This document shows, piece after piece, positions 1-64,000 of a DNA stretch of 64,000 nt (position 1 is its first letter; each line of letters begins with the position of its first letter). The notes under the pieces were generated by a model. The model had not been told where the DNA came from. It worked only from the letters and a program-made list of their open reading frames with translations, and ran no database searches. The stretch is taken from the NCBI GenBank assembly GCA_030429235.1, contig JAUIDB010000002.1:62001-126000 (forward strand), read 5' to 3'. The stretch comes from Thermoanaerobaculia bacterium (GTDB taxonomy: Bacteria > Acidobacteriota > Thermoanaerobaculia > Multivoradales > JAIOJS01). The translations under genes and the position numbers were made by a program.

Positions 1-309
1 GAAGAGGAACTCCCCGTGGGGCCGCTGCTGTCGACGGTGCTCCTGGATGTCGTCGTGCGTCATGAGGCCAAAGAGAACCTGCCGGGCGTGACGCTCGACG
101 TGACCCACGCCGATCCCGAAGGCAACGAAAAGGCGCACTATCGCTTCTGGGTGGACACCTCCAACCTGGTGCGCGGCCAGCACATTCAGATCACCCACCA
201 GTTGGAGGACGTCGACTACGTCGAGGGCGATGGCTTCTTCGTGGAGGTGCGCAACCCGGTCCCGGAGGCTGAGCGCTCCGAGTACCGCGAGTTCGATCTC
301 GATTCCTAG
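1..309 (+). CDS. C-terminal part of an unidentified protein (5' end outside window)
   Basis: The reading frame is open from base 1 to a TAG at 307-309, so the gene begins before the window. The visible 102 residues are acidic and soluble, with alternating polar and hydrophobic stretches that look like beta strands, and no membrane segment. I do not recognise the family. It ends 42 bases before the moxR ATG and runs in the same direction, so it may be the first visible gene of the MoxR operon. A GTG at position 16 could be read as a start but has no ribosome-binding site and is probably internal. Confidence 0.6.
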   Translation, partial: EEELPVGPLLSTVLLDVVVRHEAKENLPGVTLDVTHADPEGNEKAHYRFWVDTSNLVRGQHIQITHQLEDVDYVEGDGFFVEVRNPVPEAERSEYREFDLDS

Positions 310-351
310 GGTGCGACGCAACACCGCGTGGCCGTGGATCGTAGACCCAGC

Positions 352-1326
352 ATGAACGTCGAGAGCCTGTCGCCGATCCCTGCCGATCAACTCGCCGAGA
401 GTCTGGCTGCGATCGGCCGACTGGAGAGCAACGTCGCCCAGGTGGTACGGGGCAAGGAGTCGGTGATCCGGCTCGCTGTCGTCAGTCTGCTCGCGCGCGG
501 CCACGTCCTGATCGAAGACGTACCGGGGGTGGGCAAGACGACCCTGGCTCAGGCACTCGCCGTCTCGTTGGGCCTGTCGTTCCAGCGCATCCAGTTCACC
601 AGCGACCTGCTACCGAGCGACATCCTCGGTGTTTCGGTGTTCAAGCAGGATGTCCAGGAGTTTCAGTTCGTCCCGGGACCGATCTTCGCCAACGTGATTC
701 TGGCCGACGAGATCAACCGGGCCACGCCCAAGAGCCAGTCGGCGCTCTTGGAAGGGATGAGTGAAGGCACCGTTTCGATCGAGCGGCGGCGTCTTCGTTT
801 GCCGACTCCGTTCCTGGTCCTGGCGACGCAGAATCCTCTCGAACACCAGGGGACTTTTCCTCTGCCGGAGTCCCAGCTCGATCGGTTCATGATGTCGTTG
901 GCCATCGGCTATCCCCCTCCGGAGGCGGAGCGGGAACTGCTGCTGAGTGGCGGAGTCGAGCAGATTTTGGGGCAGCTCAAGCCCGTGCTCGGCAAAGACG
1001 ATCTGGCCAATCTCCAGAGGACTGCGGCGTCGGTCCACGTCGACCCCAAGGTGGCGGACTACCTACTGGCGATCGCCCAGACCACTCGAGACGAGCCGGA
1101 GTTTGCCATGGGAGTGTCGACGCGGGGAGCTCAGAGTCTGTTCCGGGCCGCCCAGGCGATGGCGCTCTGCGACGGTCGAGAGTTCGTCGTGCCGGACGAC
1201 GTGCAGCGAGCCGCGATTCCGGTGCTGTCCCATCGCGTGCTCCTGCGGCAGAGCGTCGGCGGCGGGATCGAGGGCGGGCGACAGGCGATCGAACGCGTCG
1301 TGGCGTCGGTTCCGGTTCCGATCTAG
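352..1326 (+). CDS. MoxR-family AAA+ ATPase
   Basis: MoxR ATPases are cytoplasmic AAA+ chaperone-like proteins that usually act on partners encoded next door. A Walker A (GVGKTT) lies near residue 60, a Walker B (DEINRA) near residue 119, and the family's ATQNP sensor-1 stretch follows. The length (324 residues) is normal. I chose the ATG at 352; an in-frame GTG at 328 would add eight residues with no homology value. The stop codon abuts the ATG of the DUF58 gene (TAG-ATG), and the order MoxR, DUF58, transglutaminase is a widespread cluster linked to envelope stress. The exact client is unknown. No VWA-domain gene is visible here. Confidence 0.93.
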   Translation: MNVESLSPIPADQLAESLAAIGRLESNVAQVVRGKESVIRLAVVSLLARGHVLIEDVPGVGKTTLAQALAVSLGLSFQRIQFTSDLLPSDILGVSVFKQDVQEFQFVPGPIFANVILADEINRATPKSQSALLEGMSEGTVSIERRRLRLPTPFLVLATQNPLEHQGTFPLPESQLDRFMMSLAIGYPPPEAERELLLSGGVEQILGQLKPVLGKDDLANLQRTAASVHVDPKVADYLLAIAQTTRDEPEFAMGVSTRGAQSLFRAAQAMALCDGREFVVPDDVQRAAIPVLSHRVLLRQSVGGGIEGGRQAIERVVASVPVPI

Positions 1327-2400
1327 ATGCCTTCTGCAACCCGCCAGCCGCGGGGGAGCGGGCGACGAAGTCGCCAGCGACGTCGACGCTGGCCGGTCCC
1401 CGAGAGGATCCGTCCAACTCGCGTCGGATTCTGGTTCATCCTATGCACCCTCGTAGTCGGTGTGGCCGCGACCAATACTGGAAACAACGCCCTCTACATC
1501 GTCCTGGCTTCGATGCTGGCCCTGCTGGTGATCTCCGGCTTGGCCTCCCGATTCAACCTCGAGCGCCTCGCCTTTGCGGCCGATGCGCCCGAGGAGGTTT
1601 TTGCCAAGCGACCGTTCCATCTCGCCCTCGAGGTCGAGAATCGCAGCCGGTGGTTGCCGCGATGGCTCCTCGTTCTATCGATGGCGGACGAGGGGCAGCC
1701 CCTCCTCATCCCGTATCTGCCGCGCCATGGTCGAGGCAAGGGGTTCATGGAGATGCTGTTGCCGCAACGGGGCTTTCAACGATTCACCTGGATGCACGTT
1801 GGCAGCATCTTTCCCCTGGGCTTCTTCCACAAGGGGTTGCGGTACTCGACCGAGGTCGAGATCTTGGTGTACCCGGAGATCTACCCGGCCTCGGCCGGGG
1901 CTCCCGTACAGTCGGGGCGACGGGGAGATGGTTTCACCCAGAAGGTCGGGTGGGGACATGACCTGCACTCTCTTCGCCCTTTCCAGACCGGTGACGATCC
2001 GCGGCAGATCCACTGGAAGCACACGGCGCGCACGGGACGTTTGATTCTCACCCAACGCGAGGCCGAAGAAGGAAACCGGCTCTCCATCGTGTTCGACAAC
2101 GCGGTGGGGGACCTGACGGATCCCCAGCGGGCGGAGCGTTTCGAGCGTCTGATCAGCGAGGCGGCGACTTCGGCCGTCGACTATCTCGATCAGGGCTACG
2201 ACGTCGAGTTGATCACGCGGCAAGGGGTCCTTCCGTTCGCGGGCGGAGTGCGGCAGCGACGCGCGATCCTGCGGACCCTGGCATTGCTCCCAGCGGAGCC
2301 CAGGTCTCGCCTGCCGCTCCGCAGTCGGGGTTCCGACCTGGAACTCAGACTGGCTCTGGACGATCCACCGGGAACGGGATTGGCCGGGGAGGTCGCGTGA
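1327..2400 (+). CDS. DUF58 domain membrane protein (MoxR partner)
   Basis: The N-terminus is Arg-rich, then two hydrophobic segments occur at about residues 34-70, followed by a large soluble domain. The DUF58 signature GDDPRQIHWKHTARTGRL is present near residues 218-235; in this family the domain resembles a VWA fold. The protein is probably membrane-anchored and works with the upstream MoxR ATPase, a known genetic association whose biochemistry is poorly defined. Start and stop are tightly coupled to both neighbours: it begins immediately after the moxR stop and its TGA overlaps the next GTG by 4 bases. Confidence 0.88.
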   Translation: MPSATRQPRGSGRRSRQRRRRWPVPERIRPTRVGFWFILCTLVVGVAATNTGNNALYIVLASMLALLVISGLASRFNLERLAFAADAPEEVFAKRPFHLALEVENRSRWLPRWLLVLSMADEGQPLLIPYLPRHGRGKGFMEMLLPQRGFQRFTWMHVGSIFPLGFFHKGLRYSTEVEILVYPEIYPASAGAPVQSGRRGDGFTQKVGWGHDLHSLRPFQTGDDPRQIHWKHTARTGRLILTQREAEEGNRLSIVFDNAVGDLTDPQRAERFERLISEAATSAVDYLDQGYDVELITRQGVLPFAGGVRQRRAILRTLALLPAEPRSRLPLRSRGSDLELRLALDDPPGTGLAGEVA

Positions 2401-4505
2401 GTTTCGCCCGCCAGAAGCGGCAGCTCATCGGATGGCTCGCCTTGCTGGCTCCGGTGCCACTGCCGTTCAACGAAGTGCTGGAGTGGTCGCTGCTGTGGCT
2501 CTATCTGATCGTGGTCGTTCTCTTCCTCCGGCGAGCCCGTTCGCTGGAGGCCGGCTGGCTACCGAACTGGGCCATGAACCTGTTGGGTCTGGGGTACCTA
2601 CCGTTCCTCTACCTGGATTTCGCAACCCGGTGGAGCGGTCAGCTGGTCCGCCCTGTCGTTCACCTGGCGATGTTTGCGGTGGTGATCAAGCTCTTCGCGC
2701 TGAAACGCGAGCGCGACAAGTGGCAGACCCTGTTCGGGGTCTTCTTCCTGTTCCTGGCCTCGATGGCCACCAGTGTCCATCCATCGATTCTGGTCTACGT
2801 GATCACCTTCCTCGCCCTGACCCTGGTGCTGCTGACGCGCTTTAGTCTCTACTCGGTTCTGGCGCGCTTCGGCTATCGAGAGTGGTCGTTGCAGACCGTT
2901 CCGCTGCGTGGTTTCGTCGTCGTAACCACCCTGTTGTCGATCGGACTGGCCGTTCCTCTCTTCGCCCTCCTGCCGCGAATCAAGAGTCCCTACATCATGG
3001 GCCGAGGCGTCGGCAGCGGGACTGTCATCGGCGCCTCGGGTTTCACCGACCAGGTCAACCTGGACTCGATCGGTAGCATCCGGCAGCGGCGCGACGTGGC
3101 GTTGCGACTCTCGTTTGGGCCAGAGGATCACCCGGGGGGAGAGGTCAGGCTCAAGGCCGCGACCTATGAGACGTACGATGGACGGAGTTGGGCTCGGAGT
3201 GGTGCCGCGAGTCCCCTGACCTCGCTGGGCCCAGGGACGTTTCCGCTGACTACTCCGCGGCCGATGATCCCCCGCCAGTGGGCCTACATCTGGTTGCAGC
3301 CACTCGGTTCGCGGAGCCTGCCGGTTCCCGTCGAGGCGGAGTCGATCGAGCTGCGTGCCAACCTGCTCAATCAGGACCGAGGAGGAGCGATCTCGATGCT
3401 CTTCCCGCCCTCGCAGATCCTCGAGTACCGTGTGGGCCTCGATCCCGCCGGTGAGGTGCACCGGGCCATCCCCCCGGATCTCGAGAACCCTCGGGAGCCG
3501 ACGCTGGATCTCGGGGGGGTGACGCCGGCGATCCGCGACTACGCGGCCAGGGTCCTCGGGCAGTCTGAGGGCGTGGATCGTCTACGGATCCTGGAGAACC
3601 ATCTCGCCGCGGGGACCTTCCGCTACACGACGGATCTCGTGGGCCGGCGCGCTGAATCGCCCATCGAGGAGTTCCTGCTGACCACGAAGGAGGGGCACTG
3701 CGAGTACTTCGCGTCGGCGATGGTCCTGCTGCTGCGCTCCGAGGGAATTCCGGCGCGGTTGGTGACGGGGTTTCTCGGAGCCGAGATCAGCCGGTTCGAG
3801 GACTACTACGTCGTGCGGCAGAGCAACGCGCACGCCTGGGTGGAAGCGTATGTCGACGGCTCGGGCTGGATCACCCTCGACCCGACTCCCCCCGACGGTC
3901 GACCGGGAGTGGAACCGCAGGAGTTCGGCGCGGTCTTCGCGCAGGTCTGGGACTACATCTCGTTTCGTTGGGATCGGTACGTCCTGACCTTCGGCTTTGC
4001 CGACCAGTTCCAGATCGCCTCGCGACTGAGCTCGATCTGGAGGTCGTTCTGGCGGGTGTTCGAGAGTCGTAGCGAGCAAGAGGACGAAGAACCGACCAGC
4101 GCACCGGTCGAGGTACCCGTGGAGGTCAGCCAGGTGGAAGGGGAGCCAGAGAGCCGGGACCCGAGCCCCTGGCTGCAAGCTGGGTTCCTGGTGTTCTGGC
4201 TCGCCCTGCTCGTTCTTGGTCTCCTGCTCTGGCGACGGTTCCGGCAGCCGGTGACGCCGACGAGAGCGTATCTCGATCTTCGCCGGCGCTTTGGTGAGGC
4301 AGGGGTCGCGATCGAAACCAGTCTGGCTCCCCTGGCGTTTCAGGAACGAGCTACTTCCCGGTTCCCGGAACTGGGCCCTGCGGTACGGTTGGTCACAGCT
4401 GCCTATCTGAAGGAGGCGTTCGGTCGGGAGGGGCGGGACGACCCGCAGAGCGAGTTGGAGGAGTCGCTCGCTCAGGTTGCTGCCGGCTTGAAACGGGCCG
4501 GGTGA
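2397..4505 (+). CDS. Transglutaminase-like membrane protein (TgpA/DUF3488 type)
   Basis: A 702-residue protein with about six N-terminal membrane helices, a periplasmic transglutaminase-like domain, one C-terminal helix near residue 600, and a short cytoplasmic tail, which is the TgpA architecture. The papain-like triad is intact: Cys in EGHCEYFA (about residue 435), His in NAHAWVE (about 478) and Asp in DPTPP. The natural substrate of the family is not settled; peptidoglycan-associated or protein cross-linking has been proposed. The GTG start overlaps the DUF58 stop by 4 bases (GTGA). Its last 34 bases overlap, tail to tail, with fdhD. Confidence 0.9.
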   Translation: MSFARQKRQLIGWLALLAPVPLPFNEVLEWSLLWLYLIVVVLFLRRARSLEAGWLPNWAMNLLGLGYLPFLYLDFATRWSGQLVRPVVHLAMFAVVIKLFALKRERDKWQTLFGVFFLFLASMATSVHPSILVYVITFLALTLVLLTRFSLYSVLARFGYREWSLQTVPLRGFVVVTTLLSIGLAVPLFALLPRIKSPYIMGRGVGSGTVIGASGFTDQVNLDSIGSIRQRRDVALRLSFGPEDHPGGEVRLKAATYETYDGRSWARSGAASPLTSLGPGTFPLTTPRPMIPRQWAYIWLQPLGSRSLPVPVEAESIELRANLLNQDRGGAISMLFPPSQILEYRVGLDPAGEVHRAIPPDLENPREPTLDLGGVTPAIRDYAARVLGQSEGVDRLRILENHLAAGTFRYTTDLVGRRAESPIEEFLLTTKEGHCEYFASAMVLLLRSEGIPARLVTGFLGAEISRFEDYYVVRQSNAHAWVEAYVDGSGWITLDPTPPDGRPGVEPQEFGAVFAQVWDYISFRWDRYVLTFGFADQFQIASRLSSIWRSFWRVFESRSEQEDEEPTSAPVEVPVEVSQVEGEPESRDPSPWLQAGFLVFWLALLVLGLLLWRRFRQPVTPTRAYLDLRRRFGEAGVAIETSLAPLAFQERATSRFPELGPAVRLVTAAYLKEAFGREGRDDPQSELEESLAQVAAGLKRAG

Positions 4506-5326
4506 GTATAGACATTGCCGCGGCCGTCGCGAAGGAACCCGATCAGGGTCTGCCCGGCGCGCTCCGCCAGGCGTAGGCTCAGACTGGTGGGGGCACCCAC
4601 GGCCGCGAGGACCGGGAACCCGGCGCGAAGTGCCTTCTGGGTGATTTCGAATCCGATGCGACCGCTGGTGACCAGGATCGTTTCACCAGCAGGGAGTGCG
4701 TTTTCGACGAGGAGCGCTCCGATCAACTTGTCGACAGCGTTGTGGCGGCCCACATCCTCGCGAAGGCTCAGCAGCTTCCCGTCCGGGTCGAACAAGGCCG
4801 CGGCGTGGATACCTCCGGTTCTTTCGAACGTCTTCTGCGAGGAGCGCATGCGGTTGGGAAGCTGCGACAGGAACTGGGCCCCGACCCGGGGACCCGCGGG
4901 CAGGACCGGCAGTTGCCGAACGAAGATCGACTCGATGGCAGCCTTGCCGCACACACCGCAAGCGGAGTTGGACAGAAAGGAACGGCCCGTCTGGCCGGCT
5001 TGGGGATCGGCATCGGCGGCCAACTGCACCGTGATCCGATTGTCCTCGGGTCGGTCGGGGTCGACTCTCTCCTCGATTGCGATCACCTGGTTTGCCGAGT
5101 CGATGATGCCCTCGCTGAAGAGCAGTCCCAGTGCGAGATCGCGGTCTTCGCCGGGCGTTCTCATCGTCACGGTAAGCGGTTCGCCCGGGCCTTCGTCCGC
5201 GGTGCGAAGCCGAATCTCCAGCGGTTCTTCCACCACCACGGGGTCGTCGAGTTCCTGCTCGGTGCCCTCGAGGAAAAAACGGGTGGGCCACAGTCGGGTC
5301 TGGTCCGTGGGGGAAGTGGGGGCCAT
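4472..5326 (-). CDS. fdhD: FdhD, formate dehydrogenase accessory sulfurtransferase
   Basis: FdhD passes sulfur from a cysteine desulfurase to the molybdenum cofactor of formate dehydrogenases. The sulfur-carrying CGVCG loop lies at about residues 122-126, and the family blocks LALGLLFSEGII, LREDVGRHNAVDK and TSGRIGFEI are all present. The length is 284 residues. I start at the ATG at 5326 because a TACAAT -10 lies six bases before it; longer frames reach 5443 but run through the promoter. No formate dehydrogenase is in the window. The 3' end overlaps the transglutaminase gene. Confidence 0.95.
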   Translation of the reverse strand: MAPTSPTDQTRLWPTRFFLEGTEQELDDPVVVEEPLEIRLRTADEGPGEPLTVTMRTPGEDRDLALGLLFSEGIIDSANQVIAIEERVDPDRPEDNRITVQLAADADPQAGQTGRSFLSNSACGVCGKAAIESIFVRQLPVLPAGPRVGAQFLSQLPNRMRSSQKTFERTGGIHAAALFDPDGKLLSLREDVGRHNAVDKLIGALLVENALPAGETILVTSGRIGFEITQKALRAGFPVLAAVGAPTSLSLRLAERAGQTLIGFLRDGRGNVYTHPARFKPAAT

Positions 5327-5332
5327 CGAGTC

Positions 5333-5338
5333 ATTGTA
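5333..5338 (-). promoter_or_regulatory. -10 element (TACAAT) of a leaderless fdhD promoter
   Basis: On the minus strand TACAAT is separated from the fdhD ATG by six bases, so transcription should begin at or next to the A of the ATG. There is no Shine-Dalgarno sequence. I see no good -35 at 17 bases. Confidence 0.6.
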
Positions 5339-5367
5339 GCCGCGGGAACGACGTCGACGCGTCGCGA

Positions 5368-5373
5368 TAGCAT
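5368..5373 (+). promoter_or_regulatory. -10 element (TAGCAT) for the tRNA-mannosyltransferase-like gene
   Basis: TAGCAT is followed after seven bases by an ATG at 5381, the same spacing seen at other leaderless genes here. That ATG opens a 16-codon frame rather than the main gene. The element sits back to back with the fdhD -10, about 30 bases away. Confidence 0.45.
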
Positions 5374-5380
5374 CGGCTCG

Positions 5381-5431
5381 ATGCAGAGTGTAGGTGCGGC
5401 AGCGGTGCGTGGCGAAGATGGTCCTGGCTAG
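5381..5431 (+). CDS. Possible leaderless 16-codon upstream peptide (MQSVGAAAVRGEDGPG)
   Basis: An ATG seven bases after a TANNNT hexamer opens a 16-codon frame ending in TAG at 5429-5431. It overlaps, in another frame, the first codons of the glycosyltransferase gene whose ATG is at 5418. It could be a translated upstream frame that couples or dampens translation, or the sign of a single-base error joining it to the main gene. Only the promoter geometry supports it. Confidence 0.25.
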   Translation: MQSVGAAAVRGEDGPG

Positions 5432-6536
5432 CGACCGCCCCAAGTGGCTGGTCCTGGAGCCCTACTACGGGGGGAGCCACCGTCATCTGATCGACGAGCT
5501 CGTCGCTCGCTTGCCGGTCGATTTCGATCTGATGACCCTGCCCCCCCGGAAGTGGAAGTGGCGCATGCGCGGGGCGGCATTGCAGTTCGCCCGCCAGATG
5601 GCCGGCTGGACGGAGTCTCCGCCGGACGGGATCTTCGCGACCTCGCTGCTCGATGTCGCGGCCCTCCGGGGTCTGCTCCCGGAGCCTCTTCGCGGGTGCC
5701 CGATCGTGCTCTACTGTCACGAGAATCAGCTGCGGTATCCGGTTCAGGTCGAGGACAAGCGCGACTACCACTACGCCTGGACCAACATCCAGAGCCTGCT
5801 GGCGGCCGACCGAGTGCTTTGGAACTCGGCCTACAACCGTGATTCCTTCCTCGGGGCGCTCCCCGAGTTTCTCGAGCGGTTGCCCGACCATCGACCCAGG
5901 GGGATCGCGGCCGAAATCGCCGCCCGTTCCTCGGTGCTTCCCGTTCCCCTCGATCTCGAACCGCTGCGGAGCGTCCAGCGGCAGGCCACCGACCGGCAGG
6001 GTCTACCGCGCTTCGTTTGGAACCACCGTTGGGAGCACGACAAGGATCCGGAGCAGTTCTTCGCCGCCCTCGAAGGACTGGTCGAGCAGGAGATCGACTT
6101 CGAAGTCGCGGTCCTCGGACAGGCATTCCAGCGCCGGCCAGACTGTTTCGATCGGGCCCGCGCGTCACTCGGCGAGCGTGTCGTCGCGTGGGGTTTTCGG
6201 GAGTCCCGTCGCGACTACCTGGAGGCCCTCGCCCGGGCGGACTTCGCCGTCTCTACGGCTCGCCACGAGTTCCAGGGGTTGGCGGTCCTCGAGGCCGCGG
6301 CCTGCGGGGCCATCCCGGTGGTGCCCGATGCGCTGGCCTATCCCGAGATCTGGCCGGAAGAGGTCCGCTACCCACCGGGAGAGTTGCTGGCTGCTCTCGT
6401 CGATCGGATTCGCGATCTCGAAACGTGGCGAGAGCGATCGCTGGTGGCCCCGGTTGCTGCTTTCGGTTGGCGCCGCCTCCTTCCCCTTTGGCGCGAGGTG
6501 TTTTATGATCCTTGGCCGACGAGGCGCCCTTCGTGA
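5418..6536 (+). CDS. DUF3524 / GT4 glycosyltransferase, tRNA-queuosine mannosyltransferase-like
   Basis: A 372-residue protein with two Rossmann halves. The N-terminal half carries the DUF3524 signature: YGGSHR near residue 16 and TLPPRKWKWRMRGAA near residues 43-57. The C-terminal half has the family-4 glycosyltransferase nucleotide-sugar block (HEFQGLAVLEAAACGAIPV, near residues 284-302). This architecture is that of the animal enzyme QTMAN (GTDC1), which mannosylates queuosine in tRNA-Asp. By family the likely donor is GDP-mannose and the likely acceptor modified tRNA, but a bacterial substrate is not established. No queuosine biosynthesis gene is in the window. The ATG at 5418 has a weak ribosome-binding site; a GTG at 5394 is an in-frame alternative. 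Confidence 0.82.
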   Translation: MVLASDRPKWLVLEPYYGGSHRHLIDELVARLPVDFDLMTLPPRKWKWRMRGAALQFARQMAGWTESPPDGIFATSLLDVAALRGLLPEPLRGCPIVLYCHENQLRYPVQVEDKRDYHYAWTNIQSLLAADRVLWNSAYNRDSFLGALPEFLERLPDHRPRGIAAEIAARSSVLPVPLDLEPLRSVQRQATDRQGLPRFVWNHRWEHDKDPEQFFAALEGLVEQEIDFEVAVLGQAFQRRPDCFDRARASLGERVVAWGFRESRRDYLEALARADFAVSTARHEFQGLAVLEAAACGAIPVVPDALAYPEIWPEEVRYPPGELLAALVDRIRDLETWRERSLVAPVAAFGWRRLLPLWREVFYDPWPTRRPS

Positions 6537-6632
6537 GCGCCCATCCAGGCAGATACCACTCCATACTCGCGCGGCTCGCAAGCCCCCGCGAGGGATACGA
6601 CGAGCTGCTCGAGCAGCCGCAGGAAGAAGAAC

Positions 6633-6929
6633 ATGATCAGCAAGTCACTTTCGAAGACCGGCAAGAAGTGCCGCGTGACCTTCAAGCACACGCCCGAAAC
6701 CCCCGCCGAAACCATCGCAGTACTCGGTGAGTTCAACGACTGGGAGCCCGAAGCCAACCTGCTGAAGGCCCGCAAGGATGGCTCGTATTCGGCGACTCTT
6801 TCCGTCGACGCCCCGGGGACCTACCGCTTCCGCTACCTCCTGGACGGCAAGATCTGGGAGAACGAGGCGGAGTCGGACGACGAGGTGCGCAACCGCTTCG
6901 GTTCCTTCGACTCCGTCTTGGAGGTCTAG
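6633..6929 (+). CDS. Small free-standing CBM48 (isoamylase N-terminal) domain protein
   Basis: The whole 98-residue protein is one carbohydrate-binding module 48 / AMPK-glycogen-binding-like domain, with VLGEFNDWEP and GTYRFRYLLDG matching the signature. Such domains usually sit in glycogen branching and debranching enzymes or AMPK beta subunits; a protein consisting only of this module probably binds alpha-glucans or acts as an adaptor. AGGAAG lies six bases before the ATG. Neighbouring genes are not glycogen genes, so no partner can be named. Confidence 0.85.
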   Translation: MISKSLSKTGKKCRVTFKHTPETPAETIAVLGEFNDWEPEANLLKARKDGSYSATLSVDAPGTYRFRYLLDGKIWENEAESDDEVRNRFGSFDSVLEV

Positions 6930-6966
6930 CGCCCGAAGCCGGCGATCGTGACCGGCCGCCATCCGA

Positions 6967-6972
6967 TAGACT
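6967..6972 (+). promoter_or_regulatory. -10 element (TAGACT) of a leaderless promoter
   Basis: TAGACT ends eight bases before the ATG of the metallo-beta-lactamase-fold gene at 6981, and no Shine-Dalgarno is present. It fits the TANNNT-6-to-9-ATG pattern of this window. Confidence 0.45.
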
Positions 6973-6980
6973 CGCGACCC

Positions 6981-7838
6981 ATGCGCTGGGGCCGCTTCGA
7001 ATTCCATCTAATCGCTGACACCGAGTTTCGACTCGACGGTGGAGCGATGTTCGGAGTGATTCCGAAGGTGATGTGGGAGCGTGCCCGCACGCCGGATTCG
7101 GCCAACCGGATCCGGATGACGACGCACTGTTGGTTGATCGTAGGGGAGGGCGGACCGGTCCTCGTGGACACGGGAATCGGGGAGAAGCTCTCCGAAAAGG
7201 CGATGGCGCAGTTCGGCGTCGATCCCGAGTCCCCGCGATTGCTCGACAAGTTGGAGTCCATTGGTTACCCGGCGGAGTCGATTCGCCACGTCGTCCTGAC
7301 CCACCTCCATTTCGATCACTGTGGATGGAACACGCGGCGCCACGTCGCCGACGGAGAGGAGCACTGGGTCCCGACCTTTCCGCAAGCGACCTATTGGCTT
7401 CACCGTACCGAACTCGAGGCGGCTCGATCACCCAATGCCCGCGATCGCGCGAGCTACGATTCCCGAAACTGGGAACCGCTCTTCGCAGCGGGGCAGGTCG
7501 AGATTTTCGAAGAGTCGGCCGAGCCGATCCCGGGCTTGCGGGTGGTCGCCGCTCCTGGACACACGGCGGGAATGTGCATCGCGCTCCTCGACGGCGAAGC
7601 CGACGGCACGGCGGCGTTCTGGACCGACCTGGTACCGATGGCACCCCACGTGGCGACACCCTGGGTGATGGGCTACGATCTATACCCGGTGACGACCATG
7701 GCCAACAAGGAACGGTGGTTACGGAAAGCGCACCGTGAGGGCTGGTTGTCGATCTTCCAGCACGATCCAGAGGTCCCCATGGGGCGACTGAACGAACGAC
7801 GGCCTGGTCGTTTCGAGGCCGTGCCGCTGGCTCCCTAG
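6981..7838 (+). CDS. Metallo-beta-lactamase-fold hydrolase
   Basis: A 285-residue cytoplasmic protein. The metal-binding THLHFDH motif is at about residues 107-113 and a second ligand His lies in PGHTAGM at about 192; DTGIG and FQHDPEVP complete the fold's usual ligand set. This is the group annotated as MBL-fold metallohydrolases near lactonases and glyoxalase II; the substrate cannot be read from sequence. I chose the ATG at 6981; a GTG at 6948 would add 11 residues that overlap the promoter. Confidence 0.9.
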   Translation: MRWGRFEFHLIADTEFRLDGGAMFGVIPKVMWERARTPDSANRIRMTTHCWLIVGEGGPVLVDTGIGEKLSEKAMAQFGVDPESPRLLDKLESIGYPAESIRHVVLTHLHFDHCGWNTRRHVADGEEHWVPTFPQATYWLHRTELEAARSPNARDRASYDSRNWEPLFAAGQVEIFEESAEPIPGLRVVAAPGHTAGMCIALLDGEADGTAAFWTDLVPMAPHVATPWVMGYDLYPVTTMANKERWLRKAHREGWLSIFQHDPEVPMGRLNERRPGRFEAVPLAP

Positions 7839-7946
7839 TCGAAGCCAGTCGGTGATTTCGAGAGGACCAACCATCCGAGACAGGGCGCGAGCTCTGCGAT
7901 ACGAACAGCAGATACAGACGAGAGAACAAGGAAGCGGGGAAGCGAA

Positions 7947-8110
7947 ATGGCGACCGATGTAGTGATGCCCCAGATGGGCGAGTCGATTGCAGAAGGAACG
8001 ATTACCAAGTGGTTGGCCAAGGTCGGTGACACCGTCGAGCGGGACCAGCCGCTCTTCGAGATTTCGACCGACAAGGTCGACGCCGAGATCCCGAGTCCGG
8101 TCAGTGGGGT
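7947..8110 (+). repeat. Lipoyl-domain coding repeat, copy 1 (copy 2 at 9705-9868)
   Basis: The first 55 or so codons of the E3 and E2 genes encode almost the same peptide (DVVMPQMGESIAEGTITKW, then WLAKVGD, then ISTDKVDAEIP), and much of the DNA is also identical. This is an intragenic duplication in direct orientation about 1.76 kb apart, and could support recombination or gene conversion between the two genes. Confidence 0.8.
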
Positions 8111-9680
8111 TTTGCTCGCCATCCATCACGAAGAGGGAGCCACCGTAGCCGTCGATTCCGTCGTGGCGCAGATCGGTGAAGCTGGTGAGGAACCTGGTAG
8201 CGCACCGCAGCCGTCGGCTCCCAAGACGGCCGCACCGACGGCTGAGCCCGAGCCGGCGGCACCAGCGGCGGAGCCCGAAGGGGACTTCGACTACGATCTG
8301 GTCGTCCTCGGCAGTGGTCCGGGAGGTTACGTCGCTGCCATCCGGGCCGGACAGCTCGGTCTCAAGGTCGCCGTTGTCGAAAAGGACGACCGGTTCGGTG
8401 GAACCTGTCTCCTCCGCGGCTGTATACCGACCAAGGCACTCCTGCATACGGCCGAGTTGATGGACAAGCTCCAGAAGACTTCGGACTTCGGCGTCAACGT
8501 CGACAAGGTTTCGCTCGATATCGCTGGCGCCCACGCCTTCAAGAGCAAGATCGTCGACAAGAACGCCAAGGGCGTCCAGTTCCTCTTCAAGAAGAACAAG
8601 GTCGAAGGCATCCACGGGTTCGGGCGCCTGGTGGGGCCGCACGAGATCGAGGTCTCCAACGGCGACGACAAGCGCACCATCAGCAGCCGCAACATCTTGC
8701 TGGCGACGGGTTCGGTACCGCGCGAAATCGGGGTTGCTCCTACAGATGGCAAGCGCATCGTCAACTCGGATCATGTCCTCGAGTACGAGGCGGTGCCGGG
8801 CTCGGTCGTGGTCCTCGGCGCCGGGGCCGTCGGCATGGAGTTCGCGTCGATCTATCGATCCTTCGGCTGCGAGGAGGTGACCGTGGTCGAGATGCTGCCG
8901 CGGGTGCTACCGGCCGAGGACGAGGAGAGCTCGAAGGAAGTTGCGCGCAACTACAAGAAGCGTGGCATCAAGGTCTTCACCGATACCAAGATGACCGGCG
9001 TCGAGACGACGAAAAACGGGGTCAAGGTCTCGATCGAGGCCAAGGGCAAAGAGCAGGTGCTCGAGGCCGAGATGCTGCTGGTCGCGGTCGGCCGGGCCCC
9101 CGTCACCGAGGGGTTGGGATTCGAGGAGCAGGGCGTGGCGATGGAGCGCGGATACGTCCAGGTCAACGAGATGATGCAGACCACCGTCCCGCACATCTAC
9201 GCCATCGGCGATATCGCTGCCGGCGTACCCTGGCTCGCGCACGTCGCCTCGGCGATGGGGATCGTGGCCGCCGAGCACATGGCGGGAGCCGAGACTCGGC
9301 CCCTGAACTACGGTCTCGTACCGCAGGTCACCTTCTGTGATCCGGAGGTCGCGAGCGTCGGGATGACCGAAACGCAGGCCAAGGAGGCGGGTTACGACGT
9401 CGAATGCGGCAAGTTCCCCTTCAGCGCGCTGGGCAAGGCGGCGATTCTCGGCAAGACCGAGGGTTTCGTGAAGGTCGTTCGTGAAACCGAGTACGACCAG
9501 GTTCTAGGCATTCACATCGTCGGGGCGCACGCTACCGATCTGATCGGCGAGGCCTGCGCCGCCCTCCAGTTGGAGACCACAGCGGAGGAGCTGTTCCGAA
9601 CCATTCACGCCCACCCGACGATGGCGGAGAGTGTCGCCGAAGCGGCACACGCTTCCCACGGGGCCGCGATCCACTTCTAA
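7947..9680 (+). CDS. lpdA: Dihydrolipoyl dehydrogenase (E3) with N-terminal lipoyl domain
   Basis: E3 reoxidises dihydrolipoamide of 2-oxoacid dehydrogenase complexes with NAD+. Residues 1-80 are a lipoyl domain with its acceptor Lys in STDKVDAEIP (about residue 42), then an Ala/Pro-rich linker of about 30 residues, then a full flavoprotein: GSGPGGY near 121, the redox disulfide CLLRGC at about 152-157, and the C-terminal HAHPTMAE base region near 554. Total 577 residues against about 470 for an unfused E3. GGGGAAG precedes the ATG. It is followed after 24 bases by the E2 gene, with which it shares a close lipoyl-domain copy. Confidence 0.95.
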   Translation: MATDVVMPQMGESIAEGTITKWLAKVGDTVERDQPLFEISTDKVDAEIPSPVSGVLLAIHHEEGATVAVDSVVAQIGEAGEEPGSAPQPSAPKTAAPTAEPEPAAPAAEPEGDFDYDLVVLGSGPGGYVAAIRAGQLGLKVAVVEKDDRFGGTCLLRGCIPTKALLHTAELMDKLQKTSDFGVNVDKVSLDIAGAHAFKSKIVDKNAKGVQFLFKKNKVEGIHGFGRLVGPHEIEVSNGDDKRTISSRNILLATGSVPREIGVAPTDGKRIVNSDHVLEYEAVPGSVVVLGAGAVGMEFASIYRSFGCEEVTVVEMLPRVLPAEDEESSKEVARNYKKRGIKVFTDTKMTGVETTKNGVKVSIEAKGKEQVLEAEMLLVAVGRAPVTEGLGFEEQGVAMERGYVQVNEMMQTTVPHIYAIGDIAAGVPWLAHVASAMGIVAAEHMAGAETRPLNYGLVPQVTFCDPEVASVGMTETQAKEAGYDVECGKFPFSALGKAAILGKTEGFVKVVRETEYDQVLGIHIVGAHATDLIGEACAALQLETTAEELFRTIHAHPTMAESVAEAAHASHGAAIHF

Positions 9681-9704
9681 AGCAGAGACCAGGAGAAGAC
9701 CAAG

Positions 9705-11021
9705 ATGCCTACCGATGTCGTGATGCCCCAGATGGGCGAGTCGATCGCCGAGGGAACGATCACCAAGTGGCTCGCCAAGGTCGGCGACCAGGTCGAGCGA
9801 GACGAGCCGTTGCTCGAAATCTCGACCGACAAGGTCGACGCCGAGATTCCCAGCCCGAGTTCGGGTGTACTGCTCGAGATCCGCCACCAGGAGGGCGAAA
9901 CCGTAGCCGTCGACGCCGTAGTCGGCGTGATCGGGGGCGAGGGAGAGGACGCCGGCTCGGCTCCGGCCGAGAGTGCCGCCGCTCCGCCTGCTCCCGCTGC
10001 CGCGCCCGCGGCGGCGCCCGCGACTCCCGCTCCGGCACCGGCGGCCGCTGCGCCGGCTGGCGATCTGGCCCAACGGGTACGCCAGTACTCGAGCCCCTTG
10101 GTTCGCAAGATCGCGGCCAAAGAGGGTGTCGATCTGTCCCAGGTCACGGGGAGCGGCATCCACGGTCGAGTGACGAAGAAGGACATCATGGCCTACCTCC
10201 AGGACCCCAACCGGGGCAAGGCGGCTGCGACGCCACCCCCGGCGGCCTCGGCACCCGCGCCGGCCAGTGGGTTCTTCGTCCCGGCCTACACGGCGAACGA
10301 GCCGGTGGATATCGAGAAGATGTCCCGGATCCGCAAGATCACGGCCGATCACATGACCTACTCGAAGCGGACCTCGGCTCACGTCACCACGGTATTCCAC
10401 ATCGACATGACGAACGTAGACCGGGTGCGGGCCAAGGCGAAGGCCGGGTTCATGAAGGCCTACGGCACCAAGCTGACCTACATGCCGTTCATCTTCAAGG
10501 CGGTGGCTGCCGCCCTGCGCAAGCACCGCAACATCAACGCGTCGGTGGATGGCGAGAACATCGTCTACAAGCGCAATATCAACCTCGGTATGGCGGTGGC
10601 AATGGACAAGGGGCTGTTGGTCCCAGTGATCAAGAACGCCGATACCCTGAATTTGGCCGGTCTGGCGAAGACGGCCAACGATCTGGCGGATCGGGCACGG
10701 TCGAAGAAGCTCGGTCCGGACGAGTTGAAGGGCGGCACCTTCACGATCACCAATCCCGGCGTGTTCGGGAGTCTCTTCGGAACGCCGATCATCAATCAGC
10801 CGCAGGTTGCGATTCTCGGAATCGGCACCATCGAGAAGCGGCCCAAGGTGATCACCGACGATCACGGCGTCGACGCGATCGCCATCCGAAAGATGAGCTA
10901 TTTCGGAATCACCTACGACCACCGTGTGGTGGACGGTGCCGATGCCGATCACTTCATGAACGACGTGATCGCCATGCTCGAGGGCCCTCACTGGCCGGAA
11001 CTCGAGCCCTTTCTGAAGTAG
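9705..11021 (+). CDS. Dihydrolipoyl acyltransferase (E2) of a 2-oxoacid dehydrogenase complex
   Basis: A 438-residue E2: one lipoyl domain (residues 1-80, Lys in TDKVDAEIP), an Ala/Pro linker, a peripheral-subunit-binding domain at about 125-160 (SPLVRKIAAKEGVDL, GSGIHGRVTKKDI), a second Ala/Pro linker, and the catalytic acyltransferase core with the HRVVDGAD motif (His near 406). Sequence alone does not fix the substrate; 2-oxoglutarate (SucB-like), branched-chain 2-oxoacids or pyruvate are all possible. No E1 gene is present. It follows the E3 gene and precedes lipB, so the operon makes E3 and E2 and the enzyme that lipoylates them. Confidence 0.93.
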   Translation: MPTDVVMPQMGESIAEGTITKWLAKVGDQVERDEPLLEISTDKVDAEIPSPSSGVLLEIRHQEGETVAVDAVVGVIGGEGEDAGSAPAESAAAPPAPAAAPAAAPATPAPAPAAAAPAGDLAQRVRQYSSPLVRKIAAKEGVDLSQVTGSGIHGRVTKKDIMAYLQDPNRGKAAATPPPAASAPAPASGFFVPAYTANEPVDIEKMSRIRKITADHMTYSKRTSAHVTTVFHIDMTNVDRVRAKAKAGFMKAYGTKLTYMPFIFKAVAAALRKHRNINASVDGENIVYKRNINLGMAVAMDKGLLVPVIKNADTLNLAGLAKTANDLADRARSKKLGPDELKGGTFTITNPGVFGSLFGTPIINQPQVAILGIGTIEKRPKVITDDHGVDAIAIRKMSYFGITYDHRVVDGADADHFMNDVIAMLEGPHWPELEPFLK

Positions 11022-11039
11022 GGGGTACCCTCTAGGGCA

Positions 11040-11759
11040 GTGTCTAGGCGATCGTCGGGGAGCGGGGAGTCGGTGGCTTCATCCACCGATGAGCGCGTGA
11101 CGCGCTACCAGTTCCTCGGCTGCGTTCCGTACGCCCAGGCACTGGCGCTGCAACACGAGATTCAGGACGGGCTGAAGTCGGGTCGAGGGCAGGAGCATCT
11201 GCTCCTGCTCGAACACCCTCCCGTGTTTACCCTGGGACGGAATGCCACACCCGGCGACATCGTGGCCGATCCCGAGTGGTTGGGGCGGCACGGCGTCGAA
11301 ATCCACGAGACTGACCGCGGAGGGCAGGTGACCTACCACGGCCCAGGACAGTTGGTCGGCTATCCCATTCTCGACCTCGCACCGGACCGTAAGGACGTCC
11401 GACGCTACGTGGCGGATCTGGAAGCGGTACTGATCGACACGCTCGCCGACTATGGGGTCCAGGCGGTCGCGCGGCCAGCACCCCACGTCGGTGTCTGGGT
11501 GGGGGACTGGAAGATCGCTTCGCTCGGGATTCACCTCAGTCGGTGGGTGACGACCCACGGCTTCGCGTTGAACGTCGCGACCAAGATCGACTACTTCGAA
11601 GGGATCGTTGCCTGTGGCCTCAGCGACGTCCGCATGACCTCGCTCACGGAGCTGGTAACTCGATCCCCGACCGTTCCGGAAGTGGCTGAGCGCTTGGTGG
11701 AACACTTCGGTCGACGGTTTCGACGAAGGATGAGCCGGGGCGGTGTGGGCCTGGAATGA
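11040..11759 (+). CDS. lipB: LipB, octanoyl-[ACP]:protein octanoyltransferase
   Basis: LipB moves octanoate from acyl carrier protein to the lipoyl-domain lysine, the first step of lipoate assembly. The conserved RGGQVTYHGPGQLV block lies near residue 93, the catalytic Lys in WKIASLGIH near 158 and the catalytic Cys in ACGLSDVRMTSL near 191. I use the GTG at 11040; the first 20 residues are poorly conserved and a GTG at 11097 (before TRYQFLG) is possible. It lies 18 bases after the E2 gene, so its substrates are encoded in the same transcript. LipA is not in the window. Confidence 0.94.
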   Translation: MSRRSSGSGESVASSTDERVTRYQFLGCVPYAQALALQHEIQDGLKSGRGQEHLLLLEHPPVFTLGRNATPGDIVADPEWLGRHGVEIHETDRGGQVTYHGPGQLVGYPILDLAPDRKDVRRYVADLEAVLIDTLADYGVQAVARPAPHVGVWVGDWKIASLGIHLSRWVTTHGFALNVATKIDYFEGIVACGLSDVRMTSLTELVTRSPTVPEVAERLVEHFGRRFRRRMSRGGVGLE

Positions 11760-11823
11760 ACCGAGGGCGCGTGGCTGATCGGCAGAGGTGGAGCGATGCG
11801 CCAAGGATGCCGCATCGAATGTA

Positions 11824-11848
11824 GAGTGTATTTGTAGGAAATACACTC
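11824..11848. promoter_or_regulatory. Perfect 10-bp inverted repeat, AT-rich, before the secreted beta-helix gene
   Basis: GAGTGTATTT at 11824-11833 and AAATACACTC at 11839-11848 are exact reverse complements around a 5-base spacer. The element is strikingly AT-rich for this genome, has no following T-run, and overlaps a possible -10 (TAGAGT at 11822-11827). An operator or a 5'-mRNA hairpin is more likely than a terminator. Confidence 0.55.
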
Positions 11849-11857
11849 AGGCATTAG

Positions 11858-11869
11858 GATTGCGCAATC
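11858..11869. promoter_or_regulatory. 12-bp perfect palindrome GATTGCGCAATC
   Basis: An exact palindrome nine bases downstream of the inverted repeat and 25 bases before the ATG of the tagged secreted protein. It could be a second operator half-site or part of an mRNA structure near the ribosome-binding site. Confidence 0.35.
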
Positions 11870-11894
11870 TGCAAGTACCAGCAAGGAGCGACCG

Positions 11895-13703
11895 ATGTCA
11901 CGAGCAACCAGTCGTAGGACCGTCGATGGACTTTGGGTGAATGGCCAGCTTCTCTGGCTCGTCCTGGCTGCCTTCTGCACCGCAGTCGGAGCCTCAGCGC
12001 CGGACGGTGTGGTCGTGAGCGGCGTCCACGGCGAGCAGGCACCAGTTCCTACCAAGACCGAGATCGCGCCCTTGGACGCCTCCGAGGTGTACCACCGTTT
12101 CGGTGTTTGGCCCGGGCAGGAAGCCGGGATCGTGCTCCTGGTTCGTTCGACCGCCGAAGAAGGGGTGGCCCCGACCGACGACGACAACGACTACACGCGC
12201 ATCGTCGACGCCCTCGCGGCGGCGGCCACCCTCGGCGATGGAACCACGATCGAGCTGCTCGGGTTCTTCGACTGGACGGAGCCGTTCGCCGACGCCGACT
12301 GGGTGGCGGGGGGATTCGGTCCGCTGGCTCCCACCGGTCTCGCCGACATCACCGTCACCGCGCCCAACCGGGGCGACGCGGTGATTCAGGGCCGAGGAGA
12401 CGAGCCCGGGATCTACTACGAGGGGTTCCTCTACTTTTTCGGCGGCACCTACCAGGGCTGGGAGGTCTCCAATCTCGAGCTGCGAGGATTCGACTGGACC
12501 CTCGGCTTTTTCTACGATTCGTCCGGCGGGTCGACCGAAGACTTCAACGGTCTGAGGGTCATCAACAACCTCATCGAGATGCCGATCGACGTGAATGCCA
12601 CCGTCGACGCCGGTGAGGCACTGCAGAACATCGGCATCCACCTCGGGTTCGGCGAGGATCAGTTGATCGCCGACAACGAGATCATGATTCCGGGAAACTC
12701 CGAGAGCGACACTGCGGCGGGGAACAATGCCTCCTCAGTGGCCCTACAGTCCAACACCAGCGGCGGCGACGCCTACGATGGGCTGACACTGAGCGGTAAC
12801 CGAGTCCGGATCCTCAACGCTCCGACGATCGATCCGGGCAACGACATTGGGCCTCCCTTCATCGTCGGCCTCTGGGAGAACAGCGGCAGCAGCAGCGCGG
12901 AGATCATGGTGGTCGACAACGACTTCGTCAACGAGGACCCGGCCAACGACTCGGCCGACAACCTTCAGCGCGCATTCCGGTTCAGCTCGCAGTCGACGGT
13001 CGCCTCCGGAAAGGACGTGACCTACCTCGGCAATCTCGCGGTAGGAGCGCACTTCGGGATCACCTGGTTGGACTACTCCAGTCCGATCAGCTACCCGGAT
13101 GATTCGGCGCCGGTTCAGATCCTCGGCAACACGCTCCTCGGTAACGCCATTGCGGTCAGAGTGCGCTCGGACGACGGTGACGCACGCGGGTTCCTGCGCC
13201 ACAACCGGGTTGCGGACTCCATGGTCGGACTGCTCGTCGATCAGGGAGAGGCTGACGCCGAGGACAACTGGTGGGGTTGCAACGATGGTCTCGAAGGCAG
13301 CGGCTGCGCGGCTGCTGCTCTGCTCGCCGGAATCCTCGACGCCGATCCTTGGCTCGTAGCCTCTCTCGCCGTCGATCCGATCGAGGTGTTCGACGGTCGC
13401 CCCACGCAGGTATCGGTGGATCTGACCTGGAACTCGGACGGAATCGATACCTCCGGGAGCGGAACGGTCCCAGACGGCCTGGAGACTCCACTCTCCGCCG
13501 ACGTCGCCGGGGCCTTCGCCAATGGGCTGCCCGCCACAGTAGCCGGTGTGGCTACCGACACCTTCTCGGTCGACCCCGCAGCGATTCCAGGAGAGTACAG
13601 CGTCTTCGCTCAGGTGGACAGCGAGATGCTCGAGACCAGCCTGTGGGTGGCCGACGTCATCTTCGCCGACGGTTTCGAGAGCGGCGACACCACCGCCTGG
13701 TAG
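11895..13703 (+). CDS. Secreted right-handed beta-helix-like protein with C-terminal GFESGDTTAW tag
   Basis: A 602-residue exported protein. The N-terminus has Arg residues followed by a hydrophobic segment (GQLLWLVLAAFCTAVGASA, about residues 17-35), a signal peptide. The body has recurring short beta-strand and Asn-rich turns (NNLIEMP, DNEIMIP, GNRVRIL, DNDFVNE, GNTLLGN) typical of a parallel beta-helix as in pectate-lyase-like surface proteins, then a beta-sandwich-like part. It ends in IFADGFESGDTTAW and stop, shared with two other proteins here. No catalytic residues can be assigned. GGAG lies before the ATG. A strong hairpin follows the gene. Confidence 0.8.
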   Translation: MSRATSRRTVDGLWVNGQLLWLVLAAFCTAVGASAPDGVVVSGVHGEQAPVPTKTEIAPLDASEVYHRFGVWPGQEAGIVLLVRSTAEEGVAPTDDDNDYTRIVDALAAAATLGDGTTIELLGFFDWTEPFADADWVAGGFGPLAPTGLADITVTAPNRGDAVIQGRGDEPGIYYEGFLYFFGGTYQGWEVSNLELRGFDWTLGFFYDSSGGSTEDFNGLRVINNLIEMPIDVNATVDAGEALQNIGIHLGFGEDQLIADNEIMIPGNSESDTAAGNNASSVALQSNTSGGDAYDGLTLSGNRVRILNAPTIDPGNDIGPPFIVGLWENSGSSSAEIMVVDNDFVNEDPANDSADNLQRAFRFSSQSTVASGKDVTYLGNLAVGAHFGITWLDYSSPISYPDDSAPVQILGNTLLGNAIAVRVRSDDGDARGFLRHNRVADSMVGLLVDQGEADAEDNWWGCNDGLEGSGCAAAALLAGILDADPWLVASLAVDPIEVFDGRPTQVSVDLTWNSDGIDTSGSGTVPDGLETPLSADVAGAFANGLPATVAGVATDTFSVDPAAIPGEYSVFAQVDSEMLETSLWVADVIFADGFESGDTTAW

Positions 13704-13715
13704 CGGCCCTACCAG

Positions 13716-13767
13716 ACAACGAGAAACACCGTCCTCCGGTGGCCGGATGGACGGTGTTTCTCGTTGT
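13716..13767. terminator. Strong bidirectional terminator (19-bp perfect stem)
   Basis: Bases 13716-13734 pair perfectly with 13749-13767, and the 14-base loop itself can form a 5-bp TCCGG/CCGGA stem. It sits between the converging ends of the beta-helix gene (stop 13703) and rpoD (stop 13805). The descending arm is T-rich on the plus strand (TTTCTCGTTGTTCT). Confidence 0.85.
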
Positions 13768-13804
13768 TCTGGCGGCGGGGACCGGCGCGCCTGAACGATT
13801 TCTG

Positions 13805-15523
13805 CTAGTTCTGGTCAGAAGCCTCGAGTAGGGGCCGCAACCGGGCAGCTCGGCTCGAATGCCGGAGCTTGCGTAGCGCTTTCGACTCGATCTGTCGGAT
13901 CCGCTCCCGGGTGACGTTGAACGACCGGCCGACTTCTTCGAGAGTCAGCTCGGTGCCGTTGCCAACGCCGAACCGCATGCGCAGGACCCGCTCCTCGCGA
14001 GGAGAGAGCGTCTTGAGGACCTGCCCTGTCTGGTCCCGCAAGGTGGCCGAGATCACCGAGTCGATCGGCGAGACCGCGGTCTTGTCCTCGATGATGTCGC
14101 CGAGGTGCGAGTCGCCCTCTTCGCCGATCGGCGACTCCAGCGAGATCGGCTGTTGAGCGAACTTCTGGATCTTCCGCACCTTGGAGGCAGGCAGATCCAT
14201 CTGCTCACCGATCTCGTCGGCCGTGGGCTCGCGGCCAAGTTCCTGGACCAGAGCGTTGGTCGTTCGGCGCAACTTGTTGAGCGTTTCGAGCATGTGCACC
14301 GGAATCCGGATGGTCCGAACCTGATCGGCGATCGCACGCGTGATCGCCTGCCGGATCCACCAGGTGGCGTAGGTGGAGAACTTGTAGCCGCGGCGATACT
14401 CGAACTTCTCGACGGCTCGCATCAGGCCGATGTTGCCTTCCTGGATGAGATCGAGGAACTGGAGTCCGCGGTAGGTGTACTTCTTGGCGATCGACACCAC
14501 GAGGCGGAGGTTGGCACTGATCAGCCGCTCCTTTGCCTCTTCGGACTCGGCTTCGGCCGCCCGGATCTCGCCGAAGAGCTGATCGAAGGGACCGACGGGG
14601 AGTCCGAGCGCTTCGCTCAGTTCATCCACGGCACCCGCGAGCTTATCGAGCTTGGCCTGGTGCAGCTTCTTGAGTTCGGCGTTCTTTTCGCGGGCGAGCC
14701 GCCGCTCGAGGCGACGAATGTCCTGCTGTGGTTTGCGGAAGCTCCGATTGATCTCGCGCATGAGGTCGAGCAGCTGATTCCGGGCCTGACCGCTCGGGTC
14801 GATGGTGCGGATGTCCTTGGCAATTAGCCCGAGCAATCGGTCGATCTGGCGCGCGATCTCCTGGTACCGGTCGCCGTCCGGAGTACACCGCAGCTGACGC
14901 TTCTCGAGTTTGCTGATCTCGGCATCCGTGTCGTTGATGCTGGCGAAGTGGGCCAGCTGGGTCTCGACCCGGTCTCGGATCTTGACATCGAGTTCCTCCC
15001 AGTCGGCGCGCTCCGCGAGCTTGAGAAGGGAGTCGCGGCGAACCTGTCGCAGCTCGTGCAGGGTCAGAAGACGCTGCAGAAGTTCGGGATTGCGGGCCAG
15101 GGCGCGGAAGATCTTCCACTGGGCTTGTTCCAGGCACTGGGCGATCTCGACCTCGCCGGCCCGATCCAGCAGGGGTACGGTACCCATCTCCTGGAGGTAC
15201 AACCGGACGGGGTCGTTGGACTTTCCGTAGTCGTACGGAGTGGCGACGGCCGGGGTCTCCTCCGGACTATCGAACTCCTGTTCGACCGGCTTGTCCATAT
15301 GGTTCTGGAACATGATCGGCCGAGCGATGATCTCGATGCCCAACTCTCCCAGGCGGTCGTACTGTTCCTGGAGGTTCGCGGGATCGGAGACCATGTCGTC
15401 GGGCAGGGTCTCGAAGATCTCGTCGTACAGCACGTAGCCCTTTTCACGACCGAGGCCGAGGAGCTGCTTGACGGAGTTGTGCTTTGGTTCGGGTTGAGTC
15501 TTCGATCTGGCCAAGTGGAGCAC
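13805..15523 (-). CDS. rpoD: RpoD, primary sigma-70 factor
   Basis: Region 1.2 starts at [18 protein letters not shown], followed by a long, charged non-conserved region; region 2 has [36 protein letters not shown] and the -10-recognising [19 protein letters not shown]; region 3 has [10 protein letters not shown]; region 4 has the -35-reading helix [21 protein letters not shown]. That is the full housekeeping sigma set. The start is uncertain: GTG at 15523, or TTG at 15514 with AGGGG eight bases upstream (giving [10 protein letters not shown]). Region 1.1 is present but short and divergent. It is transcribed away from murB. Confidence 0.95.
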
Positions 15524-15875
15524 CCCTGTGGCGTGTCGTTGTTCTGGAGGGGGGAGATACCGTCGGTTTCGGCTTCCGGCATCGGGCGGGAGAAGCTCCC
15601 GTCGGGTTTGAGTACAACCGCAATGACCGGCACAGTATTCCGCGCACCGAGGCACTCGGCCGATCCTCAGGATCCGTTCGATGGATCTGTGGTCGACCCG
15701 GGGGTCTGGGACGCTACCGTGTTCCGTCTCGTTCTCCCCTGACCGAAGGTGGCGAGGCTGGTGTCTTGGACCAGTGGGTGGGTCGAATAGGGAGGGACGA
15801 GGCGACCTCGGCCAACGGCCCTATCGTACCACGAATCTGGGATTTGTGGGCGTTGGGTGTGCCTGCCCGGTGCTC
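15524..15875. other. Intergenic region between divergent rpoD and murB (about 350 bases)
   Basis: No convincing gene. It holds the rpoD leader on the minus side, including a small perfect hairpin (CGGGAG at 15587-15592, CTCCCG at 15596-15601), and ends with the murB promoter. Reading frames that cross it are overlaps from rpoD and show no family signature. Confidence 0.5.
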
Positions 15876-15881
15876 TATGAT
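15853..15881 (+). promoter_or_regulatory. murB promoter, leaderless type (TTGGGT-17-TATGAT)
   Basis: A -35-like TTGGGT at 15853-15858 is separated by exactly 17 bases from TATGAT at 15876-15881, which ends eight bases before the murB ATG. Transcription should start about two bases before the ATG. There is no Shine-Dalgarno sequence. Confidence 0.65.
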
Positions 15882-15889
15882 CGCTCACG

Positions 15890-16969
15890 ATGAGGAGTAT
15901 CGATCAGCGAATCCAGCGCTTCGAACCGTTGGCCGCGCGAACCACGCTACGGCTAGGTGGAACCGCCGAGTACTTTCTGTCGGTCGCTGACCGGAGCGAC
16001 CTCGTACCGGCCCTCTCCTGGGCCGCCGAGCGGGGTTTGGAGGCAACGGTCCTGGGGGGCGGCAGCAACGTCGTGGTCGCCGACGAGGGGGTTCCGGGGT
16101 TGGTGCTGCATCTCGACCTTCGCGGGATCGAAGCTACCGAGACCGACGATGGCGTCTTGCTGCGGGCCGCGGCGGGGGAGTCCTGGGACGGGTTGGTGCG
16201 ACGGGCGGTGGACCGAGGATGGGCCGGCGTGGAGTGCCTCAGCGGGATTCCGGGTTCCGTCGGTGCCACTCCGATTCAGAACGTCGGGGCCTATGGGCAG
16301 GAGGTATCGCAAGTCATCACCTGGGTCGAAGCACTCGATCGGCAGTCGGGTGTGGTGCATCGATTGGAGGCCGAGGCCTGCGGTTTCGGTTACCGAACCA
16401 GCCGATTCAAGACGTCCGAGGTGGATCGCTGGGTCGTCCTGGAGGTCGAATTCCGGCTGCGACCCGGCGGGCCGCCGCAGCTGGTCTATCCCGAGCTTCG
16501 CGAGCGGTTCGAAACCAGCGAGGGCGGCGGAGAGCCGTCGCTGCTGGCAGTCCGAGAGGCGGTACTGGCCCTCCGTCGCGGCAAGGGAATGGTGTTGGAT
16601 GCGGGCGATCCCGACACGCGAAGCGCGGGCTCGTTTTTCGTCAACCCGGTGCTCGATTCCGCCCAGCACGAGGATCTGCTGGCTCGCTGCCGAGTCGCTG
16701 GCCTACCGGCTCCTCCGGTGTTCGGGGTCGAGGGAGGCAGCAAGGTCCCCGCGGCCTGGCTGGTCGAACGGGCAGGATTCGGAAAGGGCTTTCGACGGGG
16801 TGCGGTCGGGGTCTCGAGCAAACACTGCCTGGCGCTGGTCCACCACGGCGGAGGGACCACTCGCGATCTCCTGGCTCTGATGTCGGAGATCCGCCAGTCG
16901 GTCGGCCAACAGTTCGGAGTGACGCTGCAGCCCGAACCTCGCTTCCTCGGCGCGGTGGAGGTTCCGTGA
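15890..16969 (+). CDS. murB: MurB, UDP-N-acetylenolpyruvoylglucosamine reductase
   Basis: MurB reduces the enolpyruvyl group to give UDP-N-acetylmuramate in peptidoglycan synthesis. FAD-binding motifs are present (LGGGSNVVVADEG; IPGSVGATPIQNVGAYGQE), the YRTSRFK loop near residue 167 marks the type I enzyme, and the catalytic Ser lies in SAGSFFVNPV near 245. The length of 359 residues is normal for type I. The gene stands outside any mur cluster here and overlaps the cardiolipin synthase start by 4 bases (GTGA). Confidence 0.96.
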   Translation: MRSIDQRIQRFEPLAARTTLRLGGTAEYFLSVADRSDLVPALSWAAERGLEATVLGGGSNVVVADEGVPGLVLHLDLRGIEATETDDGVLLRAAAGESWDGLVRRAVDRGWAGVECLSGIPGSVGATPIQNVGAYGQEVSQVITWVEALDRQSGVVHRLEAEACGFGYRTSRFKTSEVDRWVVLEVEFRLRPGGPPQLVYPELRERFETSEGGGEPSLLAVREAVLALRRGKGMVLDAGDPDTRSAGSFFVNPVLDSAQHEDLLARCRVAGLPAPPVFGVEGGSKVPAAWLVERAGFGKGFRRGAVGVSSKHCLALVHHGGGTTRDLLALMSEIRQSVGQQFGVTLQPEPRFLGAVEVP

Positions 16970-18402
16970 CGGCGCTGCAGTGGATCGTCGGGTTCGGTTG
17001 GTTCGGTCTCACGCTGTCCGCTCTGGGGCACGCTCTCCTGACCAAGCGCGATGTACGGGCGTCAATCGGTTGGGTAGGTCTCATTCTGGTGTTTCCCCTG
17101 GTCGGGCCGATTCTCTACTACCTCTTCGGCATCAACTTGATTCGGCGGCGGGCTCGTGGCCGCTCCAACCATCAGCTGGGTTCTCCCGCCTCGGCCCGTC
17201 GAGCTCTGCGTTCACCGGCCCAGCGGTCCGGGGCGTTTGCCACCATTCCGTCGAGTCGGCTCGCGCCTCTCGCTTTCCTGGTCGGCCAGGTGGCGCGCCG
17301 GCCACTGGTCAAGGGCAACAGTATCGAGATCCTGGTCAACGGTGAGCAGGCCTATCCGGCGATGCTCGAGGCCTTGGCTACGGCTCGACGGTCGATCACG
17401 CTGTCCTCCTATATCTTTGACTGGGATGCGGCGGGGGAGCGCTTCGTGGCCGAGCTGGAGGCCGCGTGCGCTCGCGGGCTCGAGGTCCGCGTGCTGATCG
17501 ACTCGGTCGGAGGGCGCTACTCGTCGCGACCGGTGGTGAGAATCCTGCGACGGAAGGGGGTGCGGGCGGCCTCCTTCCTCCCCGGCCTCCTCCCCTTGCG
17601 TTGGCCCTACTTCAACCTGCGAACCCACCGCAAGATCCTGGTGGTGGATGGTGAGACGGCGTTCGTAGGCGGCATGAACATCCGCCAGGGACATCTGGTA
17701 GAGAGCGCTTCCTACCCGGTGCAGGACGTTCACTTCCGCGTCTCGGGACCGGTGGTGAGCGACACTCAGGGCGTCTTCGCCGGGGATTGGGCGTTTACGA
17801 CCCGCGAACGCCTGGAAGGAGATCTCTGGTTTCCCGACCTGAGTCCCACCGGAAAGGCCAAAGCCCGTGTGCTGCCCGACGGACCGGACGAGGATCTCGA
17901 TCAGATCCGCTGGACCCTGCTCGGAGCCCTGGCCAACGCTCGCGATTCGGTCCGCATCCAGACGCCGTACTTCCTCCCGGATAACGACTTGATCGTGGCG
18001 CTGCAACTCGCCGCCCTGCGGGGAGTGGAGGTCGAGGTCCTGCTCCCGGCGCAGAACAACCTCAAGTTCGTCGCCTGGGCGAGCATCGCTCAGTGGGGGC
18101 AGTTGCTCGAGCACGGTTGTCGGATCTACCTCGGCGAGCCGCCCTTCGATCATTCCAAGTTGATGACGGTCGATGGCCTGTGGGCGCTGGTCGGGTCTGC
18201 CAACTGGGATCCTCGGTCCCTGCGCCTCAACTTCGAGATCGACCTCGAAATCTACGACACCGAGGTGGCCCGCGAGATCGAGGCCCTGTTCGAACGTCGA
18301 AGAGCTCGGGCCCGCCGCGTCGACGCCCGGGAGCTCGCCTCCCGGCCCTTGTGGCGCCAACTCCGTGACGGAGCCGCTCGACTGGCCTTGCCCTATCTCT
18401 GA
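16966..18402 (+). CDS. cls: Cardiolipin synthase (phospholipase D family)
   Basis: The enzyme condenses two phosphatidylglycerols into cardiolipin at the inner membrane. The N-terminus has two membrane helices (PLDc_N, residues about 6-25 and 33-58, the second ending GPILYYLFGI). Two HKD motifs follow: HRKILVVDG near residue 219 with GGMNI, and HSKLMTVDG near 394 with GSANWDPRSLRLNFE. The length of 478 residues is typical. The GTG at 16966 overlaps the murB stop. A longer frame open from 16219 lies inside murB and is not coding. Confidence 0.94.
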   Translation: MTALQWIVGFGWFGLTLSALGHALLTKRDVRASIGWVGLILVFPLVGPILYYLFGINLIRRRARGRSNHQLGSPASARRALRSPAQRSGAFATIPSSRLAPLAFLVGQVARRPLVKGNSIEILVNGEQAYPAMLEALATARRSITLSSYIFDWDAAGERFVAELEAACARGLEVRVLIDSVGGRYSSRPVVRILRRKGVRAASFLPGLLPLRWPYFNLRTHRKILVVDGETAFVGGMNIRQGHLVESASYPVQDVHFRVSGPVVSDTQGVFAGDWAFTTRERLEGDLWFPDLSPTGKAKARVLPDGPDEDLDQIRWTLLGALANARDSVRIQTPYFLPDNDLIVALQLAALRGVEVEVLLPAQNNLKFVAWASIAQWGQLLEHGCRIYLGEPPFDHSKLMTVDGLWALVGSANWDPRSLRLNFEIDLEIYDTEVAREIEALFERRRARARRVDARELASRPLWRQLRDGAARLALPYL

Positions 18403-18403
18403 G

Positions 18404-18436
18404 CCCGCGGGATCAGAGTGCGTTGGGGCACGCGGG
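18404..18436. terminator. Possible hairpin between converging cls and uppS
   Basis: CCCGCG at 18404-18409 can pair with CGCGGG at 18431-18436, with a nested GTGC/GCAC pairing. It lies in the 36-base gap between two converging stop codons. There is no T-run, so activity is uncertain. Confidence 0.35.
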
Positions 18437-18438
18437 GA

Positions 18439-19314
18439 CTATCGACCGAAGCGCCGCTGCCGCAGGTGGTGCGAGCGGAGGGCGCGCAGGAAGTCGATGC
18501 GCCGGAACGCCGGCCAGTGCGTGTCGCAGAAGTAGAACTCCGAGTAGGCACTCTGCCAGAGCAGGAATCCCGACAGCCGGACTTCACCGCTGGTACGCAG
18601 AATGAGATCGGGCTCGGGCAGGCCCTGGGTGTACAGGTTGGCGTCGATGGCGCTCTCGTCGACGCTCGCGGCCACTTCGTCCAGCGTCCTGCCGGCGGCG
18701 GCCTCGTTGTGCAGATGGCGCTTGAGGGCGTCGGTGATCTCCTGGCGCCCACCGTAGGCCATCGCGATGTTGAGGAAGTACTTGTCGTAGCGCTCCGTGG
18801 CGCTCTCCGCCGCCCGGATCGCCTCCTGTAGGCTCTCGGGGAGCAGGTCTAGCTTGCCGATATAGCGGACGCGAACCTCTTTGGCGTGGACGTCCTCGTG
18901 GTCGATCAACTCCCGGGTTTTCTCTTCGAACAGCTCGAGCAAGGCCTCGACCTCTGACGTGTCTCGATTGAAGTTGTCGATCGAGAAACTCCACACCGTG
19001 GCCATGGGAATGCCAGCTTCGTAGCACCAGTTGAGAACCTGCCAGAGCTTCTCGGCCCCCTTGCGGTGGCCGACGCTGACGTGTTCCGAACCCAGTCCAC
19101 GAGCAAACCGGCGATTGCCGTCCATGATCATGCCGATGTGCTGCGGCAGCTGGTACTCGGCGAGGTGGCTCTCGAGGCGCCGCTCGTAGAGCCGATAGAA
19201 GGGCCACTTGACCAGGTTCTTGAACGATTCCCAGGCGTGCCACCGGGCGAGTCGCCGCCGCGCTCCCGAACTCGGGGAGGAGAGGGGCAGGGAGGTGGAG
19301 TTGGGCAGGGTCAT
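18439..19314 (-). CDS. uppS: Cis-prenyltransferase (isoprenyl transferase, UppS family)
   Basis: Family members elongate allylic diphosphates with isopentenyl diphosphate to make undecaprenyl (or shorter) lipid carriers. The catalytic Asp is in GMIMDGNRRFAR (about residue 65); GHRKGAEKL, SFSIDNFNRDTSEVEALL and the C-terminal LILRTSGEVRLSGFLLWQSAYSE... motif (here split for brevity) are present. The N-terminus is about 50 residues longer than E. coli UppS and amphipathic, which recalls the membrane-binding extensions of some actinobacterial cis-prenyl synthases, so product length is uncertain. No second uppS and no cdsA/frr neighbour are visible here. Confidence 0.92.
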   Translation of the reverse strand: MTLPNSTSLPLSSPSSGARRRLARWHAWESFKNLVKWPFYRLYERRLESHLAEYQLPQHIGMIMDGNRRFARGLGSEHVSVGHRKGAEKLWQVLNWCYEAGIPMATVWSFSIDNFNRDTSEVEALLELFEEKTRELIDHEDVHAKEVRVRYIGKLDLLPESLQEAIRAAESATERYDKYFLNIAMAYGGRQEITDALKRHLHNEAAAGRTLDEVAASVDESAIDANLYTQGLPEPDLILRTSGEVRLSGFLLWQSAYSEFYFCDTHWPAFRRIDFLRALRSHHLRQRRFGR

Positions 19315-19401
19315 CGGTCGGGCGCCTTCTCGGTCGACTCTAGCGGATAATCGTGGCGGTGCGATGGCAGACGTGCTTGGGCAGGGCTGGAACGGAAAAC
19401 A

Positions 19402-19420
19402 GCCCGGGGTGCTCCCGGGC
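19402..19420 (-). terminator. Intrinsic terminator of the tagged metalloprotease
   Basis: GCCCGGG (19402-19408) and CCCGGGC (19414-19420) form a perfect 7-bp stem with a 5-base loop. On the minus strand the stem is followed by TGTTTTCCGTT. It lies about 30 bases after the metalloprotease stop. Confidence 0.7.
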
Positions 19421-19452
19421 CGTTTCCCTGACAGCCTGCGTTCGGGTAGGGC

Positions 19453-20544
19453 TTACCAGGCGGTAGTGTCGCCCGATTCGAAGCCGTCGGAGAAGATTTC
19501 CGACGCGTTGACGACCTGGAACAGATCGGGCCGGTAGAAGGTCAGGGTGCAGCGCATCCGGTTGACCTGCTCCAGCGTGAACTCCTCCATGCAGAGGTCG
19601 TCGGTGTAGTTCATGTAGTTGCGGATGGGATTGGTCTGACCACTACACGAGGTGGCCCCGATCGGGCAGCCGAAGGTCTGACCGGACTGCTGCGGTGTAT
19701 CGCAGATCAGGTCACCGCTGCTGTAGCAGCCGGGGGGACCAGGGGTCCCTCCGCAGCTGCCGGAGAAAGTGTGTTCCAGCCCCAGGTAGTGGCCCACCTC
19801 GTGGGCGACGGTACGTCCGAAGTTGTAGGGCGGTCCGTAGGGAGAGTCGCGGCCGATCGTGTCCCAGAGGACGACGACCCGGTCGGCGAGCGAGCCGGGG
19901 AAGGTCGGGGGATACCCCGAGTCGGCAGGGAGCTGGGGCACGTAGCCCAGGAAACCGCCCGCCGAGTTGCTGTAGATGTTCAGGTAGCGCGTCGGATCCC
20001 AGGCGATGGTGTTCCAGTAGGATCCACCGTCGTTGAACCAGGTGTTGTTGGTGTAGCGCACGATGCCAGTGGTCGGATCGCCCAGAGGATCCTCGGAGGC
20101 CAGCACGAAGGTGATCATCGAATCGTTGCCGTTGGCTCCATTGGTCCCCGGCAGGGCGAGGAAGTCCTCGTTGAAGATCTCCATCTGCTCGTGGACTCGG
20201 AAGTCGGGTACGATCCCCTGGACTCCGTCGGTGTGCTGGATGATGTGGAAGACGACCTGGATCTCCCAGGTCTCATCCGGATCCCAACCTGTTGGATCCG
20301 TGTTGTTCGCCGAGCAGTCGGCGGGCAGCCCCTCGGGCTGTGGCCAGATCATCCCGAGCTGGTGCCGCAGGTCGCGGTCGAGCGTGCCGCAGCGCAGGCC
20401 TGAGGCCTGGACGTGCTGAACGGCCGCGGAAGCGCCGGCATCAAACGCATCGGCGCCCGAGTAGAAGGGGAAGTTGGACTCGGCTCCCGCCGGGACGGCC
20501 AGGGCCGACACGAGGAGCAGGCTCGAGAGCAAGCGGGTTTTCAT
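19453..20544 (-). CDS. Secreted M43 (pappalysin-like) zinc metalloprotease with GFESGDTTAW tag
   Basis: A 363-residue exported protease. Signal peptide: KTRLLSSLLLVSALAVPAGA at residues 2-21. The metzincin zinc site HEVGHYLGLEH lies near residue 247, followed by paired Cys residues (GSCGGTPGPPGC, LICDTP, CSGQTN, DLCMEEF) and the Met-turn NYMNYTDD, all usual for the M43 family. It ends EIFSDGFESGDTTAW. AGGAG lies nine bases before the ATG at 20544; frames reaching 20625 are not needed. A TATCGT -10 candidate lies at 20583-20588. It probably acts outside the cell or on the outer surface. Confidence 0.92.
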   Translation of the reverse strand: MKTRLLSSLLLVSALAVPAGAESNFPFYSGADAFDAGASAAVQHVQASGLRCGTLDRDLRHQLGMIWPQPEGLPADCSANNTDPTGWDPDETWEIQVVFHIIQHTDGVQGIVPDFRVHEQMEIFNEDFLALPGTNGANGNDSMITFVLASEDPLGDPTTGIVRYTNNTWFNDGGSYWNTIAWDPTRYLNIYSNSAGGFLGYVPQLPADSGYPPTFPGSLADRVVVLWDTIGRDSPYGPPYNFGRTVAHEVGHYLGLEHTFSGSCGGTPGPPGCYSSGDLICDTPQQSGQTFGCPIGATSCSGQTNPIRNYMNYTDDLCMEEFTLEQVNRMRCTLTFYRPDLFQVVNASEIFSDGFESGDTTAW

Positions 20545-20621
20545 GGACTTGAACTCCTGTGAACTTGGGGATGAGAGGCGTAACGATACCATGGGATCGT
20601 CGCCGACTCCTATGGAACAGG

Positions 20622-21053
20622 TCATAAATCGGCGGTCGGCTGGTGCGGTCGGACGTTGACGGTCGTGAAGCGCTGCAGTCGAACCTTGCCCGGGGCCCAG
20701 CCTCGCGGTTTGGAAACCTGAGAGCAGGTGGTCAGATGCACGGCGACGCGTCCGGCGTTGCGCGCCTTGGAGTGGTAGGCCGCCAGACCGGCGGCGAAGT
20801 CCCGAGTGTCGCGCGGTAGCCGCGTCAGGCCGTCGGGGTTCAGCACGACGACGTGCGAGCCAGAATCCCCGGCCAGATGGAGCCAGAAATCGCGCGGCGA
20901 GGCGAGTTGCAGGGTGAGGAGGTCGTTGTCGCGGGCAGTTCGTCCCACCAGGACCACGAGGCCGTCCGGGCTCGAGAACCGCCGCGCGATCGACCGGCCC
21001 CGCCAGAGGCCCTGTTCGGGGTCCGACGGTGGCGGAGGGCCGCTGCGCGCCAT
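20622..21053 (-). CDS. Free-standing NFACT-R (DUF814) RNA-binding domain protein
   Basis: The 143 residues match the NFACT-R domain of the RqcH/Tae2/NEMF family: GRTARDNDLLT, DFWLHLAGDSGSHVVV and AYHSKARNAGRVAVHLTTC, then KPRGWAPGKVRL. In full-length proteins this domain helps bind stalled 50S-tRNA complexes in ribosome rescue. Here there is no NFACT-N, coiled coil or C-terminal part, so this is a domain-only protein of unknown role. It starts one base after the TGA of the upstream repeat protein gene, implying coupling to the kinase operon. Confidence 0.85.
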   Translation of the reverse strand: MARSGPPPPSDPEQGLWRGRSIARRFSSPDGLVVLVGRTARDNDLLTLQLASPRDFWLHLAGDSGSHVVVLNPDGLTRLPRDTRDFAAGLAAYHSKARNAGRVAVHLTTCSQVSKPRGWAPGKVRLQRFTTVNVRPHQPTADL

Positions 21054-21054
21054 C

Positions 21055-22278
21055 TCAGCCGTCGGTGGCGACCGCGGTCCCCTCCTCGATTACCCGCGAC
21101 CACTCGGTCAGGAAATCGGGAGGGAACTTGTCACCGGGGGGAGCGATGGCTTCATCGAGTCGGCCACACTGATCGATCTGCTCGGTGACGGCCGTGGAGT
21201 CCGCCAGCGAGCCGAGCCGCGACAGGGCGAACAGGTTGGCGGCTCGGAACAGGCAAACCTGGGACTCCACCCTATTTTGCGATGGATTGATCGTCTCCAG
21301 CATCTCGAGACTGCCTCCGTAGTCCCCACGGAAGTAGGCCTCGGCAGCTTCCATCAGGGCGTCGGGGGGAGCCTGGACGGCGGCTCGGAGCCGGCGCAGC
21401 TCCCGTCGTACCTCGGACAACCAGTGGTCGAGTTCGGGGATGGGAGTCGAACTATCGGCCGCTGAGGCGCCCGCGATGGCTGCATCGGCGGCCTCCAGGG
21501 TGGGGATCAGCGCCTCGGGCACCGGGGCGAGCAGGTTGCGGACGAACGCCAGGTCTCGTTGCGTGGCGGCGACCGCATCCCGGATCTCGCGAAGACGGGA
21601 ATCGACCACTGGCTGCAGATCTCGGCGCCGGGTGTTGGCTTCACTCTCGATCTCGCGCAGCCGGTCGCGAGCTTCGGCGGCGATGCGCGACGCTTCCTGA
21701 ATCCGAGCGGCGTCGAGTCCCTCGTCGCCTTCGCTGAGGAACTGCCGCGCGTTGGCGATCTGGGCCGTCCAGTGGGTCTGTCGGCTGGCGAAGGAGTTCC
21801 CGCCCTGAGCCCATTCGGACCGCAAGACCGGTGTCTGTTCGATGCGGCGTACCGCGGCGGCGGCGACCTCCGCTTCGTCCACCAGGACCTGGGCCGCTTG
21901 GCGGACCGTGTCGATGCGACCGATCAGATCGACACACTCTTGCCGACGGCTCACCAGGGTCTCGAGGTCGCGAGCCCGCACCTTGCCTTGGCGTTCGGCT
22001 TCGTCCAGTTGGGGGATGGCGGCCCGACAGCGGCCGAGCTCGACCTGGGCGAGACCGAGGTAGTAGTACGGCGTGTAGCGACGCACGAGGGTACCGCCTC
22101 TGGCTTCGGGGTTCTGGTCGATGGCAGCCGTGAGGTGCTCGACGGCGAGTTGCCACTGGCCACTCTCGAAGGCGTCGACCCCAGCTTTGTAGCTATCGCG
22201 ATAGTCGGCGTTCAGGCCCGAGCCCAAAGCCAGGCCGAGCAGGAAGAGAAGCCAGAACCGTGGTGTGAGTGCACGCAT
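21055..22278 (-). CDS. Exported repeat/coiled-coil protein downstream of Ser/Thr kinase
   Basis: About 407 residues. A signal-peptide or anchor helix (FWLLFLLGLALGSGLNA) comes first, then TPR-like repeats (YKAGVDAFESGQWQLAVEHL; YYYLGLAQVELGRCRAAI), then a long Glu/Ala/Arg-rich helical, probably coiled-coil region, then another TPR-like unit (AEAYFRGDYGGSLEMLE). I do not recognise a named family. The ATG at 22278 shares a base with the kinase TGA (TGATG); another ATG at 22290 overlaps the kinase end. The coupling suggests a periplasmic partner or scaffold for the kinase. Confidence 0.75.
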   Translation of the reverse strand: MRALTPRFWLLFLLGLALGSGLNADYRDSYKAGVDAFESGQWQLAVEHLTAAIDQNPEARGGTLVRRYTPYYYLGLAQVELGRCRAAIPQLDEAERQGKVRARDLETLVSRRQECVDLIGRIDTVRQAAQVLVDEAEVAAAAVRRIEQTPVLRSEWAQGGNSFASRQTHWTAQIANARQFLSEGDEGLDAARIQEASRIAAEARDRLREIESEANTRRRDLQPVVDSRLREIRDAVAATQRDLAFVRNLLAPVPEALIPTLEAADAAIAGASAADSSTPIPELDHWLSEVRRELRRLRAAVQAPPDALMEAAEAYFRGDYGGSLEMLETINPSQNRVESQVCLFRAANLFALSRLGSLADSTAVTEQIDQCGRLDEAIAPPGDKFPPDFLTEWSRVIEEGTAVATDG

Positions 22279-23972
22279 CAGTCCCACCATCCCGTCTCTT
22301 TGAAGTAGCCGGTGACGTCGACGTCGACCAGCTGTGCCTGACAGGTTGCGGGCACTCCCGGTGCGGCGATCACTTGACAGACTGCGACCTCCGGTACCGC
22401 GGGATGCTGCAGGATGATGCTGTAGAAGCCGAGCGGTAGGTCGACACGCCGGGGGGTCGTCTGCCCCTTGGCATCAGTGGCCACCGATTCGCCCGATGCG
22501 TCGAGTACGTCGGCGATGGTGGCCCAGGGACTGGCCACGACCAGGACCGGTGCGGTCGTGGGTTCCGTGGCCAGTGGTTCGGGCTCCACCACCGGGGTGG
22601 CTACCGGCACTGGTTCGGGCACCGGGTTCTCGGAGTCACGGGCCAGCCACCAGACGAGAGCGAGGATCAACAGCAACCCAGCCACCGCCCCAACGCCCAG
22701 AAGAAGCCTCTTGTCCATGGAGGTTCCGCTGGCTGTTTCGGGAGGGACTGGGGGGCGGGCGGCGACCGGTTCGCCGGGCGGATCGCTCGCCGGCGGTGCT
22801 TCGGGAGCGCGGACCGCGGCCAGGGCCGTGCGCGAGGGGGATGGAGGGATCTGCAGGGGTGGTGGCGGTGACCAGGGCTGGGCCGGCTCGGGTCGTGGCG
22901 GCGTCGGCTCGGAAGCCGGTACGGGGTCTGGCTCCGGGGCCGGTTCGGGGCTCGCTGGATCGTCCGACTTCGAGACCTCCTCTGAGAGGGCGGGTTCACT
23001 CGCCTCGGCCGCGGGAGTGGGTGCTTCGGGAGCTGGCGGAGGAGGTGGCGATGGGGTGGGCTCGGCGGTCAGCACATCGTCAGCGGTGGTGATCTGGGCT
23101 GGTTTGGTGTCCGAGTCTGCGATCGGGGAGGTCGGGAGAGAGCTGGTGGTGGCGATCAGGGCAGGGTCGATGGCCCGATTGGCCAACTCCAGTTCGCGGA
23201 GCAACGACTCGAAGTCGTCGTACCGATCGTCGGGGTCGCGACGCAGACAGCGGTGGACGATGTCGGCGACCTCTTCGGGGCAGTCCGGGACCAGATCGTC
23301 GAGGCGCTGGGGGGCATCGCCCAGGATCGAACGCAGCATGCCGCGTACATCCTTGCCGCTGAAGGGGCTGGTGTACGCAATCAACTCGTAGGCAACGACG
23401 CCGAACGAGAAGATGTCGGTGCGCTTGTCGAGTTCCTTTCCTTCGATCTGCTCGGGAGAGAGGTAGCCGAGGGTCCCCACGGTCATGCCCTGTTGGGTGA
23501 GAGCCGACCCGCCGAGCGGCTTGGCGATCCCGAAGTCGAGGATCTTGACCTCACCGTTCTCCAGCACCCGGATGTTGCCGGGTTTGATGTCGCGATGGAT
23601 CACTCCTCGGCCATGTGCGTACCGCAGGCCGCGCGCCGCCTGCAGCAAGTACTCGAGCTTGCTGTGCAGGGGGATGCGATCGAGGCGCTGGATCTTGGGG
23701 AGAAGGTCTTCACCCGACAAGTACTCCTGCACCAGGAAAGCCTGGTCGTCCTCGACGCCGAAGTCGTGGATGCGGGTCACGTTCGGGTGGTCGAACCGAG
23801 CCGCGAGCTGCGCCTCTCGAAAGAAGCGCTGTCGACTCTCGTCATCCTCGAACGAACAGGTCTTCACGGCCACCGTGCGTTTGAGATAGGGGTCTCGTGC
23901 CTTGTAGACGACCCCGAACCCACCCTCGGCGATCCGTTCGACGACCTCGTACTTGCTGATCTTGTCGGTCAA
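22278..23972 (-). CDS. Membrane Ser/Thr protein kinase with PEGA-like periplasmic tail
   Basis: The cytoplasmic kinase domain occupies residues 1-265: Gly loop GGFGVVYKARD, Lys in VAVKTC, catalytic HRDIKPGN near 125, DFGIAK, and the activation segment TVGTLGYLSPEQ. A 150-residue Pro/Glu-rich linker leads to one membrane helix (LLLGVGAVAGLLLILALVWW) and a periplasmic tail resembling a PEGA domain (ATIADVLDASGESV, LPLGFYSIILQHP). The start is TTG, nine bases after a TACGAT -10, with no Shine-Dalgarno. Substrates are unknown; the two coupled downstream genes are the first candidates. Confidence 0.93.
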   Translation of the reverse strand: MTDKISKYEVVERIAEGGFGVVYKARDPYLKRTVAVKTCSFEDDESRQRFFREAQLAARFDHPNVTRIHDFGVEDDQAFLVQEYLSGEDLLPKIQRLDRIPLHSKLEYLLQAARGLRYAHGRGVIHRDIKPGNIRVLENGEVKILDFGIAKPLGGSALTQQGMTVGTLGYLSPEQIEGKELDKRTDIFSFGVVAYELIAYTSPFSGKDVRGMLRSILGDAPQRLDDLVPDCPEEVADIVHRCLRRDPDDRYDDFESLLRELELANRAIDPALIATTSSLPTSPIADSDTKPAQITTADDVLTAEPTPSPPPPPAPEAPTPAAEASEPALSEEVSKSDDPASPEPAPEPDPVPASEPTPPRPEPAQPWSPPPPLQIPPSPSRTALAAVRAPEAPPASDPPGEPVAARPPVPPETASGTSMDKRLLLGVGAVAGLLLILALVWWLARDSENPVPEPVPVATPVVEPEPLATEPTTAPVLVVASPWATIADVLDASGESVATDAKGQTTPRRVDLPLGFYSIILQHPAVPEVAVCQVIAAPGVPATCQAQLVDVDVTGYFKETGWWD

Positions 23973-23981
23973 AGCCGGATC

Positions 23982-23987
23982 ATCGTA
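23982..23987 (-). promoter_or_regulatory. -10 element (TACGAT) of the Ser/Thr kinase operon
   Basis: On the minus strand TACGAT ends nine bases before the TTG start of the kinase, giving a predicted leader of about three bases. Confidence 0.4.
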
Positions 23988-24096
23988 GCAGCATTGCGGG
24001 GTGGGAGAAAGCCGTGTCCGGGGAACCGAGATCGGGGCTCGAATGCCTCGCGGGTCGAGCTGTCAGGACTCGAAAGGCGACCTCCGGGGCGTGGTC

Positions 24097-25281
24097 TCAG
24101 ACCTCCAGAGACGCTGCCAGGCTCTCGGAGATGGCCAGTCCATCGAGCGTAGGTCGAACGACCGTACCGTCGACGTCGACGTAGCCGGCCGCGGACCATC
24201 GTTCGATCAGCCCGGTGTTTTTCGCCAGTAGATCAACCCCGAACTCCTCGTTGAGCTTTCCGCAGTCGACTCCGGACGGGGTCCGGAGTCCGAGGAAGAG
24301 CCTCTCCAACAGGTGCTGGCTCGGGGAGAGTTTCTCTTCCTCCGCCACTGGGAACTCTCCGGCCAGGATCCGTCGCTGCCAGGCTGGCACCTTGCGCTCG
24401 TTCCACCAGCGTCGCCCACCCGCGAAGGAATGTGCCGAAGGGCCGAGGCCGAGGTAGGGCACGTGGTGCCAGTACTTCTGGTTGTGTCGAGAGCGGAACT
24501 CCTCCGAGAGGGCGAAGTTGGACACCTCGTACGCCGTGTATCCATGGTCCGCCAGGAAGCGATGGGTCAGACGAAAGAGTTCTCCTTGAGCCTCCTCCGG
24601 CATCTCTCGGAGCTGACCTCGGGCCTGACGGAAGCCGAAGGGCGTACCGTCATGGATGGTGAGTTGGTAGCACGAGATGTGGTGGGGACGAAGACGAACA
24701 GCGCGTTCGAGTTCGTCTCGCCAGGCCTCCGGGGTCTGGTCCGGAAGGCCGAAGATGAGGTCCAGCGAGACGGCGGAAAATCCAGCGGCCAGCACCTGCC
24801 GCACGGCCGATTCACCGGTGGCGCCATCGTGGCGCCGACCCAGGAAACGCAACTGGTCGTCGTCGAACGACTGAACCCCGAGGCTGACCGAGGCGATGCC
24901 AAGTTCGCGCCAGGATGCGCACCGTCGGGCATCGACGTCCTCCGGGTTGGCCTCGAACTGAATCCAGGGCCGAGGGGTGGTAGGCAGTTGCTCGACCACC
25001 TCTCGCAGAATGCGGCCGAGATCGGTGGAGGTGAGGGCCGAGGGGGTACCTCCCCCCAGATACAGGGTGTCGAAGGCGGATCGCCAGCTGTCCCGGTCGG
25101 AGGAAATCCGGGAAGCCCACAGTTCGATCTCGCGGCGCAGGATCTCGACGAAGAACCGTTTGCGTTCGGCGGTCCCGGTGAGGACCGAGAAATCGCAGTA
25201 GGGGCAGATCGCCGAACAGAAGGGAAGGTGGAGGTAGAGGCCCGGGGCAGTCGAGACGGCGCCTGGGCTGTGCTCCTTCAT
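24097..25281 (-). CDS. hemW: HemW-type radical SAM haem chaperone (HemN-like)
   Basis: A 394-residue radical SAM protein with the [4Fe-4S] motif C22-x3-C26-x2-C29 (FCSAICPYCDF), followed by YLGGGTPSAL and the HemN C-terminal region. HemW proteins share the coproporphyrinogen oxidase fold but insert haem rather than oxidise coproporphyrinogen. HemN enzymes normally have a longer N-terminus and an extra Cys right after the third cluster Cys (CxxxCxxC-x-C), absent here, which favours HemW. It starts 13 bases after lepA, a pairing found in many bacteria. Confidence 0.9.
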   Translation of the reverse strand: MKEHSPGAVSTAPGLYLHLPFCSAICPYCDFSVLTGTAERKRFFVEILRREIELWASRISSDRDSWRSAFDTLYLGGGTPSALTSTDLGRILREVVEQLPTTPRPWIQFEANPEDVDARRCASWRELGIASVSLGVQSFDDDQLRFLGRRHDGATGESAVRQVLAAGFSAVSLDLIFGLPDQTPEAWRDELERAVRLRPHHISCYQLTIHDGTPFGFRQARGQLREMPEEAQGELFRLTHRFLADHGYTAYEVSNFALSEEFRSRHNQKYWHHVPYLGLGPSAHSFAGGRRWWNERKVPAWQRRILAGEFPVAEEEKLSPSQHLLERLFLGLRTPSGVDCGKLNEEFGVDLLAKNTGLIERWSAAGYVDVDGTVVRPTLDGLAISESLAASLEV

Positions 25282-25294
25282 CGCAACCGAGACG

Positions 25295-27094
25295 TCACGA
25301 TCCCGGTTCCGTCTTGAGAACCGCGACGAAGGCCTTCTGTGGAATCTCGACCGAACCGACCATCTTCATCCGCTTCTTCCCCTCCTTCTGCTTCTCGAGG
25401 AGCTTGCGCTTTCGGGAGATGTCGCCCCCGTAGCACTTCGCGGTGACGTCCTTGCGGAAGGCCGAGATCGTCTTGCGGGCGATGATCGTGCCGCCGATGG
25501 CGCCCTGGATGGCGATCTTGAACTGCTGCTTGGGAATGTGTTCCTCGAGGCGTTCGCAGTAGTGCATGGCGCGAGCTCGCGCCTTGTCGCGGTGCACCAG
25601 CTGAGACAGAGCGTCGACCTGTTCGCCGTTGACCAGAATGTCGACCTTGACGAGGTCGCTGATCCGGTAGTCGATGATCTCGTAGTCGAAGGAACCGTAC
25701 CCCTGGGTCACGGTTTTGAGTCGGTCGTAGAAGTCGAACAACACTTCGGCGAGTGGCATCTCCGAGGTCAGTTCGACCCGACCCACCGAGAGGTAGTTGA
25801 AGGTCGTGTTTTCGCCGCGCCGCTCGCGGCAGAGTTCCATGACCGCTCCGATGTACCGTTCGGGGATCATCACCGCCGCCTTGATGAACGGTTCCTCGAC
25901 AAACTCGATCGCTCCTGGGTCCGGGTAGAGCGATGGGCTTTCGATCTGCAGTCGTTCGCCGGTCTTGAGCTGTACCTTGTAGCGCACGCTAGGAGCCGAG
26001 AGCAGCAGCGCGAGATCGTACTCCCGCTTGAGACGCTCTTGGACGACCTCCAGGTGGAGGAGGCCGAGGAATCCACAGCGATAGCCGAAACCGAGCGCGG
26101 CCGAAGAATCCTTCTCGTAGGTCAGGGCGGCATCGTTGAGAGCCAGTTTGTCGAGAGCTCGCCCGAGATCCTCGTACTCGTCCGACGAGAGCGGGTAGAT
26201 CGACGAGAAGACGACCGGCTTCGCTTCTTGATAGCCCGGCAAGGGCTCGGTCACCGGCTTCTCCGCGTCGGTGATGGTGTCGCCGATGGCGATATCCTGG
26301 ATCGCTTTGATCCCGGCGATGACGTAGCCCACCTCGCCGGAAGCGAGCTGCTTGGTCGGCACGCGCTTGAGCTTGAGCAGGCCGAGTTCCTCGATCTGGT
26401 ACTCCTTGTCCGAGTGCATCAGGAGGATCGTCTGGCCCTTCTCGAGGGTTCCTTCGCGTACGCGAACCAAGAGCACTACGCCCCGGTAGGCGTCGTACTG
26501 GGCATCGAAGATCAGTGCCGACGGGGGAAGCGCCGGATCACCACTGGGAGCCGGAAGGCGCTGCACGATGGCCTCCAGGACCTCGTCGATTCCCTCGCCC
26601 GTCTTGGCCGAGCAGGGGAGGGCCTCGAAGGGGTCGAGGCCGAGGTCGGCGTCGATCTCCTCTCGAGCGCGCTCCACGTCGGCCGCCGGCAAGTCGATCT
26701 TGTTGATCACCGGCACGATCTCGAGGTCGTATTCGAGAGCGAGGTAGAGGTTGGCGACGGTCTGGGCCTCGACGCCTTGGGCGGCGTCGACGATCAGCAG
26801 CGCACCTTCGCACGACATCAACGAGCGCCGCACCTCGTGGGAAAAGTCTACGTGTCCGGGAGTATCGATGAGGTTCAGGTGGTAGGTGATTCCGTCGCGA
26901 GCGGTGTACTCGAGGGTCACAGTGTTGCTCTTGATGGTGATGCCTCGCTCGCGCTCGATATCCATCGAATCCAGAATCTGGTCCCGAAACTCGCGCTGTT
27001 CCACTCCGCCGCACTGCTGAATGAGTCGATCCGCCAGGGTCGACTTCCCGTGATCGATGTGGGCGATGATGCAGAAATTCCTGGTGGTGTCCAA
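25295..27094 (-). CDS. lepA: LepA (elongation factor 4) translational GTPase
   Basis: GTPase motifs: G1 AHIDHGKST, G2 region RERGITIKSNTV, G3 DTPGHVDF, G4 NKIDLP, G5 CSAKTG. The LepA-specific C-terminal domain contains VTAKCYGGDISRKRKLLEKQ. EF4 acts on ribosomes during initiation or under stress. I choose the TTG at 27094 (DTTRNFCIIAHIDHGKST), which has GAGGA five bases upstream and gives 599 residues, the usual length; an ATG at 27157 would add 21 residues of unusual composition. It lies between the endonuclease-family gene and hemW. Confidence 0.95.
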   Translation of the reverse strand: MDTTRNFCIIAHIDHGKSTLADRLIQQCGGVEQREFRDQILDSMDIERERGITIKSNTVTLEYTARDGITYHLNLIDTPGHVDFSHEVRRSLMSCEGALLIVDAAQGVEAQTVANLYLALEYDLEIVPVINKIDLPAADVERAREEIDADLGLDPFEALPCSAKTGEGIDEVLEAIVQRLPAPSGDPALPPSALIFDAQYDAYRGVVLLVRVREGTLEKGQTILLMHSDKEYQIEELGLLKLKRVPTKQLASGEVGYVIAGIKAIQDIAIGDTITDAEKPVTEPLPGYQEAKPVVFSSIYPLSSDEYEDLGRALDKLALNDAALTYEKDSSAALGFGYRCGFLGLLHLEVVQERLKREYDLALLLSAPSVRYKVQLKTGERLQIESPSLYPDPGAIEFVEEPFIKAAVMIPERYIGAVMELCRERRGENTTFNYLSVGRVELTSEMPLAEVLFDFYDRLKTVTQGYGSFDYEIIDYRISDLVKVDILVNGEQVDALSQLVHRDKARARAMHYCERLEEHIPKQQFKIAIQGAIGGTIIARKTISAFRKDVTAKCYGGDISRKRKLLEKQKEGKKRMKMVGSVEIPQKAFVAVLKTEPGS

Positions 27095-27167
27095 GGCGGT
27101 CCTCGAGCAGTTGGGTCGGGCGGTGGCTCGCGGCGTGACGGCCGGCGAACGCCGCATGGTATCAGAG

Positions 27168-28121
27168 CTAAGGGCTCAGAATACGGGGAGCATCGGGGGT
27201 CGAGACCGCGGGTTCCGCCACGATCGGGATCCGGGCGGGCCGGATGTCCGCCACCACGGCCAGGTGGTCGGAGACCACGGTGTCGAGTGTCTGGTAGCCG
27301 CTGAACTCGAGTTCCCTCGAGAGCAGTACCCAGTCGAGCCGGCGCCAGGGTCGTACCGCCGGGAAGGTCGGGGCCTTGTGGTAGGGCTGGTGGCTGCGCA
27401 GGCCCAGTCGCCGGATGAGAGGACGGAACTGTCGGCTCTCCCGGCACCAGGAGGCGTTGAGATCGCCGACCACGATCAGGGGACGGGTGCGATGGCTGAG
27501 GTGGTGGGCGAGCAGTCGAATCTGTCGCCGTCGAATCGCCGGGTGCAGGGCCTCGAAGTGGGTCGAGACGACATCGACTTCGAAGCTCCAGCCCGGAACC
27601 TCGACTGTGGCGACCACGAACCCCTTGGTATCGCGCCACGATGAGCCAAAGCGGTGCGATTCCGGAGCCAGCAACTCGTCCCGACTGATCAGCGCGGTCC
27701 CCGAAACGAGGTTGGCCGCGCCGAGACCGAACGGGTTGTGCTCCCCCAGGAAGGTGTGGTTGTGCTCGATTCTGCGCGCCAGGACTTCGACGTGGTGGAA
27801 GTTTCCGCTCCAGGTAGAGGGCCCGTCGGCTTCCTGCAGGGCGACGACGTCGGGGGCTTGCTCGCCGATGAGATCACCGATACGAGACAGGTTGTCGACC
27901 AACTGCCGGCGTCCGAGGAGGGCCTGATGGGTGGCGATACCTCGTCCGTGCGCGATGTTGAGGGTCAGTACGCGCAGCGTGTCGATGCCGTGGGGATCGA
28001 TCAGGGGCGCGAGAGGGGACCGAGTCCATTGCGGCTCGGCAATCCAACGGGGAACACCGATCCGCTGCGGCAAGCGAGATAGGCTGGGTAGAGCGAGGGC
28101 AGATCGAAGCGTTTTGACCAT
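27168..28121 (-). CDS. Endonuclease/exonuclease/phosphatase (EEP) family protein
   Basis: A 317-residue protein with the EEP metal-site blocks: LNIAHGRG (Asn), LQEADGPS (Glu), STHFEALHP (His), GDLNASW (Asp/Asn) and SDHLAVVADI (Asp-His pair). The fold covers DNases, sphingomyelinases and inositol phosphatases; the substrate is not readable. There is no clear signal peptide. A TAGTCT at 28133-28138 lies 11 bases before the ATG, so the message may be leaderless or nearly so. lepA and hemW follow on the same strand. Confidence 0.88.
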   Translation of the reverse strand: MVKTLRSALALPSLSRLPQRIGVPRWIAEPQWTRSPLAPLIDPHGIDTLRVLTLNIAHGRGIATHQALLGRRQLVDNLSRIGDLIGEQAPDVVALQEADGPSTWSGNFHHVEVLARRIEHNHTFLGEHNPFGLGAANLVSGTALISRDELLAPESHRFGSSWRDTKGFVVATVEVPGWSFEVDVVSTHFEALHPAIRRRQIRLLAHHLSHRTRPLIVVGDLNASWCRESRQFRPLIRRLGLRSHQPYHKAPTFPAVRPWRRLDWVLLSRELEFSGYQTLDTVVSDHLAVVADIRPARIPIVAEPAVSTPDAPRILSP

Positions 28122-28186
28122 AGCCGCACGTGAGACTAGCAGATGATCGAGTCGATCGGCCCCTGATCGCGGGGGCGGAGGTCAGA

Positions 28187-30493
28187 TCACCAGGCTGTGG
28201 TGTCTCCCGATTCGAAACCGTCGGCGAAGATCTGTTGGCTGGCGGCCCAGCCGAGCAGGAACTCCCGCAGGGCGTCCGGCGGATTCAGCGAGCGAGCCGA
28301 GCCCTCCTGATTGATGCTGTTGACACCGTGGCAGCCGTCGCACACCCGGATCTCCCCAGGCTGGAAAGTGATCCAGTTGCGTTCCCGGACCACCGGGGTA
28401 CCGTCGGGTTCGGTCGATTGCCAGACCATGGCCCGACGAGCGGGGACGGTGGCGGCGGTGGAACCGTCGAGAGCGACCGCCACACTGCCAGCTGGGCCTC
28501 CAGGATTGGGTGGATTCTGTACCGCTGGGTCGTGCATCACCTGGGCGAGAACCCGCCGCCCGTTGGCCGGGGTGTCGATGCCACCGATACCTCGGATCTG
28601 GTCCCCCTGGAAGTACTGGAGGTGGGCCACGTCGTAGATCGTGCCCGGCTCACCGATGGTCTGGATTCCGCCCGGCACGCGCAGGTTGAAGGGTTGCTGC
28701 CGATCGGCGACGTCGCGGGCGGTCATGTCGCGCACCACCATCAACGCCAGGTCGCGCTCGGCCAGCCACTGCTGGAACTGTGACGGATCGACGCCGGCTT
28801 CGGTGAACATCTGTTGCTCCGGAGCCTCGAGCGGAAAGGACCGTGCCGGTGGCAGAGTTCGGGACCGCACCTCGACGGGCTGCAGCTCCCACATCTCGAC
28901 GTCCGTGTAGGTCACGAGTTCGTCTGGATCCCAGTACTGGACCGATTCGACGATCCCGGAGGTCAGCTCGCCGCCCGCGGCGGGCTCGAGATAGCCACCG
29001 GACAGCGCGAGCTGTCGCAGCCGGAACTCGTAGCGGGCCACTGGGTGGTGGCGGTCTCCGTCGTTGTTGGCCTGGCGGGTCTCGAAGGTATGAGCCGCTA
29101 CGACGTTGCCGTTGGACAGGACGACGGGATCTCGATAGTGACCGCTGTGATCGGCGGGGGGAGGGCTGCCGTCCGGAACCACGGAGTCGGTCGACGGGTG
29201 CGTTTCGTAGGTGACGGCGATCTGGTCGGCAAGCGTCGTTTCCGGCGCGAGGATCGAGATGAGCTGGCCGGAGGCGTGGGTCTGGAACTCGGGAGCATCG
29301 ACGGCCCAGTAGCGTCCCGGAGAACTCGGATCCTCGGTAATCTGCAGGACGTTCAGGATCGGGTTCGGATTGAACCGACCGCTATTGTCGTCGAAGAAGT
29401 TGACCAGGTTGGGGTCATCGTCGAGAGACCGCTCGAAGTAGTCGTGAAACTCGTGCCGCCCCAGATGGTTGAGCACCTCCTCACGGGTTCCGTCCTCCTC
29501 GATCTGCCAGGGAAAGAAGTGGTTCAGCCTGTGGCCTACCAAGTTGGTGCCTTGCAACAGGTCGGTGCGGGAGGGGCGGGGTTCGGGGAACACTTCCTCG
29601 ACCGCCGGCAAGCGTGCCGCGGCGGCCGATTCGTCGGCAAAGTCGAAGGTGCCGTAGATCGTGCCAGTGGAACTGGTGTGGTCGGCGTCGGCCTGTTGGT
29701 CGCGCTGCAGGTGGTCCCAGCGCGTGAAGAGGACGCGGCCATAGCTATCGATCATCGGATCGAACGAACCCGAGGGGGAGTGCTGCAACAGAAAGAGGTC
29801 ACCATCGGCGGCGGCTGCGGTCGGGTCGAGGCTCCAGAGGCCGGTGGGAGTCTCGGTGGACTCGTACTCGTCGTGCTGAGGGTAGAGATGCCGGGCGCCG
29901 TTTCTCGGACGGTCGGAAACGAAGAGAATCCTGCCATCGGTGCCGTACGTAGGACTGACGTTGTTGTAGTCCTCGGGTTGCTTCGGGACCTTGGTGATCA
30001 CCGCTGTCTCGCCCTGGCCGAGGCCCGTGATCTCGTAGAGCTGCCAGTAGTAGTCCTCCCAGACGTAGCGCTCTTCGGTGGAGCCGATGACCATGCTGAA
30101 GACCGCCTTGGTGCCGCTCCAATGGACGGCCGGGTCTCGCACCGAGATGGAGTCGGCACCTTGGAAGACATCGGTCTCGCCAAACCCTGCTTCCTCGGTG
30201 AGGTTCCGGAGAAGGGGAGAACCGCTCGGGTAGCGGATCCACAGGTCGCCGCCCCGGCCACTCCGCGACACACGCCCATTGTGGTTGGCGAACACCGATC
30301 CGATGGTGGCGAAGTCGTCGGGGATCGGCAGCTGGGTGACGAATAGGACCGGGTACTGGAGGGTGGGTCCGCCGCCGGTCACGGCGTCGCCCGCCGGTTC
30401 GCTGGCGGCCACGAGCAGCGAAGACAGTGCGACGAAGCTGAGCAGGGCCCCGAGACGCGAAGCGAGGGACAGGGAGGAACGGGTATGCAGCAT
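28187..30493 (-). CDS. Exported propeller / mono-haem c protein resembling hydrazine synthase alpha, tagged GFESGDTTAW
   Basis: A 768-residue exported protein. Signal peptide at residues about 9-30 (LGALLSFVALSSLLVA). The middle carries PD40/WD40-like motifs (VSPTYGTDGRILFVSDRP; FDPMIDSYGRVLFTRWDHL), as in the hydrazine-synthase-alpha middle-domain family. Near the C-terminus one haem c motif, CDGCH at 718-722, follows ITFQPGEIRV. The last residues are QIFADGFESGDTTAW. The family is common in environmental bacteria that do not perform anammox, so function is open: an extracytoplasmic redox or binding protein. AGGAG lies before the ATG at 30493. Confidence 0.82.
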   Translation of the reverse strand: MLHTRSSLSLASRLGALLSFVALSSLLVAASEPAGDAVTGGGPTLQYPVLFVTQLPIPDDFATIGSVFANHNGRVSRSGRGGDLWIRYPSGSPLLRNLTEEAGFGETDVFQGADSISVRDPAVHWSGTKAVFSMVIGSTEERYVWEDYYWQLYEITGLGQGETAVITKVPKQPEDYNNVSPTYGTDGRILFVSDRPRNGARHLYPQHDEYESTETPTGLWSLDPTAAAADGDLFLLQHSPSGSFDPMIDSYGRVLFTRWDHLQRDQQADADHTSSTGTIYGTFDFADESAAAARLPAVEEVFPEPRPSRTDLLQGTNLVGHRLNHFFPWQIEEDGTREEVLNHLGRHEFHDYFERSLDDDPNLVNFFDDNSGRFNPNPILNVLQITEDPSSPGRYWAVDAPEFQTHASGQLISILAPETTLADQIAVTYETHPSTDSVVPDGSPPPADHSGHYRDPVVLSNGNVVAAHTFETRQANNDGDRHHPVARYEFRLRQLALSGGYLEPAAGGELTSGIVESVQYWDPDELVTYTDVEMWELQPVEVRSRTLPPARSFPLEAPEQQMFTEAGVDPSQFQQWLAERDLALMVVRDMTARDVADRQQPFNLRVPGGIQTIGEPGTIYDVAHLQYFQGDQIRGIGGIDTPANGRRVLAQVMHDPAVQNPPNPGGPAGSVAVALDGSTAATVPARRAMVWQSTEPDGTPVVRERNWITFQPGEIRVCDGCHGVNSINQEGSARSLNPPDALREFLLGWAASQQIFADGFESGDTTAW

Positions 30494-30583
30494 GGTGTCT
30501 CCTGAATGAGGACACGACGCTAGCAGCGACTCCGCGCGAGGCGCAGTGAATTCGGTCACACCCGGTCGACGGCTCTCCTGCGA

Positions 30584-31345
30584 CTAGGGAGTCGCGGACA
30601 GTGGGGTAATTCGAGGGTCTTCGAGCCGCACTTGCGAAACCGGACGAAGCCTCTCGGCGACGGTCTCGGCGGTGACCTCCACGAGGGGGAGGGAGTGGTC
30701 ATCGCGTCCGAGGTTTTCCTGGTCGAACAGTAGGATGCCGCCGATTCGTCGGTAGTTGTGCAGTCGTCGAAAGCGCAAGCCTCGGGTTCCGTTGGTGTTG
30801 ACGTAGGTGTAGGCGAACTGCTCGAGCCGGGCGGACTCGGGATCGAACCAGTACATGTACTCGTCGGAAGCGTCTGTGCTGCTGCCGGTCTCGAAGGTCA
30901 CATGCACCCGATGCAAGGCGCGCCCTTGCCAGTCGGTCGGTCCGAGATCCTGGTAGAGCACGCTGGGGTCGGCGAGCCGAAAGGGCAGCAGCGCAAAGTA
31001 GACCCGCTGCATCACCCAATCCCGCCAGGCCTGCTGCTGGTCGGGCGCGACGTCGAGCGGTCGGCCGAACTCGCGGACTTCGACCGAGTCGTTGGTCGTG
31101 CGGACCCAGCGTTGCCTCTCGCCTTGCGCCTCCTGGACCGTGTGTGTGAAGAGTCCGCCCTCCATCGTCGAGGTGACGGCGAAACAGCCGGATCGCGAGC
31201 AGATGTCGAAACTGGCGGTACTGGCGGTGTACAGCAGGCCACCGTGGAACTCGATCGAGCGCTGCACGATCTCGGGCGGCTCTGCGGTCGCCGCGGCGGT
31301 CGTGGTCAGGCCACAGAACAGGGTGATCAGGAGGGCTCGGTTCAT
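30584..31345 (-). CDS. Exported DUF6503-like protein
   Basis: A 253-residue protein with a signal peptide (ALLITLFCGLTTTAAATA). The body matches what I recall of DUF6503: IEFHGGLLYTASTASFDIC near the N-terminus, VYFALLPFRLADPSVLYQDLG, then VHVTFETG...EYMYWFDPES and LRFRRLHNYRRIGGILLFD. The family is found in outer-envelope or periplasmic proteins of unknown function, with a lipocalin/LolA-like beta architecture likely. The ATG at 31345 overlaps the dehydrogenase stop (ATGA), so the two are co-translated although their roles are not obviously linked. Confidence 0.75.
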   Translation of the reverse strand: MNRALLITLFCGLTTTAAATAEPPEIVQRSIEFHGGLLYTASTASFDICSRSGCFAVTSTMEGGLFTHTVQEAQGERQRWVRTTNDSVEVREFGRPLDVAPDQQQAWRDWVMQRVYFALLPFRLADPSVLYQDLGPTDWQGRALHRVHVTFETGSSTDASDEYMYWFDPESARLEQFAYTYVNTNGTRGLRFRRLHNYRRIGGILLFDQENLGRDDHSLPLVEVTAETVAERLRPVSQVRLEDPRITPLSATP

Positions 31346-32430
31346 TCTTCTTCGGTGGCGTCGGAGCGGGCGGCGTTTCCGGGGGCGGCCTGCAACCGCT
31401 CTTCCGCTAGAGCTCGAGCTACGGTGGCGGGTGCGGTTCCGGATTGGTCCGAGCGTTCGAGAACCTCCGAGATCAGAACACCGACGCGTTCCACTCGCCG
31501 CAGCAAGTCTTCGGGGGTGTCGCCCTCCACCAGAGTACCCAGGGCCAACGCTCCTCCCGAGTTCAGCACATAGTCGGGGAGGTAGGTGATGCCCCGTTCG
31601 TGGAGTCGTGGCCCGTCTTCTGCTTCTCCGAGCTGGTTGTTGGCCGATCCCGCGACGATCTGGCACGCTAACCGCGGGATCGTCTCCCGGTTCAGGATGC
31701 CTCCGACGGCGCACGGTACGAAGAGATCGCAGGGCGTTTCGTAGACCTGCTCCGGGGTGACGAGCTCGGCGTCGAACTCGGCGGCGAGACGTTCGGCACG
31801 GGCACTGTCCAGATCGCTGAGCAAGAGCTTCGCTCCGGCGTCGTGGAGGCGCCGAGCCAAGGGTTCTCCTACATCGCCCAGGCCCTGGACCAAGGCCGAG
31901 AGTCCCTGCAGGGTCGATTGATCGAAGCGCCAGCGAACCCCGGCCAGAATGCCGTGGTAGACCCCGTGGGCGGTAAAGGGCCCCGGATCCATCACGCTAC
32001 CGTCGGGTTGGACGCCGTGGACGTGGCGGGTGTGTCGAGCCAACCAAGCCATGTCCTCCGGTGTCGTTCCCAGGTCTTCGCCCGTCCCGAACGCACCGTC
32101 CATCGACTCGAGCAGTCGACCGTACCGTTCGAGTAGCCCTCGGCGCTCCGGCGGATCGAGGGGACGGCTCAGGGCCAGGACCGCCTTGCCACCTCCGCGG
32201 GGCAGATCGAGCGAGGCCCACTTGTAGCTCATGCCCTCGGCCAGCCGGAGGGCATCGCGGAGGCCGTCCGTGGGTTGTTCGTAGACCTTCATCCGGGTAC
32301 CGCCGACCGGTGTTCCCCGCCGGCTCGAGTGAAGTGCCACGAACACCCAGGCTGCCGTGGCCTCGTCGCGGCGGATGACGACGACTTCTCCTGGCCAGTC
32401 CCGGATCATCCGCTTGAGCTGCTCGATCAT
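31342..32430 (-). CDS. Leucine dehydrogenase-like amino-acid dehydrogenase (Glu/Leu/Phe/Val family)
   Basis: A 362-residue NAD(P)-dependent enzyme for oxidative deamination of an amino acid to a 2-oxoacid. The substrate block GGTRMKVY and catalytic Lys region YKWASLDLPRGGGKAV are in place, with EDLGTTPEDM, then a Rossmann domain (VQGLGDVGEPLARRLHDAG) and SDLDSARAERLA, and late motifs FVPCAVGGILN and AGSANNQL. It resembles leucine/phenylalanine dehydrogenases more than hexameric glutamate dehydrogenase. It is transcribed from a leaderless-type promoter and overlaps the next gene by 4 bases. Its 2-oxoacid product could feed a lipoyl-type or ferredoxin oxidoreductase. Confidence 0.9.
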   Translation of the reverse strand: MIEQLKRMIRDWPGEVVVIRRDEATAAWVFVALHSSRRGTPVGGTRMKVYEQPTDGLRDALRLAEGMSYKWASLDLPRGGGKAVLALSRPLDPPERRGLLERYGRLLESMDGAFGTGEDLGTTPEDMAWLARHTRHVHGVQPDGSVMDPGPFTAHGVYHGILAGVRWRFDQSTLQGLSALVQGLGDVGEPLARRLHDAGAKLLLSDLDSARAERLAAEFDAELVTPEQVYETPCDLFVPCAVGGILNRETIPRLACQIVAGSANNQLGEAEDGPRLHERGITYLPDYVLNSGGALALGTLVEGDTPEDLLRRVERVGVLISEVLERSDQSGTAPATVARALAEERLQAAPGNAARSDATEEE

Positions 32431-32437
32431 GGATCGA

Positions 32438-32443
32438 ATAATA
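32438..32443 (-). promoter_or_regulatory. -10 element (TATTAT) of a leaderless promoter
   Basis: On the minus strand TATTAT, five of six bases of the consensus, ends seven bases before the ATG of the amino-acid dehydrogenase. No Shine-Dalgarno is present. Confidence 0.6.
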
Positions 32444-32498
32444 GTCGACGGCGCAACGCAACACCCAGCAGACTCGTATGCAGGATTGGGAGGTAGGT

Positions 32499-33425
32499 AT
32501 GAGCGACAGCGAGCGGGAGCGGCCCCTGGAAGACCTGGGATTCGGACGGGAGGACCAGCCCGACGATGACCTCGTCGTGAACCGAGAGCTCGAAGAGACG
32601 GTAGCGTTGGAGGACGGCTGGCAGGTCGACGACCCGTCCCAGCGGTCTCGAGGCGGAGGAGCGGGCCGCTGGATCCTGGTCGGGTTCCTGATCCTGCTGT
32701 TGGCCGGGGCTTTGTGGTGGTTCCTCGGTCGCGGCACCCCGAAGCCCGAGACCCTCGCCGCGCCGGCTCCGGCCGAAGCGACGGCCGAGGCAGAACCCAA
32801 GCCCCTGGGCAAGCCAGCGGAGGAACTCGACCCCCTCGAGATTCCCGGTCTCGACCAGAGCGACGAGGTCGTGCGCCAACTCGTGGCGCGTCTCTCGAAC
32901 CACCCCGAACTCGCCGCGTGGCTGGCCACCGACCGGCTAGTACGCCGGTTTGTGGTGAGTGTGGTCAACGTATCGGAAGGGGTGAACCCGAGGAAGCACC
33001 TCCCCGTGCAGAAGCTCGAGGGTGCGTATGCCGTCGACCGGGTCGGCGGAGGGACCTACCCTGATCCCACGAGCTACGATCGCTACGGGCTCGCGGTCGC
33101 GGTCTTCACATCGATCGACCCCGAGGGCGCGGCCGAACTCTACTCTCGGCTGCGACCCCTCTTCACCGAGGCCTATCGGGACCTGGGATATCCCCGCGGT
33201 GACTTCGACGACGCCATGCGAGCGACGATCGAGCGGCTCTTGCAGGCACCGATTCCCGAGACGCCACCAGCCCTGGTCCAGGGAGTGGGTGTCTGGCGCT
33301 ACGAAGATCCGCGGTTGGAGGCCCTGCCGGCAGTGGAGAAGCAGTTCCTGCGTCTGGGACCCACCCAACAGCGGGCCGTCAAGGAGCAGTTGCAGCGGCT
33401 GGCTTCGGCCCTCGGGATGAGTTGA
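32499..33425 (+). CDS. DUF3014 domain membrane-anchored protein
   Basis: A 308-residue protein: an acidic cytoplasmic N-terminus of about 55 residues, one membrane helix (WILVGFLILLLAGALWWFLG), a Pro/Ala/Glu linker, then a DUF3014 domain with LPVQKLEGAYAV, YDRYGLAVAVFTSIDPEGAA, LYSRLRPLFTEAYRDLGYP and DPRLEALPAVEKQFLRLGP. It is probably anchored in the inner membrane with the domain in the periplasm. Function is unknown. GGGAGG lies five bases before the ATG at 32499. Confidence 0.85.
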   Translation: MSDSERERPLEDLGFGREDQPDDDLVVNRELEETVALEDGWQVDDPSQRSRGGGAGRWILVGFLILLLAGALWWFLGRGTPKPETLAAPAPAEATAEAEPKPLGKPAEELDPLEIPGLDQSDEVVRQLVARLSNHPELAAWLATDRLVRRFVVSVVNVSEGVNPRKHLPVQKLEGAYAVDRVGGGTYPDPTSYDRYGLAVAVFTSIDPEGAAELYSRLRPLFTEAYRDLGYPRGDFDDAMRATIERLLQAPIPETPPALVQGVGVWRYEDPRLEALPAVEKQFLRLGPTQQRAVKEQLQRLASALGMS

Positions 33426-33435
33426 CCACCCAGCC

Positions 33436-34677
33436 TCAGATTCCCAGCAGGGCCAGGGGGGCGAGGAGAAGGCAGCCAGCGAGTCCGGCTAGGGCGATCC
33501 ACCGCGGAAATCGACGGTGCCGAGGCGCGAGCCGCAGGCAGGACAGGTTGGTGATGGCGTAGTACAGAAGGACGGCCATGGCGCTGAAGGACCAGGTGAG
33601 CCGCACGTCGCCGATCAGGACGAGCAGCCCCACGGTGGCGCCGACGGCGTAGACCGCTCGCCGGGGGCTCCCGTTGTGGGACTCGACGGCAGCCCAGGCC
33701 GATGGGAGATCGTGGCGCCGGGCCATCGCCAGGGCGACACGGCTCAGCCCGAGAATCAAGTTGAGCAGAACGCCAGCCATGGCCACGATGGCGGCGATGG
33801 AGATCGCGGGCCCCAACCAGGCAACCGGCAAGGCCCGGGCCACGACCTCGAGCGGCGCTGCATCACCTTCGGTTGCGGCGGCGAATCCGGTACCTCCCAG
33901 AGTCGAGAGTGACACCGCGGCCACCGAACCGTACAGCAGGGCGGAGACAGCCAAGGTCAACAGGATCGCCTTGGGGATCGTTCGAGTCGGTCGGCGGACT
34001 TCTTCGCCGAGGGTGGCGATGCGGCCGTAGCCCGTAAAGGCCACGAAGAGCAGGGCCGTGGCCTGGAGCAGCAGGAGCGGGTCTTCGAGGCACACCGCAG
34101 CCCAGCGAGCGGGGTGCAGTTCCGGACTCGAGCCCGCGGGTCTGTACCAGCAGCCGGCCACGACCAGGCAGAGCAGACCTGTGATGGTCGACAACACGAT
34201 CAGCCCGTTGGTGAGGTTCGACCTTTGCACGCCGCCGGCGACGAGCTGGGTGAGTCCCAGCACCAGCACGAACGCCAGCGCGACCCAGAGCCAGTGATCG
34301 AGCGCCGTTCCGAGGAGGTGCTGAAGGTAGGCGACCGCCCCCAAGGCGGCCGTGGCGGCGGAAGCGCCCTTGGCCGCTAGGAAGCACCAGCCGGCACTCC
34401 GCCCGGCCCAGGGGCCGAGGGTCCGGTAGCCGTACTCGTAGGTTCCGCCACTCACCGGGTAGGCCGCCGCCAGTTGGGCGCTCGAGAGACCGTTGGCGGT
34501 GGCGAGGAGGGCGGCGATCCCCAGGGCCGGAAGCAGCGCCGTTCCCGAGATCCCAGCGGCGATGCCGAGGCTCACGAAAACGCCGGTGCCTAGGATCGAA
34601 CCGAGTCCGAGCCCGACCGCTCCCAGCAGGCCGATCTGACGCTTCAGGGCCGGTGATTGAGAGGGATCGGGTTTCAT
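33436..34677 (-). CDS. Amino-acid/polyamine/organocation (APC) family permease
   Basis: A 413-residue membrane transporter with about 12 helices. Helix 1 has the APC unwound-segment motif GLGLGSILGTGVFVSLG; helix 2-3 has AAAYPVSGGTYEYGYRTLGPW, and FTGYGRIATLGEEVRRPTRTIPKAI follows helix 6. These are standard for amino-acid permeases; the substrate is not defined. I start at the ATG at 34677 (KPDPSQSPALKRQIGL). A hairpin separates it from the amidohydrolase genes. It converges on the DUF3014 gene with a 10-base gap. Confidence 0.92.
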   Translation of the reverse strand: MKPDPSQSPALKRQIGLLGAVGLGLGSILGTGVFVSLGIAAGISGTALLPALGIAALLATANGLSSAQLAAAYPVSGGTYEYGYRTLGPWAGRSAGWCFLAAKGASAATAALGAVAYLQHLLGTALDHWLWVALAFVLVLGLTQLVAGGVQRSNLTNGLIVLSTITGLLCLVVAGCWYRPAGSSPELHPARWAAVCLEDPLLLLQATALLFVAFTGYGRIATLGEEVRRPTRTIPKAILLTLAVSALLYGSVAAVSLSTLGGTGFAAATEGDAAPLEVVARALPVAWLGPAISIAAIVAMAGVLLNLILGLSRVALAMARRHDLPSAWAAVESHNGSPRRAVYAVGATVGLLVLIGDVRLTWSFSAMAVLLYYAITNLSCLRLAPRHRRFPRWIALAGLAGCLLLAPLALLGI

Positions 34678-34736
34678 GGTCGTCGCGCGGCCCTGCCTGT
34701 ACCGCACGCCTCGGATGCGAGCGACGGTCCCGATGG

Positions 34737-34769
34737 GGAGAGGACGGCCGTCTGAGCGGCCGCCTCTCC
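34737..34769 (-). terminator. GC-rich hairpin after the amidohydrolase operon
   Basis: GGAGAGG pairs with CCTCTCC, and after one bulged A, CGGCCG (34745-34750) pairs with CGGCCG (34757-34762) around a TCTGAG loop. It begins a few bases after the amidohydrolase stop at 34775. It lacks a T-run, so it may act as a Rho-assisted stop or an RNA-stabilising end. Confidence 0.5.
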
Positions 34770-34774
34770 TCTGG

Positions 34775-36490
34775 CTACTCCTTCTCGTACACCACTTCGC
34801 CGCCCACGATCGTCATCACGACCTCGGTGTCGAGCAACGCCTCTTCGGCCACCGTGAGCAGATCCTGCGACAGGATGGTGAAGTCCGCGAGCTTGCCCAC
34901 CTCGATCGAACCCTTGAGTTCCTCCTCGAAGACCCCATACGCGGCGTCCAGGGTCATCGAACGGAGAGCCTCCTCTCGGCTCAAGACGTGCCGTGGAGTG
35001 AACGCCTCCCCGTTGTTCATGCGACGGGTCACGGCCGAGTAGTAGTTGGCGATCGGGTCGATGTCTTCGACCGGGGTGTCGGTGCCGTTGAGCACCGCGG
35101 CTCCGGCGTCGAGCAGGTCTCGCCACACGTAGGCGCGTTCCTCGGCCCGCTCGGCGCCCAGGCGATCCGGGACCCAGGGGCCGTCCGAGGTACAGTGCAC
35201 GCTCTGGATGGCAGCGACGACCCCCAGTTGAGCGAATCGCGGTACGTCGTCGGGGTGGAGGTTCTGTGCGTGCTCGATGCGCCAGCGTCGTTCGGTTCCC
35301 CGCGGATCCGCTTCGAGTGCCGCCGCGAAGATGTCGAGCGTCTCGCGGTTGGCGCGGTCGCCGATGGCGTGAATGCACAGTTGGAAGTCGTGCTCCAGGG
35401 CGACCTGGGCGGCTTCTTCCACCACCGCGATCGGCACGGTCTCGAGGCCGGAGGTCTCGGGTAGGTCGCTGTAGGGCTCGAGGAGCCAGGCACCCCGCGA
35501 ACCGAGCGCTCCGTCGAGCGACAGCTTGATGCCTCCCACCGTGAAGTGGTGGTCGGCGAGTCCGGTGACCTTGACCTCGGGCATGGCGTCGGCGATGGCC
35601 GACGGCTCGTCTCGGATCATCACCCAGAGCCGGGTGTCGAGTGCCCCGGCCTCGGCGGCTCGACGGAGGAAGGCGACCTCCTCCAGCGAGGACCCCGCGT
35701 CGTGGAAGGAGGTAATGCCGTTGGCGAGGCTCTCGCGATCAGCCGCCGCCAGCCGCGCCGCGATCTCCTCGGGACCCGGTTCGCCGCTGCGGGAGACCAG
35801 CCCTTGCGCGGTCTCGATGAAGATCCCGGTCGCTCGTCCTTCGGCATCGCGCACGATTCTCCCCCCGGGTGGATCGGGAGTCGCGTCGTCGATGCCGGCC
35901 ATCTCCATCGCCTTGGCGTTTGCGAAGGCGCCGTGGCCGCTGGCGTGGCGAAGCACGACGGGGTTGTCGGGAGAGACGGCGCTCAAGGCGTCGTGCACCG
36001 GATAACCCTCGACCAGTGGGGTCGGGAGTTCGTCCCATTTGTCCTGATGCCAACCCCGGCCCTCGATCCACTCTCCCGCGGCTGCCTCGGCGACCGCGGC
36101 CTCCACCAGTTCGATCACCCCGTCCCAGGTCGAGGGTTCCCCGGCGGCGACCTGACGCATTGCCGTGCCGAGGCCGTAGAAGTGTCCGTGTCCCTCGATC
36201 AAACCGGGGATCACGGTCTGGCCCGCGAGGTCGATGACCTTGGTCTCGGGGCCGATGAGCGCCGCGATTTCGGCGGCACTGCCGACGGCCACGATGCGGT
36301 CTCCGCGGACCGCCACAGCCTCCGCCCGCGCCGGTGTTTCGGACGCCGTGATGACGTTGCCTTGGGTCAGCACCAGGTCGGCGGCAACGACGTCGGTGGC
36401 GTCGGGACCGTCGTTCGTCGCTCCGCAGCCCCCGAGCAAGCAGGCGGCGAGTCCCAGAGTCAACGGGAGGAGTCGAGATCGGAAGGTCAT
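34775..36490 (-). CDS. YtcJ-like amidohydrolase lipoprotein
   Basis: A 571-residue amidohydrolase-superfamily protein with a lipoprotein signal (lipobox LLGGC near residue 22), so it is anchored in the envelope. The metal site is intact: IPGLIEGHGHFYG holds the HxH pair, and CIHAIGDRANRETLD, HAQNLHPDDVPRF and LNGTDTPVEDIDP give later ligands. The N- and C-terminal beta-sandwich parts (DLVLTQGNVIT; ADFTILSQDLL) flank the barrel. This matches the YtcJ/AepA-like group with broad amidase or deacetylase activity. Its ATG shares one base with the preceding TGA (TGATG). Confidence 0.9.
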   Translation of the reverse strand: MTFRSRLLPLTLGLAACLLGGCGATNDGPDATDVVAADLVLTQGNVITASETPARAEAVAVRGDRIVAVGSAAEIAALIGPETKVIDLAGQTVIPGLIEGHGHFYGLGTAMRQVAAGEPSTWDGVIELVEAAVAEAAAGEWIEGRGWHQDKWDELPTPLVEGYPVHDALSAVSPDNPVVLRHASGHGAFANAKAMEMAGIDDATPDPPGGRIVRDAEGRATGIFIETAQGLVSRSGEPGPEEIAARLAAADRESLANGITSFHDAGSSLEEVAFLRRAAEAGALDTRLWVMIRDEPSAIADAMPEVKVTGLADHHFTVGGIKLSLDGALGSRGAWLLEPYSDLPETSGLETVPIAVVEEAAQVALEHDFQLCIHAIGDRANRETLDIFAAALEADPRGTERRWRIEHAQNLHPDDVPRFAQLGVVAAIQSVHCTSDGPWVPDRLGAERAEERAYVWRDLLDAGAAVLNGTDTPVEDIDPIANYYSAVTRRMNNGEAFTPRHVLSREEALRSMTLDAAYGVFEEELKGSIEVGKLADFTILSQDLLTVAEEALLDTEVVMTIVGGEVVYEKE

Positions 36491-37806
36491 CACTTTTTCT
36501 CCGTGGCTTCCTGTCGCCGTTGCAGCTTGGTTCGGTATTTGCGCTCGAACTCACGGTGTCGATCGTCGAGGTCGACGGCGCGGCCGTCGATGAACACCTG
36601 CGTCACGTCCTGAGTCGAGTAGTCCATGACGTCCCCTCCCGACACGAAGAGCGTGGCGCGCTTGCCGACTTCGAGCGATCCCTGGCGGTCCTCGATCCCG
36701 AGGATCTCGGCCGGGGTCAGGGTGATCGCGCGGAGCGCAACCTCTGGATCGAGCCCGAATCCGACGGCGTGACCCGCCTGGAAGGGCAGGTTACGGTGCG
36801 CCGTGGCCCCTCGAGGGGATCCCCAGATTGCGAACCGAACGCCGGCTTCGTCCAGCAGAGCAGCGGTCTTGTAGGCCAGGTCGTAGTCGTCGTCCTGTCG
36901 AGCCGGCAGGCTCTGCGGGGTCATCAGCAGCACGGGGATCTCTTCGGCCGTCAGCAGATCGGTCGCGAGATGGGCATCGCGACCCCCGAAGAGGACCATG
37001 CGCAGCCCGAACTCCCGAGCGAAGGCGACGGCCTCGACGATCTGTCGGTAGTCGTTGGCCATGATGTAGGTGTTCTGTTCCCCGGCCAGGACGGGAGCCA
37101 TCGCCTCCCACCGTTGGTCGGTGGGGAGGTCTGGATCGGTCCGCTTGGCGGCCAGGTAGGCCTGGGCGTCGGCGAAAGCGGTACGCAGCGTGCGCCGCTC
37201 GGCCTGGGCCTCCTCGTCGTCGGGACCCGAGGCGACACTCGGCCAGCCCAGCAGCATCCCATCGAAGAGTTCGACCGCGGCATCCTCGGTGCTCCATCCT
37301 TCCAGATGCGTCACGAAGGGGCGTCCCCGAATCAGGTTGGTCTGCGGTATGACCTGCACCGTCGTGATCCCGTGGTTGCGGATCGTCGGCAGGATCTCGC
37401 TGTCGTAGTTGAAGGCGGTGTGGGCTGCCACCTCGGGAGTGAGGTCGGCTGAGTACTCGCCCATATCGTCGGTCGCGTGGACCGCGCTGATCTCTACCAA
37501 CCCCAGGTAGGTTCCCATGGCGATCAGCCCGGGGTAGACCCGCTGGCCCGCGACATCGATCACCTCGGTGCCTTCGGGGAGCTCCAGGTCGTGGCCGATG
37601 GCGACGATCTCGCCGTCGGCGAAGAGCAGGTCGGTCGCTGCGAGTACGCCGTCGGAGACCGTGTAGAGATCACCGCCCTGAAGCAGGATCGGATGGCTCT
37701 GGGCCGGTCCGGGGATCTGGTCGTGAGCTGCCGCGAGCTGAGGCAGGAGTAGGGTGACCAGGAGGGGGGCCCAGGTGCGGCCGAATCGGGTTCTTGGGGT
37801 CGACAT
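36490..37806 (-). CDS. Exported amidohydrolase-like protein lacking the HxH metal motif
   Basis: A 438-residue exported protein (signal peptide WAPLLVTLLLPQLAAA). Amidohydrolase sandwich elements are clear at both ends: ILLQGGDLYTVSDGVL and IVAIGHDL early, ITLTPAEILGIEDRQGSLEV and KRATLFVSGG late. Where an active enzyme has PGxIDxHxH, this has PGLIAMGTYLGL, and I find no typical HxxxD ligand set in the barrel. It may be an inactive partner of the adjacent 1036-residue protein, or use a different site. It is two bases downstream of that gene and coupled to the YtcJ-like gene. Confidence 0.8.
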   Translation of the reverse strand: MSTPRTRFGRTWAPLLVTLLLPQLAAAHDQIPGPAQSHPILLQGGDLYTVSDGVLAATDLLFADGEIVAIGHDLELPEGTEVIDVAGQRVYPGLIAMGTYLGLVEISAVHATDDMGEYSADLTPEVAAHTAFNYDSEILPTIRNHGITTVQVIPQTNLIRGRPFVTHLEGWSTEDAAVELFDGMLLGWPSVASGPDDEEAQAERRTLRTAFADAQAYLAAKRTDPDLPTDQRWEAMAPVLAGEQNTYIMANDYRQIVEAVAFAREFGLRMVLFGGRDAHLATDLLTAEEIPVLLMTPQSLPARQDDDYDLAYKTAALLDEAGVRFAIWGSPRGATAHRNLPFQAGHAVGFGLDPEVALRAITLTPAEILGIEDRQGSLEVGKRATLFVSGGDVMDYSTQDVTQVFIDGRAVDLDDRHREFERKYRTKLQRRQEATEKK

Positions 37807-37807
37807 G

Positions 37808-40800
37808 TCAGTGAGCCTCCGTGCTGTGGCAGTTCCATTCTTGCGTCGCCTCGGGGGCCGGGTCGTCGATCAGGTCGTCCTCGGAATCCTCGGTCGCTTC
37901 GGCTTCTTCTGTTGGGGCCTCATCGGCCAGGATCTTCTGGATCAGGGCGGCCTTTTCGGCCCGGTCGCGGGCGACCAACTCGGCGTCCCGCTCGCGACTG
38001 AAGTAGAGCGTGCCGTCGATCCAGGTCTGCTCGGCCTTGGCGTAAACCGACAGGGGATGGGCGTCCCAGATCACGAAGTCGGCATCCTTGCCGGGTCGGA
38101 GACTACCGACCCGATCGTCGATCTTCAGCTGCCGGGCCGGATTGATGGTCACCAGGTTCAGGGCATCGGTCTCTTCCATGCCACAGTAGTGCACCGACTT
38201 TGCCGCCTCCTGGTTGAGGTAGCGCATGAGTGAACCGCTGTCCGAGTTCACGGAGGTGACCACCCCGGCGTCGTGCATCAGACAGGTGTTCTGCGGAATC
38301 GCATCGAAGACTTCGAACTTGTAGGCCCACCAGTCGGAGAAGGTCGAGCCTCCGGCGCCGTGGCGTGCCATCTCGTCGGCCACCTTGTAGCCCTCGAGGA
38401 TGTGGGTGAAGGTCTGCACTCGGAAGCCCAGTTCTTCGGCGAGTCGCATCAGCATCAGGATCTCTGACTGCACGTAGGAGTGGCAGTGGATGAAGCGGGT
38501 CGATTCGAGGATTTCCACCAGCGCTTCGAGCTGCAGGTCCCGCCGCGGCGGAGCCGTGCGCGAGCGGAGGCGCGGCGCCAGGGCCGCATAGGCGGCGTGC
38601 TCGGCAGCGTACTCCTGGGCGGCCACGAAGGCGTCGCGCATGATCGACTCCACGCCCATCCGGGTCTGCGGGTACCGCACTCGGTAGTCGGGACCCCAGT
38701 TGGACTGCTTGACGTTCTCGCCGAGGGCGAACTTGATCGAACCCGGGACTCCGGCGAACTTCAGTTGCTCGGGAGGGAGCCCCCAGCGCAACTTGATGAT
38801 CGATGCTTGACCACCGATCGGGTTGGCCGAGCCGTGCAACTGCTGAATCGTCGTGACCCCACCGCCCAGAGCGCGGTAGATCCCGACATGATCCGAGTTG
38901 ACGACATCGGCGATGCGGACCTCGGAGGTGACGTTGTGGGTGCCCTCGTTGACGCCTCGCGAGATCGCGATGTGGGAGTGCTCGTCGATGATCCCCGCCG
39001 TGACGTGCTTGCCGCTGCCATCGATGGTCCGAACCCCGTCCGGGGCCTCGAGACCCACTCCGACTGCGCTGATCTTGCCGTTCTCGACGAGCAGATCGGC
39101 GCCTTCGAGCACGCCGGCCTCGTCCGAGGTCCAGATGGTGGCTCCCCGCACCAAGACGGATTCCTGGGTCGGTAGTGTCTCGAAGCCGAAGGCGAGGGGA
39201 GGGTGGGTCATCCGGGAGACGAACTCGGTAGCGGTCTCGTCGCCCGTGTCGCCGTCGACGTACTCCTCGGCGGGAAGATCCTCGGACTCCTCGGCTGGTT
39301 CGACCGCGGTCGGGATCAAGGTGACCGCGTGTGGGCTCCCGTCGGGCAGGACCACGGTACCCCGCGTAGTCTCACCGACCTGCACCAGGTCGAAGAGGGC
39401 GACGCCGCCCTCTTCGGCGGTTCCCCAGGGGGCTCGGAACCGCAGCTCGGACTCGTCGACGGTCACGCCGGTCAGGATCTGCTTGGTGTCGCCCTGGCTC
39501 AACGAACCCTCGAGGGAGCCCGAGGCGCGGTTGAGATTGAGTTGGTAGTTCGATCCACCGATCGTCAGGTCGAAGGTACCCGTAGGATCGAAGGTCTGGA
39601 ACGGTGCGTTCACCAGGGCGGCTTCGCCGCGCACCCAGACTTGGAGGATCTTCTCGTCGGCCGCGAGCAGGTTGCCCTCGGCGACGATCAGATTGGCCAG
39701 TCTTCCGACCTCCAGGGTGCCGACCTGATCGGCCACTCCCAGCAGGCGAGCGGGTACCGTGGTCAGGGCGGCGAGTGCCGTCGATTCGCTCAGCCCTCGC
39801 TCTACGGCGGTGCGGAGGTTGGTGAGGAAGTCTCCGTCTCCCAGCTTCTCGCCGGTGAAAGCGAAGGTGATGCCGGCGTCCTCGAGGGTGGCCGGGTTCG
39901 AGGGCGCGCGCTCCCAGTGCCGCAACTCGGGGAGACTGACGTCGAGGGTAGCGCCGAGGGTGCCGACATCGGGTTGATCGGGGAAGCCGAGCGGGAGGAC
40001 CAGGGTTGGGTCGAGGGCCTTGATCGGCTCGAGGTGGAGGTACTCCTGGTTGCTGCCGACGTAGACGAAGGGGACCTTCATTTCGTTGGCGATCCGGCCG
40101 GCGCGCAGCAGGCTCAGTTCGTCGCGCGTGTCGAACAGGATGGGGCCCCGGTAGTCGGCCAGAGCAGCCAGCGAACTGTTCGTCTCGATCTCTGCCCCGA
40201 GCCGACTCGCTTCTCGGTACCAGGAGACGTCGAGCAGGGTCTGGCGCACCAACGCGATCGAGCCCATCAGGGAGCTGGGATAGGGTTGCTGCGAGCTGCC
40301 CTTGTGGAACGAGGCCGAATGCAGACCGTCGCTGGCCAGCACGACCTCGTTGGCGAGGCCGTCCGCGGTCAGCGCGACGAAACCACGACCCCGGAAGATG
40401 CCGTCCAGCTTCGAGGAGTGCACCACGGCCACTCCTCGTTGTAGCAATGCTTCGGCCTCGCCCGCATCGGGCTGGAACGCGTCGACCCACCGCCGCTCGG
40501 AGTGGATCGCTTCGTTCCAGGCATCGGGTCCCATCCGTCGCCCCTCGTAGACCACGGTGTCGCGGTCCTCGGTGGCGTTGACCGGACCCACCGCGCCCAG
40601 ACCGTACTCGGCGTACGGTTCGACGAACGCCGGAAAGATCGTACGGCCTTCGAGTCGGTGCACCACCGCGTCGGAGGGGATCGCTACGTCCGTTCCGACG
40701 GCGGCGACTCGGCCATCACGCACCACGAGAGTGCCACCTTCGATGATCTGTCCAGGGGCGACGACGATCGTCGCGTCGCTAAACACGGTGATGTGGGGGG

Positions 40801-40918
40801 TCTTGTCGCGGATTGCGAGGTCGGGCGTCGTCGTCACCTGGGCCGTAGCGGCTCCGGCGACGACCAGGCTGGTGAAGACGAGGGGTCCGATGAGTCTGTG
40901 GTACGTTGACTGGAACAA
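37808..40918 (-). CDS. Exported tandem amidohydrolase (1036 residues, two units)
   Basis: Two amidohydrolase-type units in one exported chain (signal LIGPLVFTSLVVAGAATAQ). The first unit has EGRTIFPAFVEPYAEYGLG, with no HxH. The second keeps metal ligands: VTAGIIDEHSHIAIS near residue 646, ESTRFIHCHSYVQSE, VQTFTHILEGYK and VNSDSGSLMRYLNQE, ending with GSLRPGKDADFVIWDAHP. A beta-rich linker of about 170 residues (FDLTIGGSNYQLNLNRASG) joins them. The tail is acidic. TTG start with AGGAG 10 bases upstream. The two units plus the next gene suggest paired active and inactive domains; the substrate is unknown. Confidence 0.85.
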   Translation of the reverse strand: MFQSTYHRLIGPLVFTSLVVAGAATAQVTTTPDLAIRDKTPHITVFSDATIVVAPGQIIEGGTLVVRDGRVAAVGTDVAIPSDAVVHRLEGRTIFPAFVEPYAEYGLGAVGPVNATEDRDTVVYEGRRMGPDAWNEAIHSERRWVDAFQPDAGEAEALLQRGVAVVHSSKLDGIFRGRGFVALTADGLANEVVLASDGLHSASFHKGSSQQPYPSSLMGSIALVRQTLLDVSWYREASRLGAEIETNSSLAALADYRGPILFDTRDELSLLRAGRIANEMKVPFVYVGSNQEYLHLEPIKALDPTLVLPLGFPDQPDVGTLGATLDVSLPELRHWERAPSNPATLEDAGITFAFTGEKLGDGDFLTNLRTAVERGLSESTALAALTTVPARLLGVADQVGTLEVGRLANLIVAEGNLLAADEKILQVWVRGEAALVNAPFQTFDPTGTFDLTIGGSNYQLNLNRASGSLEGSLSQGDTKQILTGVTVDESELRFRAPWGTAEEGGVALFDLVQVGETTRGTVVLPDGSPHAVTLIPTAVEPAEESEDLPAEEYVDGDTGDETATEFVSRMTHPPLAFGFETLPTQESVLVRGATIWTSDEAGVLEGADLLVENGKISAVGVGLEAPDGVRTIDGSGKHVTAGIIDEHSHIAISRGVNEGTHNVTSEVRIADVVNSDHVGIYRALGGGVTTIQQLHGSANPIGGQASIIKLRWGLPPEQLKFAGVPGSIKFALGENVKQSNWGPDYRVRYPQTRMGVESIMRDAFVAAQEYAAEHAAYAALAPRLRSRTAPPRRDLQLEALVEILESTRFIHCHSYVQSEILMLMRLAEELGFRVQTFTHILEGYKVADEMARHGAGGSTFSDWWAYKFEVFDAIPQNTCLMHDAGVVTSVNSDSGSLMRYLNQEAAKSVHYCGMEETDALNLVTINPARQLKIDDRVGSLRPGKDADFVIWDAHPLSVYAKAEQTWIDGTLYFSRERDAELVARDRAEKAALIQKILADEAPTEEAEATEDSEDDLIDDPAPEATQEWNCHSTEAH

Positions 40919-41058
40919 GAGGCTGCGCTCCTAATGCTGACCCGCACGGGCGGGGAGGTCGCTGGGCCCTCGAGGCCCGGGTAAATCGAGACGAAGAGCG
41001 CGTAGTTTAGATGGAGAACGGGTTTCCTCCAATGTGGAGCCGAAGGCGAGGAGTCGAG
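40919..41058. other. Divergent promoter region, amidohydrolase operon / dienelactone hydrolase operon
   Basis: A 140-base gap with the ribosome-binding site of the 1036-residue protein on the minus side, a short GGGCC/GGCCC hairpin near 40969-40983, and on the plus side a TAGTTT -10 candidate at 41002-41007. An ATG at 41011 is in frame with the downstream gene but the lipoprotein start at 41059 has the good Shine-Dalgarno. Confidence 0.4.
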
Positions 41059-41943
41059 ATGATGGCAAGAAGCAGCGTACAGAGTGGGTTTCGGGCCCTC
41101 GCGGTCCTAGGCGTTCTATCGATGGGAGTGGTCGCCTGCGGCGGCGAGTCGACGGACTACGCCGAGGCGATGAAGGAGGAGCACGCCAGTGACGTCGCCG
41201 TTCCCTCGCCGGCCGCCGAGGTCGAGCCAGGCCGAGAGGTGGAGACTCTCGATGTCACCTACGCCACCATCGAAGGTGAGCCCGCGATCGGTTTCGTCGC
41301 CCGCCCGGTAGACGCACCGGAAGGATCGCCTGGTGTGTTGGTCATCCAGGAGTGGTGGGGGCTGAACGACAACATTCGCGCCATGGCGGAGCGTCTGGCC
41401 GGCGAGGGATACATTGCACTGGCGGTGGATCTCTACGGTGGTGAGGTCGCCGAGGACCGAGAGAAGGCCTACGAACTGATGTCGGCCGCCCTCGAGCGCA
41501 TGGATCAGAACTTGGAGAATCTACGCCTTGCCCACAGCTATCTCACCGACGAGCTGGGAGCGGGCTCGACCGGCTCGGTCGGATGGTGTTTCGGCGGGGG
41601 AATGTCGCTCCAAGCGGCCTTGACGCTCGGTGGAGATCTCGATGCCGCGGTGATCTTCTATGGCAAGGTCGAGACCGAACCGAGCACTCTGCAGGCACTC
41701 GAGGCTCCGGTTCTCGGATTGTTTGCGGCCGAGGACCAGGGCATCCCGGTCGACTCGGTCCGGGAGTTCGAGCGGGTACTCGGAGAGTTGGGGAAGGACG
41801 CTGAGATCCAGATCTACGATGGGGTAGGGCATGCCTTTGCGAACCCGACCGGCAACAACTACGACGCCCCGGCGGCCGAGGACGCCTGGCGCCGGACGCT
41901 CGACTTCTTTGGCCAACAGCTCGCCGCCGACGCCGGCGAGTGA
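41059..41943 (+). CDS. Dienelactone hydrolase-family lipoprotein
   Basis: A 294-residue alpha/beta hydrolase anchored by a lipoprotein signal (LAVLGVLSMGVVAC). The family triad is visible: nucleophile Cys in GWCFGGG near residue 177, Asp in AAEDQGIPVD, and His in GVGHAFANP near 257. The family hydrolyses dienelactones and other esters; a periplasmic lipoprotein form is probably a general esterase. GAGGAG lies five bases before the ATG at 41059. Its stop overlaps the phosphatase gene by 4 bases. Confidence 0.88.
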   Translation: MMARSSVQSGFRALAVLGVLSMGVVACGGESTDYAEAMKEEHASDVAVPSPAAEVEPGREVETLDVTYATIEGEPAIGFVARPVDAPEGSPGVLVIQEWWGLNDNIRAMAERLAGEGYIALAVDLYGGEVAEDREKAYELMSAALERMDQNLENLRLAHSYLTDELGAGSTGSVGWCFGGGMSLQAALTLGGDLDAAVIFYGKVETEPSTLQALEAPVLGLFAAEDQGIPVDSVREFERVLGELGKDAEIQIYDGVGHAFANPTGNNYDAPAAEDAWRRTLDFFGQQLAADAGE

Positions 41944-42446
41944 CTCCAGGAGCTGATCGGATCGTGGCGCGCAGTGTGCTCTTCGTTTGTCTCGGCAACA
42001 TCTGCCGATCGCCCACCGCTGAGGGCGTGCTGCAGTCCTACCTCGCAGAGCGAGGGCTCGACGAAGAGGTGCGAGTGGACTCTGCGGGTACCGGTGACTG
42101 GCACCTCGGAGAACGGGCCGACCGACGCATGCGGGAAGCCGCGGAGCGGCGCGGGTATGCGCTCGAGAGCCGTTCGCGACAGGTGCGAGGCGAGGAACTG
42201 CCCACCTGGGATCTCGTGGTCGCGATGGATCGAAGCAACTTCGAGGATCTGCGAGAACTGTGGCCCAGTCGGTCGACGACCGACCGAGGCGAGTCGCTGA
42301 AGCTGTTCAGCGAGTTCCTGGCTCCCGGGGCTCCGGTCGACGTGCCAGATCCGTACTACGGCGGTCCCGAGGGTTTCGATCGTGTGCTCGACCTGGTCGA
42401 GTCGGGGTGCCCCGCTCTGGTCGACCACCTGCTCGATCTGGACTGA
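41940..42446 (+). CDS. Low-molecular-weight protein-tyrosine-phosphatase family enzyme
   Basis: A 168-residue phosphatase with the P-loop C17-x5-R23 (VCLGNICRSP) and the general-acid Asp in DPYYGG near residue 137. The fold is normally called protein tyrosine phosphatase, but members encoded next to fructosamine-kinase homologues have been shown to dephosphorylate ribulosamine 5-phosphates. The immediately following gene is such a kinase homologue, so a role in repair of sugar-damaged proteins is favoured. GTG start, 4-base overlap with the upstream gene. Confidence 0.9.
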   Translation: MTPGADRIVARSVLFVCLGNICRSPTAEGVLQSYLAERGLDEEVRVDSAGTGDWHLGERADRRMREAAERRGYALESRSRQVRGEELPTWDLVVAMDRSNFEDLRELWPSRSTTDRGESLKLFSEFLAPGAPVDVPDPYYGGPEGFDRVLDLVESGCPALVDHLLDLD

Positions 42447-42447
42447 G

Positions 42448-43353
42448 ATGGCGGACCAGCGGCAGAACGCGGGATCTGCCCTCGATCAGTTCTTCGTCCG
42501 TCGCGGGTACCGGATCCGCCGGCACGCGTCCGTCGGCGGGCCGAACGGGGTGATCGAGGTCGAGAGCCCGGGGGGCTCGGGGTCGGGGGGCGACCTGGCG
42601 GGTCGGTGGTTCGTGAAGTCGATCGAGAACCAGGCGGGCGGCGAAGAGTCCCAGCGAAGGCTCGCGGCCGAGATGGAAGGCCTCGATGCCCTCGAGGCGG
42701 TCGGGGTACTGTCGGTTCCGGCGGATCGGTACCTGGTGGCAGGTTCCTTGATCCTGCGAGCCGTCGAAGGGTCGCCGCGTCCCGGTTTTTTCGAGGCGTT
42801 TGGCCGTGACCTGGCCTTGCACCATCGCGCCTCGCAGGAGGACCGCTTCGGGTTCACGGCCGACAACTATCTGGGTGCGAGCCTCCAGCCAAACCGATGG
42901 AGCAGCGACTGGGTGGAGTTCTTCGCCTCTCGGCGACTCGGATTTCAGCTCGGATTGGCGCGTCGGCGAGGCAACTCGACCCCCGAACTCGAACGGCTCG
43001 GTGATCGGTTGCTCGAGCGGCTAGCGGAGTGGCTCACCGTGGACGAGCCGGCGAGCCTGCTGCACGGAGACCTCTGGTCCGGGAACTTCCTAGCGGGGTC
43101 CGATGGCAGAGCCGTGGTCATCGATCCGGCGGTTCACTACGGGCATCGGGAGTGCGACCTCGCCATGGCTCGGCTGTTCGGAGGCTTCTCGGAGGCTTTC
43201 TTTCGGTCGTACGACGAGGTCTGGCCGTTGGGTGGTGGAGCGGAGGAGCGCAACCAGCTTTACCAGCTCTACCATCGCCTGAACCATCTGAATCTGTTCG
43301 GTCAGGGGTATCTGGCCGGTTGCCTCGACTGCCTGCGTCGGTTCGTCGGGTAA
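42448..43353 (+). CDS. Fructosamine/ribulosamine 3-kinase family protein
   Basis: A 301-residue kinase of the APH-like fold. The catalytic loop LLHGDLWSGNFLAG has His near 206 and Asp near 208, the metal-binding VVIDPAVHYGHRECDLAM follows, and YQLYHRLNHLNLFGQGY is the family's C-terminal mark. These enzymes phosphorylate ketoamines on glycated protein lysines so the sugar falls off. Most bacterial members prefer ribulosamines or erythrulosamines. It starts one base after the phosphatase stop; the two probably form a deglycation pathway. Confidence 0.92.
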   Translation: MADQRQNAGSALDQFFVRRGYRIRRHASVGGPNGVIEVESPGGSGSGGDLAGRWFVKSIENQAGGEESQRRLAAEMEGLDALEAVGVLSVPADRYLVAGSLILRAVEGSPRPGFFEAFGRDLALHHRASQEDRFGFTADNYLGASLQPNRWSSDWVEFFASRRLGFQLGLARRRGNSTPELERLGDRLLERLAEWLTVDEPASLLHGDLWSGNFLAGSDGRAVVIDPAVHYGHRECDLAMARLFGGFSEAFFRSYDEVWPLGGGAEERNQLYQLYHRLNHLNLFGQGYLAGCLDCLRRFVG

Positions 43354-43412
43354 ACTCCCCCCGCTTTCCCTACCGCCCCACGACCCGTGCCTTCGATCAG
43401 CCGAGGAGACCC

Positions 43413-43787
43413 ATGAGCTACACCACCTACAAGATCCTGCACCTGTTCGCCGTCCTATTCGTCTTTCTCTCGCTTGGCGGTTTGACGTTGCGGGCGATGG
43501 ATCGCGGTGACAAGGGCAAGAGCCCCGCGCGGCGGCTCGCGGGCATGACCCACGGCATCGCCCTGCTCTTGGTCCTGGTGTCCGGATTCGGTCTACTCGC
43601 ACGCCTCGGAGTCGAACACGACTGGCTGTTTCCGCCGTGGGTCTGGGGTAAGTTGGCCATCTGGTTGATCCTGGGGCTTTCGGTGGCCTGGATCAGGAAG
43701 AAGGACTGGCATCGCGCTCTGTGGTGGCTTCTGCCGGTCCTCGGCGGTCTCGCTGCCGCCCTCGCTCTCTTGAAGCCGACGATCTGA
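43413..43787 (+). CDS. Small four-helix membrane protein
   Basis: 124 residues with four predicted membrane helices: ILHLFAVLFVFLSLGGLTL, THGIALLLVLVSGFGLLARL, WGKLAIWLILGLSVAWI and LWWLLPVLGGLAAALALL. The first helix is reminiscent of SirB2-like small membrane proteins, but I cannot assign a family. GAGGAG lies six bases before the ATG. It is between the fructosamine-kinase and YfcC genes in the same direction. Confidence 0.7.
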   Translation: MSYTTYKILHLFAVLFVFLSLGGLTLRAMDRGDKGKSPARRLAGMTHGIALLLVLVSGFGLLARLGVEHDWLFPPWVWGKLAIWLILGLSVAWIRKKDWHRALWWLLPVLGGLAAALALLKPTI

Positions 43788-43805
43788 TCCCGCGAGGAAC
43801 CACCG

Positions 43806-45218
<1,413 letters not shown>

Positions 45219-45224
45219 GGCGCG

Positions 45225-46061
45225 GTGCCCGAACTCCCTGAAGTCGAACGCGCCCGTCGGCAGGTCGAGAGCTGCGCCCTGGGGCGAACCATCGAGTGGG
45301 TCGAGTGCGCCGATGACGACATCGTCCTGTGCGGAAGGAACGGCGCGGAGGTAGAGAAGCTCCTGACTGGCCGTAGGGTGGAGGGGGTAGAACGGCGTGG
45401 GAAATACCTCTGGATGGTGCTCGACCGCCGGCCCTGGCCGTTGTTCCACCTGGGGATGACCGGAGCGTTCCGGACGCCGGGAGTCGCCCCGCTGCCGTTG
45501 GCGTCGTCGCCACGGAAGGTCGGCACCGAGTGGCCGCCTCGCTTTACCAAGATCCGGCTGAGGCTCTCGGACGGCGGAGAACTGGTGATGACCAACAAAC
45601 GCCGGCTCGGTCGCATTCGGCTCCTCGAGAATCCACCGGCCGAGCCGCCGGTATCTGCCCTGGGGTTCGACCCGTGGCTCGATTCCTTGACGGAGGAGGA
45701 GTTCGGGCAGCGCTTGGCTCGCCGCAAGGCCCAGTTGAAAGGACTGCTGCTCCACCAGGGGTTCGTGGCCGGTGTGGGCAACTGGATCGCCGACGAGGTG
45801 CTCTACCAGGCGAGGATTGACCCCCGCCGACGGGCCAACGAGCTGTCGTCGGAGGAAACGGCTCGACTTTTCCGGGCCCTTCGGCAGGTGATCGCCACCG
45901 CGGTCGGGGTCGACGCCGAGAAGGAGCGCCTTCCGGCAGACTGGCTGTTCCACCGGCGTTGGGGTCGCCCCGAAGGCGCGGTCACCGTGACAGGAGAGCC
46001 GATCGAGGTCACGACGCTGGCGGGGCGGTCGACAGCGTGGGTGCCGTCGGTGCAGCGGTGA
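45225..46061 (+). CDS. mutM: MutM/Fpg-type DNA glycosylase with a zincless finger
   Basis: Fpg removes oxidised purines (8-oxoG, FapyG) and cleaves the backbone. Catalytic Pro2 and Glu3 (MPELPEVE), Lys59 (RRGKYLW) and the helix-two-turn-helix (VAGVGNWIADEVLYQARIDP) are intact. The C-terminal finger normally has four Cys; here it reads RWGRPEGAVTVTGEPIEV then TTLAGRSTAWVPSVQR, with no Cys, while the DNA-contacting Arg in GRST (near 267) is kept. That is the zincless finger seen in plant Fpg and animal NEIL1. GTG start. Length 278 residues. Confidence 0.9.
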   Translation: MPELPEVERARRQVESCALGRTIEWVECADDDIVLCGRNGAEVEKLLTGRRVEGVERRGKYLWMVLDRRPWPLFHLGMTGAFRTPGVAPLPLASSPRKVGTEWPPRFTKIRLRLSDGGELVMTNKRRLGRIRLLENPPAEPPVSALGFDPWLDSLTEEEFGQRLARRKAQLKGLLLHQGFVAGVGNWIADEVLYQARIDPRRRANELSSEETARLFRALRQVIATAVGVDAEKERLPADWLFHRRWGRPEGAVTVTGEPIEVTTLAGRSTAWVPSVQR

Positions 46062-46110
46062 GGCAAGCGGGTCTCAGGCGACTCGATCCGGGACTTGGCC
46101 TGGCGTCGTT

Positions 46111-46932
46111 CTAGGTTCGCGCGGAACGATTCTCCCAGCGTGACCAGAGTTCTACCATCCCCAGGCCAACCGCGCCGCAGAGGACGATGACCGGTCCACT
46201 CGGCAGATTCCAGCGGTAGGAAAAGGCCAGCCCCACGGCGGTCATCAGCAGACCGAGACCAGTGGAGAGCAGCACGACGGCCAGGAACCCGTGGGCCAGT
46301 CGCAGAGCGATCAATGGCGGCAGCGTGAGGAGGGCAATGACCAGGATGATGCCCACCACCTGGATCAGGCCCACCACCGAGAGCGCGACCAGGACCAGCA
46401 GGGCGAGGTGAAGCCTGGCAACCGAGGCCCCCTGTACTTGCGCGTACGACGGGTCGAAGGTCGCAGCCACGAGGTCGCGGTAGAACCAGCCGAAGAAGGC
46501 CAGAGCCGCCACGGTCAGGAGAGACAGCCAGACCAGATCGGCGCGGCCGATGGCCAGGATGTCGCCGAAGAGATACCCCACCAGGTCGGGGGCGTAGTCG
46601 GGTCGCCGGGCCAGACACACCATGCCCACCGCCATGCCCACGGCCCAGAGCACCCCGATCTTGGCGTCGTGCGATCGGCCGCGCCCCTCGCCCTGGCCAC
46701 GAAGAAGAAGCGCCGCCGCGACGGCTACCAGCGCCGCTCCGATCCGCGCGTCGACCCCGAGCCAGAGAGCGAGCCCGACCCCTCCAAACGCGGCGTGACT
46801 GACCCCGCCGCTAATGAACACCAGCCGGCGGACCACGACGAAGGTCCCCAGTACCCCACAGAGCAGGCTGGCGAGAAGGCCCGCCACCAACGCGTGGCGC
46901 ATGAACTGGTAGTCGAGAGCCTCGAGGAGCAT
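46111..46932 (-). CDS. znuB: ZnuB-like zinc ABC transporter permease
   Basis: A 273-residue ABC-3 family permease with about eight helices, including GTFVVVRRLVFISGGVSHAAFGGVGLAL, YLFGDILAI and VVGIILVIALLTLPPLIALRLA. Mn/Zn/Fe permeases share this form; zinc is inferred from the zur-like gene in the same cluster. The ATG at 46932 lies four bases after the ZnuC stop. The 3' end converges on mutM with a 50-base gap. Confidence 0.9.
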   Translation of the reverse strand: MLLEALDYQFMRHALVAGLLASLLCGVLGTFVVVRRLVFISGGVSHAAFGGVGLALWLGVDARIGAALVAVAAALLLRGQGEGRGRSHDAKIGVLWAVGMAVGMVCLARRPDYAPDLVGYLFGDILAIGRADLVWLSLLTVAALAFFGWFYRDLVAATFDPSYAQVQGASVARLHLALLVLVALSVVGLIQVVGIILVIALLTLPPLIALRLAHGFLAVVLLSTGLGLLMTAVGLAFSYRWNLPSGPVIVLCGAVGLGMVELWSRWENRSART

Positions 46933-46936
46933 CGGT

Positions 46937-47698
46937 TCAGTGCTCGTGCAGGACCCGGTGCGGGACCCCGTGCGCCACCAGTTCAACCGGGCAGCCGTAC
47001 ACCTCGTGTAGCGTTTCTTCGGACACTCGGCCCTCGGGATGATAGTGAAGGGTCCGATTGACGCAGGCGATCTGTCCCACGATCGGCGCCCAGGGGGTGA
47101 GGTCGTGGGTGACGACGACCACGGGAATCCGGCTCCGCAACTCGGCGAGCGTGTCGACCAGGGTCTTGCGGTGTTGGGCGTCGACCGAGGCTAGGGGCTC
47201 GTCGAGGAAGAGGATCTCGGGTTCGGCCGCCAGGGCGCGTGCCGTCAGGACTCTCTGGACCTGGCCTCCCGAAAGGTCACCGATGGGGCGTTCGAGGAGA
47301 TGGGTTAGTCCGAACCGGTCGCTGATCTCGGCCAGCAGGGTTCGTTCGGCCGGAGCCAGCCGCCAGCGGTTCCAGCCACCGGTGCTGCGCGCAGGACCCA
47401 GCCGGCCCATGGCGATGACGTCTCGCACGCGCAGGGGGAAGTCGGCATCGAAGCGGGCGAACTGCGGGACGTAGCCGAGGGCCCCGGCGCGACCGGAGGT
47501 GAAGCGGCGGATGGTGCCGCGCCAGGGCTTCCGCAGGCCGAGGATGCACTCCAGCAGGGTGGTCTTGCCGCCGCCGTTGGGTCCGATGATGGCCAGGAAG
47601 TCACCCTGCCGCACCACGAGATCGACATCCTGCAGGGCGAGAACCCCGTCGTAGCCGAAGCTGACCTTGTCGAGTTCGACCAGGATCCCGTCCGTCAC
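46937..47698 (-). CDS. znuC: ZnuC-like zinc ABC transporter ATPase
   Basis: 253 residues with Walker A GPNGGGKTT (about residue 38), ABC signature DLSGGQVQRVLTARAL, Walker B EILFLDEPLASVD and the switch His in VVVTHDLTP. The long insert GRLGPARSTGGWNRW before the signature is usual for metal transporters. GTG start overlapping the ZnuA stop by 4 bases. Confidence 0.93.
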   Translation of the reverse strand: MTDGILVELDKVSFGYDGVLALQDVDLVVRQGDFLAIIGPNGGGKTTLLECILGLRKPWRGTIRRFTSGRAGALGYVPQFARFDADFPLRVRDVIAMGRLGPARSTGGWNRWRLAPAERTLLAEISDRFGLTHLLERPIGDLSGGQVQRVLTARALAAEPEILFLDEPLASVDAQHRKTLVDTLAELRSRIPVVVVTHDLTPWAPIVGQIACVNRTLHYHPEGRVSEETLHEVYGCPVELVAHGVPHRVLHEH

Positions 47699-48564
47699 GG
47701 CGCGACGGCTCCTCGGGCGATCTGGTCGGCCGCACGGCGGAGGCCCTCGAACCAGTCTTCGGGCAGGGGATCGAGGACCTCGATCTCGAGTTGGAGTTCT
47801 CGAGCCAGGGCCTGCGCCCCGCGATCGCTGGTGTTCGGAGCGACGAAGAGGGTCGAGAACTCGAGTGGCCGGAGCCTGGTGATCAGGCGGGCGAGGTCGG
47901 CGGGTGTGACTTCTCGTTCGTCCTGCTCGATCGCGATCTCTTCGAGCTCGAACTCCGTGGCGAAGTCTCCCCAGGCGGCGTGGTGCACCAGAAAGCGACT
48001 CCCCGGTTCGGTCGACTGGAGACGCTCGCTGACCTCTTGCCGCAGCCGTTCGACCTCGACTCGGAAGGTGTCGAGGTTCTGACGGTAGACCGAAGCGCGC
48101 CGCGGGTCGAGCTCGACCAGCGCCTGCGAGACAGGCTCGGCGAAGTCGAGCATCTGGAGGGGCGAGACCCAGGGATGAGGCGAAGCATCCGACGACTCGA
48201 CCATCGATAGCATCGGCGGGGAGGGGTCGGCAACCAGTTCGAGGAGAGACTCCTCGAATGGGAGACCGTGGTGACCGATGCGCAGAATGAGGTCGGCGTC
48301 GGCCAGTTCACGGGCGACGGCCGGGGTCAGGGTGAAGGAATGAGGTGAGGCTCCACTCGGCAATAGGGAAACCACCACGCCCTCGGGCCCGAGCAGGTGC
48401 CGAGCCAGGTCGGCCAACGGAGGTACGGTAGCGACCACTCGGAGTGGAGCGGTCCGCTGGGATCGGGCCGGTTCTCGGGAGTGGTTCTCCTCACGGCACG
48501 CTGTGCTCGAGAGCAGGATGAGCAGCGAGGCGAGGCCGAGCGAGAGAGGATTGGGTCTCCACAC
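47695..48564 (-). CDS. znuA: ZnuA-like zinc-binding lipoprotein
   Basis: A 289-residue cluster A-I metal-binding protein. The signal has lipobox LLSSTAC near residue 23, so the protein is membrane-anchored. Metal-site candidates: His in SGASPHSFTLTP, HH in LRIGHHGLPF, HPWVSPLQMLDF and HHAAWGDFATEF (the usual third-His block). The typical His-rich loop of many ZnuAs is short. GTG start, seven bases after a TATCAT -10 that overlaps a probable Zur operator. Confidence 0.9.
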   Translation of the reverse strand: MWRPNPLSLGLASLLILLSSTACREENHSREPARSQRTAPLRVVATVPPLADLARHLLGPEGVVVSLLPSGASPHSFTLTPAVARELADADLILRIGHHGLPFEESLLELVADPSPPMLSMVESSDASPHPWVSPLQMLDFAEPVSQALVELDPRRASVYRQNLDTFRVEVERLRQEVSERLQSTEPGSRFLVHHAAWGDFATEFELEEIAIEQDEREVTPADLARLITRLRPLEFSTLFVAPNTSDRGAQALARELQLEIEVLDPLPEDWFEGLRRAADQIARGAVAP

Positions 48565-48569
48565 GCCTC

Positions 48570-48591
48570 TAATGATAACTCATTCCTATTA
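48570..48591. promoter_or_regulatory. Probable Zur operator overlapping the znuA -10
   Basis: An AT-rich stretch with inverted arms AATGA (48571-48575) and TCATT (48580-48584), resembling Fur-family boxes. It contains TATCAT on the minus strand (48572-48577), seven bases before the znuA GTG, so repressor binding would block the promoter. It lies in the 24-base gap between zur and znuA and covers the end of zur. Confidence 0.55.
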
Positions 48592-48981
48592 GCGAGAACC
48601 GGAATCGTGGTTCTGGCGACAGTCGGGACAGGCGCCGAAGAGAAAGACCTCGTGGTGTTCCAGGTCGAACCCCGGTGGAGTCAGGGCCGCGAGGTTGCCG
48701 GGGCAGTCGTCGATCTCGAACACCCCATCACAGTAGCGACAGTGGAAGTGGTGGTGGTGACCCTTGTCAGCCACCTCGTACCGTGCGGCGGCGCCGGGCA
48801 GTTCGACCACGTGAAGCCACTCGGAGGCCACCAGAGCCTTGAGATTGCGGTAGACCGTCGCCAGGCCGAGACGGGGGAGTTCCTCGCGGCAGGCCGCCAG
48901 AATCTCCGTGGGGCTCAGCGGTCGGCCAGCCTGCTGGAGGACGGAGCGAATGGTGCGCCGTTGGCGCGTTTGGCGTTGCAT
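48589..48981 (-). CDS. zur: Fur-family regulator, probably Zur
   Basis: A 130-residue Fur-family protein: winged helix RSVLQQAGRPLSPTEIL and GLATVYRNLKALVASEWLHVVEL, then the metal-binding DKGHHHHFHCRYCDGV and CPDC, giving the structural CxxC pairs. Its place immediately upstream of znuABC argues for zinc sensing; Fur proper usually lies apart. I begin at the ATG at 48981 (QRQTRQRRTIRS), the normal N-terminus. It is divergent from the first sensor kinase gene. Confidence 0.9.
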   Translation of the reverse strand: MQRQTRQRRTIRSVLQQAGRPLSPTEILAACREELPRLGLATVYRNLKALVASEWLHVVELPGAAARYEVADKGHHHHFHCRYCDGVFEIDDCPGNLAALTPPGFDLEHHEVFLFGACPDCRQNHDSGSR

Positions 48982-49015
48982 GAGGCGATGTCGGAGTAGG
49001 AGTAGCGGCCGACGA

Positions 49016-49021
49016 TATACT
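49016..49021 (+). promoter_or_regulatory. -10 candidate (TATACT) for the tandem sensor kinases
   Basis: TATACT, five of six consensus bases, lies 62 bases before the ATG of the first kinase, so this transcript would have a normal leader. No clear -35 is seen. Confidence 0.35.
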
Positions 49022-49083
49022 GCGGCTTCATTGTCAGAGCGAGCGACGAGAGGTCGCAAGGTACTGAACGAGTCGATCCTGTC

Positions 49084-50919
49084 ATGAGAAAGAGCGTGAG
49101 TTCCCACCCGTTCGAGCCACACCCCTGGCGGGATCTGGTGCTGCTGGTGCTGCTGCTGACCACGGTGACCCTCAGCCTCCTGACGGTGTCGCTACTCGGT
49201 GTCCGCATCCTCTCTGCCGCCCGAGCCTACGTGGCCGGGGAGGGTTTCTACATCAAAGGGCAGAAGGATGCGTTGATCTTTCTGGCCCACTACGTCGACA
49301 CCGCCGACGAACGATGGTGGGGGGGCTACCAGCGCTCGATCGCAGTACCGCTGGCTGACGGTCGCGCTCGCCGGGAGTTGCTCCAGGAGGCCCCCGACGA
49401 AGTGTTGGCGGCTCACCATCTGGTCGAAGGGGGAAACCATCCGGAGGACGTGGAGGACCTGATCTGGCTCTTCCAGTTCCGAGACCTCCTGCCGGAGATG
49501 CAGGAGGCGGTTGCCATCTGGACCGAGGCCGACGCCCTGATCGAGAACGTCGACGCCATCGCGCAGCAGATGCGCTTCGAGATGCTGAAGACTCCACGGG
49601 ACGTTGGCAGGATCGAAGAACTCTCACGCCGGCTCAACGCGCTCACCCCCGACGTGGATCGGGTGGGCAGGACCTTCTCGGAAGCCCAGGGAAAGGCGGC
49701 TCGGCGGGTTGGAGACCTTCTGCTGATCGGTGCTGTGGTTCTGGGGCTGGTCATCGTGCTCTTTGGCGTCGGGATGGCCTGGTGGCTGCTAGCTCGACTG
49801 GAGCGCAAAGACGCGGTCTTTCGGGCCGTGATCGAGAGGAGTCAGGACCTCGTGTCACTGCACCGCGCCGATGGCCGGGTCCTGTTCACCAACGAGAGTG
49901 CCCTGGAGTCCGTCCTCGGCTACCGGCCCGAGGAGGTGGTCGATCGCGACTTGCGGGGCCTGATCCACCCAGCTGACCGTCCCCGGGTCCTCGAGGGGTT
50001 CGGTCGCTGGGTCCGGGGCGACGTCGAAAGCCGCCTCGAGTCGCGCTGGGCTCATCGGGACGGAGGGTATCGGGACCTGGAGACAGGGGGCGGCCCGCTG
50101 ACGTTCGGAGACGGTCGCTGGGTCCTGCTTTCGAGCCGTGACCTGACCCAGCGACGAACTCTCGAAGAGAAGATGCTCGAGATGCAGAGACTCGAGGGAA
50201 TGGGTCGGCTGGCGGGCAACGTCGCGCACGACTTCAACAACTTGCTGACGACCATCGTCGCCGGAGGGCACCTGGTGCGTGACGGGTTGGCGTCGGCGGG
50301 GGACGCTCGCGCCGCGAGTTGGGTGGCCGAAATAGACCAAGTGCTGGCGGCGGCCGACCGAGGGGCGACGTTGACCCGGCAGCTGCTGGCTTTCGCCCGA
50401 CGAGAGAAGCCGACGATGCAGAGGGTCGATCTTCGCGATCTCGTCACGCGGTGCGAACCGTTGCTGCGTCGGTTGGTGACGGCTCCCATGCATCTCGACC
50501 TCCACTCGGGGAGTCGGCCGGTCTGGATTCTCGGCGATCCCAGCCAACTGCAACAGGTTCTGGTCAACCTGGTCCTGAACGCGCGGGACGCGATTTCCGG
50601 ACATGGCCATAGTGTGGTGGTCCTGGTGCGCCGCCAGGTGACCAAGGAGGGTCGCGCCGAGGCGGTGCTCTCCGTGCTCGACGACGGCATCGGGATCGCC
50701 GCCGATCATCGCGGGCGGGTATTCGAGCCGTTCTTCACCACCAAGGAGGCTGGCGAAGGGACCGGTCTCGGCTTGGCCATCTGTCATGGAATCGTGCAGC
50801 AGCACGGAGGATCGATCGTGATCGAGAGCCAGCGCTCCGGAGGCACCCAGGGCTCGATGCACTTACCCCTGTTCGAAGCGGACTCGGTGGCGGAGGGCGA
50901 AGACGAGGTGGCGTCCTGA
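49084..50919 (+). CDS. Membrane sensor histidine kinase with unnamed N-terminal sensor and PAS domain
   Basis: 611 residues: helix 1 (LVLLVLLLTTVTLSLLTVSLL), a periplasmic or sensor segment of about 170 residues starting ARAYVAGEGFYIKGQKDAL and containing GGNHPEDVEDLIWLF, helix 2 (LLLIGAVVLGLVIVLFGVGM), PAS (about 250-350), phospho-acceptor His near 382 (VAHDFNNLLTT), N box VLVNLVLNARDAI, G boxes DDGIGIA and [12 protein letters not shown]. It has no receiver domain. The gene ends in TGA overlapping a proposed CTG start of the next, paralogous kinase. Confidence 0.93.
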   Translation: MRKSVSSHPFEPHPWRDLVLLVLLLTTVTLSLLTVSLLGVRILSAARAYVAGEGFYIKGQKDALIFLAHYVDTADERWWGGYQRSIAVPLADGRARRELLQEAPDEVLAAHHLVEGGNHPEDVEDLIWLFQFRDLLPEMQEAVAIWTEADALIENVDAIAQQMRFEMLKTPRDVGRIEELSRRLNALTPDVDRVGRTFSEAQGKAARRVGDLLLIGAVVLGLVIVLFGVGMAWWLLARLERKDAVFRAVIERSQDLVSLHRADGRVLFTNESALESVLGYRPEEVVDRDLRGLIHPADRPRVLEGFGRWVRGDVESRLESRWAHRDGGYRDLETGGGPLTFGDGRWVLLSSRDLTQRRTLEEKMLEMQRLEGMGRLAGNVAHDFNNLLTTIVAGGHLVRDGLASAGDARAASWVAEIDQVLAAADRGATLTRQLLAFARREKPTMQRVDLRDLVTRCEPLLRRLVTAPMHLDLHSGSRPVWILGDPSQLQQVLVNLVLNARDAISGHGHSVVVLVRRQVTKEGRAEAVLSVLDDGIGIAADHRGRVFEPFFTTKEAGEGTGLGLAICHGIVQQHGGSIVIESQRSGGTQGSMHLPLFEADSVAEGEDEVAS

Positions 50920-53144
50920 AACGCCTTCCCTGGGCGGATCCCCGTCGGCCGTGGCCCGAACTCGCGATCGTGGGGTTCCTGTTGCTCACGGTCGCGGCAC
51001 TTCTGGTGGGCGTGACGTGGGTCGGCGTGACGGTCCTCGACGGCACCCGCGGATACGTCACCGGAGAAGGCCACTACATCAAAGCTCAGAAGGACGCCCT
51101 CAATGCTCTCGTGCGGTACGCCCAGACCGGGAACGAGGAGCATTGGCGGACGTTCGAGAGCGAAATCGAAGTGGCTCGAGCCGGCGGTCGAGCCCGACGA
51201 GCCTTGCAGTCGGACCCGCCGGACCTGGAGCGGGCTCGTCAGGAGCTGCTCGTCGGAAGGAACCACCCGGAGGACCTGACGACCGTGATCCAGCTCTTCT
51301 TCGGGGCCGATCGAGTTCCCGAAATGGCGCGCGGGATCGAATACTGGGAACAGGCCGACGTGGAGGTCCAGCGGCTGGTCGACGTGTCGTCGCGAGTTCG
51401 GGATGCCGTACGATCGGGATCGAGTCGAACGACCCTGAGGCCCCTGCTAGAGGAGGCCTACACCATCCATCGAACCCTGGCCGGGATCGGAAACGACTTC
51501 TCGATGACCCTCGGTAGAGCGTCGCGCCGGTTCCGGCGCCAGGTCGTGTTGGTGTTGACGATGCTGGCCGGCTTTCTCCTGGCGTTGTCGATTCTGGTGG
51601 CCTTGCGGCTGGTGCGCCGTTTGCGGCGGAGCGATCAGATCTTCCGGCAGATGATCGACTACGGGCACGACATCGTGGTGTTCCGGGCCGAGGACGGAAC
51701 GGCACTCTATGCCAACCCGGCGGCCGAACGAATCCTGGGTCTGCGCCCCGAGGAGATCGTGGGCCGCAATCTGAACGAGTGTCTGGACGAGCAGGAACGC
51801 GACCGCCTGACGAGCGAGTTCGGTGACTTCCTGGCGGGTCGAGCCGACTTCGAGCAGGTCGTGGTGCGGGTGCTCGATGCGCAGGGCGAGGCACGAACGC
51901 TCGAGGTGACCGCCAATCGCGTCGAGGGATTCGGACCCACGGGGACGGCGGTACTGGCAGCCCGCGACGTGACGGAACGACAGTCCCTCGAGCGTCAGAT
52001 CCTCGAGATCCAGCGGTTGGAGAGTCTCGGTCGGCTCGCCGGTGGCGTGGCGCACGAATACAACAACCTGCTGACCACTATCGAGATGAGTGCGGGTACG
52101 GTCCGGTCGGAGGTCGAGGACTCCGCGGGCGTTCACGAGGAGCTGGACCTCGTGCTGAAGGCCGCCGACAAGGCTGCCACTCTCACCCGGCAGCTGTTGG
52201 CCATCTCGGATCAGCACCGCGAGGCGCAAGAGCCGGTCGCCCTCCACCAACTGCTCGAGAGCACACGCCGTACGGTGTCCCACCTGCTGCGTCAGGCCGT
52301 CGACCTGACCGTGACCTCGGATGGCGAGCCGTTGTGGACGATGGGAAACGCGGCTCAGTTGGAACAGGTGCTGGTCAATCTGCTGATGAACGGACAGGAC
52401 GCACTGCCAGCGGAAGGCGGGCAACTGGAACTGGAATTGCGTCACGAGGGCAAGGGGCAGGCGGTCGGTTCTGCGGTCTTTGCGGTGCGCGACAACGGCT
52501 CCGGGATCGCAGTCGAGGTACGGGAGCGGATGTTCGAGCCGTTCTTCACCACCAAGAGACGAGGTCGAGGCACTGGCCTCGGCCTGGCCATCTGCCAGGG
52601 TGTGATCAACGATCATGGCGGCTCGCTGGAGGTCTCCTCCCGCCCAGGATACGGGAGCGAGTTCCGTTGCATCCTGCCCCTGATCGCCGCTCCGGTCGAG
52701 TCCAGTCCTCCCGCCGTCGTCTCGCCGCCAGCCGGCACCACGGCTCGCCTGCTGCTGGTCGAGGATGAAGAGGGGGTCCGCCGGGTCGCCCAGCGAGTCC
52801 TCGAGCGCAGTGGCTACCATGTCGTCACTGCCGTGGACGGTCGTCAGGGGCTAGAGATCTGGGAGGAGTTGCGAGGAGAGATCGATCTGGTGGTGAGCGA
52901 TGTCGTCATGCCGCGCCTCGGTGGGATCGAGATGGTCGACAGGATCCGACGCGATGCTCCCCACACGCGGGTTCTCTTCATGTCTGGTTACCAGGCGGGA
53001 GCGATGGTGGGATGGGGCGAAGCGGATGCTGTGACGAGCTACCTCGACAAGCCGTTCCGTCCCGAGGTCCTGTTGGAGGCGGTTCAGTCGCTGGTGGGAG
53101 ACTCCTCGCCCTCGGCGAGGGGGGAGACGGGGCCCGGCAGGTAG
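50916..53144 (+). CDS. Hybrid sensor histidine kinase, paralogue of the previous, probable CTG start
   Basis: Same plan as its neighbour with a C-terminal receiver. Helix 1, the sensor segment [23 protein letters not shown] with [16 protein letters not shown], helix 2, PAS, phospho-acceptor His near 379 ([11 protein letters not shown]), N box [14 protein letters not shown] boxes, then receiver ([11 protein letters not shown]; phospho-Asp near 662 in [12 protein letters not shown]; Lys in [10 protein letters not shown]). The first standard start is GTG 50970, but it would cut helix 1; the alignment with the first kinase continues upstream through PWPEL to a CTG at 50916 in a CTGA overlap. Confidence 0.88.
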
Positions 53145-55051
53145 CGCATGACGACCAGCGTCCGGTCATCGCTGGCGACGCGACCTCCGATGAAGGCCGC
53201 CAGATCGGCGAGCAGTCGGTCTCGTAGGTCGGTGGCGCTGCCTCCCGCGGCCGAAGCCAGGGAGACGGTGACCCGCTCGTAGCCAAAGGAGCGATCTTCG
53301 GAGTCCAGTGCCTCGATCAACCCGTCCGACAACCAGGCCGCCCGATCGCCGGGTTGGAGCTCGACCGAGGCCTCGGCGTAGTTGGTGCCCAAGGTCCCGA
53401 GCGGGGGGCTCGGGAGCAGGATCTCCTCCACGGTGTCGCCGCGCACCAGGTAGGTCGGGGTGTGTCCGGCGTTGGTGATCTCCAGTCGTCCGGATGGAGG
53501 GTCGAAGACCGCCAGGGTCGCCGTCACCATCGGTCGTCCCTTGACCGTTCGTTCTCTGCGTACCATGTCGTTGAGGCGCACCAGGATCTCCCGCGCCGGG
53601 AGTCCCTGGTCGATCAGCATGCCGAGGGCTGCCTTGATCATGGCCATGCGCAGTCCCGCCGAGAGGCCGTGTCCCGACACGTCGGCCACCACCACCGCGA
53701 TGCGTCCGTCGTCGAGGCGGAACAGGTCGAAGTAGTCTCCGCCGATGGCCGCGCTCGGTTCGAAGTAGCTCGCGAATTCGACCGCTTCGGTGGTGGTCAA
53801 CCCCTGGGGGAGGAGGTTCTGCTGCAGGTCCCGGGCGAGTTGGAGTTCCTTTTCGAGACTCTCCTTCTGGGCCGCGGTCTGCACCAGCTCCTCGAGGCTG
53901 GCGGTCATCTGGTTGAAGGAGCGCTGCATCTGGCCGAGTTGGTCCTGGCGCTTGACGGGGATGCGGGTCGAGAAGTCGCCGTGCTGGACCCGATCGGTGG
54001 CCTGGCTGAGGCGATTGACGGCCCAGCTGAGACTGACGATCATGTAGATCGCCATGATGGCGGCGATGACGTAGATATCGAAGAGGAGGAAGGCGATACC
54101 CAGCAGGGCTCCCCAGGCCACGGTGTCGACCTCGGCGTCGGTCGAGACGATACGGTCGTAGACCGCCTTGGGCGTCGCGTTGAGGATCGCTACCAAGCGG
54201 TTGACGGGCTCTTCCGATCCGGTCAGCGAGAATCGATGGGAGAGCGGTTCACCCCAGAACAGGATCGGTTGGGTCCACAGCTCCCACCAGCTGCCCGATT
54301 CGGCGAAGAACTCGGCCCGGTTCTTGGGGTCGGCGGCGATGCCGCCCCGCAGGACGACTCGTTTCTGGCCGAACAGGTCCAGCTCGAGCGATTCGTCTTC
54401 CCGTTCCGAGAACTCCACCCACAAGCCGCTGCGTTCGCGCAAGATCCGAGCTAGATCCGCATCGAGCAATCCGAGGAGCTGGACCTCTCCTTCCTCCAGG
54501 ATCACGGCGAGACGCGGCGGGCCCTCTGCGGCGTCGAGAAACGGGATGGTCTCGTCGTAGCCCCGCCCGCCCGGTGGTGAAGTGATCCAGGAGGGCCAGT
54601 CCTCCGGTGCCTGGTCGAAGTTCGTAGCCACGAGCTTGCACTTCCGGTAGATGGCCAGCTGCACGCTCTCGAAGCGCTCGAGACTGGGTTCCTCTCCCTG
54701 GCGGAGCTTGACCATCAGGGGGCGCAGGTGGTCGGTGAACTCGGCGTGCACGTCGACCAGGGCATCTCGGAAGGTATGCCCGAGCAGGGCTCCGAAGAGG
54801 ACGTAGGCCGACAGACCGCCCAGCAGGACGACCATGGGGATAGGCAGGACGCCGATGAGCAGGTACGAAAAGGCTAGTTTCCGACCGACTCGCCAGAGGA
54901 GTCGCTGCAAGATCTTGACGCCGGCCCAGAGGACGAAGAGCGTGAGGGCGGCAGCGATGGCCAGCGCCCCGACCAGTCGGTAGGGAAGGAGAATCCCCAG
55001 CAACAGCAGAAGCCCGAGCGAGGTGAGGAAGGCGAGGGTAGAGCGTTGCAT
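53084..55051 (-). CDS. RsbU/SpoIIE-type PP2C phosphatase with HAMP domain
   Basis: 655 residues: several N-terminal helices (residues about 5-110), an extracytoplasmic region, another helix (LGIAFLLFDIYVIAAIMAIYMIVSLSW), a HAMP domain (LSQATDRVQHGDFSTRIPV), a coiled coil (EKELQLARDLQQNLLP) and a PP2C catalytic domain with metal Asps in AIGGDYFDLF and VVADVSGHGLSAG, then LSDGLIEALDSE. Such phosphatases usually act on anti-sigma-factor antagonists. No partner gene is in the window. Its last 61 bases overlap the 3' end of the hybrid kinase. Confidence 0.92.
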   Translation of the reverse strand: MQRSTLAFLTSLGLLLLLGILLPYRLVGALAIAAALTLFVLWAGVKILQRLLWRVGRKLAFSYLLIGVLPIPMVVLLGGLSAYVLFGALLGHTFRDALVDVHAEFTDHLRPLMVKLRQGEEPSLERFESVQLAIYRKCKLVATNFDQAPEDWPSWITSPPGGRGYDETIPFLDAAEGPPRLAVILEEGEVQLLGLLDADLARILRERSGLWVEFSEREDESLELDLFGQKRVVLRGGIAADPKNRAEFFAESGSWWELWTQPILFWGEPLSHRFSLTGSEEPVNRLVAILNATPKAVYDRIVSTDAEVDTVAWGALLGIAFLLFDIYVIAAIMAIYMIVSLSWAVNRLSQATDRVQHGDFSTRIPVKRQDQLGQMQRSFNQMTASLEELVQTAAQKESLEKELQLARDLQQNLLPQGLTTTEAVEFASYFEPSAAIGGDYFDLFRLDDGRIAVVVADVSGHGLSAGLRMAMIKAALGMLIDQGLPAREILVRLNDMVRRERTVKGRPMVTATLAVFDPPSGRLEITNAGHTPTYLVRGDTVEEILLPSPPLGTLGTNYAEASVELQPGDRAAWLSDGLIEALDSEDRSFGYERVTVSLASAAGGSATDLRDRLLADLAAFIGGRVASDDRTLVVMRYLPGPVSPLAEGEESPTSD

Positions 55052-55081
55052 GGTGGCCGGGGAGATCGAAGCGCCGGGAGT

Positions 55082-55087
55082 ATTCTA
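55082..55087 (-). promoter_or_regulatory. -10 candidate (TAGAAT) for the RsbU-type phosphatase
   Basis: On the minus strand TAGAAT lies 30 bases before the ATG at 55051. The leader would be about 24 bases. No strong -35 or Shine-Dalgarno is visible. Confidence 0.35.
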
Positions 55088-55187
55088 CCCGTCACCCTCA
55101 CTACGACAGTTGCCGGGGGTGGGTTGCGAGCGAAAGTTCGCTGTCGGCGTGTTCCACGCTCCAGATGCATGGTGCTTGCAACCTCGA

Positions 55188-55193
55188 TACAAT
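55188..55193 (+). promoter_or_regulatory. -10 candidate (TACAAT) for korAB
   Basis: TACAAT lies 80 bases before the korA ATG, giving a leader of about 74 bases. A TTGCAA just upstream is too close to be its -35. The rest of the 222-base gap shows no gene. Confidence 0.4.
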
Positions 55194-55273
55194 GCCTCAA
55201 CTGTGCGGAGCGGCGGTGGTTCGGGTACCGCCCCTCGACGCGATCGAAGCCGCCCGAAAACCGGAGAGTTCCG

Positions 55274-57148
55274 ATGACGACCGAAGCACCTACCGAAGAC
55301 CTCGGCGCGGCGACGCCTGCCGAACAGCAGCCGCTCAGCGAAGTCGTGATCCGCTTTGCGGGTGACAGCGGCGACGGCATGCAGATCACGGGTACGCAGT
55401 TCACCTCGACTTCGGCGCTGGTAGGCAACGACCTCTCGACCCTGCCCGATTTCCCGGCGGAGATCCGGGCTCCGGCTGGCACCTTGCCGGGGGTCAGCGC
55501 GTTCCAGGTGCGCATCGCCGATCACGACATTCACACCCCCGGCGATGCACCGGACGTGCTGGTGGCGATGAACCCCGCGGCGCTCGAGGTCAATCTCAAG
55601 GACCTCGAACCGAACGGGGTCGTGATTCTGAATACCGATGAGTTCACCGCTCGCAACTTCAAGAAGGCTGGCCTCGAGACCGATCCCCGCGAGGACGGAA
55701 AGCTCGAGGGGTATCGCGTCTTCGAGGTCGACCTGACCACTGTGACGCGGCGGGCCCTGGAAGACTCGCCGTTGGACGTGCGGGCCAAGGATCGGTGCAA
55801 GAACTTCTTCGCTCTGGGCATGTGCTACTGGCTCTTCAGCCGCCCGATGGAGCCGACCGTCGAGTGGTTGCAGAAGAAGTTCGCCAAGAAGCCCGAGGTG
55901 GCCGAGGCCAACATCACTTGCCTCCGGGCGGGCTGGAACTACTGCGACATCACGGGGCTGTTCCAGGTCAAGTACGAGGTCGAGTCCGCGGCGCTACGTC
56001 CGGGTACCTACCGCAACATCAACGGCAACTTGGCCCTGGCCCTCGGGAGTGTGGCGGCGAGTCGCAAGTCGGGCCTGCCGCTCTTTCTCGGTTCCTATCC
56101 GATCACGCCGGCGAGTGATCTGTTGCACCACTTGTCGACGATGAAGCACTACGGCGTGACGACGTTCCAAGCCGAGGATGAGATCGCGGCGGTTTGTGCC
56201 GCGATCGGCGCCTCCTTCGGAGGCGCGTTGGGCATGTGCAGCACCTCGGGGCCGGGGCTGGCCCTCAAGGCGGAGGCGATCAATCTGGCCCTGATGGTGG
56301 AACTTCCACTCGTCGTCTTCAACATCCAGCGAGCGGGGCCGTCGACGGGCATGCCGACCAAAACCGAGCAGAGCGACCTGCTGCAGGCCATGTTCGGCCG
56401 CAACGGCGAGGCGCCCCTGCCGGTGATCGCTCCCGAGTCTCCAGCCGACTGCTTCTGGGCTGCCCTCGAGGCCTGCCGGGTCGCCGTCGAGTCGATGGTG
56501 CCGGTGGTGTTGCTCTCCGATGGTTACCTGGCCAACGGAGCCGAGCCCTGGCGCCTGCCCGATCTCTCCGAGCTTCCAGACTTTCCGGTCGAGTTCCACA
56601 GTGAGGTCGAGGGGTTCGCTCCCTATTCGCGCGACGACGAGACGCTGGCTCGACCCTGGGCCATCCCCGGTACCGCGGGTCTCGAGCATCGCATCGGAGG
56701 TCTGGAGAAGCAGGACCTCACCGGCAACGTCTCCTACGATCCCGACAACCACCAGCGGATGACGGATCTACGGGCCGAGAAGGTCGCCCGTGTGGCCCGC
56801 CGTATCGCCCCGCTCGAGGTCGACGGACCGACCAAGGGCAAGCTCTTGGTCCTCGGCTGGGGGAGCACCCAGGGGACGATCCATGGCGCGGTCAAGGCGG
56901 CTCGAGCCGAGGGGCTGGAAGTCAGTCGAGCCCATCTGCGATGGCTGAACCCGTTCCCGTCCAACCTGGAGGAGGTCCTGGCGAGTTTCGACCAGGTGTT
57001 GGTGCCAGAGATGAACGGTGGGCAGCTCGCCTTCCTGTTGCGTGGGACCTTCCTCGCCGACGTCGTGAGCTACCCGAAGGTCGAAGGCAAGCCCTTCTAC
57101 CGCCACGAGATCGTGACCAGAATCAAGCAGTGCCTGGAGGTCGAGTGA
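55274..57148 (+). CDS. korA: KorA, 2-oxoacid:ferredoxin oxidoreductase, fused gamma-alpha subunit
   Basis: 624 residues. Residues about 20-200 form the gamma-type domain (VVIRFAGDSGDGMQITGTQF; LVAMNPAALEVNLKDLEPNG); the alpha part begins near 245 with NGNLALALGSVAASRKSGLP and FLGSYPITPASDLLHHLS, then GASFGGALGMCSTSGPGLAL and VFNIQRAGPSTGMPTKTEQ. The fused gamma-alpha form pairs with a separate ThDP subunit in 2-oxoglutarate (or 2-oxoacid):ferredoxin oxidoreductases such as actinobacterial KorAB. Ferredoxin is the electron acceptor. GGAGAG lies before the ATG. One-base TGATG overlap with korB. Confidence 0.93.
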   Translation: MTTEAPTEDLGAATPAEQQPLSEVVIRFAGDSGDGMQITGTQFTSTSALVGNDLSTLPDFPAEIRAPAGTLPGVSAFQVRIADHDIHTPGDAPDVLVAMNPAALEVNLKDLEPNGVVILNTDEFTARNFKKAGLETDPREDGKLEGYRVFEVDLTTVTRRALEDSPLDVRAKDRCKNFFALGMCYWLFSRPMEPTVEWLQKKFAKKPEVAEANITCLRAGWNYCDITGLFQVKYEVESAALRPGTYRNINGNLALALGSVAASRKSGLPLFLGSYPITPASDLLHHLSTMKHYGVTTFQAEDEIAAVCAAIGASFGGALGMCSTSGPGLALKAEAINLALMVELPLVVFNIQRAGPSTGMPTKTEQSDLLQAMFGRNGEAPLPVIAPESPADCFWAALEACRVAVESMVPVVLLSDGYLANGAEPWRLPDLSELPDFPVEFHSEVEGFAPYSRDDETLARPWAIPGTAGLEHRIGGLEKQDLTGNVSYDPDNHQRMTDLRAEKVARVARRIAPLEVDGPTKGKLLVLGWGSTQGTIHGAVKAARAEGLEVSRAHLRWLNPFPSNLEEVLASFDQVLVPEMNGGQLAFLLRGTFLADVVSYPKVEGKPFYRHEIVTRIKQCLEVE

Positions 57149-58194
57149 TGGCAACCGATACGACGGTTCTCAAGAAGAAGGACTTTCAGTCGGACCAGGA
57201 GGTTCGCTGGTGCCCCGGCTGCGGTGACTACGCGATCCTGTCGGCCCTACAGACCGTGATGCCCGAATTGGGGATCCCCAAGGAGCGCCTCGTGGTGATC
57301 TCGGGAATCGGCTGTTCGAGCCGGTTTCCGTACTACATGAACACCTTTGGGTTCCATACGATCCACGGGCGGGCGCCGGCCATCGCAACCGGGCTCAAGA
57401 CCAGTCGCCCCGATCTCGAGGTCTGGGTGATCACCGGCGACGGCGATGCGCTCTCGATCGGCGGCAACCACTTGATCCATGCCCTGCGCCGTAACGTCAA
57501 CCTCAAGATCCTGCTCTTCAACAACCGGATCTACGGCTTGACCAAGGGGCAGTACTCTCCAACCTCCGAGGTCGGGAAGCGCACCAAGTCGACGCCGGTG
57601 GGGTCGATCGACACGCCCTTCGATCCGGTGTCGGTGGCGCTAGGGGCCGGTGCCTCGATGGTGGCGCGGAGTGTCGACATCTTCCAGAAGCACCTCAAGG
57701 AGACCCTGCGTCGGGTCGCCGAACACTCCGGGAGTGCCTTCGTGGAGATCCTGCAGAACTGCAACATCTTCAACGACGGCGCCTTCTCGTACCTGACCGA
57801 CAAGGAGCAGCGAGAGGCCGAGGGTTTGTACCTGGAGCATGGTCAGCCGCTCGTGTTCGGCCCCGAAGGTGCCCGTCGAGGCCTGCGCTTGGATCCCACC
57901 AGCTTGCGGCTCGAGAACGTGGCGCTCGGCGATGGCGTCGAGGCGGAAGACTGTCTGGTGTGGGATGAGAACCGGCCCGACCCGGCTCTGGCTTTTCTAC
58001 TCGCCCAGTGCCGTCCGCCCGAGTACCCGACGGCCCTGGGGGTCCTACGTCGGGTCGAGCGCCCGACCTACGACGGGGCGGTGGTCGAGCAGATCGCACA
58101 GCAGCAGGAACGGCGGGGGACGGGAACGCTGGAGGAACTGTTGTACTCCGGCGAGACCTGGCAAGTGGCCGCCGACGGCTCCATCCGTCGCTAG
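57148..58194 (+). CDS. korB: KorB, 2-oxoacid:ferredoxin oxidoreductase beta (ThDP) subunit
   Basis: 348 residues. Cys in RWCPGCGDYAIL near 22-25 are cluster ligands, GIGCSSRFPYYMNTFG follows, and the ThDP-Mg motif is GDGDALSIGGNHLIHALRRN, with the downstream NNRIYGLTKGQYSPTS. The C-terminal 80 residues are longer than in minimal beta subunits. With KorA it would catalyse oxidative decarboxylation of 2-oxoglutarate to succinyl-CoA, or the reverse. A ferredoxin gene is not present. Confidence 0.94.
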   Translation: MATDTTVLKKKDFQSDQEVRWCPGCGDYAILSALQTVMPELGIPKERLVVISGIGCSSRFPYYMNTFGFHTIHGRAPAIATGLKTSRPDLEVWVITGDGDALSIGGNHLIHALRRNVNLKILLFNNRIYGLTKGQYSPTSEVGKRTKSTPVGSIDTPFDPVSVALGAGASMVARSVDIFQKHLKETLRRVAEHSGSAFVEILQNCNIFNDGAFSYLTDKEQREAEGLYLEHGQPLVFGPEGARRGLRLDPTSLRLENVALGDGVEAEDCLVWDENRPDPALAFLLAQCRPPEYPTALGVLRRVERPTYDGAVVEQIAQQQERRGTGTLEELLYSGETWQVAADGSIRR

Positions 58195-58203
58195 AGAGCT
58201 GCC

Positions 58204-59346
58204 TCAGTCCAAGCGCTTGCGGAACCGGAGCGCGGCGAAGCTCATCGCGATCAATCCGAAGAGCAGCAGTGGCCAGAGGTCTCGAGACACGTCGGGGATC
58301 GAAGCACCGCGCAACACGATGCCTCGAATCACCCGCAAGAAGTGGGTCAGCGGCAGGATCTCGGCGATCCACTGCGCCGGCTCCGGCATGGCGTCGAAGG
58401 GGAACATGAAGCCCGAGAGCAGGATCTGGGGGAGAAAGGTGAAGAAGGTCAGCTGAAAGGCCTGGAACTGCGTTTGCGCGATCGTCGAGATCACCAATCC
58501 GAGGGCCAGGGAAGCGAAGATGAAGACCAGTGAGCCGGCCAGCACATCCTGAGGCAGGCCTCGGAGGGGGACGTCGAACAGGAGGCGTCCGACCCCCAGT
58601 ACCAGGACCATCTGGACGCATCCGATCAGGATGTAGGGCAGGATCTTGCCGACCATCAGTTCGATCGGGCTCAACGGAGTGGTGATCAGAAGCTCGAGAT
58701 TGCCCCGTTCGCGCTCACGGACGATGGCCACGGACGTGAAGAGCACCATGGTCATGGTCAGAATCACGCCGACCAGTCCAGGCACGATCTGAACCGCCGT
58801 GCGGCGTTCGGGATTGAAGTAGGGACGCAGTTCGAAGGTCGCGGCGCGGGGTGTGGCCGAGGTCCCCGAGCGGGCGGGTGGGGGCAACGAGCGGAGACCC
58901 GCGGCTGCGGAGTAAGAGGCGGGGTCGCTGGCGTCGACCAGGATCTGGGCCAGGGCCTCGACCGGTTGTTCGTCGCCGGGGCCCCGCGGTGACTTCCGCT
59001 GTCGTTCTCGTTCGAGTCGTCGTTCGAAGTCTCCAGGGACCACCAGACCGACCACGATTCGCCCCTGTCGGAGCAGGTCTTCGAGTTGCTGAACCGTCTG
59101 CACTCGCTCCACGATGTCGAGGACCTGGCTCGCCTCGGCAGCCGCGACCAGTTGACGGGATCGCTCCGTCTGGGCCAGATCGGCCACTCCGGTGGCGAGC
59201 TGTCGTACGTCCTGATTGATGGCGTAGCCGAAGAGCAGAAGCTGCAGGATGGGGATCCCGACCACCATGCCGAAGGTGAGACGGTCGCGGCGGAGTTGGC
59301 GGACCTCCTTCCGGGCGATGGCCAGGATGCGAGCAGGGTGGATCAC
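58204..59346 (-). CDS. ABC-2 type exporter permease (YbhS/YbhR-like)
   Basis: 380 residues with the ABC2_membrane_3 layout: an N-terminal helix (RLTFGMVVGIPILQLLLFGYAIN), a large extracytoplasmic region of about 170 residues, then five helices including IVPGLVGVILTMTMVLFTSVAIV and FTFLPQILLSGFMFPF. The motif ERERGNLELLITTPLSPIEL is typical. GTG at 59346 overlaps the ATPase stop by 4 bases. Only one permease gene is visible; it may form a homodimer, or a second permease may be elsewhere. Confidence 0.9.
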   Translation of the reverse strand: MIHPARILAIARKEVRQLRRDRLTFGMVVGIPILQLLLFGYAINQDVRQLATGVADLAQTERSRQLVAAAEASQVLDIVERVQTVQQLEDLLRQGRIVVGLVVPGDFERRLERERQRKSPRGPGDEQPVEALAQILVDASDPASYSAAAGLRSLPPPARSGTSATPRAATFELRPYFNPERRTAVQIVPGLVGVILTMTMVLFTSVAIVRERERGNLELLITTPLSPIELMVGKILPYILIGCVQMVLVLGVGRLLFDVPLRGLPQDVLAGSLVFIFASLALGLVISTIAQTQFQAFQLTFFTFLPQILLSGFMFPFDAMPEPAQWIAEILPLTHFLRVIRGIVLRGASIPDVSRDLWPLLLFGLIAMSFAALRFRKRLD

Positions 59347-60335
59347 CGCGAACTCCCTGAGCTCGCCGTGCGCGGCCGATGGCGGGTGGCAACGACGAAG
59401 ACATCCTCGAGGCTGGCTTCGACGAGCCGAACCTCGGACGACCGCTCCGATGCGTCGTCGGAGGTCGCGGCGTGCTCCAAGGCCTTCTCGACCCGGCGTG
59501 CTGGCTCGGGGCTGTCGGGGCTGAACAGCGCCCGCAACCGGTTGCCGAGTTGGGCAATGCTGAGAAGCCCCTCGAGCGAGCTGATGCGCTCTCGGGAGCG
59601 GCGGGGATGGGGGGTGTCGATCTCGACGACCTGGGCCTCGATGTTGCGCATCAGATCGCGCGGTCGTCCTTCGGCCACCAGCCGGCCCCGCTCCAGAATC
59701 GCGAGTCGATGGCAGCGTTCGGCTTCGTCCATGTAGTGGGTCGAGACCAGGATGGTCGTACCGCCGTCGGCCAGGTCGAAGAGGGCCTCCCAGAAGTCGC
59801 GCCGGTTCTCGGGGTCGACTGCGCTGGTCGGTTCGTCGAGGAAGAGCAACTCTGGGCGGTGGAGGACCGCTGCCGCCAGGGCAAGGCGCTGCTTCTGGCC
59901 TCCCGAGAGGGTACCGGCACGCTGTCGGGCGCGGTCCGTCAGTCGGTATCGTTCGAGGAGTTGGTCGATTCGGGGCCGCCGCTCGCGGCGGGGCAGCGAG
60001 TAGATCTCGGCCAGGAAGTCGAGGTTCTCCCGCACGTCGAGGTCCTCGAAGAGGGAGAATCGTTGGGTCATGTAGCCGATCCGCGTGCGGAGCTTCTCGG
60101 CTCCTGAAGGCATCGGGAGGCCGAGAACCTCGACTTGACCCGAGGAGGGTGCGAGCAGGCCACACAGCAGCCGAATCGCGGTCGTCTTGCCCGATCCGTT
60201 GGGTCCGAGAAAGCCGTAGACCGACGCTTTCTCGATCCGCAGATCGAGCCGGTCCACCGCGACCAGCGAGCCGAAGCTTCGAGTCAATCCGTGAGCGACG
60301 ACGGCGGGAGAAGGATGATCGGCCGAGATATCCAC
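59343..60335 (-). CDS. ABC exporter ATPase
   Basis: Walker A GPNGSGKTTAIRL, signature TLSGGQKQRLALAAAVL, Walker B LLFLDEPTSAVDP and the switch His in STHYMDEAERC are all present, with a C-terminal extension of about 90 residues. I favour the GTG at 60335 (VDISADHPS), 10 bases after the fusion-protein stop; a TTG at 60389 would overlap that gene by 44 bases. The trio fusion protein, ATPase, permease is the Ybh-type drug or envelope-compound exporter layout. Confidence 0.92.
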   Translation of the reverse strand: MDISADHPSPAVVAHGLTRSFGSLVAVDRLDLRIEKASVYGFLGPNGSGKTTAIRLLCGLLAPSSGQVEVLGLPMPSGAEKLRTRIGYMTQRFSLFEDLDVRENLDFLAEIYSLPRRERRPRIDQLLERYRLTDRARQRAGTLSGGQKQRLALAAAVLHRPELLFLDEPTSAVDPENRRDFWEALFDLADGGTTILVSTHYMDEAERCHRLAILERGRLVAEGRPRDLMRNIEAQVVEIDTPHPRRSRERISSLEGLLSIAQLGNRLRALFSPDSPEPARRVEKALEHAATSDDASERSSEVRLVEASLEDVFVVATRHRPRTASSGSSR

Positions 60336-60345
60336 TCCTCTCGGG

Positions 60346-61347
60346 TCAGCGGGGCTCCGGAGGGGGGCAGGAGGTCGGAGCGCTGCCAACCTCCAACCAG
60401 ACCTTGATCGGAATCCCGGTCGGCAGCGCCCGCGCCCGGTCCTCGAGGAGTTCGACCTCGGCCAGGTAGGCGAGATGGTGACGATCGTGCTCGGTCAGGC
60501 TGTAGTAGGGAGTGAACGCGGCCTCGTGCGCGATAAACCGAAGGCAGCCCTCGAGGAGATCGGCCTGCCCATCCACCTCGAGCCGGGCCGGCGTGCCCAA
60601 GGTGGCCGACGCGACGAGGGGCTCCGGCAGGTAGATCCGAGCCCAGGGGCGCGAGCTGGAGGCCAAAACCGCCACCGTGGCTCCGGCCCCGGGGAGCTCG
60701 CCCACCGCGTAGGGGAGGGCCTCGACCCGGCCGTCGACCGGGGCTCGAACCGTCAAACGCTGCAGGGCCACTTCGAGATCGGTGACATTGGCCAAGGCTG
60801 CGGCGAGGTCGGCCCGAGCCTGGTTCAGCTCCTCCTCCGTCGCTCCGGTGGCCAGGACCCGAGCCGTGGACCGATGGGCGTCCAGGCGCGCTTTGGCGGT
60901 AGCGGCACGGGTCTGCGCCACGTCGAGGTCGGCCTGAGAGACGATCCGGTCGGAGACGAGCTGCTGCGTTCTGGCCAACTCGAGCTTGGCCAGGGACCAC
61001 TCCCGATCGAGGGCCTCGAGTTCGGCCGCGACCTGGTCCCGTTCCTCGCCGCGGCCTCCCCGTGCGAGTTCGTCGATACGGGCCCGATGACGCTCGGCGG
61101 TAGCCCGGGCCGCTTCGACCCGGGCCGCGACGCGCCGGTCGTCGAGCTGCACCAGGACCTCACCGGCGGCGACGGTCGTGCCCGGGGCGACGCTCAGGCT
61201 CCGAATCGGCTCGTCGGCGGAGGCCACGAGATCGTAGCGGTCGCGTTCGAGTGTGCCGTGGAGCGGCTCCGATCCAGGGGGAGGCGGCTTGGGACAACCG
61301 GCCAGGAAGAGCGAAAGCACGAGGAGCGCTGGAGTGGAGGATCGCAC
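60346..61347 (-). CDS. HlyD-family membrane fusion lipoprotein of the ABC exporter
   Basis: 333 residues. Lipobox LFLAGC (Cys near residue 18) anchors it. The biotinyl-lipoyl-like hairpin is split by a long coiled coil (ARATAERHRARIDELARGG ... RADLAAALANVTDLEVALQ) between VAPGTTVAAGEVLVQLDD and LTVRAPVDGRVEALPYAVGE, as in MacA/YbhG. It bridges the inner-membrane exporter to the outer membrane. GTG start with TAAACT seven bases upstream. No outer-membrane channel gene is here. Confidence 0.9.
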   Translation of the reverse strand: MRSSTPALLVLSLFLAGCPKPPPPGSEPLHGTLERDRYDLVASADEPIRSLSVAPGTTVAAGEVLVQLDDRRVAARVEAARATAERHRARIDELARGGRGEERDQVAAELEALDREWSLAKLELARTQQLVSDRIVSQADLDVAQTRAATAKARLDAHRSTARVLATGATEEELNQARADLAAALANVTDLEVALQRLTVRAPVDGRVEALPYAVGELPGAGATVAVLASSSRPWARIYLPEPLVASATLGTPARLEVDGQADLLEGCLRFIAHEAAFTPYYSLTEHDRHHLAYLAEVELLEDRARALPTGIPIKVWLEVGSAPTSCPPPEPR

Positions 61348-61354
61348 AGGGCAC

Positions 61355-61360
61355 AGTTTA
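61355..61360 (-). promoter_or_regulatory. -10 element (TAAACT) of the ABC exporter operon, leaderless type
   Basis: On the minus strand TAAACT ends seven bases before the GTG of the fusion protein, with no Shine-Dalgarno. Confidence 0.5.
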
Positions 61361-61440
61361 GTGGAGCCACGCGTTTCCTCGAAGGTCCTGGGCCAGGCTC
61401 CGGCCGGAGGTCCCCAGCCTGGGCCGGCAGTAGGCGCGAC

Positions 61441-62145
61441 TCAGGGACCGGCCATGAGGTCGCGAAAGCGGGCGGCGAGTTGGGGACCAGCTCCGGCGTC
61501 CTCGTGCTTGAAGAAGACCGAGAGCTCCTCCCAACCAGCCTTGGTCAGTTGCTGCGCCCAGCGTTGCAGGCCGCTCCCGTCGTACTCCTCGCGGCGCAAG
61601 CGGGCATAGCCGTACGGTGCGGTGCGCACCACGGGCGGGTCCTCGATCTTCTCGGTGTCGGAGACGACGAGCGCTACCTGGTGGTCCGACAGCACTTGGT
61701 AGATCTCTTCGTCGAACCAGCTGGTACTTCGGAACTCGAAGGCGGCGCGAGTGCCAGGAGGGAGCAAGCCGAGGAACGCACGGAGGAGGCCTGCGTCCTT
61801 CTTGAGATACGGCGGGAGTTGGAAGAGGTAGGGACCGAGTCGAGAACCCAGCCGAGTCGAGACCTCGAGAAAGTAGGAGACCTCGTCGTCGGCCTCGGCA
61901 AGTTTCTTGAAGTGGGTGATCTTGCGCGATGCCTTGAGGGAGAACTGAAAGTCCTCGGGGACCTTCTCGATCCAACCGTCGAGCAGCTTGGCATTCGGCA
62001 TGCGGTAGAAGGTGTTGTTGATCTCGACTGCCTCCAGGCGCTCGGCGTAGTACGACAGCATCTGGTTGGCCGGAAGTTTCTCCGGATAGAAGCTCCCCTT
62101 CCACTCTTTGTAAGAGAAGCCGCTGGTGCCGGTACGCAGTCTCAC
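61441..62145 (-). CDS. DUF72 family protein
   Basis: A 234-residue TIM-barrel-like DUF72 protein: RTGTSGFSYKEWKGSFYPEK at the start, YYAERLEAVEINNTFYRMP, FSLKASRKITH, FEFRSTSWFDEEI and APYGYARLRREEYDGS follow in family order. Function is unknown; members occur widely and some have been linked to DNA or radiation phenotypes, which is weak. The GTG at 62145 overlaps the thioredoxin-lipoprotein stop by 4 bases. A reading frame extending to 62544 is not coding. Confidence 0.88.
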   Translation of the reverse strand: MRLRTGTSGFSYKEWKGSFYPEKLPANQMLSYYAERLEAVEINNTFYRMPNAKLLDGWIEKVPEDFQFSLKASRKITHFKKLAEADDEVSYFLEVSTRLGSRLGPYLFQLPPYLKKDAGLLRAFLGLLPPGTRAAFEFRSTSWFDEEIYQVLSDHQVALVVSDTEKIEDPPVVRTAPYGYARLRREEYDGSGLQRWAQQLTKAGWEELSVFFKHEDAGAGPQLAARFRDLMAGP

Positions 62146-63464
62146 GAACTCGGGATCCCGGCTTCCGGCTCGGCGAGGAGATCGCGCAGAGTGCGCGTCA
62201 TCTCGTCGACCAACTGGCGATGGTGCTCGCCCGTTCCGGGACCGGCGAACCCGGAGTGGATGCGACGGATCCGACCGTCGCGGCCGATGAACAGAGTGGT
62301 CGGGTAGGCCAGTACATCCGACAGGTCGGGTACGGTCGCCGCGGCGGCGCTCTTGTCGCTGGTCCCGGCCAACAGTAGCGGGTAGGTGATGCCGTGGCGC
62401 TGGGCGAACCGGCGGAGCATGGTCCGGTCGCGTTCCGCTTCGCCGCTGAACTCGTAGGCGAGACCTACGATCTCGAGTCCCTCGCCTGCGAACTCGTCCG
62501 CCCAGTGGGCCAGCAGAGGTGCTTCGTCGTTGCAATTCGGACACCAGGAGCCGAACAGGTTGACGACCACGACCTTGCCGGCAAAGCGCGGGTCGCCAGC
62601 GCTGACTAGGGCTCCGTCGAGGTCTTCGAAGGCGAAGCGAAAGCGGCGATCGGGATCGGTCGCGGTGACCTGCTGCCAGGGATCGGGCAGTGCGAAGGCC
62701 GTGGGATCCTCGACGCGACGGGCGGACCAGGTGGCGTGGTAGGTGTCGCGCGACCAGAAGTCACCTTCCAGGTCGCCCTCGGCGGTGCCGCGGGCCTCGA
62801 AGAGAAAAGCGTGGGCGCCGTCGAAGGTCGAGAGCCGAAGCACCCCCTGATCCCAGCTCCCCTCGAGGAACCGATAGTCTCCCGTGGGGGTCAGGAAGGT
62901 CCCGGTGACCCGTCCCTCGGACTCCCGAAACTCGGCGCGGGCCGGGCTCTCGCCGTCTTCGTCACGAAACGTGGTCTCCCAGGTTCCGGTGAGGGAGACC
63001 GGCTGCCCGGGCGCTGCGGTCAGGGGGGCGAAGCGAGACCCCTCGCCCGGAACTGCCCGGAAGGCGAGCTGCGTCACGTGGTTCGGGTAGTTTCTGAACC
63101 AGTTCCCGACCAACTCGGTCGGTCCGTCGGGGGAACTGCTCTCCCAGCGGGCCTCGATCCAGGAGTCGAACCAGTCGAAGTGCAGCCGGACCGACGAGCC
63201 CGTGATCTCGACGCCGCTGAGTGGGGCCCGTTCGTCGGCGTTTTCGACCCAGGCGACGAGGCCGGGTCCGTCGCGGTCGATCTGGAGGCCGAACGGCATC
63301 GGACCACCCGGAGAGGCGAGTTCCGCCCGCCAGGGGCCGATCAGGGCCTCCTCGCTGATGGGTTCGGTCGCGCTCCGAGGGGACTCGGGATCGTCGGCGG
63401 GCCCGGTACCACAGCCCAACAGCGAAGCACCGACTAGGAAGGGTACGAGGAACTTGAGAGTCAT
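62142..63464 (-). CDS. TlpA-like thioredoxin-fold lipoprotein with N-terminal beta domain
   Basis: 440 residues: lipobox LVGASLLGC near residue 18, then about 270 residues of beta-rich sequence with two similar parts (PWRAELASPGGPMPFGLQID; LTGTWETTFRDEDGESPAR), then a TlpA/ResA-like thioredoxin domain with WCPNC near residue 305 (VVVNLFGSWCPNC) and cis-Pro YPTTLFIGRDG. It probably reduces or exchanges disulfides in the periplasm. TAGGGT lies eight bases before the ATG at 63464. DUF72 is co-translated. Confidence 0.9.
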   Translation of the reverse strand: MTLKFLVPFLVGASLLGCGTGPADDPESPRSATEPISEEALIGPWRAELASPGGPMPFGLQIDRDGPGLVAWVENADERAPLSGVEITGSSVRLHFDWFDSWIEARWESSSPDGPTELVGNWFRNYPNHVTQLAFRAVPGEGSRFAPLTAAPGQPVSLTGTWETTFRDEDGESPARAEFRESEGRVTGTFLTPTGDYRFLEGSWDQGVLRLSTFDGAHAFLFEARGTAEGDLEGDFWSRDTYHATWSARRVEDPTAFALPDPWQQVTATDPDRRFRFAFEDLDGALVSAGDPRFAGKVVVVNLFGSWCPNCNDEAPLLAHWADEFAGEGLEIVGLAYEFSGEAERDRTMLRRFAQRHGITYPLLLAGTSDKSAAAATVPDLSDVLAYPTTLFIGRDGRIRRIHSGFAGPGTGEHHRQLVDEMTRTLRDLLAEPEAGIPSS

Positions 63465-63472
63465 GTGCCGGA

Positions 63473-63478
63473 ACCCTA
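63473..63478 (-). promoter_or_regulatory. -10 candidate (TAGGGT) of a leaderless promoter
   Basis: On the minus strand TAGGGT ends eight bases before the ATG of the thioredoxin lipoprotein; no Shine-Dalgarno is present. The hexamer itself is weak. Confidence 0.3.
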
Positions 63479-63588
63479 GCACGGGCTGCGAACCGGGCCT
63501 TCGGGCCGAACCGGAGCCAGACCGGTCGCCGGGATCATCCGGTCTGCGCCTCGCCGAGCGTGTCGGGTCCTTGGTCCGGAGCCGGAGA

Positions 63589-63999
63589 CTAGTTCTCGAT
63601 CTGGCGGATCGAGGGGGCGAGCTGGGCGCGGAGCCGCTCTAGAGGACGGCGACTCATCGCCGACTCACAGCGCTTGGGATCGAGCAGGATCGAGTCCAAC
63701 TCGGGGTCTCGTCCCAGCAACGGTTCGAGTTGGCTGCGGACCGAGAGGGGCAAGAAGGCAGGCGGGGCGCCGCTCTGGAAGAGGGTCTGGTACGCCTCCA
63801 GGACGCGGTGTCGATCGTGTTCCACCAACTCTTCCCGACGGTTGACTTCCATCAGTAGGTCGGCGCAGGCGATCAGGTCCTGCCAGAGGACACGTCGCTC
63901 CTCTTCGGCGCCCGGGCCGTCGGCGCGAAGGGCTTCGAGGATCCGCTTCTGGAGTTCGCGGATCCGTCGCCGATCGTCGATCCGAAGCAGGGAGTACAC
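63589..63999 (-). CDS. Small helical protein of unknown function (5' end near or beyond window edge)
   Basis: 136 visible residues, strongly helical and charged (RRIRELQKRILEAL, LWQDLIACADLLMEVNRREELV), with no membrane segment or recognised family. A GTG at 63999 would start it, but the gene may continue beyond the window. The C-terminal part has RSQLEPLLGRDPELDSILLD and RRPLERLRAQLAPSIRQIE. Confidence 0.55.
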   Translation of the reverse strand: MYSLLRIDDRRRIRELQKRILEALRADGPGAEEERRVLWQDLIACADLLMEVNRREELVEHDRHRVLEAYQTLFQSGAPPAFLPLSVRSQLEPLLGRDPELDSILLDPKRCESAMSRRPLERLRAQLAPSIRQIEN

Positions 64000-64000
64000 C

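Follow-up and report, generated by a model that had tools for sequence, protein, structure and literature searches.

Results

Three exported proteins in the window end in the same tag

The window is a 64,000-nucleotide stretch (C86:62001-126000) of a Thermoanaerobaculia genome of 4.85 Mb in 92 contigs, here called G000. The first-pass annotation had reported that three exported proteins in it share a C-terminal tag, and translation bore this out, with IF[A/S]DGFESGDTTAW placed right before the stop in all three open reading frames and at the coordinates given (Table 1). The three tags are written in unlike codons (GACGGTTTCGAGAGC.., GACGGCTTCGAATCG.. and GACGGTTTCGAATCG..). The assignment of the second protein to the M43 metalloproteases was confirmed by Pfam; its likely start is MKTRLLSSLL.. 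at 20544, and its predicted structure, built from a three-row alignment, reached a pLDDT of 29 and is uninformative. The first protein, given the "beta-helix" label, was matched by neither the Pfam nor the NCBIfam scan. The family found in the third protein was matched by two of the 58 tagged proteins scanned. Just 3′ of the first tag's stop, a long near-perfect inverted repeat was seen by eye at window positions 13713-13775 (acaacgagaaacaccgtc / gacggtgtttctcgttgt), which is probably a terminator.

Table 1. Tagged genes of the window and the candidate receptor gene of the same genome
Feature	Position	Strand	Basis
Tagged exported protein, 602 aa (the "beta-helix" protein)	11895..13703	+	Signal peptide by crude score
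Tag IFADGFESGDTTAW of this protein	13659..13700	+	Translation; stop TAG 13701-13703
Tagged exported M43 metalloprotease	19453..20625	-	Pfam PF05572, 9e-20; aligned to tagged homologues
Tag IFSDGFESGDTTAW of the M43 metalloprotease	19456..19497	-	Translation; conserved in homologues from other genomes
Tagged exported protein with hydrazine-synthase-alpha middle domain (HZS_alpha)	28187..30559	-	Pfam PF18582, 5e-10; translation
Tag IFADGFESGDTTAW of the HZS_alpha-domain protein	28190..28231	-	Translation
Strandless protein, 215 aa (outside the window)	G000:C62:68160-68807 = L036:3361-4008

The tag recurs throughout the genome

A search of the full genome, which had been proposed at first pass, gave far more copies than the three claimed. 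A degenerate DNA pattern for DGFExGD (GAYGGNTTYGARNNNGGNGAY) matched 76 times in G000 and its reversed control not once, and 72 of the 76 matches translated into tags with a stop at most 22 residues away; the tag is therefore not a product of chance. Between the tag Trp and the stop lie 0-8 residues in these 72 tags. Half of them (36) end at the Trp, and the others extend by short tails such as SLP, SSTVP or SSASP. Counted from the Asp of the core, D0, G1, F2, E3, G5 and W10 are invariant and F(-2) and D6 nearly so, although the extraction pattern presupposes a DGFE.GD core, so that unbiased constancy is that of W10, F(-2) and [ILV](-3). Upstream of the tag, comparison of the 72 copies revealed no residue conservation. 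All 72 differ in DNA, which rules out recent DNA copying as their source and, together with the unlike codons of the three window tags, sustains the earlier claim that selection keeps the match. Eroded tag copies were also seen: DGFESGNTAGRSSSTS at L051:3196 (-), whose frame has no start codon, and DGFETGSTDAW at L036:6012 (+), followed by 49 more residues.

Tagged proteins are exported and differ in fold

The first-pass annotation had asked whether tagged proteins generally carry signal peptides and different folds, and they do. A crude signal-peptide score, applied alike to tagged ORFs and to other long ORFs of the same loci, was passed by 52 of 58 complete tagged ORFs versus 43% of 355 untagged ones; several of the six that failed have evident signal peptides by eye. 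The 58 tagged proteins matched 67 Pfam families, including M12, S8, M28, GH44, FG-GAP, Kelch, GSDH and beta-helix, and a common fold was ruled out, since the sequence upstream of the tag is not shared and the Pfam families are many. NCBIfam matches, some of them weak, comprised choice-of-anchor B/Q, rhombotarget A, SVAGG GlyGly-CTERM and M36, the last of the myxosortase-dependent and T9SS-dependent types; several tagged proteins thus belong to families that bear other sorting signals in other bacteria. The tag itself was covered by no Pfam or NCBIfam model in these scans, and the motif was found in none of the papers searched.

Strict tags are largely confined to Acidobacteriota

The strict tag was found in 31 of the 40 genomes of the order, with up to 115 copies per genome, and in 12 of 396 Acidobacteriota genomes, which answered the call for a search of related genomes. 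It was missing from genus g3, although 58 copies occur in G036, a genome from the same family. In GTDB r220 a narrow codon pattern gave no match and a looser strict tag-plus-stop pattern matched 62 stretches; apart from one "uncultured bacterium", their titles all name Acidobacteria/Acidobacteriota, Thermoanaerobaculia, Thermoanaerobaculales or Holophagae. Two genomes of another class, G204 (L150:1356) and G047 (L151:9976), encode homologous exported proteins of ~300 residues that carry each genome's sole tag. No strandless domain (see below) was found in either, and the tag may have another use there or have been imported.

The tag sequence opens a larger domain elsewhere

Outside the tagged proteins, the tag motif opens a domain of ~200-270 residues, which in low-copy genomes is C-terminal and measures ~245-270. 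Full-length copies of this domain start with the tag sequence (LVFGDGFESGDTSAWSG, GLFADGFESGDTSAWTN), and the 17 copies tabulated do not vary at D0, E3 or W10. In many genomes related domains stand in tandem with the motif before each, and because these strand-domain arrays terminate in a domain, the motif is the first strand, or N-terminus, of the domain and not its end. The earlier concern that the motif might be part of a larger folded domain thus holds for these proteins; the tagged proteins carry that strand alone. The closest solved sequence for the first strand is the CBM22 module of xylanase 4xup (FEEGTTQGW, E 0.01). Pfam matches of the domain, to polysaccharide lyase and CBM_4_9 families (best CBM_4_9 E 0.05), were weak and below the Pfam thresholds, so we can call the domain only putatively jelly-roll-like. 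In family f77 of the same phylum, G398 (L275:7784-8527 (-), L276:6223-8286 (+)) and G230 (L277:7473-8237 (-)) between them encode the domain both at full length (LFADGFESGNTSAWSVTVP..) and in strandless-like form, and the pattern found no strict tag in either genome.

A second set of exported proteins lacks exactly this strand

A further set of proteins carries a signal peptide and then enters the domain directly, without its first strand, so that the second element comes first. In about 25 of these strandless proteins the signal peptide stands immediately before the second element; the strandless frame of G025 has no clear signal peptide. At the sequence level, the tag equals the strand that they lack. 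Most are small, single-domain proteins with no visible anchor, including that of G000, and those of G005, G028 and G030 bear SLH domains (1e-16 to 5e-12). Downstream of the G000 gene, an eroded tag follows at ~2 kb and an intact one at 4 kb, on two genes that are related. A search of viral contigs for the strandless protein found none.

The strandless proteins at L036:3361-4008, L170, L172 and L173 have (D/E)FxS[FY]R at their ends, in some cases with TLAP or TMLP. This last strand bears a partial resemblance to the tag core, and the proteins might self-associate through it. In G010, the signal peptide of the protein at L152:2902-4443 (-) is followed by a strandless domain, and the same protein ends in a DGFESGDVSAW tag, an arrangement that could let it dock onto itself or form head-to-tail polymers.

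Tag and domain are co-distributed

We built a profile from the strandless domains, called A3, which counts full-length as well as strandless copies. It was found in 31 of the 40 order genomes and was missing from the g3 genomes among them and G021, which have no tag, and from G024 and G035, which have 8 and 11 tags; no receptor was detected in the latter two assemblies, which are 93% and 91% complete. None of the 14 tag-less g3 genomes searched in total has it. Among 42 further genomes, A3 was found only in G400 (55 tags), G169 (one tag, on the same contig) and G224 (no tag), which are also its only carriers among 24 class outgroups. Phylum-wide, 14 of 396 genomes have it, namely 10 of the 12 tag genomes versus 4 of the 384 others (Fisher 3e-15, a value inflated by relatedness, with g3 representing a single loss); the genus-level table of tag and A3 reads 20/2/2/27. 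The domain occurs without a strict tag in G224, G230 and G398, and two apparently tag-less A3 carriers, G006 and G013, proved to have variant C-terminal tags. The co-distribution partly owes to shared ancestry, and some other partner may fit the tag distribution equally well or better.

Strandless genes adjoin tagged genes and polysaccharide loci

In eight mostly low-copy genomes (G005, G013, G028, G030, G034, G010, G025 and G001), the gene immediately upstream of a strandless gene, and on the same strand, encodes a tagged protein. G010 has two such loci (C64 and C72), and the gap in C64 is 4 bases. These adjacencies amount to about five independent cases, each with a chance of 0.002-0.05 by a rough tag density for which tag numbers were estimated. 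Many strandless genes are located in surface-polysaccharide loci. Those without SLH domains have LGYL-ending sulfatases, glycosyltransferases, AlgI/AlgX-like acyltransferases, sulfotransferases and DegT aminotransferases nearby. LGYL ORFs numbered 25 in 260 kb near strandless genes, compared with 7 in 920 kb of G000 background and none in 610 kb of other loci; the resulting ~13-fold enrichment of LGYL-type sulfatases is indicative, since the 610-kb background covers few locus types.

Discussion

Overall, Thermoanaerobaculia have in this tag a real C-terminal signal that had not been recorded before, and the partner proposed for it is plausible, if unusual. The features general to C-terminal sorting signals, namely a signal peptide, diverse folds, one tag and a co-distributed partner, were all found here. 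Because signal peptides were scored in 52 of the 58 tagged proteins, their families are many and a partner is co-distributed, there is good support for the earlier proposal of a dedicated C-terminal signal whose partner is encoded at another site in the genome; nothing pointed to proteolytic processing, which that proposal had also allowed. From the sequences, we predict that the tag very probably functions as a sorting signal, and a sorting or anchoring function is well supported.

We provide a putative mechanism for how the tag is read. The N-terminal signals of tagged proteins would direct them out of the cytoplasm via Sec or Tat, and their C-terminus would display what we take to be a beta-strand detached from the N-terminus of a jelly-roll-like domain. 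A separately encoded, exported strandless protein, in G000 the 215-residue protein of Table 1, would serve as the receptor. After export, the tag would occupy the empty strand position of this receptor by strand complementation and would stay on the protein after docking, so that a single receptor could hold many unrelated enzymes, either at the cell surface or within the polysaccharide coat. As judged from sequence, such docking of exported proteins onto the strandless receptor is probable; the surface location of the docked proteins and their crossing of the outer membrane we infer.

Other explanations were weighed against strand complementation. The reader of the tag might be a membrane protease or transpeptidase of the exosortase kind, the strandless protein being a mere exported member of the lineage. 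A short exosortase-like protein (~190 aa, the C-terminal half of PF09721) is indeed present in 26 of the 40 order genomes, including G000, and absent from the tag-less g3. However, its association with the tag (Fisher 0.04) is weaker than that of A3, and the tag, with at most 8 residues past the Trp, has neither a membrane helix nor a basic tail. PF09721 is also absent from the tag-rich G002 (87 tags) and G018 (74 tags), both of which have the strandless domain; an exosortase was therefore rejected as an obligatory partner, and we regard a membrane-enzyme reader as quite unlikely. The exosortase-like gene lies, with that of a second small protein, between pyrB/pyrC-like and smc-like genes, at L291:7111-8423 (-) (G000:C6) and L290:8121-9290 (+) (G036:C19). 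Unlikely, too, is that the strandless protein acts as a periplasmic chaperone or adaptor that delivers tagged proteins to, for instance, a type II secretion system (T2SS), with anchoring separate or absent. That most strandless proteins are small, single-domain and anchorless would suit an adaptor, and G000 has a T2SS locus; yet the SLH-bearing representatives and those in polysaccharide loci suggest a surface role, and a T2SS was found in the tag-less G003 as well and is therefore not specific to the tag. The T2SS was rejected as a specific partner, and the apparent loss of GspD in g3 was, by gene context, a loss of the type IV pilus PilQ.

The remaining alternatives concern the tag itself. 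It would be a functionless fossil if it were a strand left from a lost or truncated domain and spread by recombination, and the motif does start a real domain, with a best match to the CBM22 strand of 4xup. Against this, its core is (nearly) invariant in 72 unrelated proteins whose codons all differ, and it has been kept across most families of the order, which together argue for purifying selection; a fossil is thus highly improbable. Alternatively, a receptor could recognise the tag as a small ligand or a structural mimic, for instance in a calcium- or carbohydrate-dependent manner, with the tag perhaps imitating the receptor's last strand (..DDFESFR). Receptor C-termini such as LDDFESFRT resemble the core ADGFESGDT, and the acidic residues of the tag might bind calcium. 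However, the likeness to the last strand extends over only ~5 residues, whereas the whole tag, including the W at +10, finds its match in the first strand of full-length copies, and we consider mimicry very unlikely.

Most C-terminal sorting signals known from Gram-negative bacteria work either through membrane enzymes or through a folded secretion domain. The statement made at first pass that exosortase and rhombosortase tags look different agrees with the 72 tags, in which membrane helix and basic tail are missing. Similar to the GlyGly-CTERM/rhombosortase system, unrelated signal-peptide proteins here share just a C-terminal tag and have one co-distributed partner, and tag and partner genes, which are adjacent in single-target genomes of that system, adjoin each other chiefly in low-copy genomes (PMC3237569). 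Client families are shared as well (rhombotarget A and SVAGG matches). In contrast, our tag lacks the tripartite arrangement of motif, helix and basic tail, its partner is predicted to be a soluble, strandless, jelly-roll-like protein and not a membrane protease, and copies reach 115 per genome compared with up to 13 for GlyGly-CTERM (PMC3237569). With PEP-CTERM/exosortase the tag shares a C-terminal position on diverse exported proteins, an occurrence in environmental bacteria and a link to exopolysaccharide genes (PMC1569441). It differs in having no PEP motif, transmembrane helix or basic cluster (the 72 tags read DGFExGD..xW plus 0-8 residues), and the cognate exosortase is not in every tag genome, as G002 and G018 illustrate. 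Unlike the folded C-terminal domain of ~70-100 residues in T9SS (Por) secretion, the tag has no common sequence upstream, and no T9SS C-terminal domain was among the 25 most frequent NCBIfam families of the 58 tagged proteins scanned.

In the cohesin-dockerin system of cellulosomes, a C-terminal module docks many enzymes on a receptor, which is sometimes SLH-anchored. The dockerin is a calcium-binding module of ~70 residues, whereas the tag has 14, and library scans gave no sequence relation between them. A peptide strand completes an incomplete beta-domain in SpyTag/SpyCatcher, an engineered split, and in the donor-strand complementation of the chaperone-usher pathway, in which donor strands build pili; unlike these, one receptor would here serve dozens of unrelated enzymes. 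CBM22 and CBM_4_9 modules have a first strand with the same FE-G....W pattern (FEEGTTQGW in 4xup; weak PF02018 matches), although the domain matches fall under the Pfam thresholds and the rest of the domain is absent from tagged proteins.

The system could, with about an even chance, be a natural, genome-wide tag and catcher, in which a jelly-roll-like domain is split into a strand serving as a 14-residue address, carried by as many as about 100 exported proteins, and a remainder serving as an SLH-anchored or polysaccharide-tied surface receptor, and which decorates Gram-negative cells independently of a sortase. If true, the recognition of a short, detached strand by a protein in which exactly that strand is missing would represent a different sorting principle, and the compact natural peptide tag and its small partner would be usable at the bench. 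It would also explain the destination of dozens of exported Thermoanaerobaculia hydrolases, and the tag provides an annotation marker for the large uncharacterised secretome of these bacteria.
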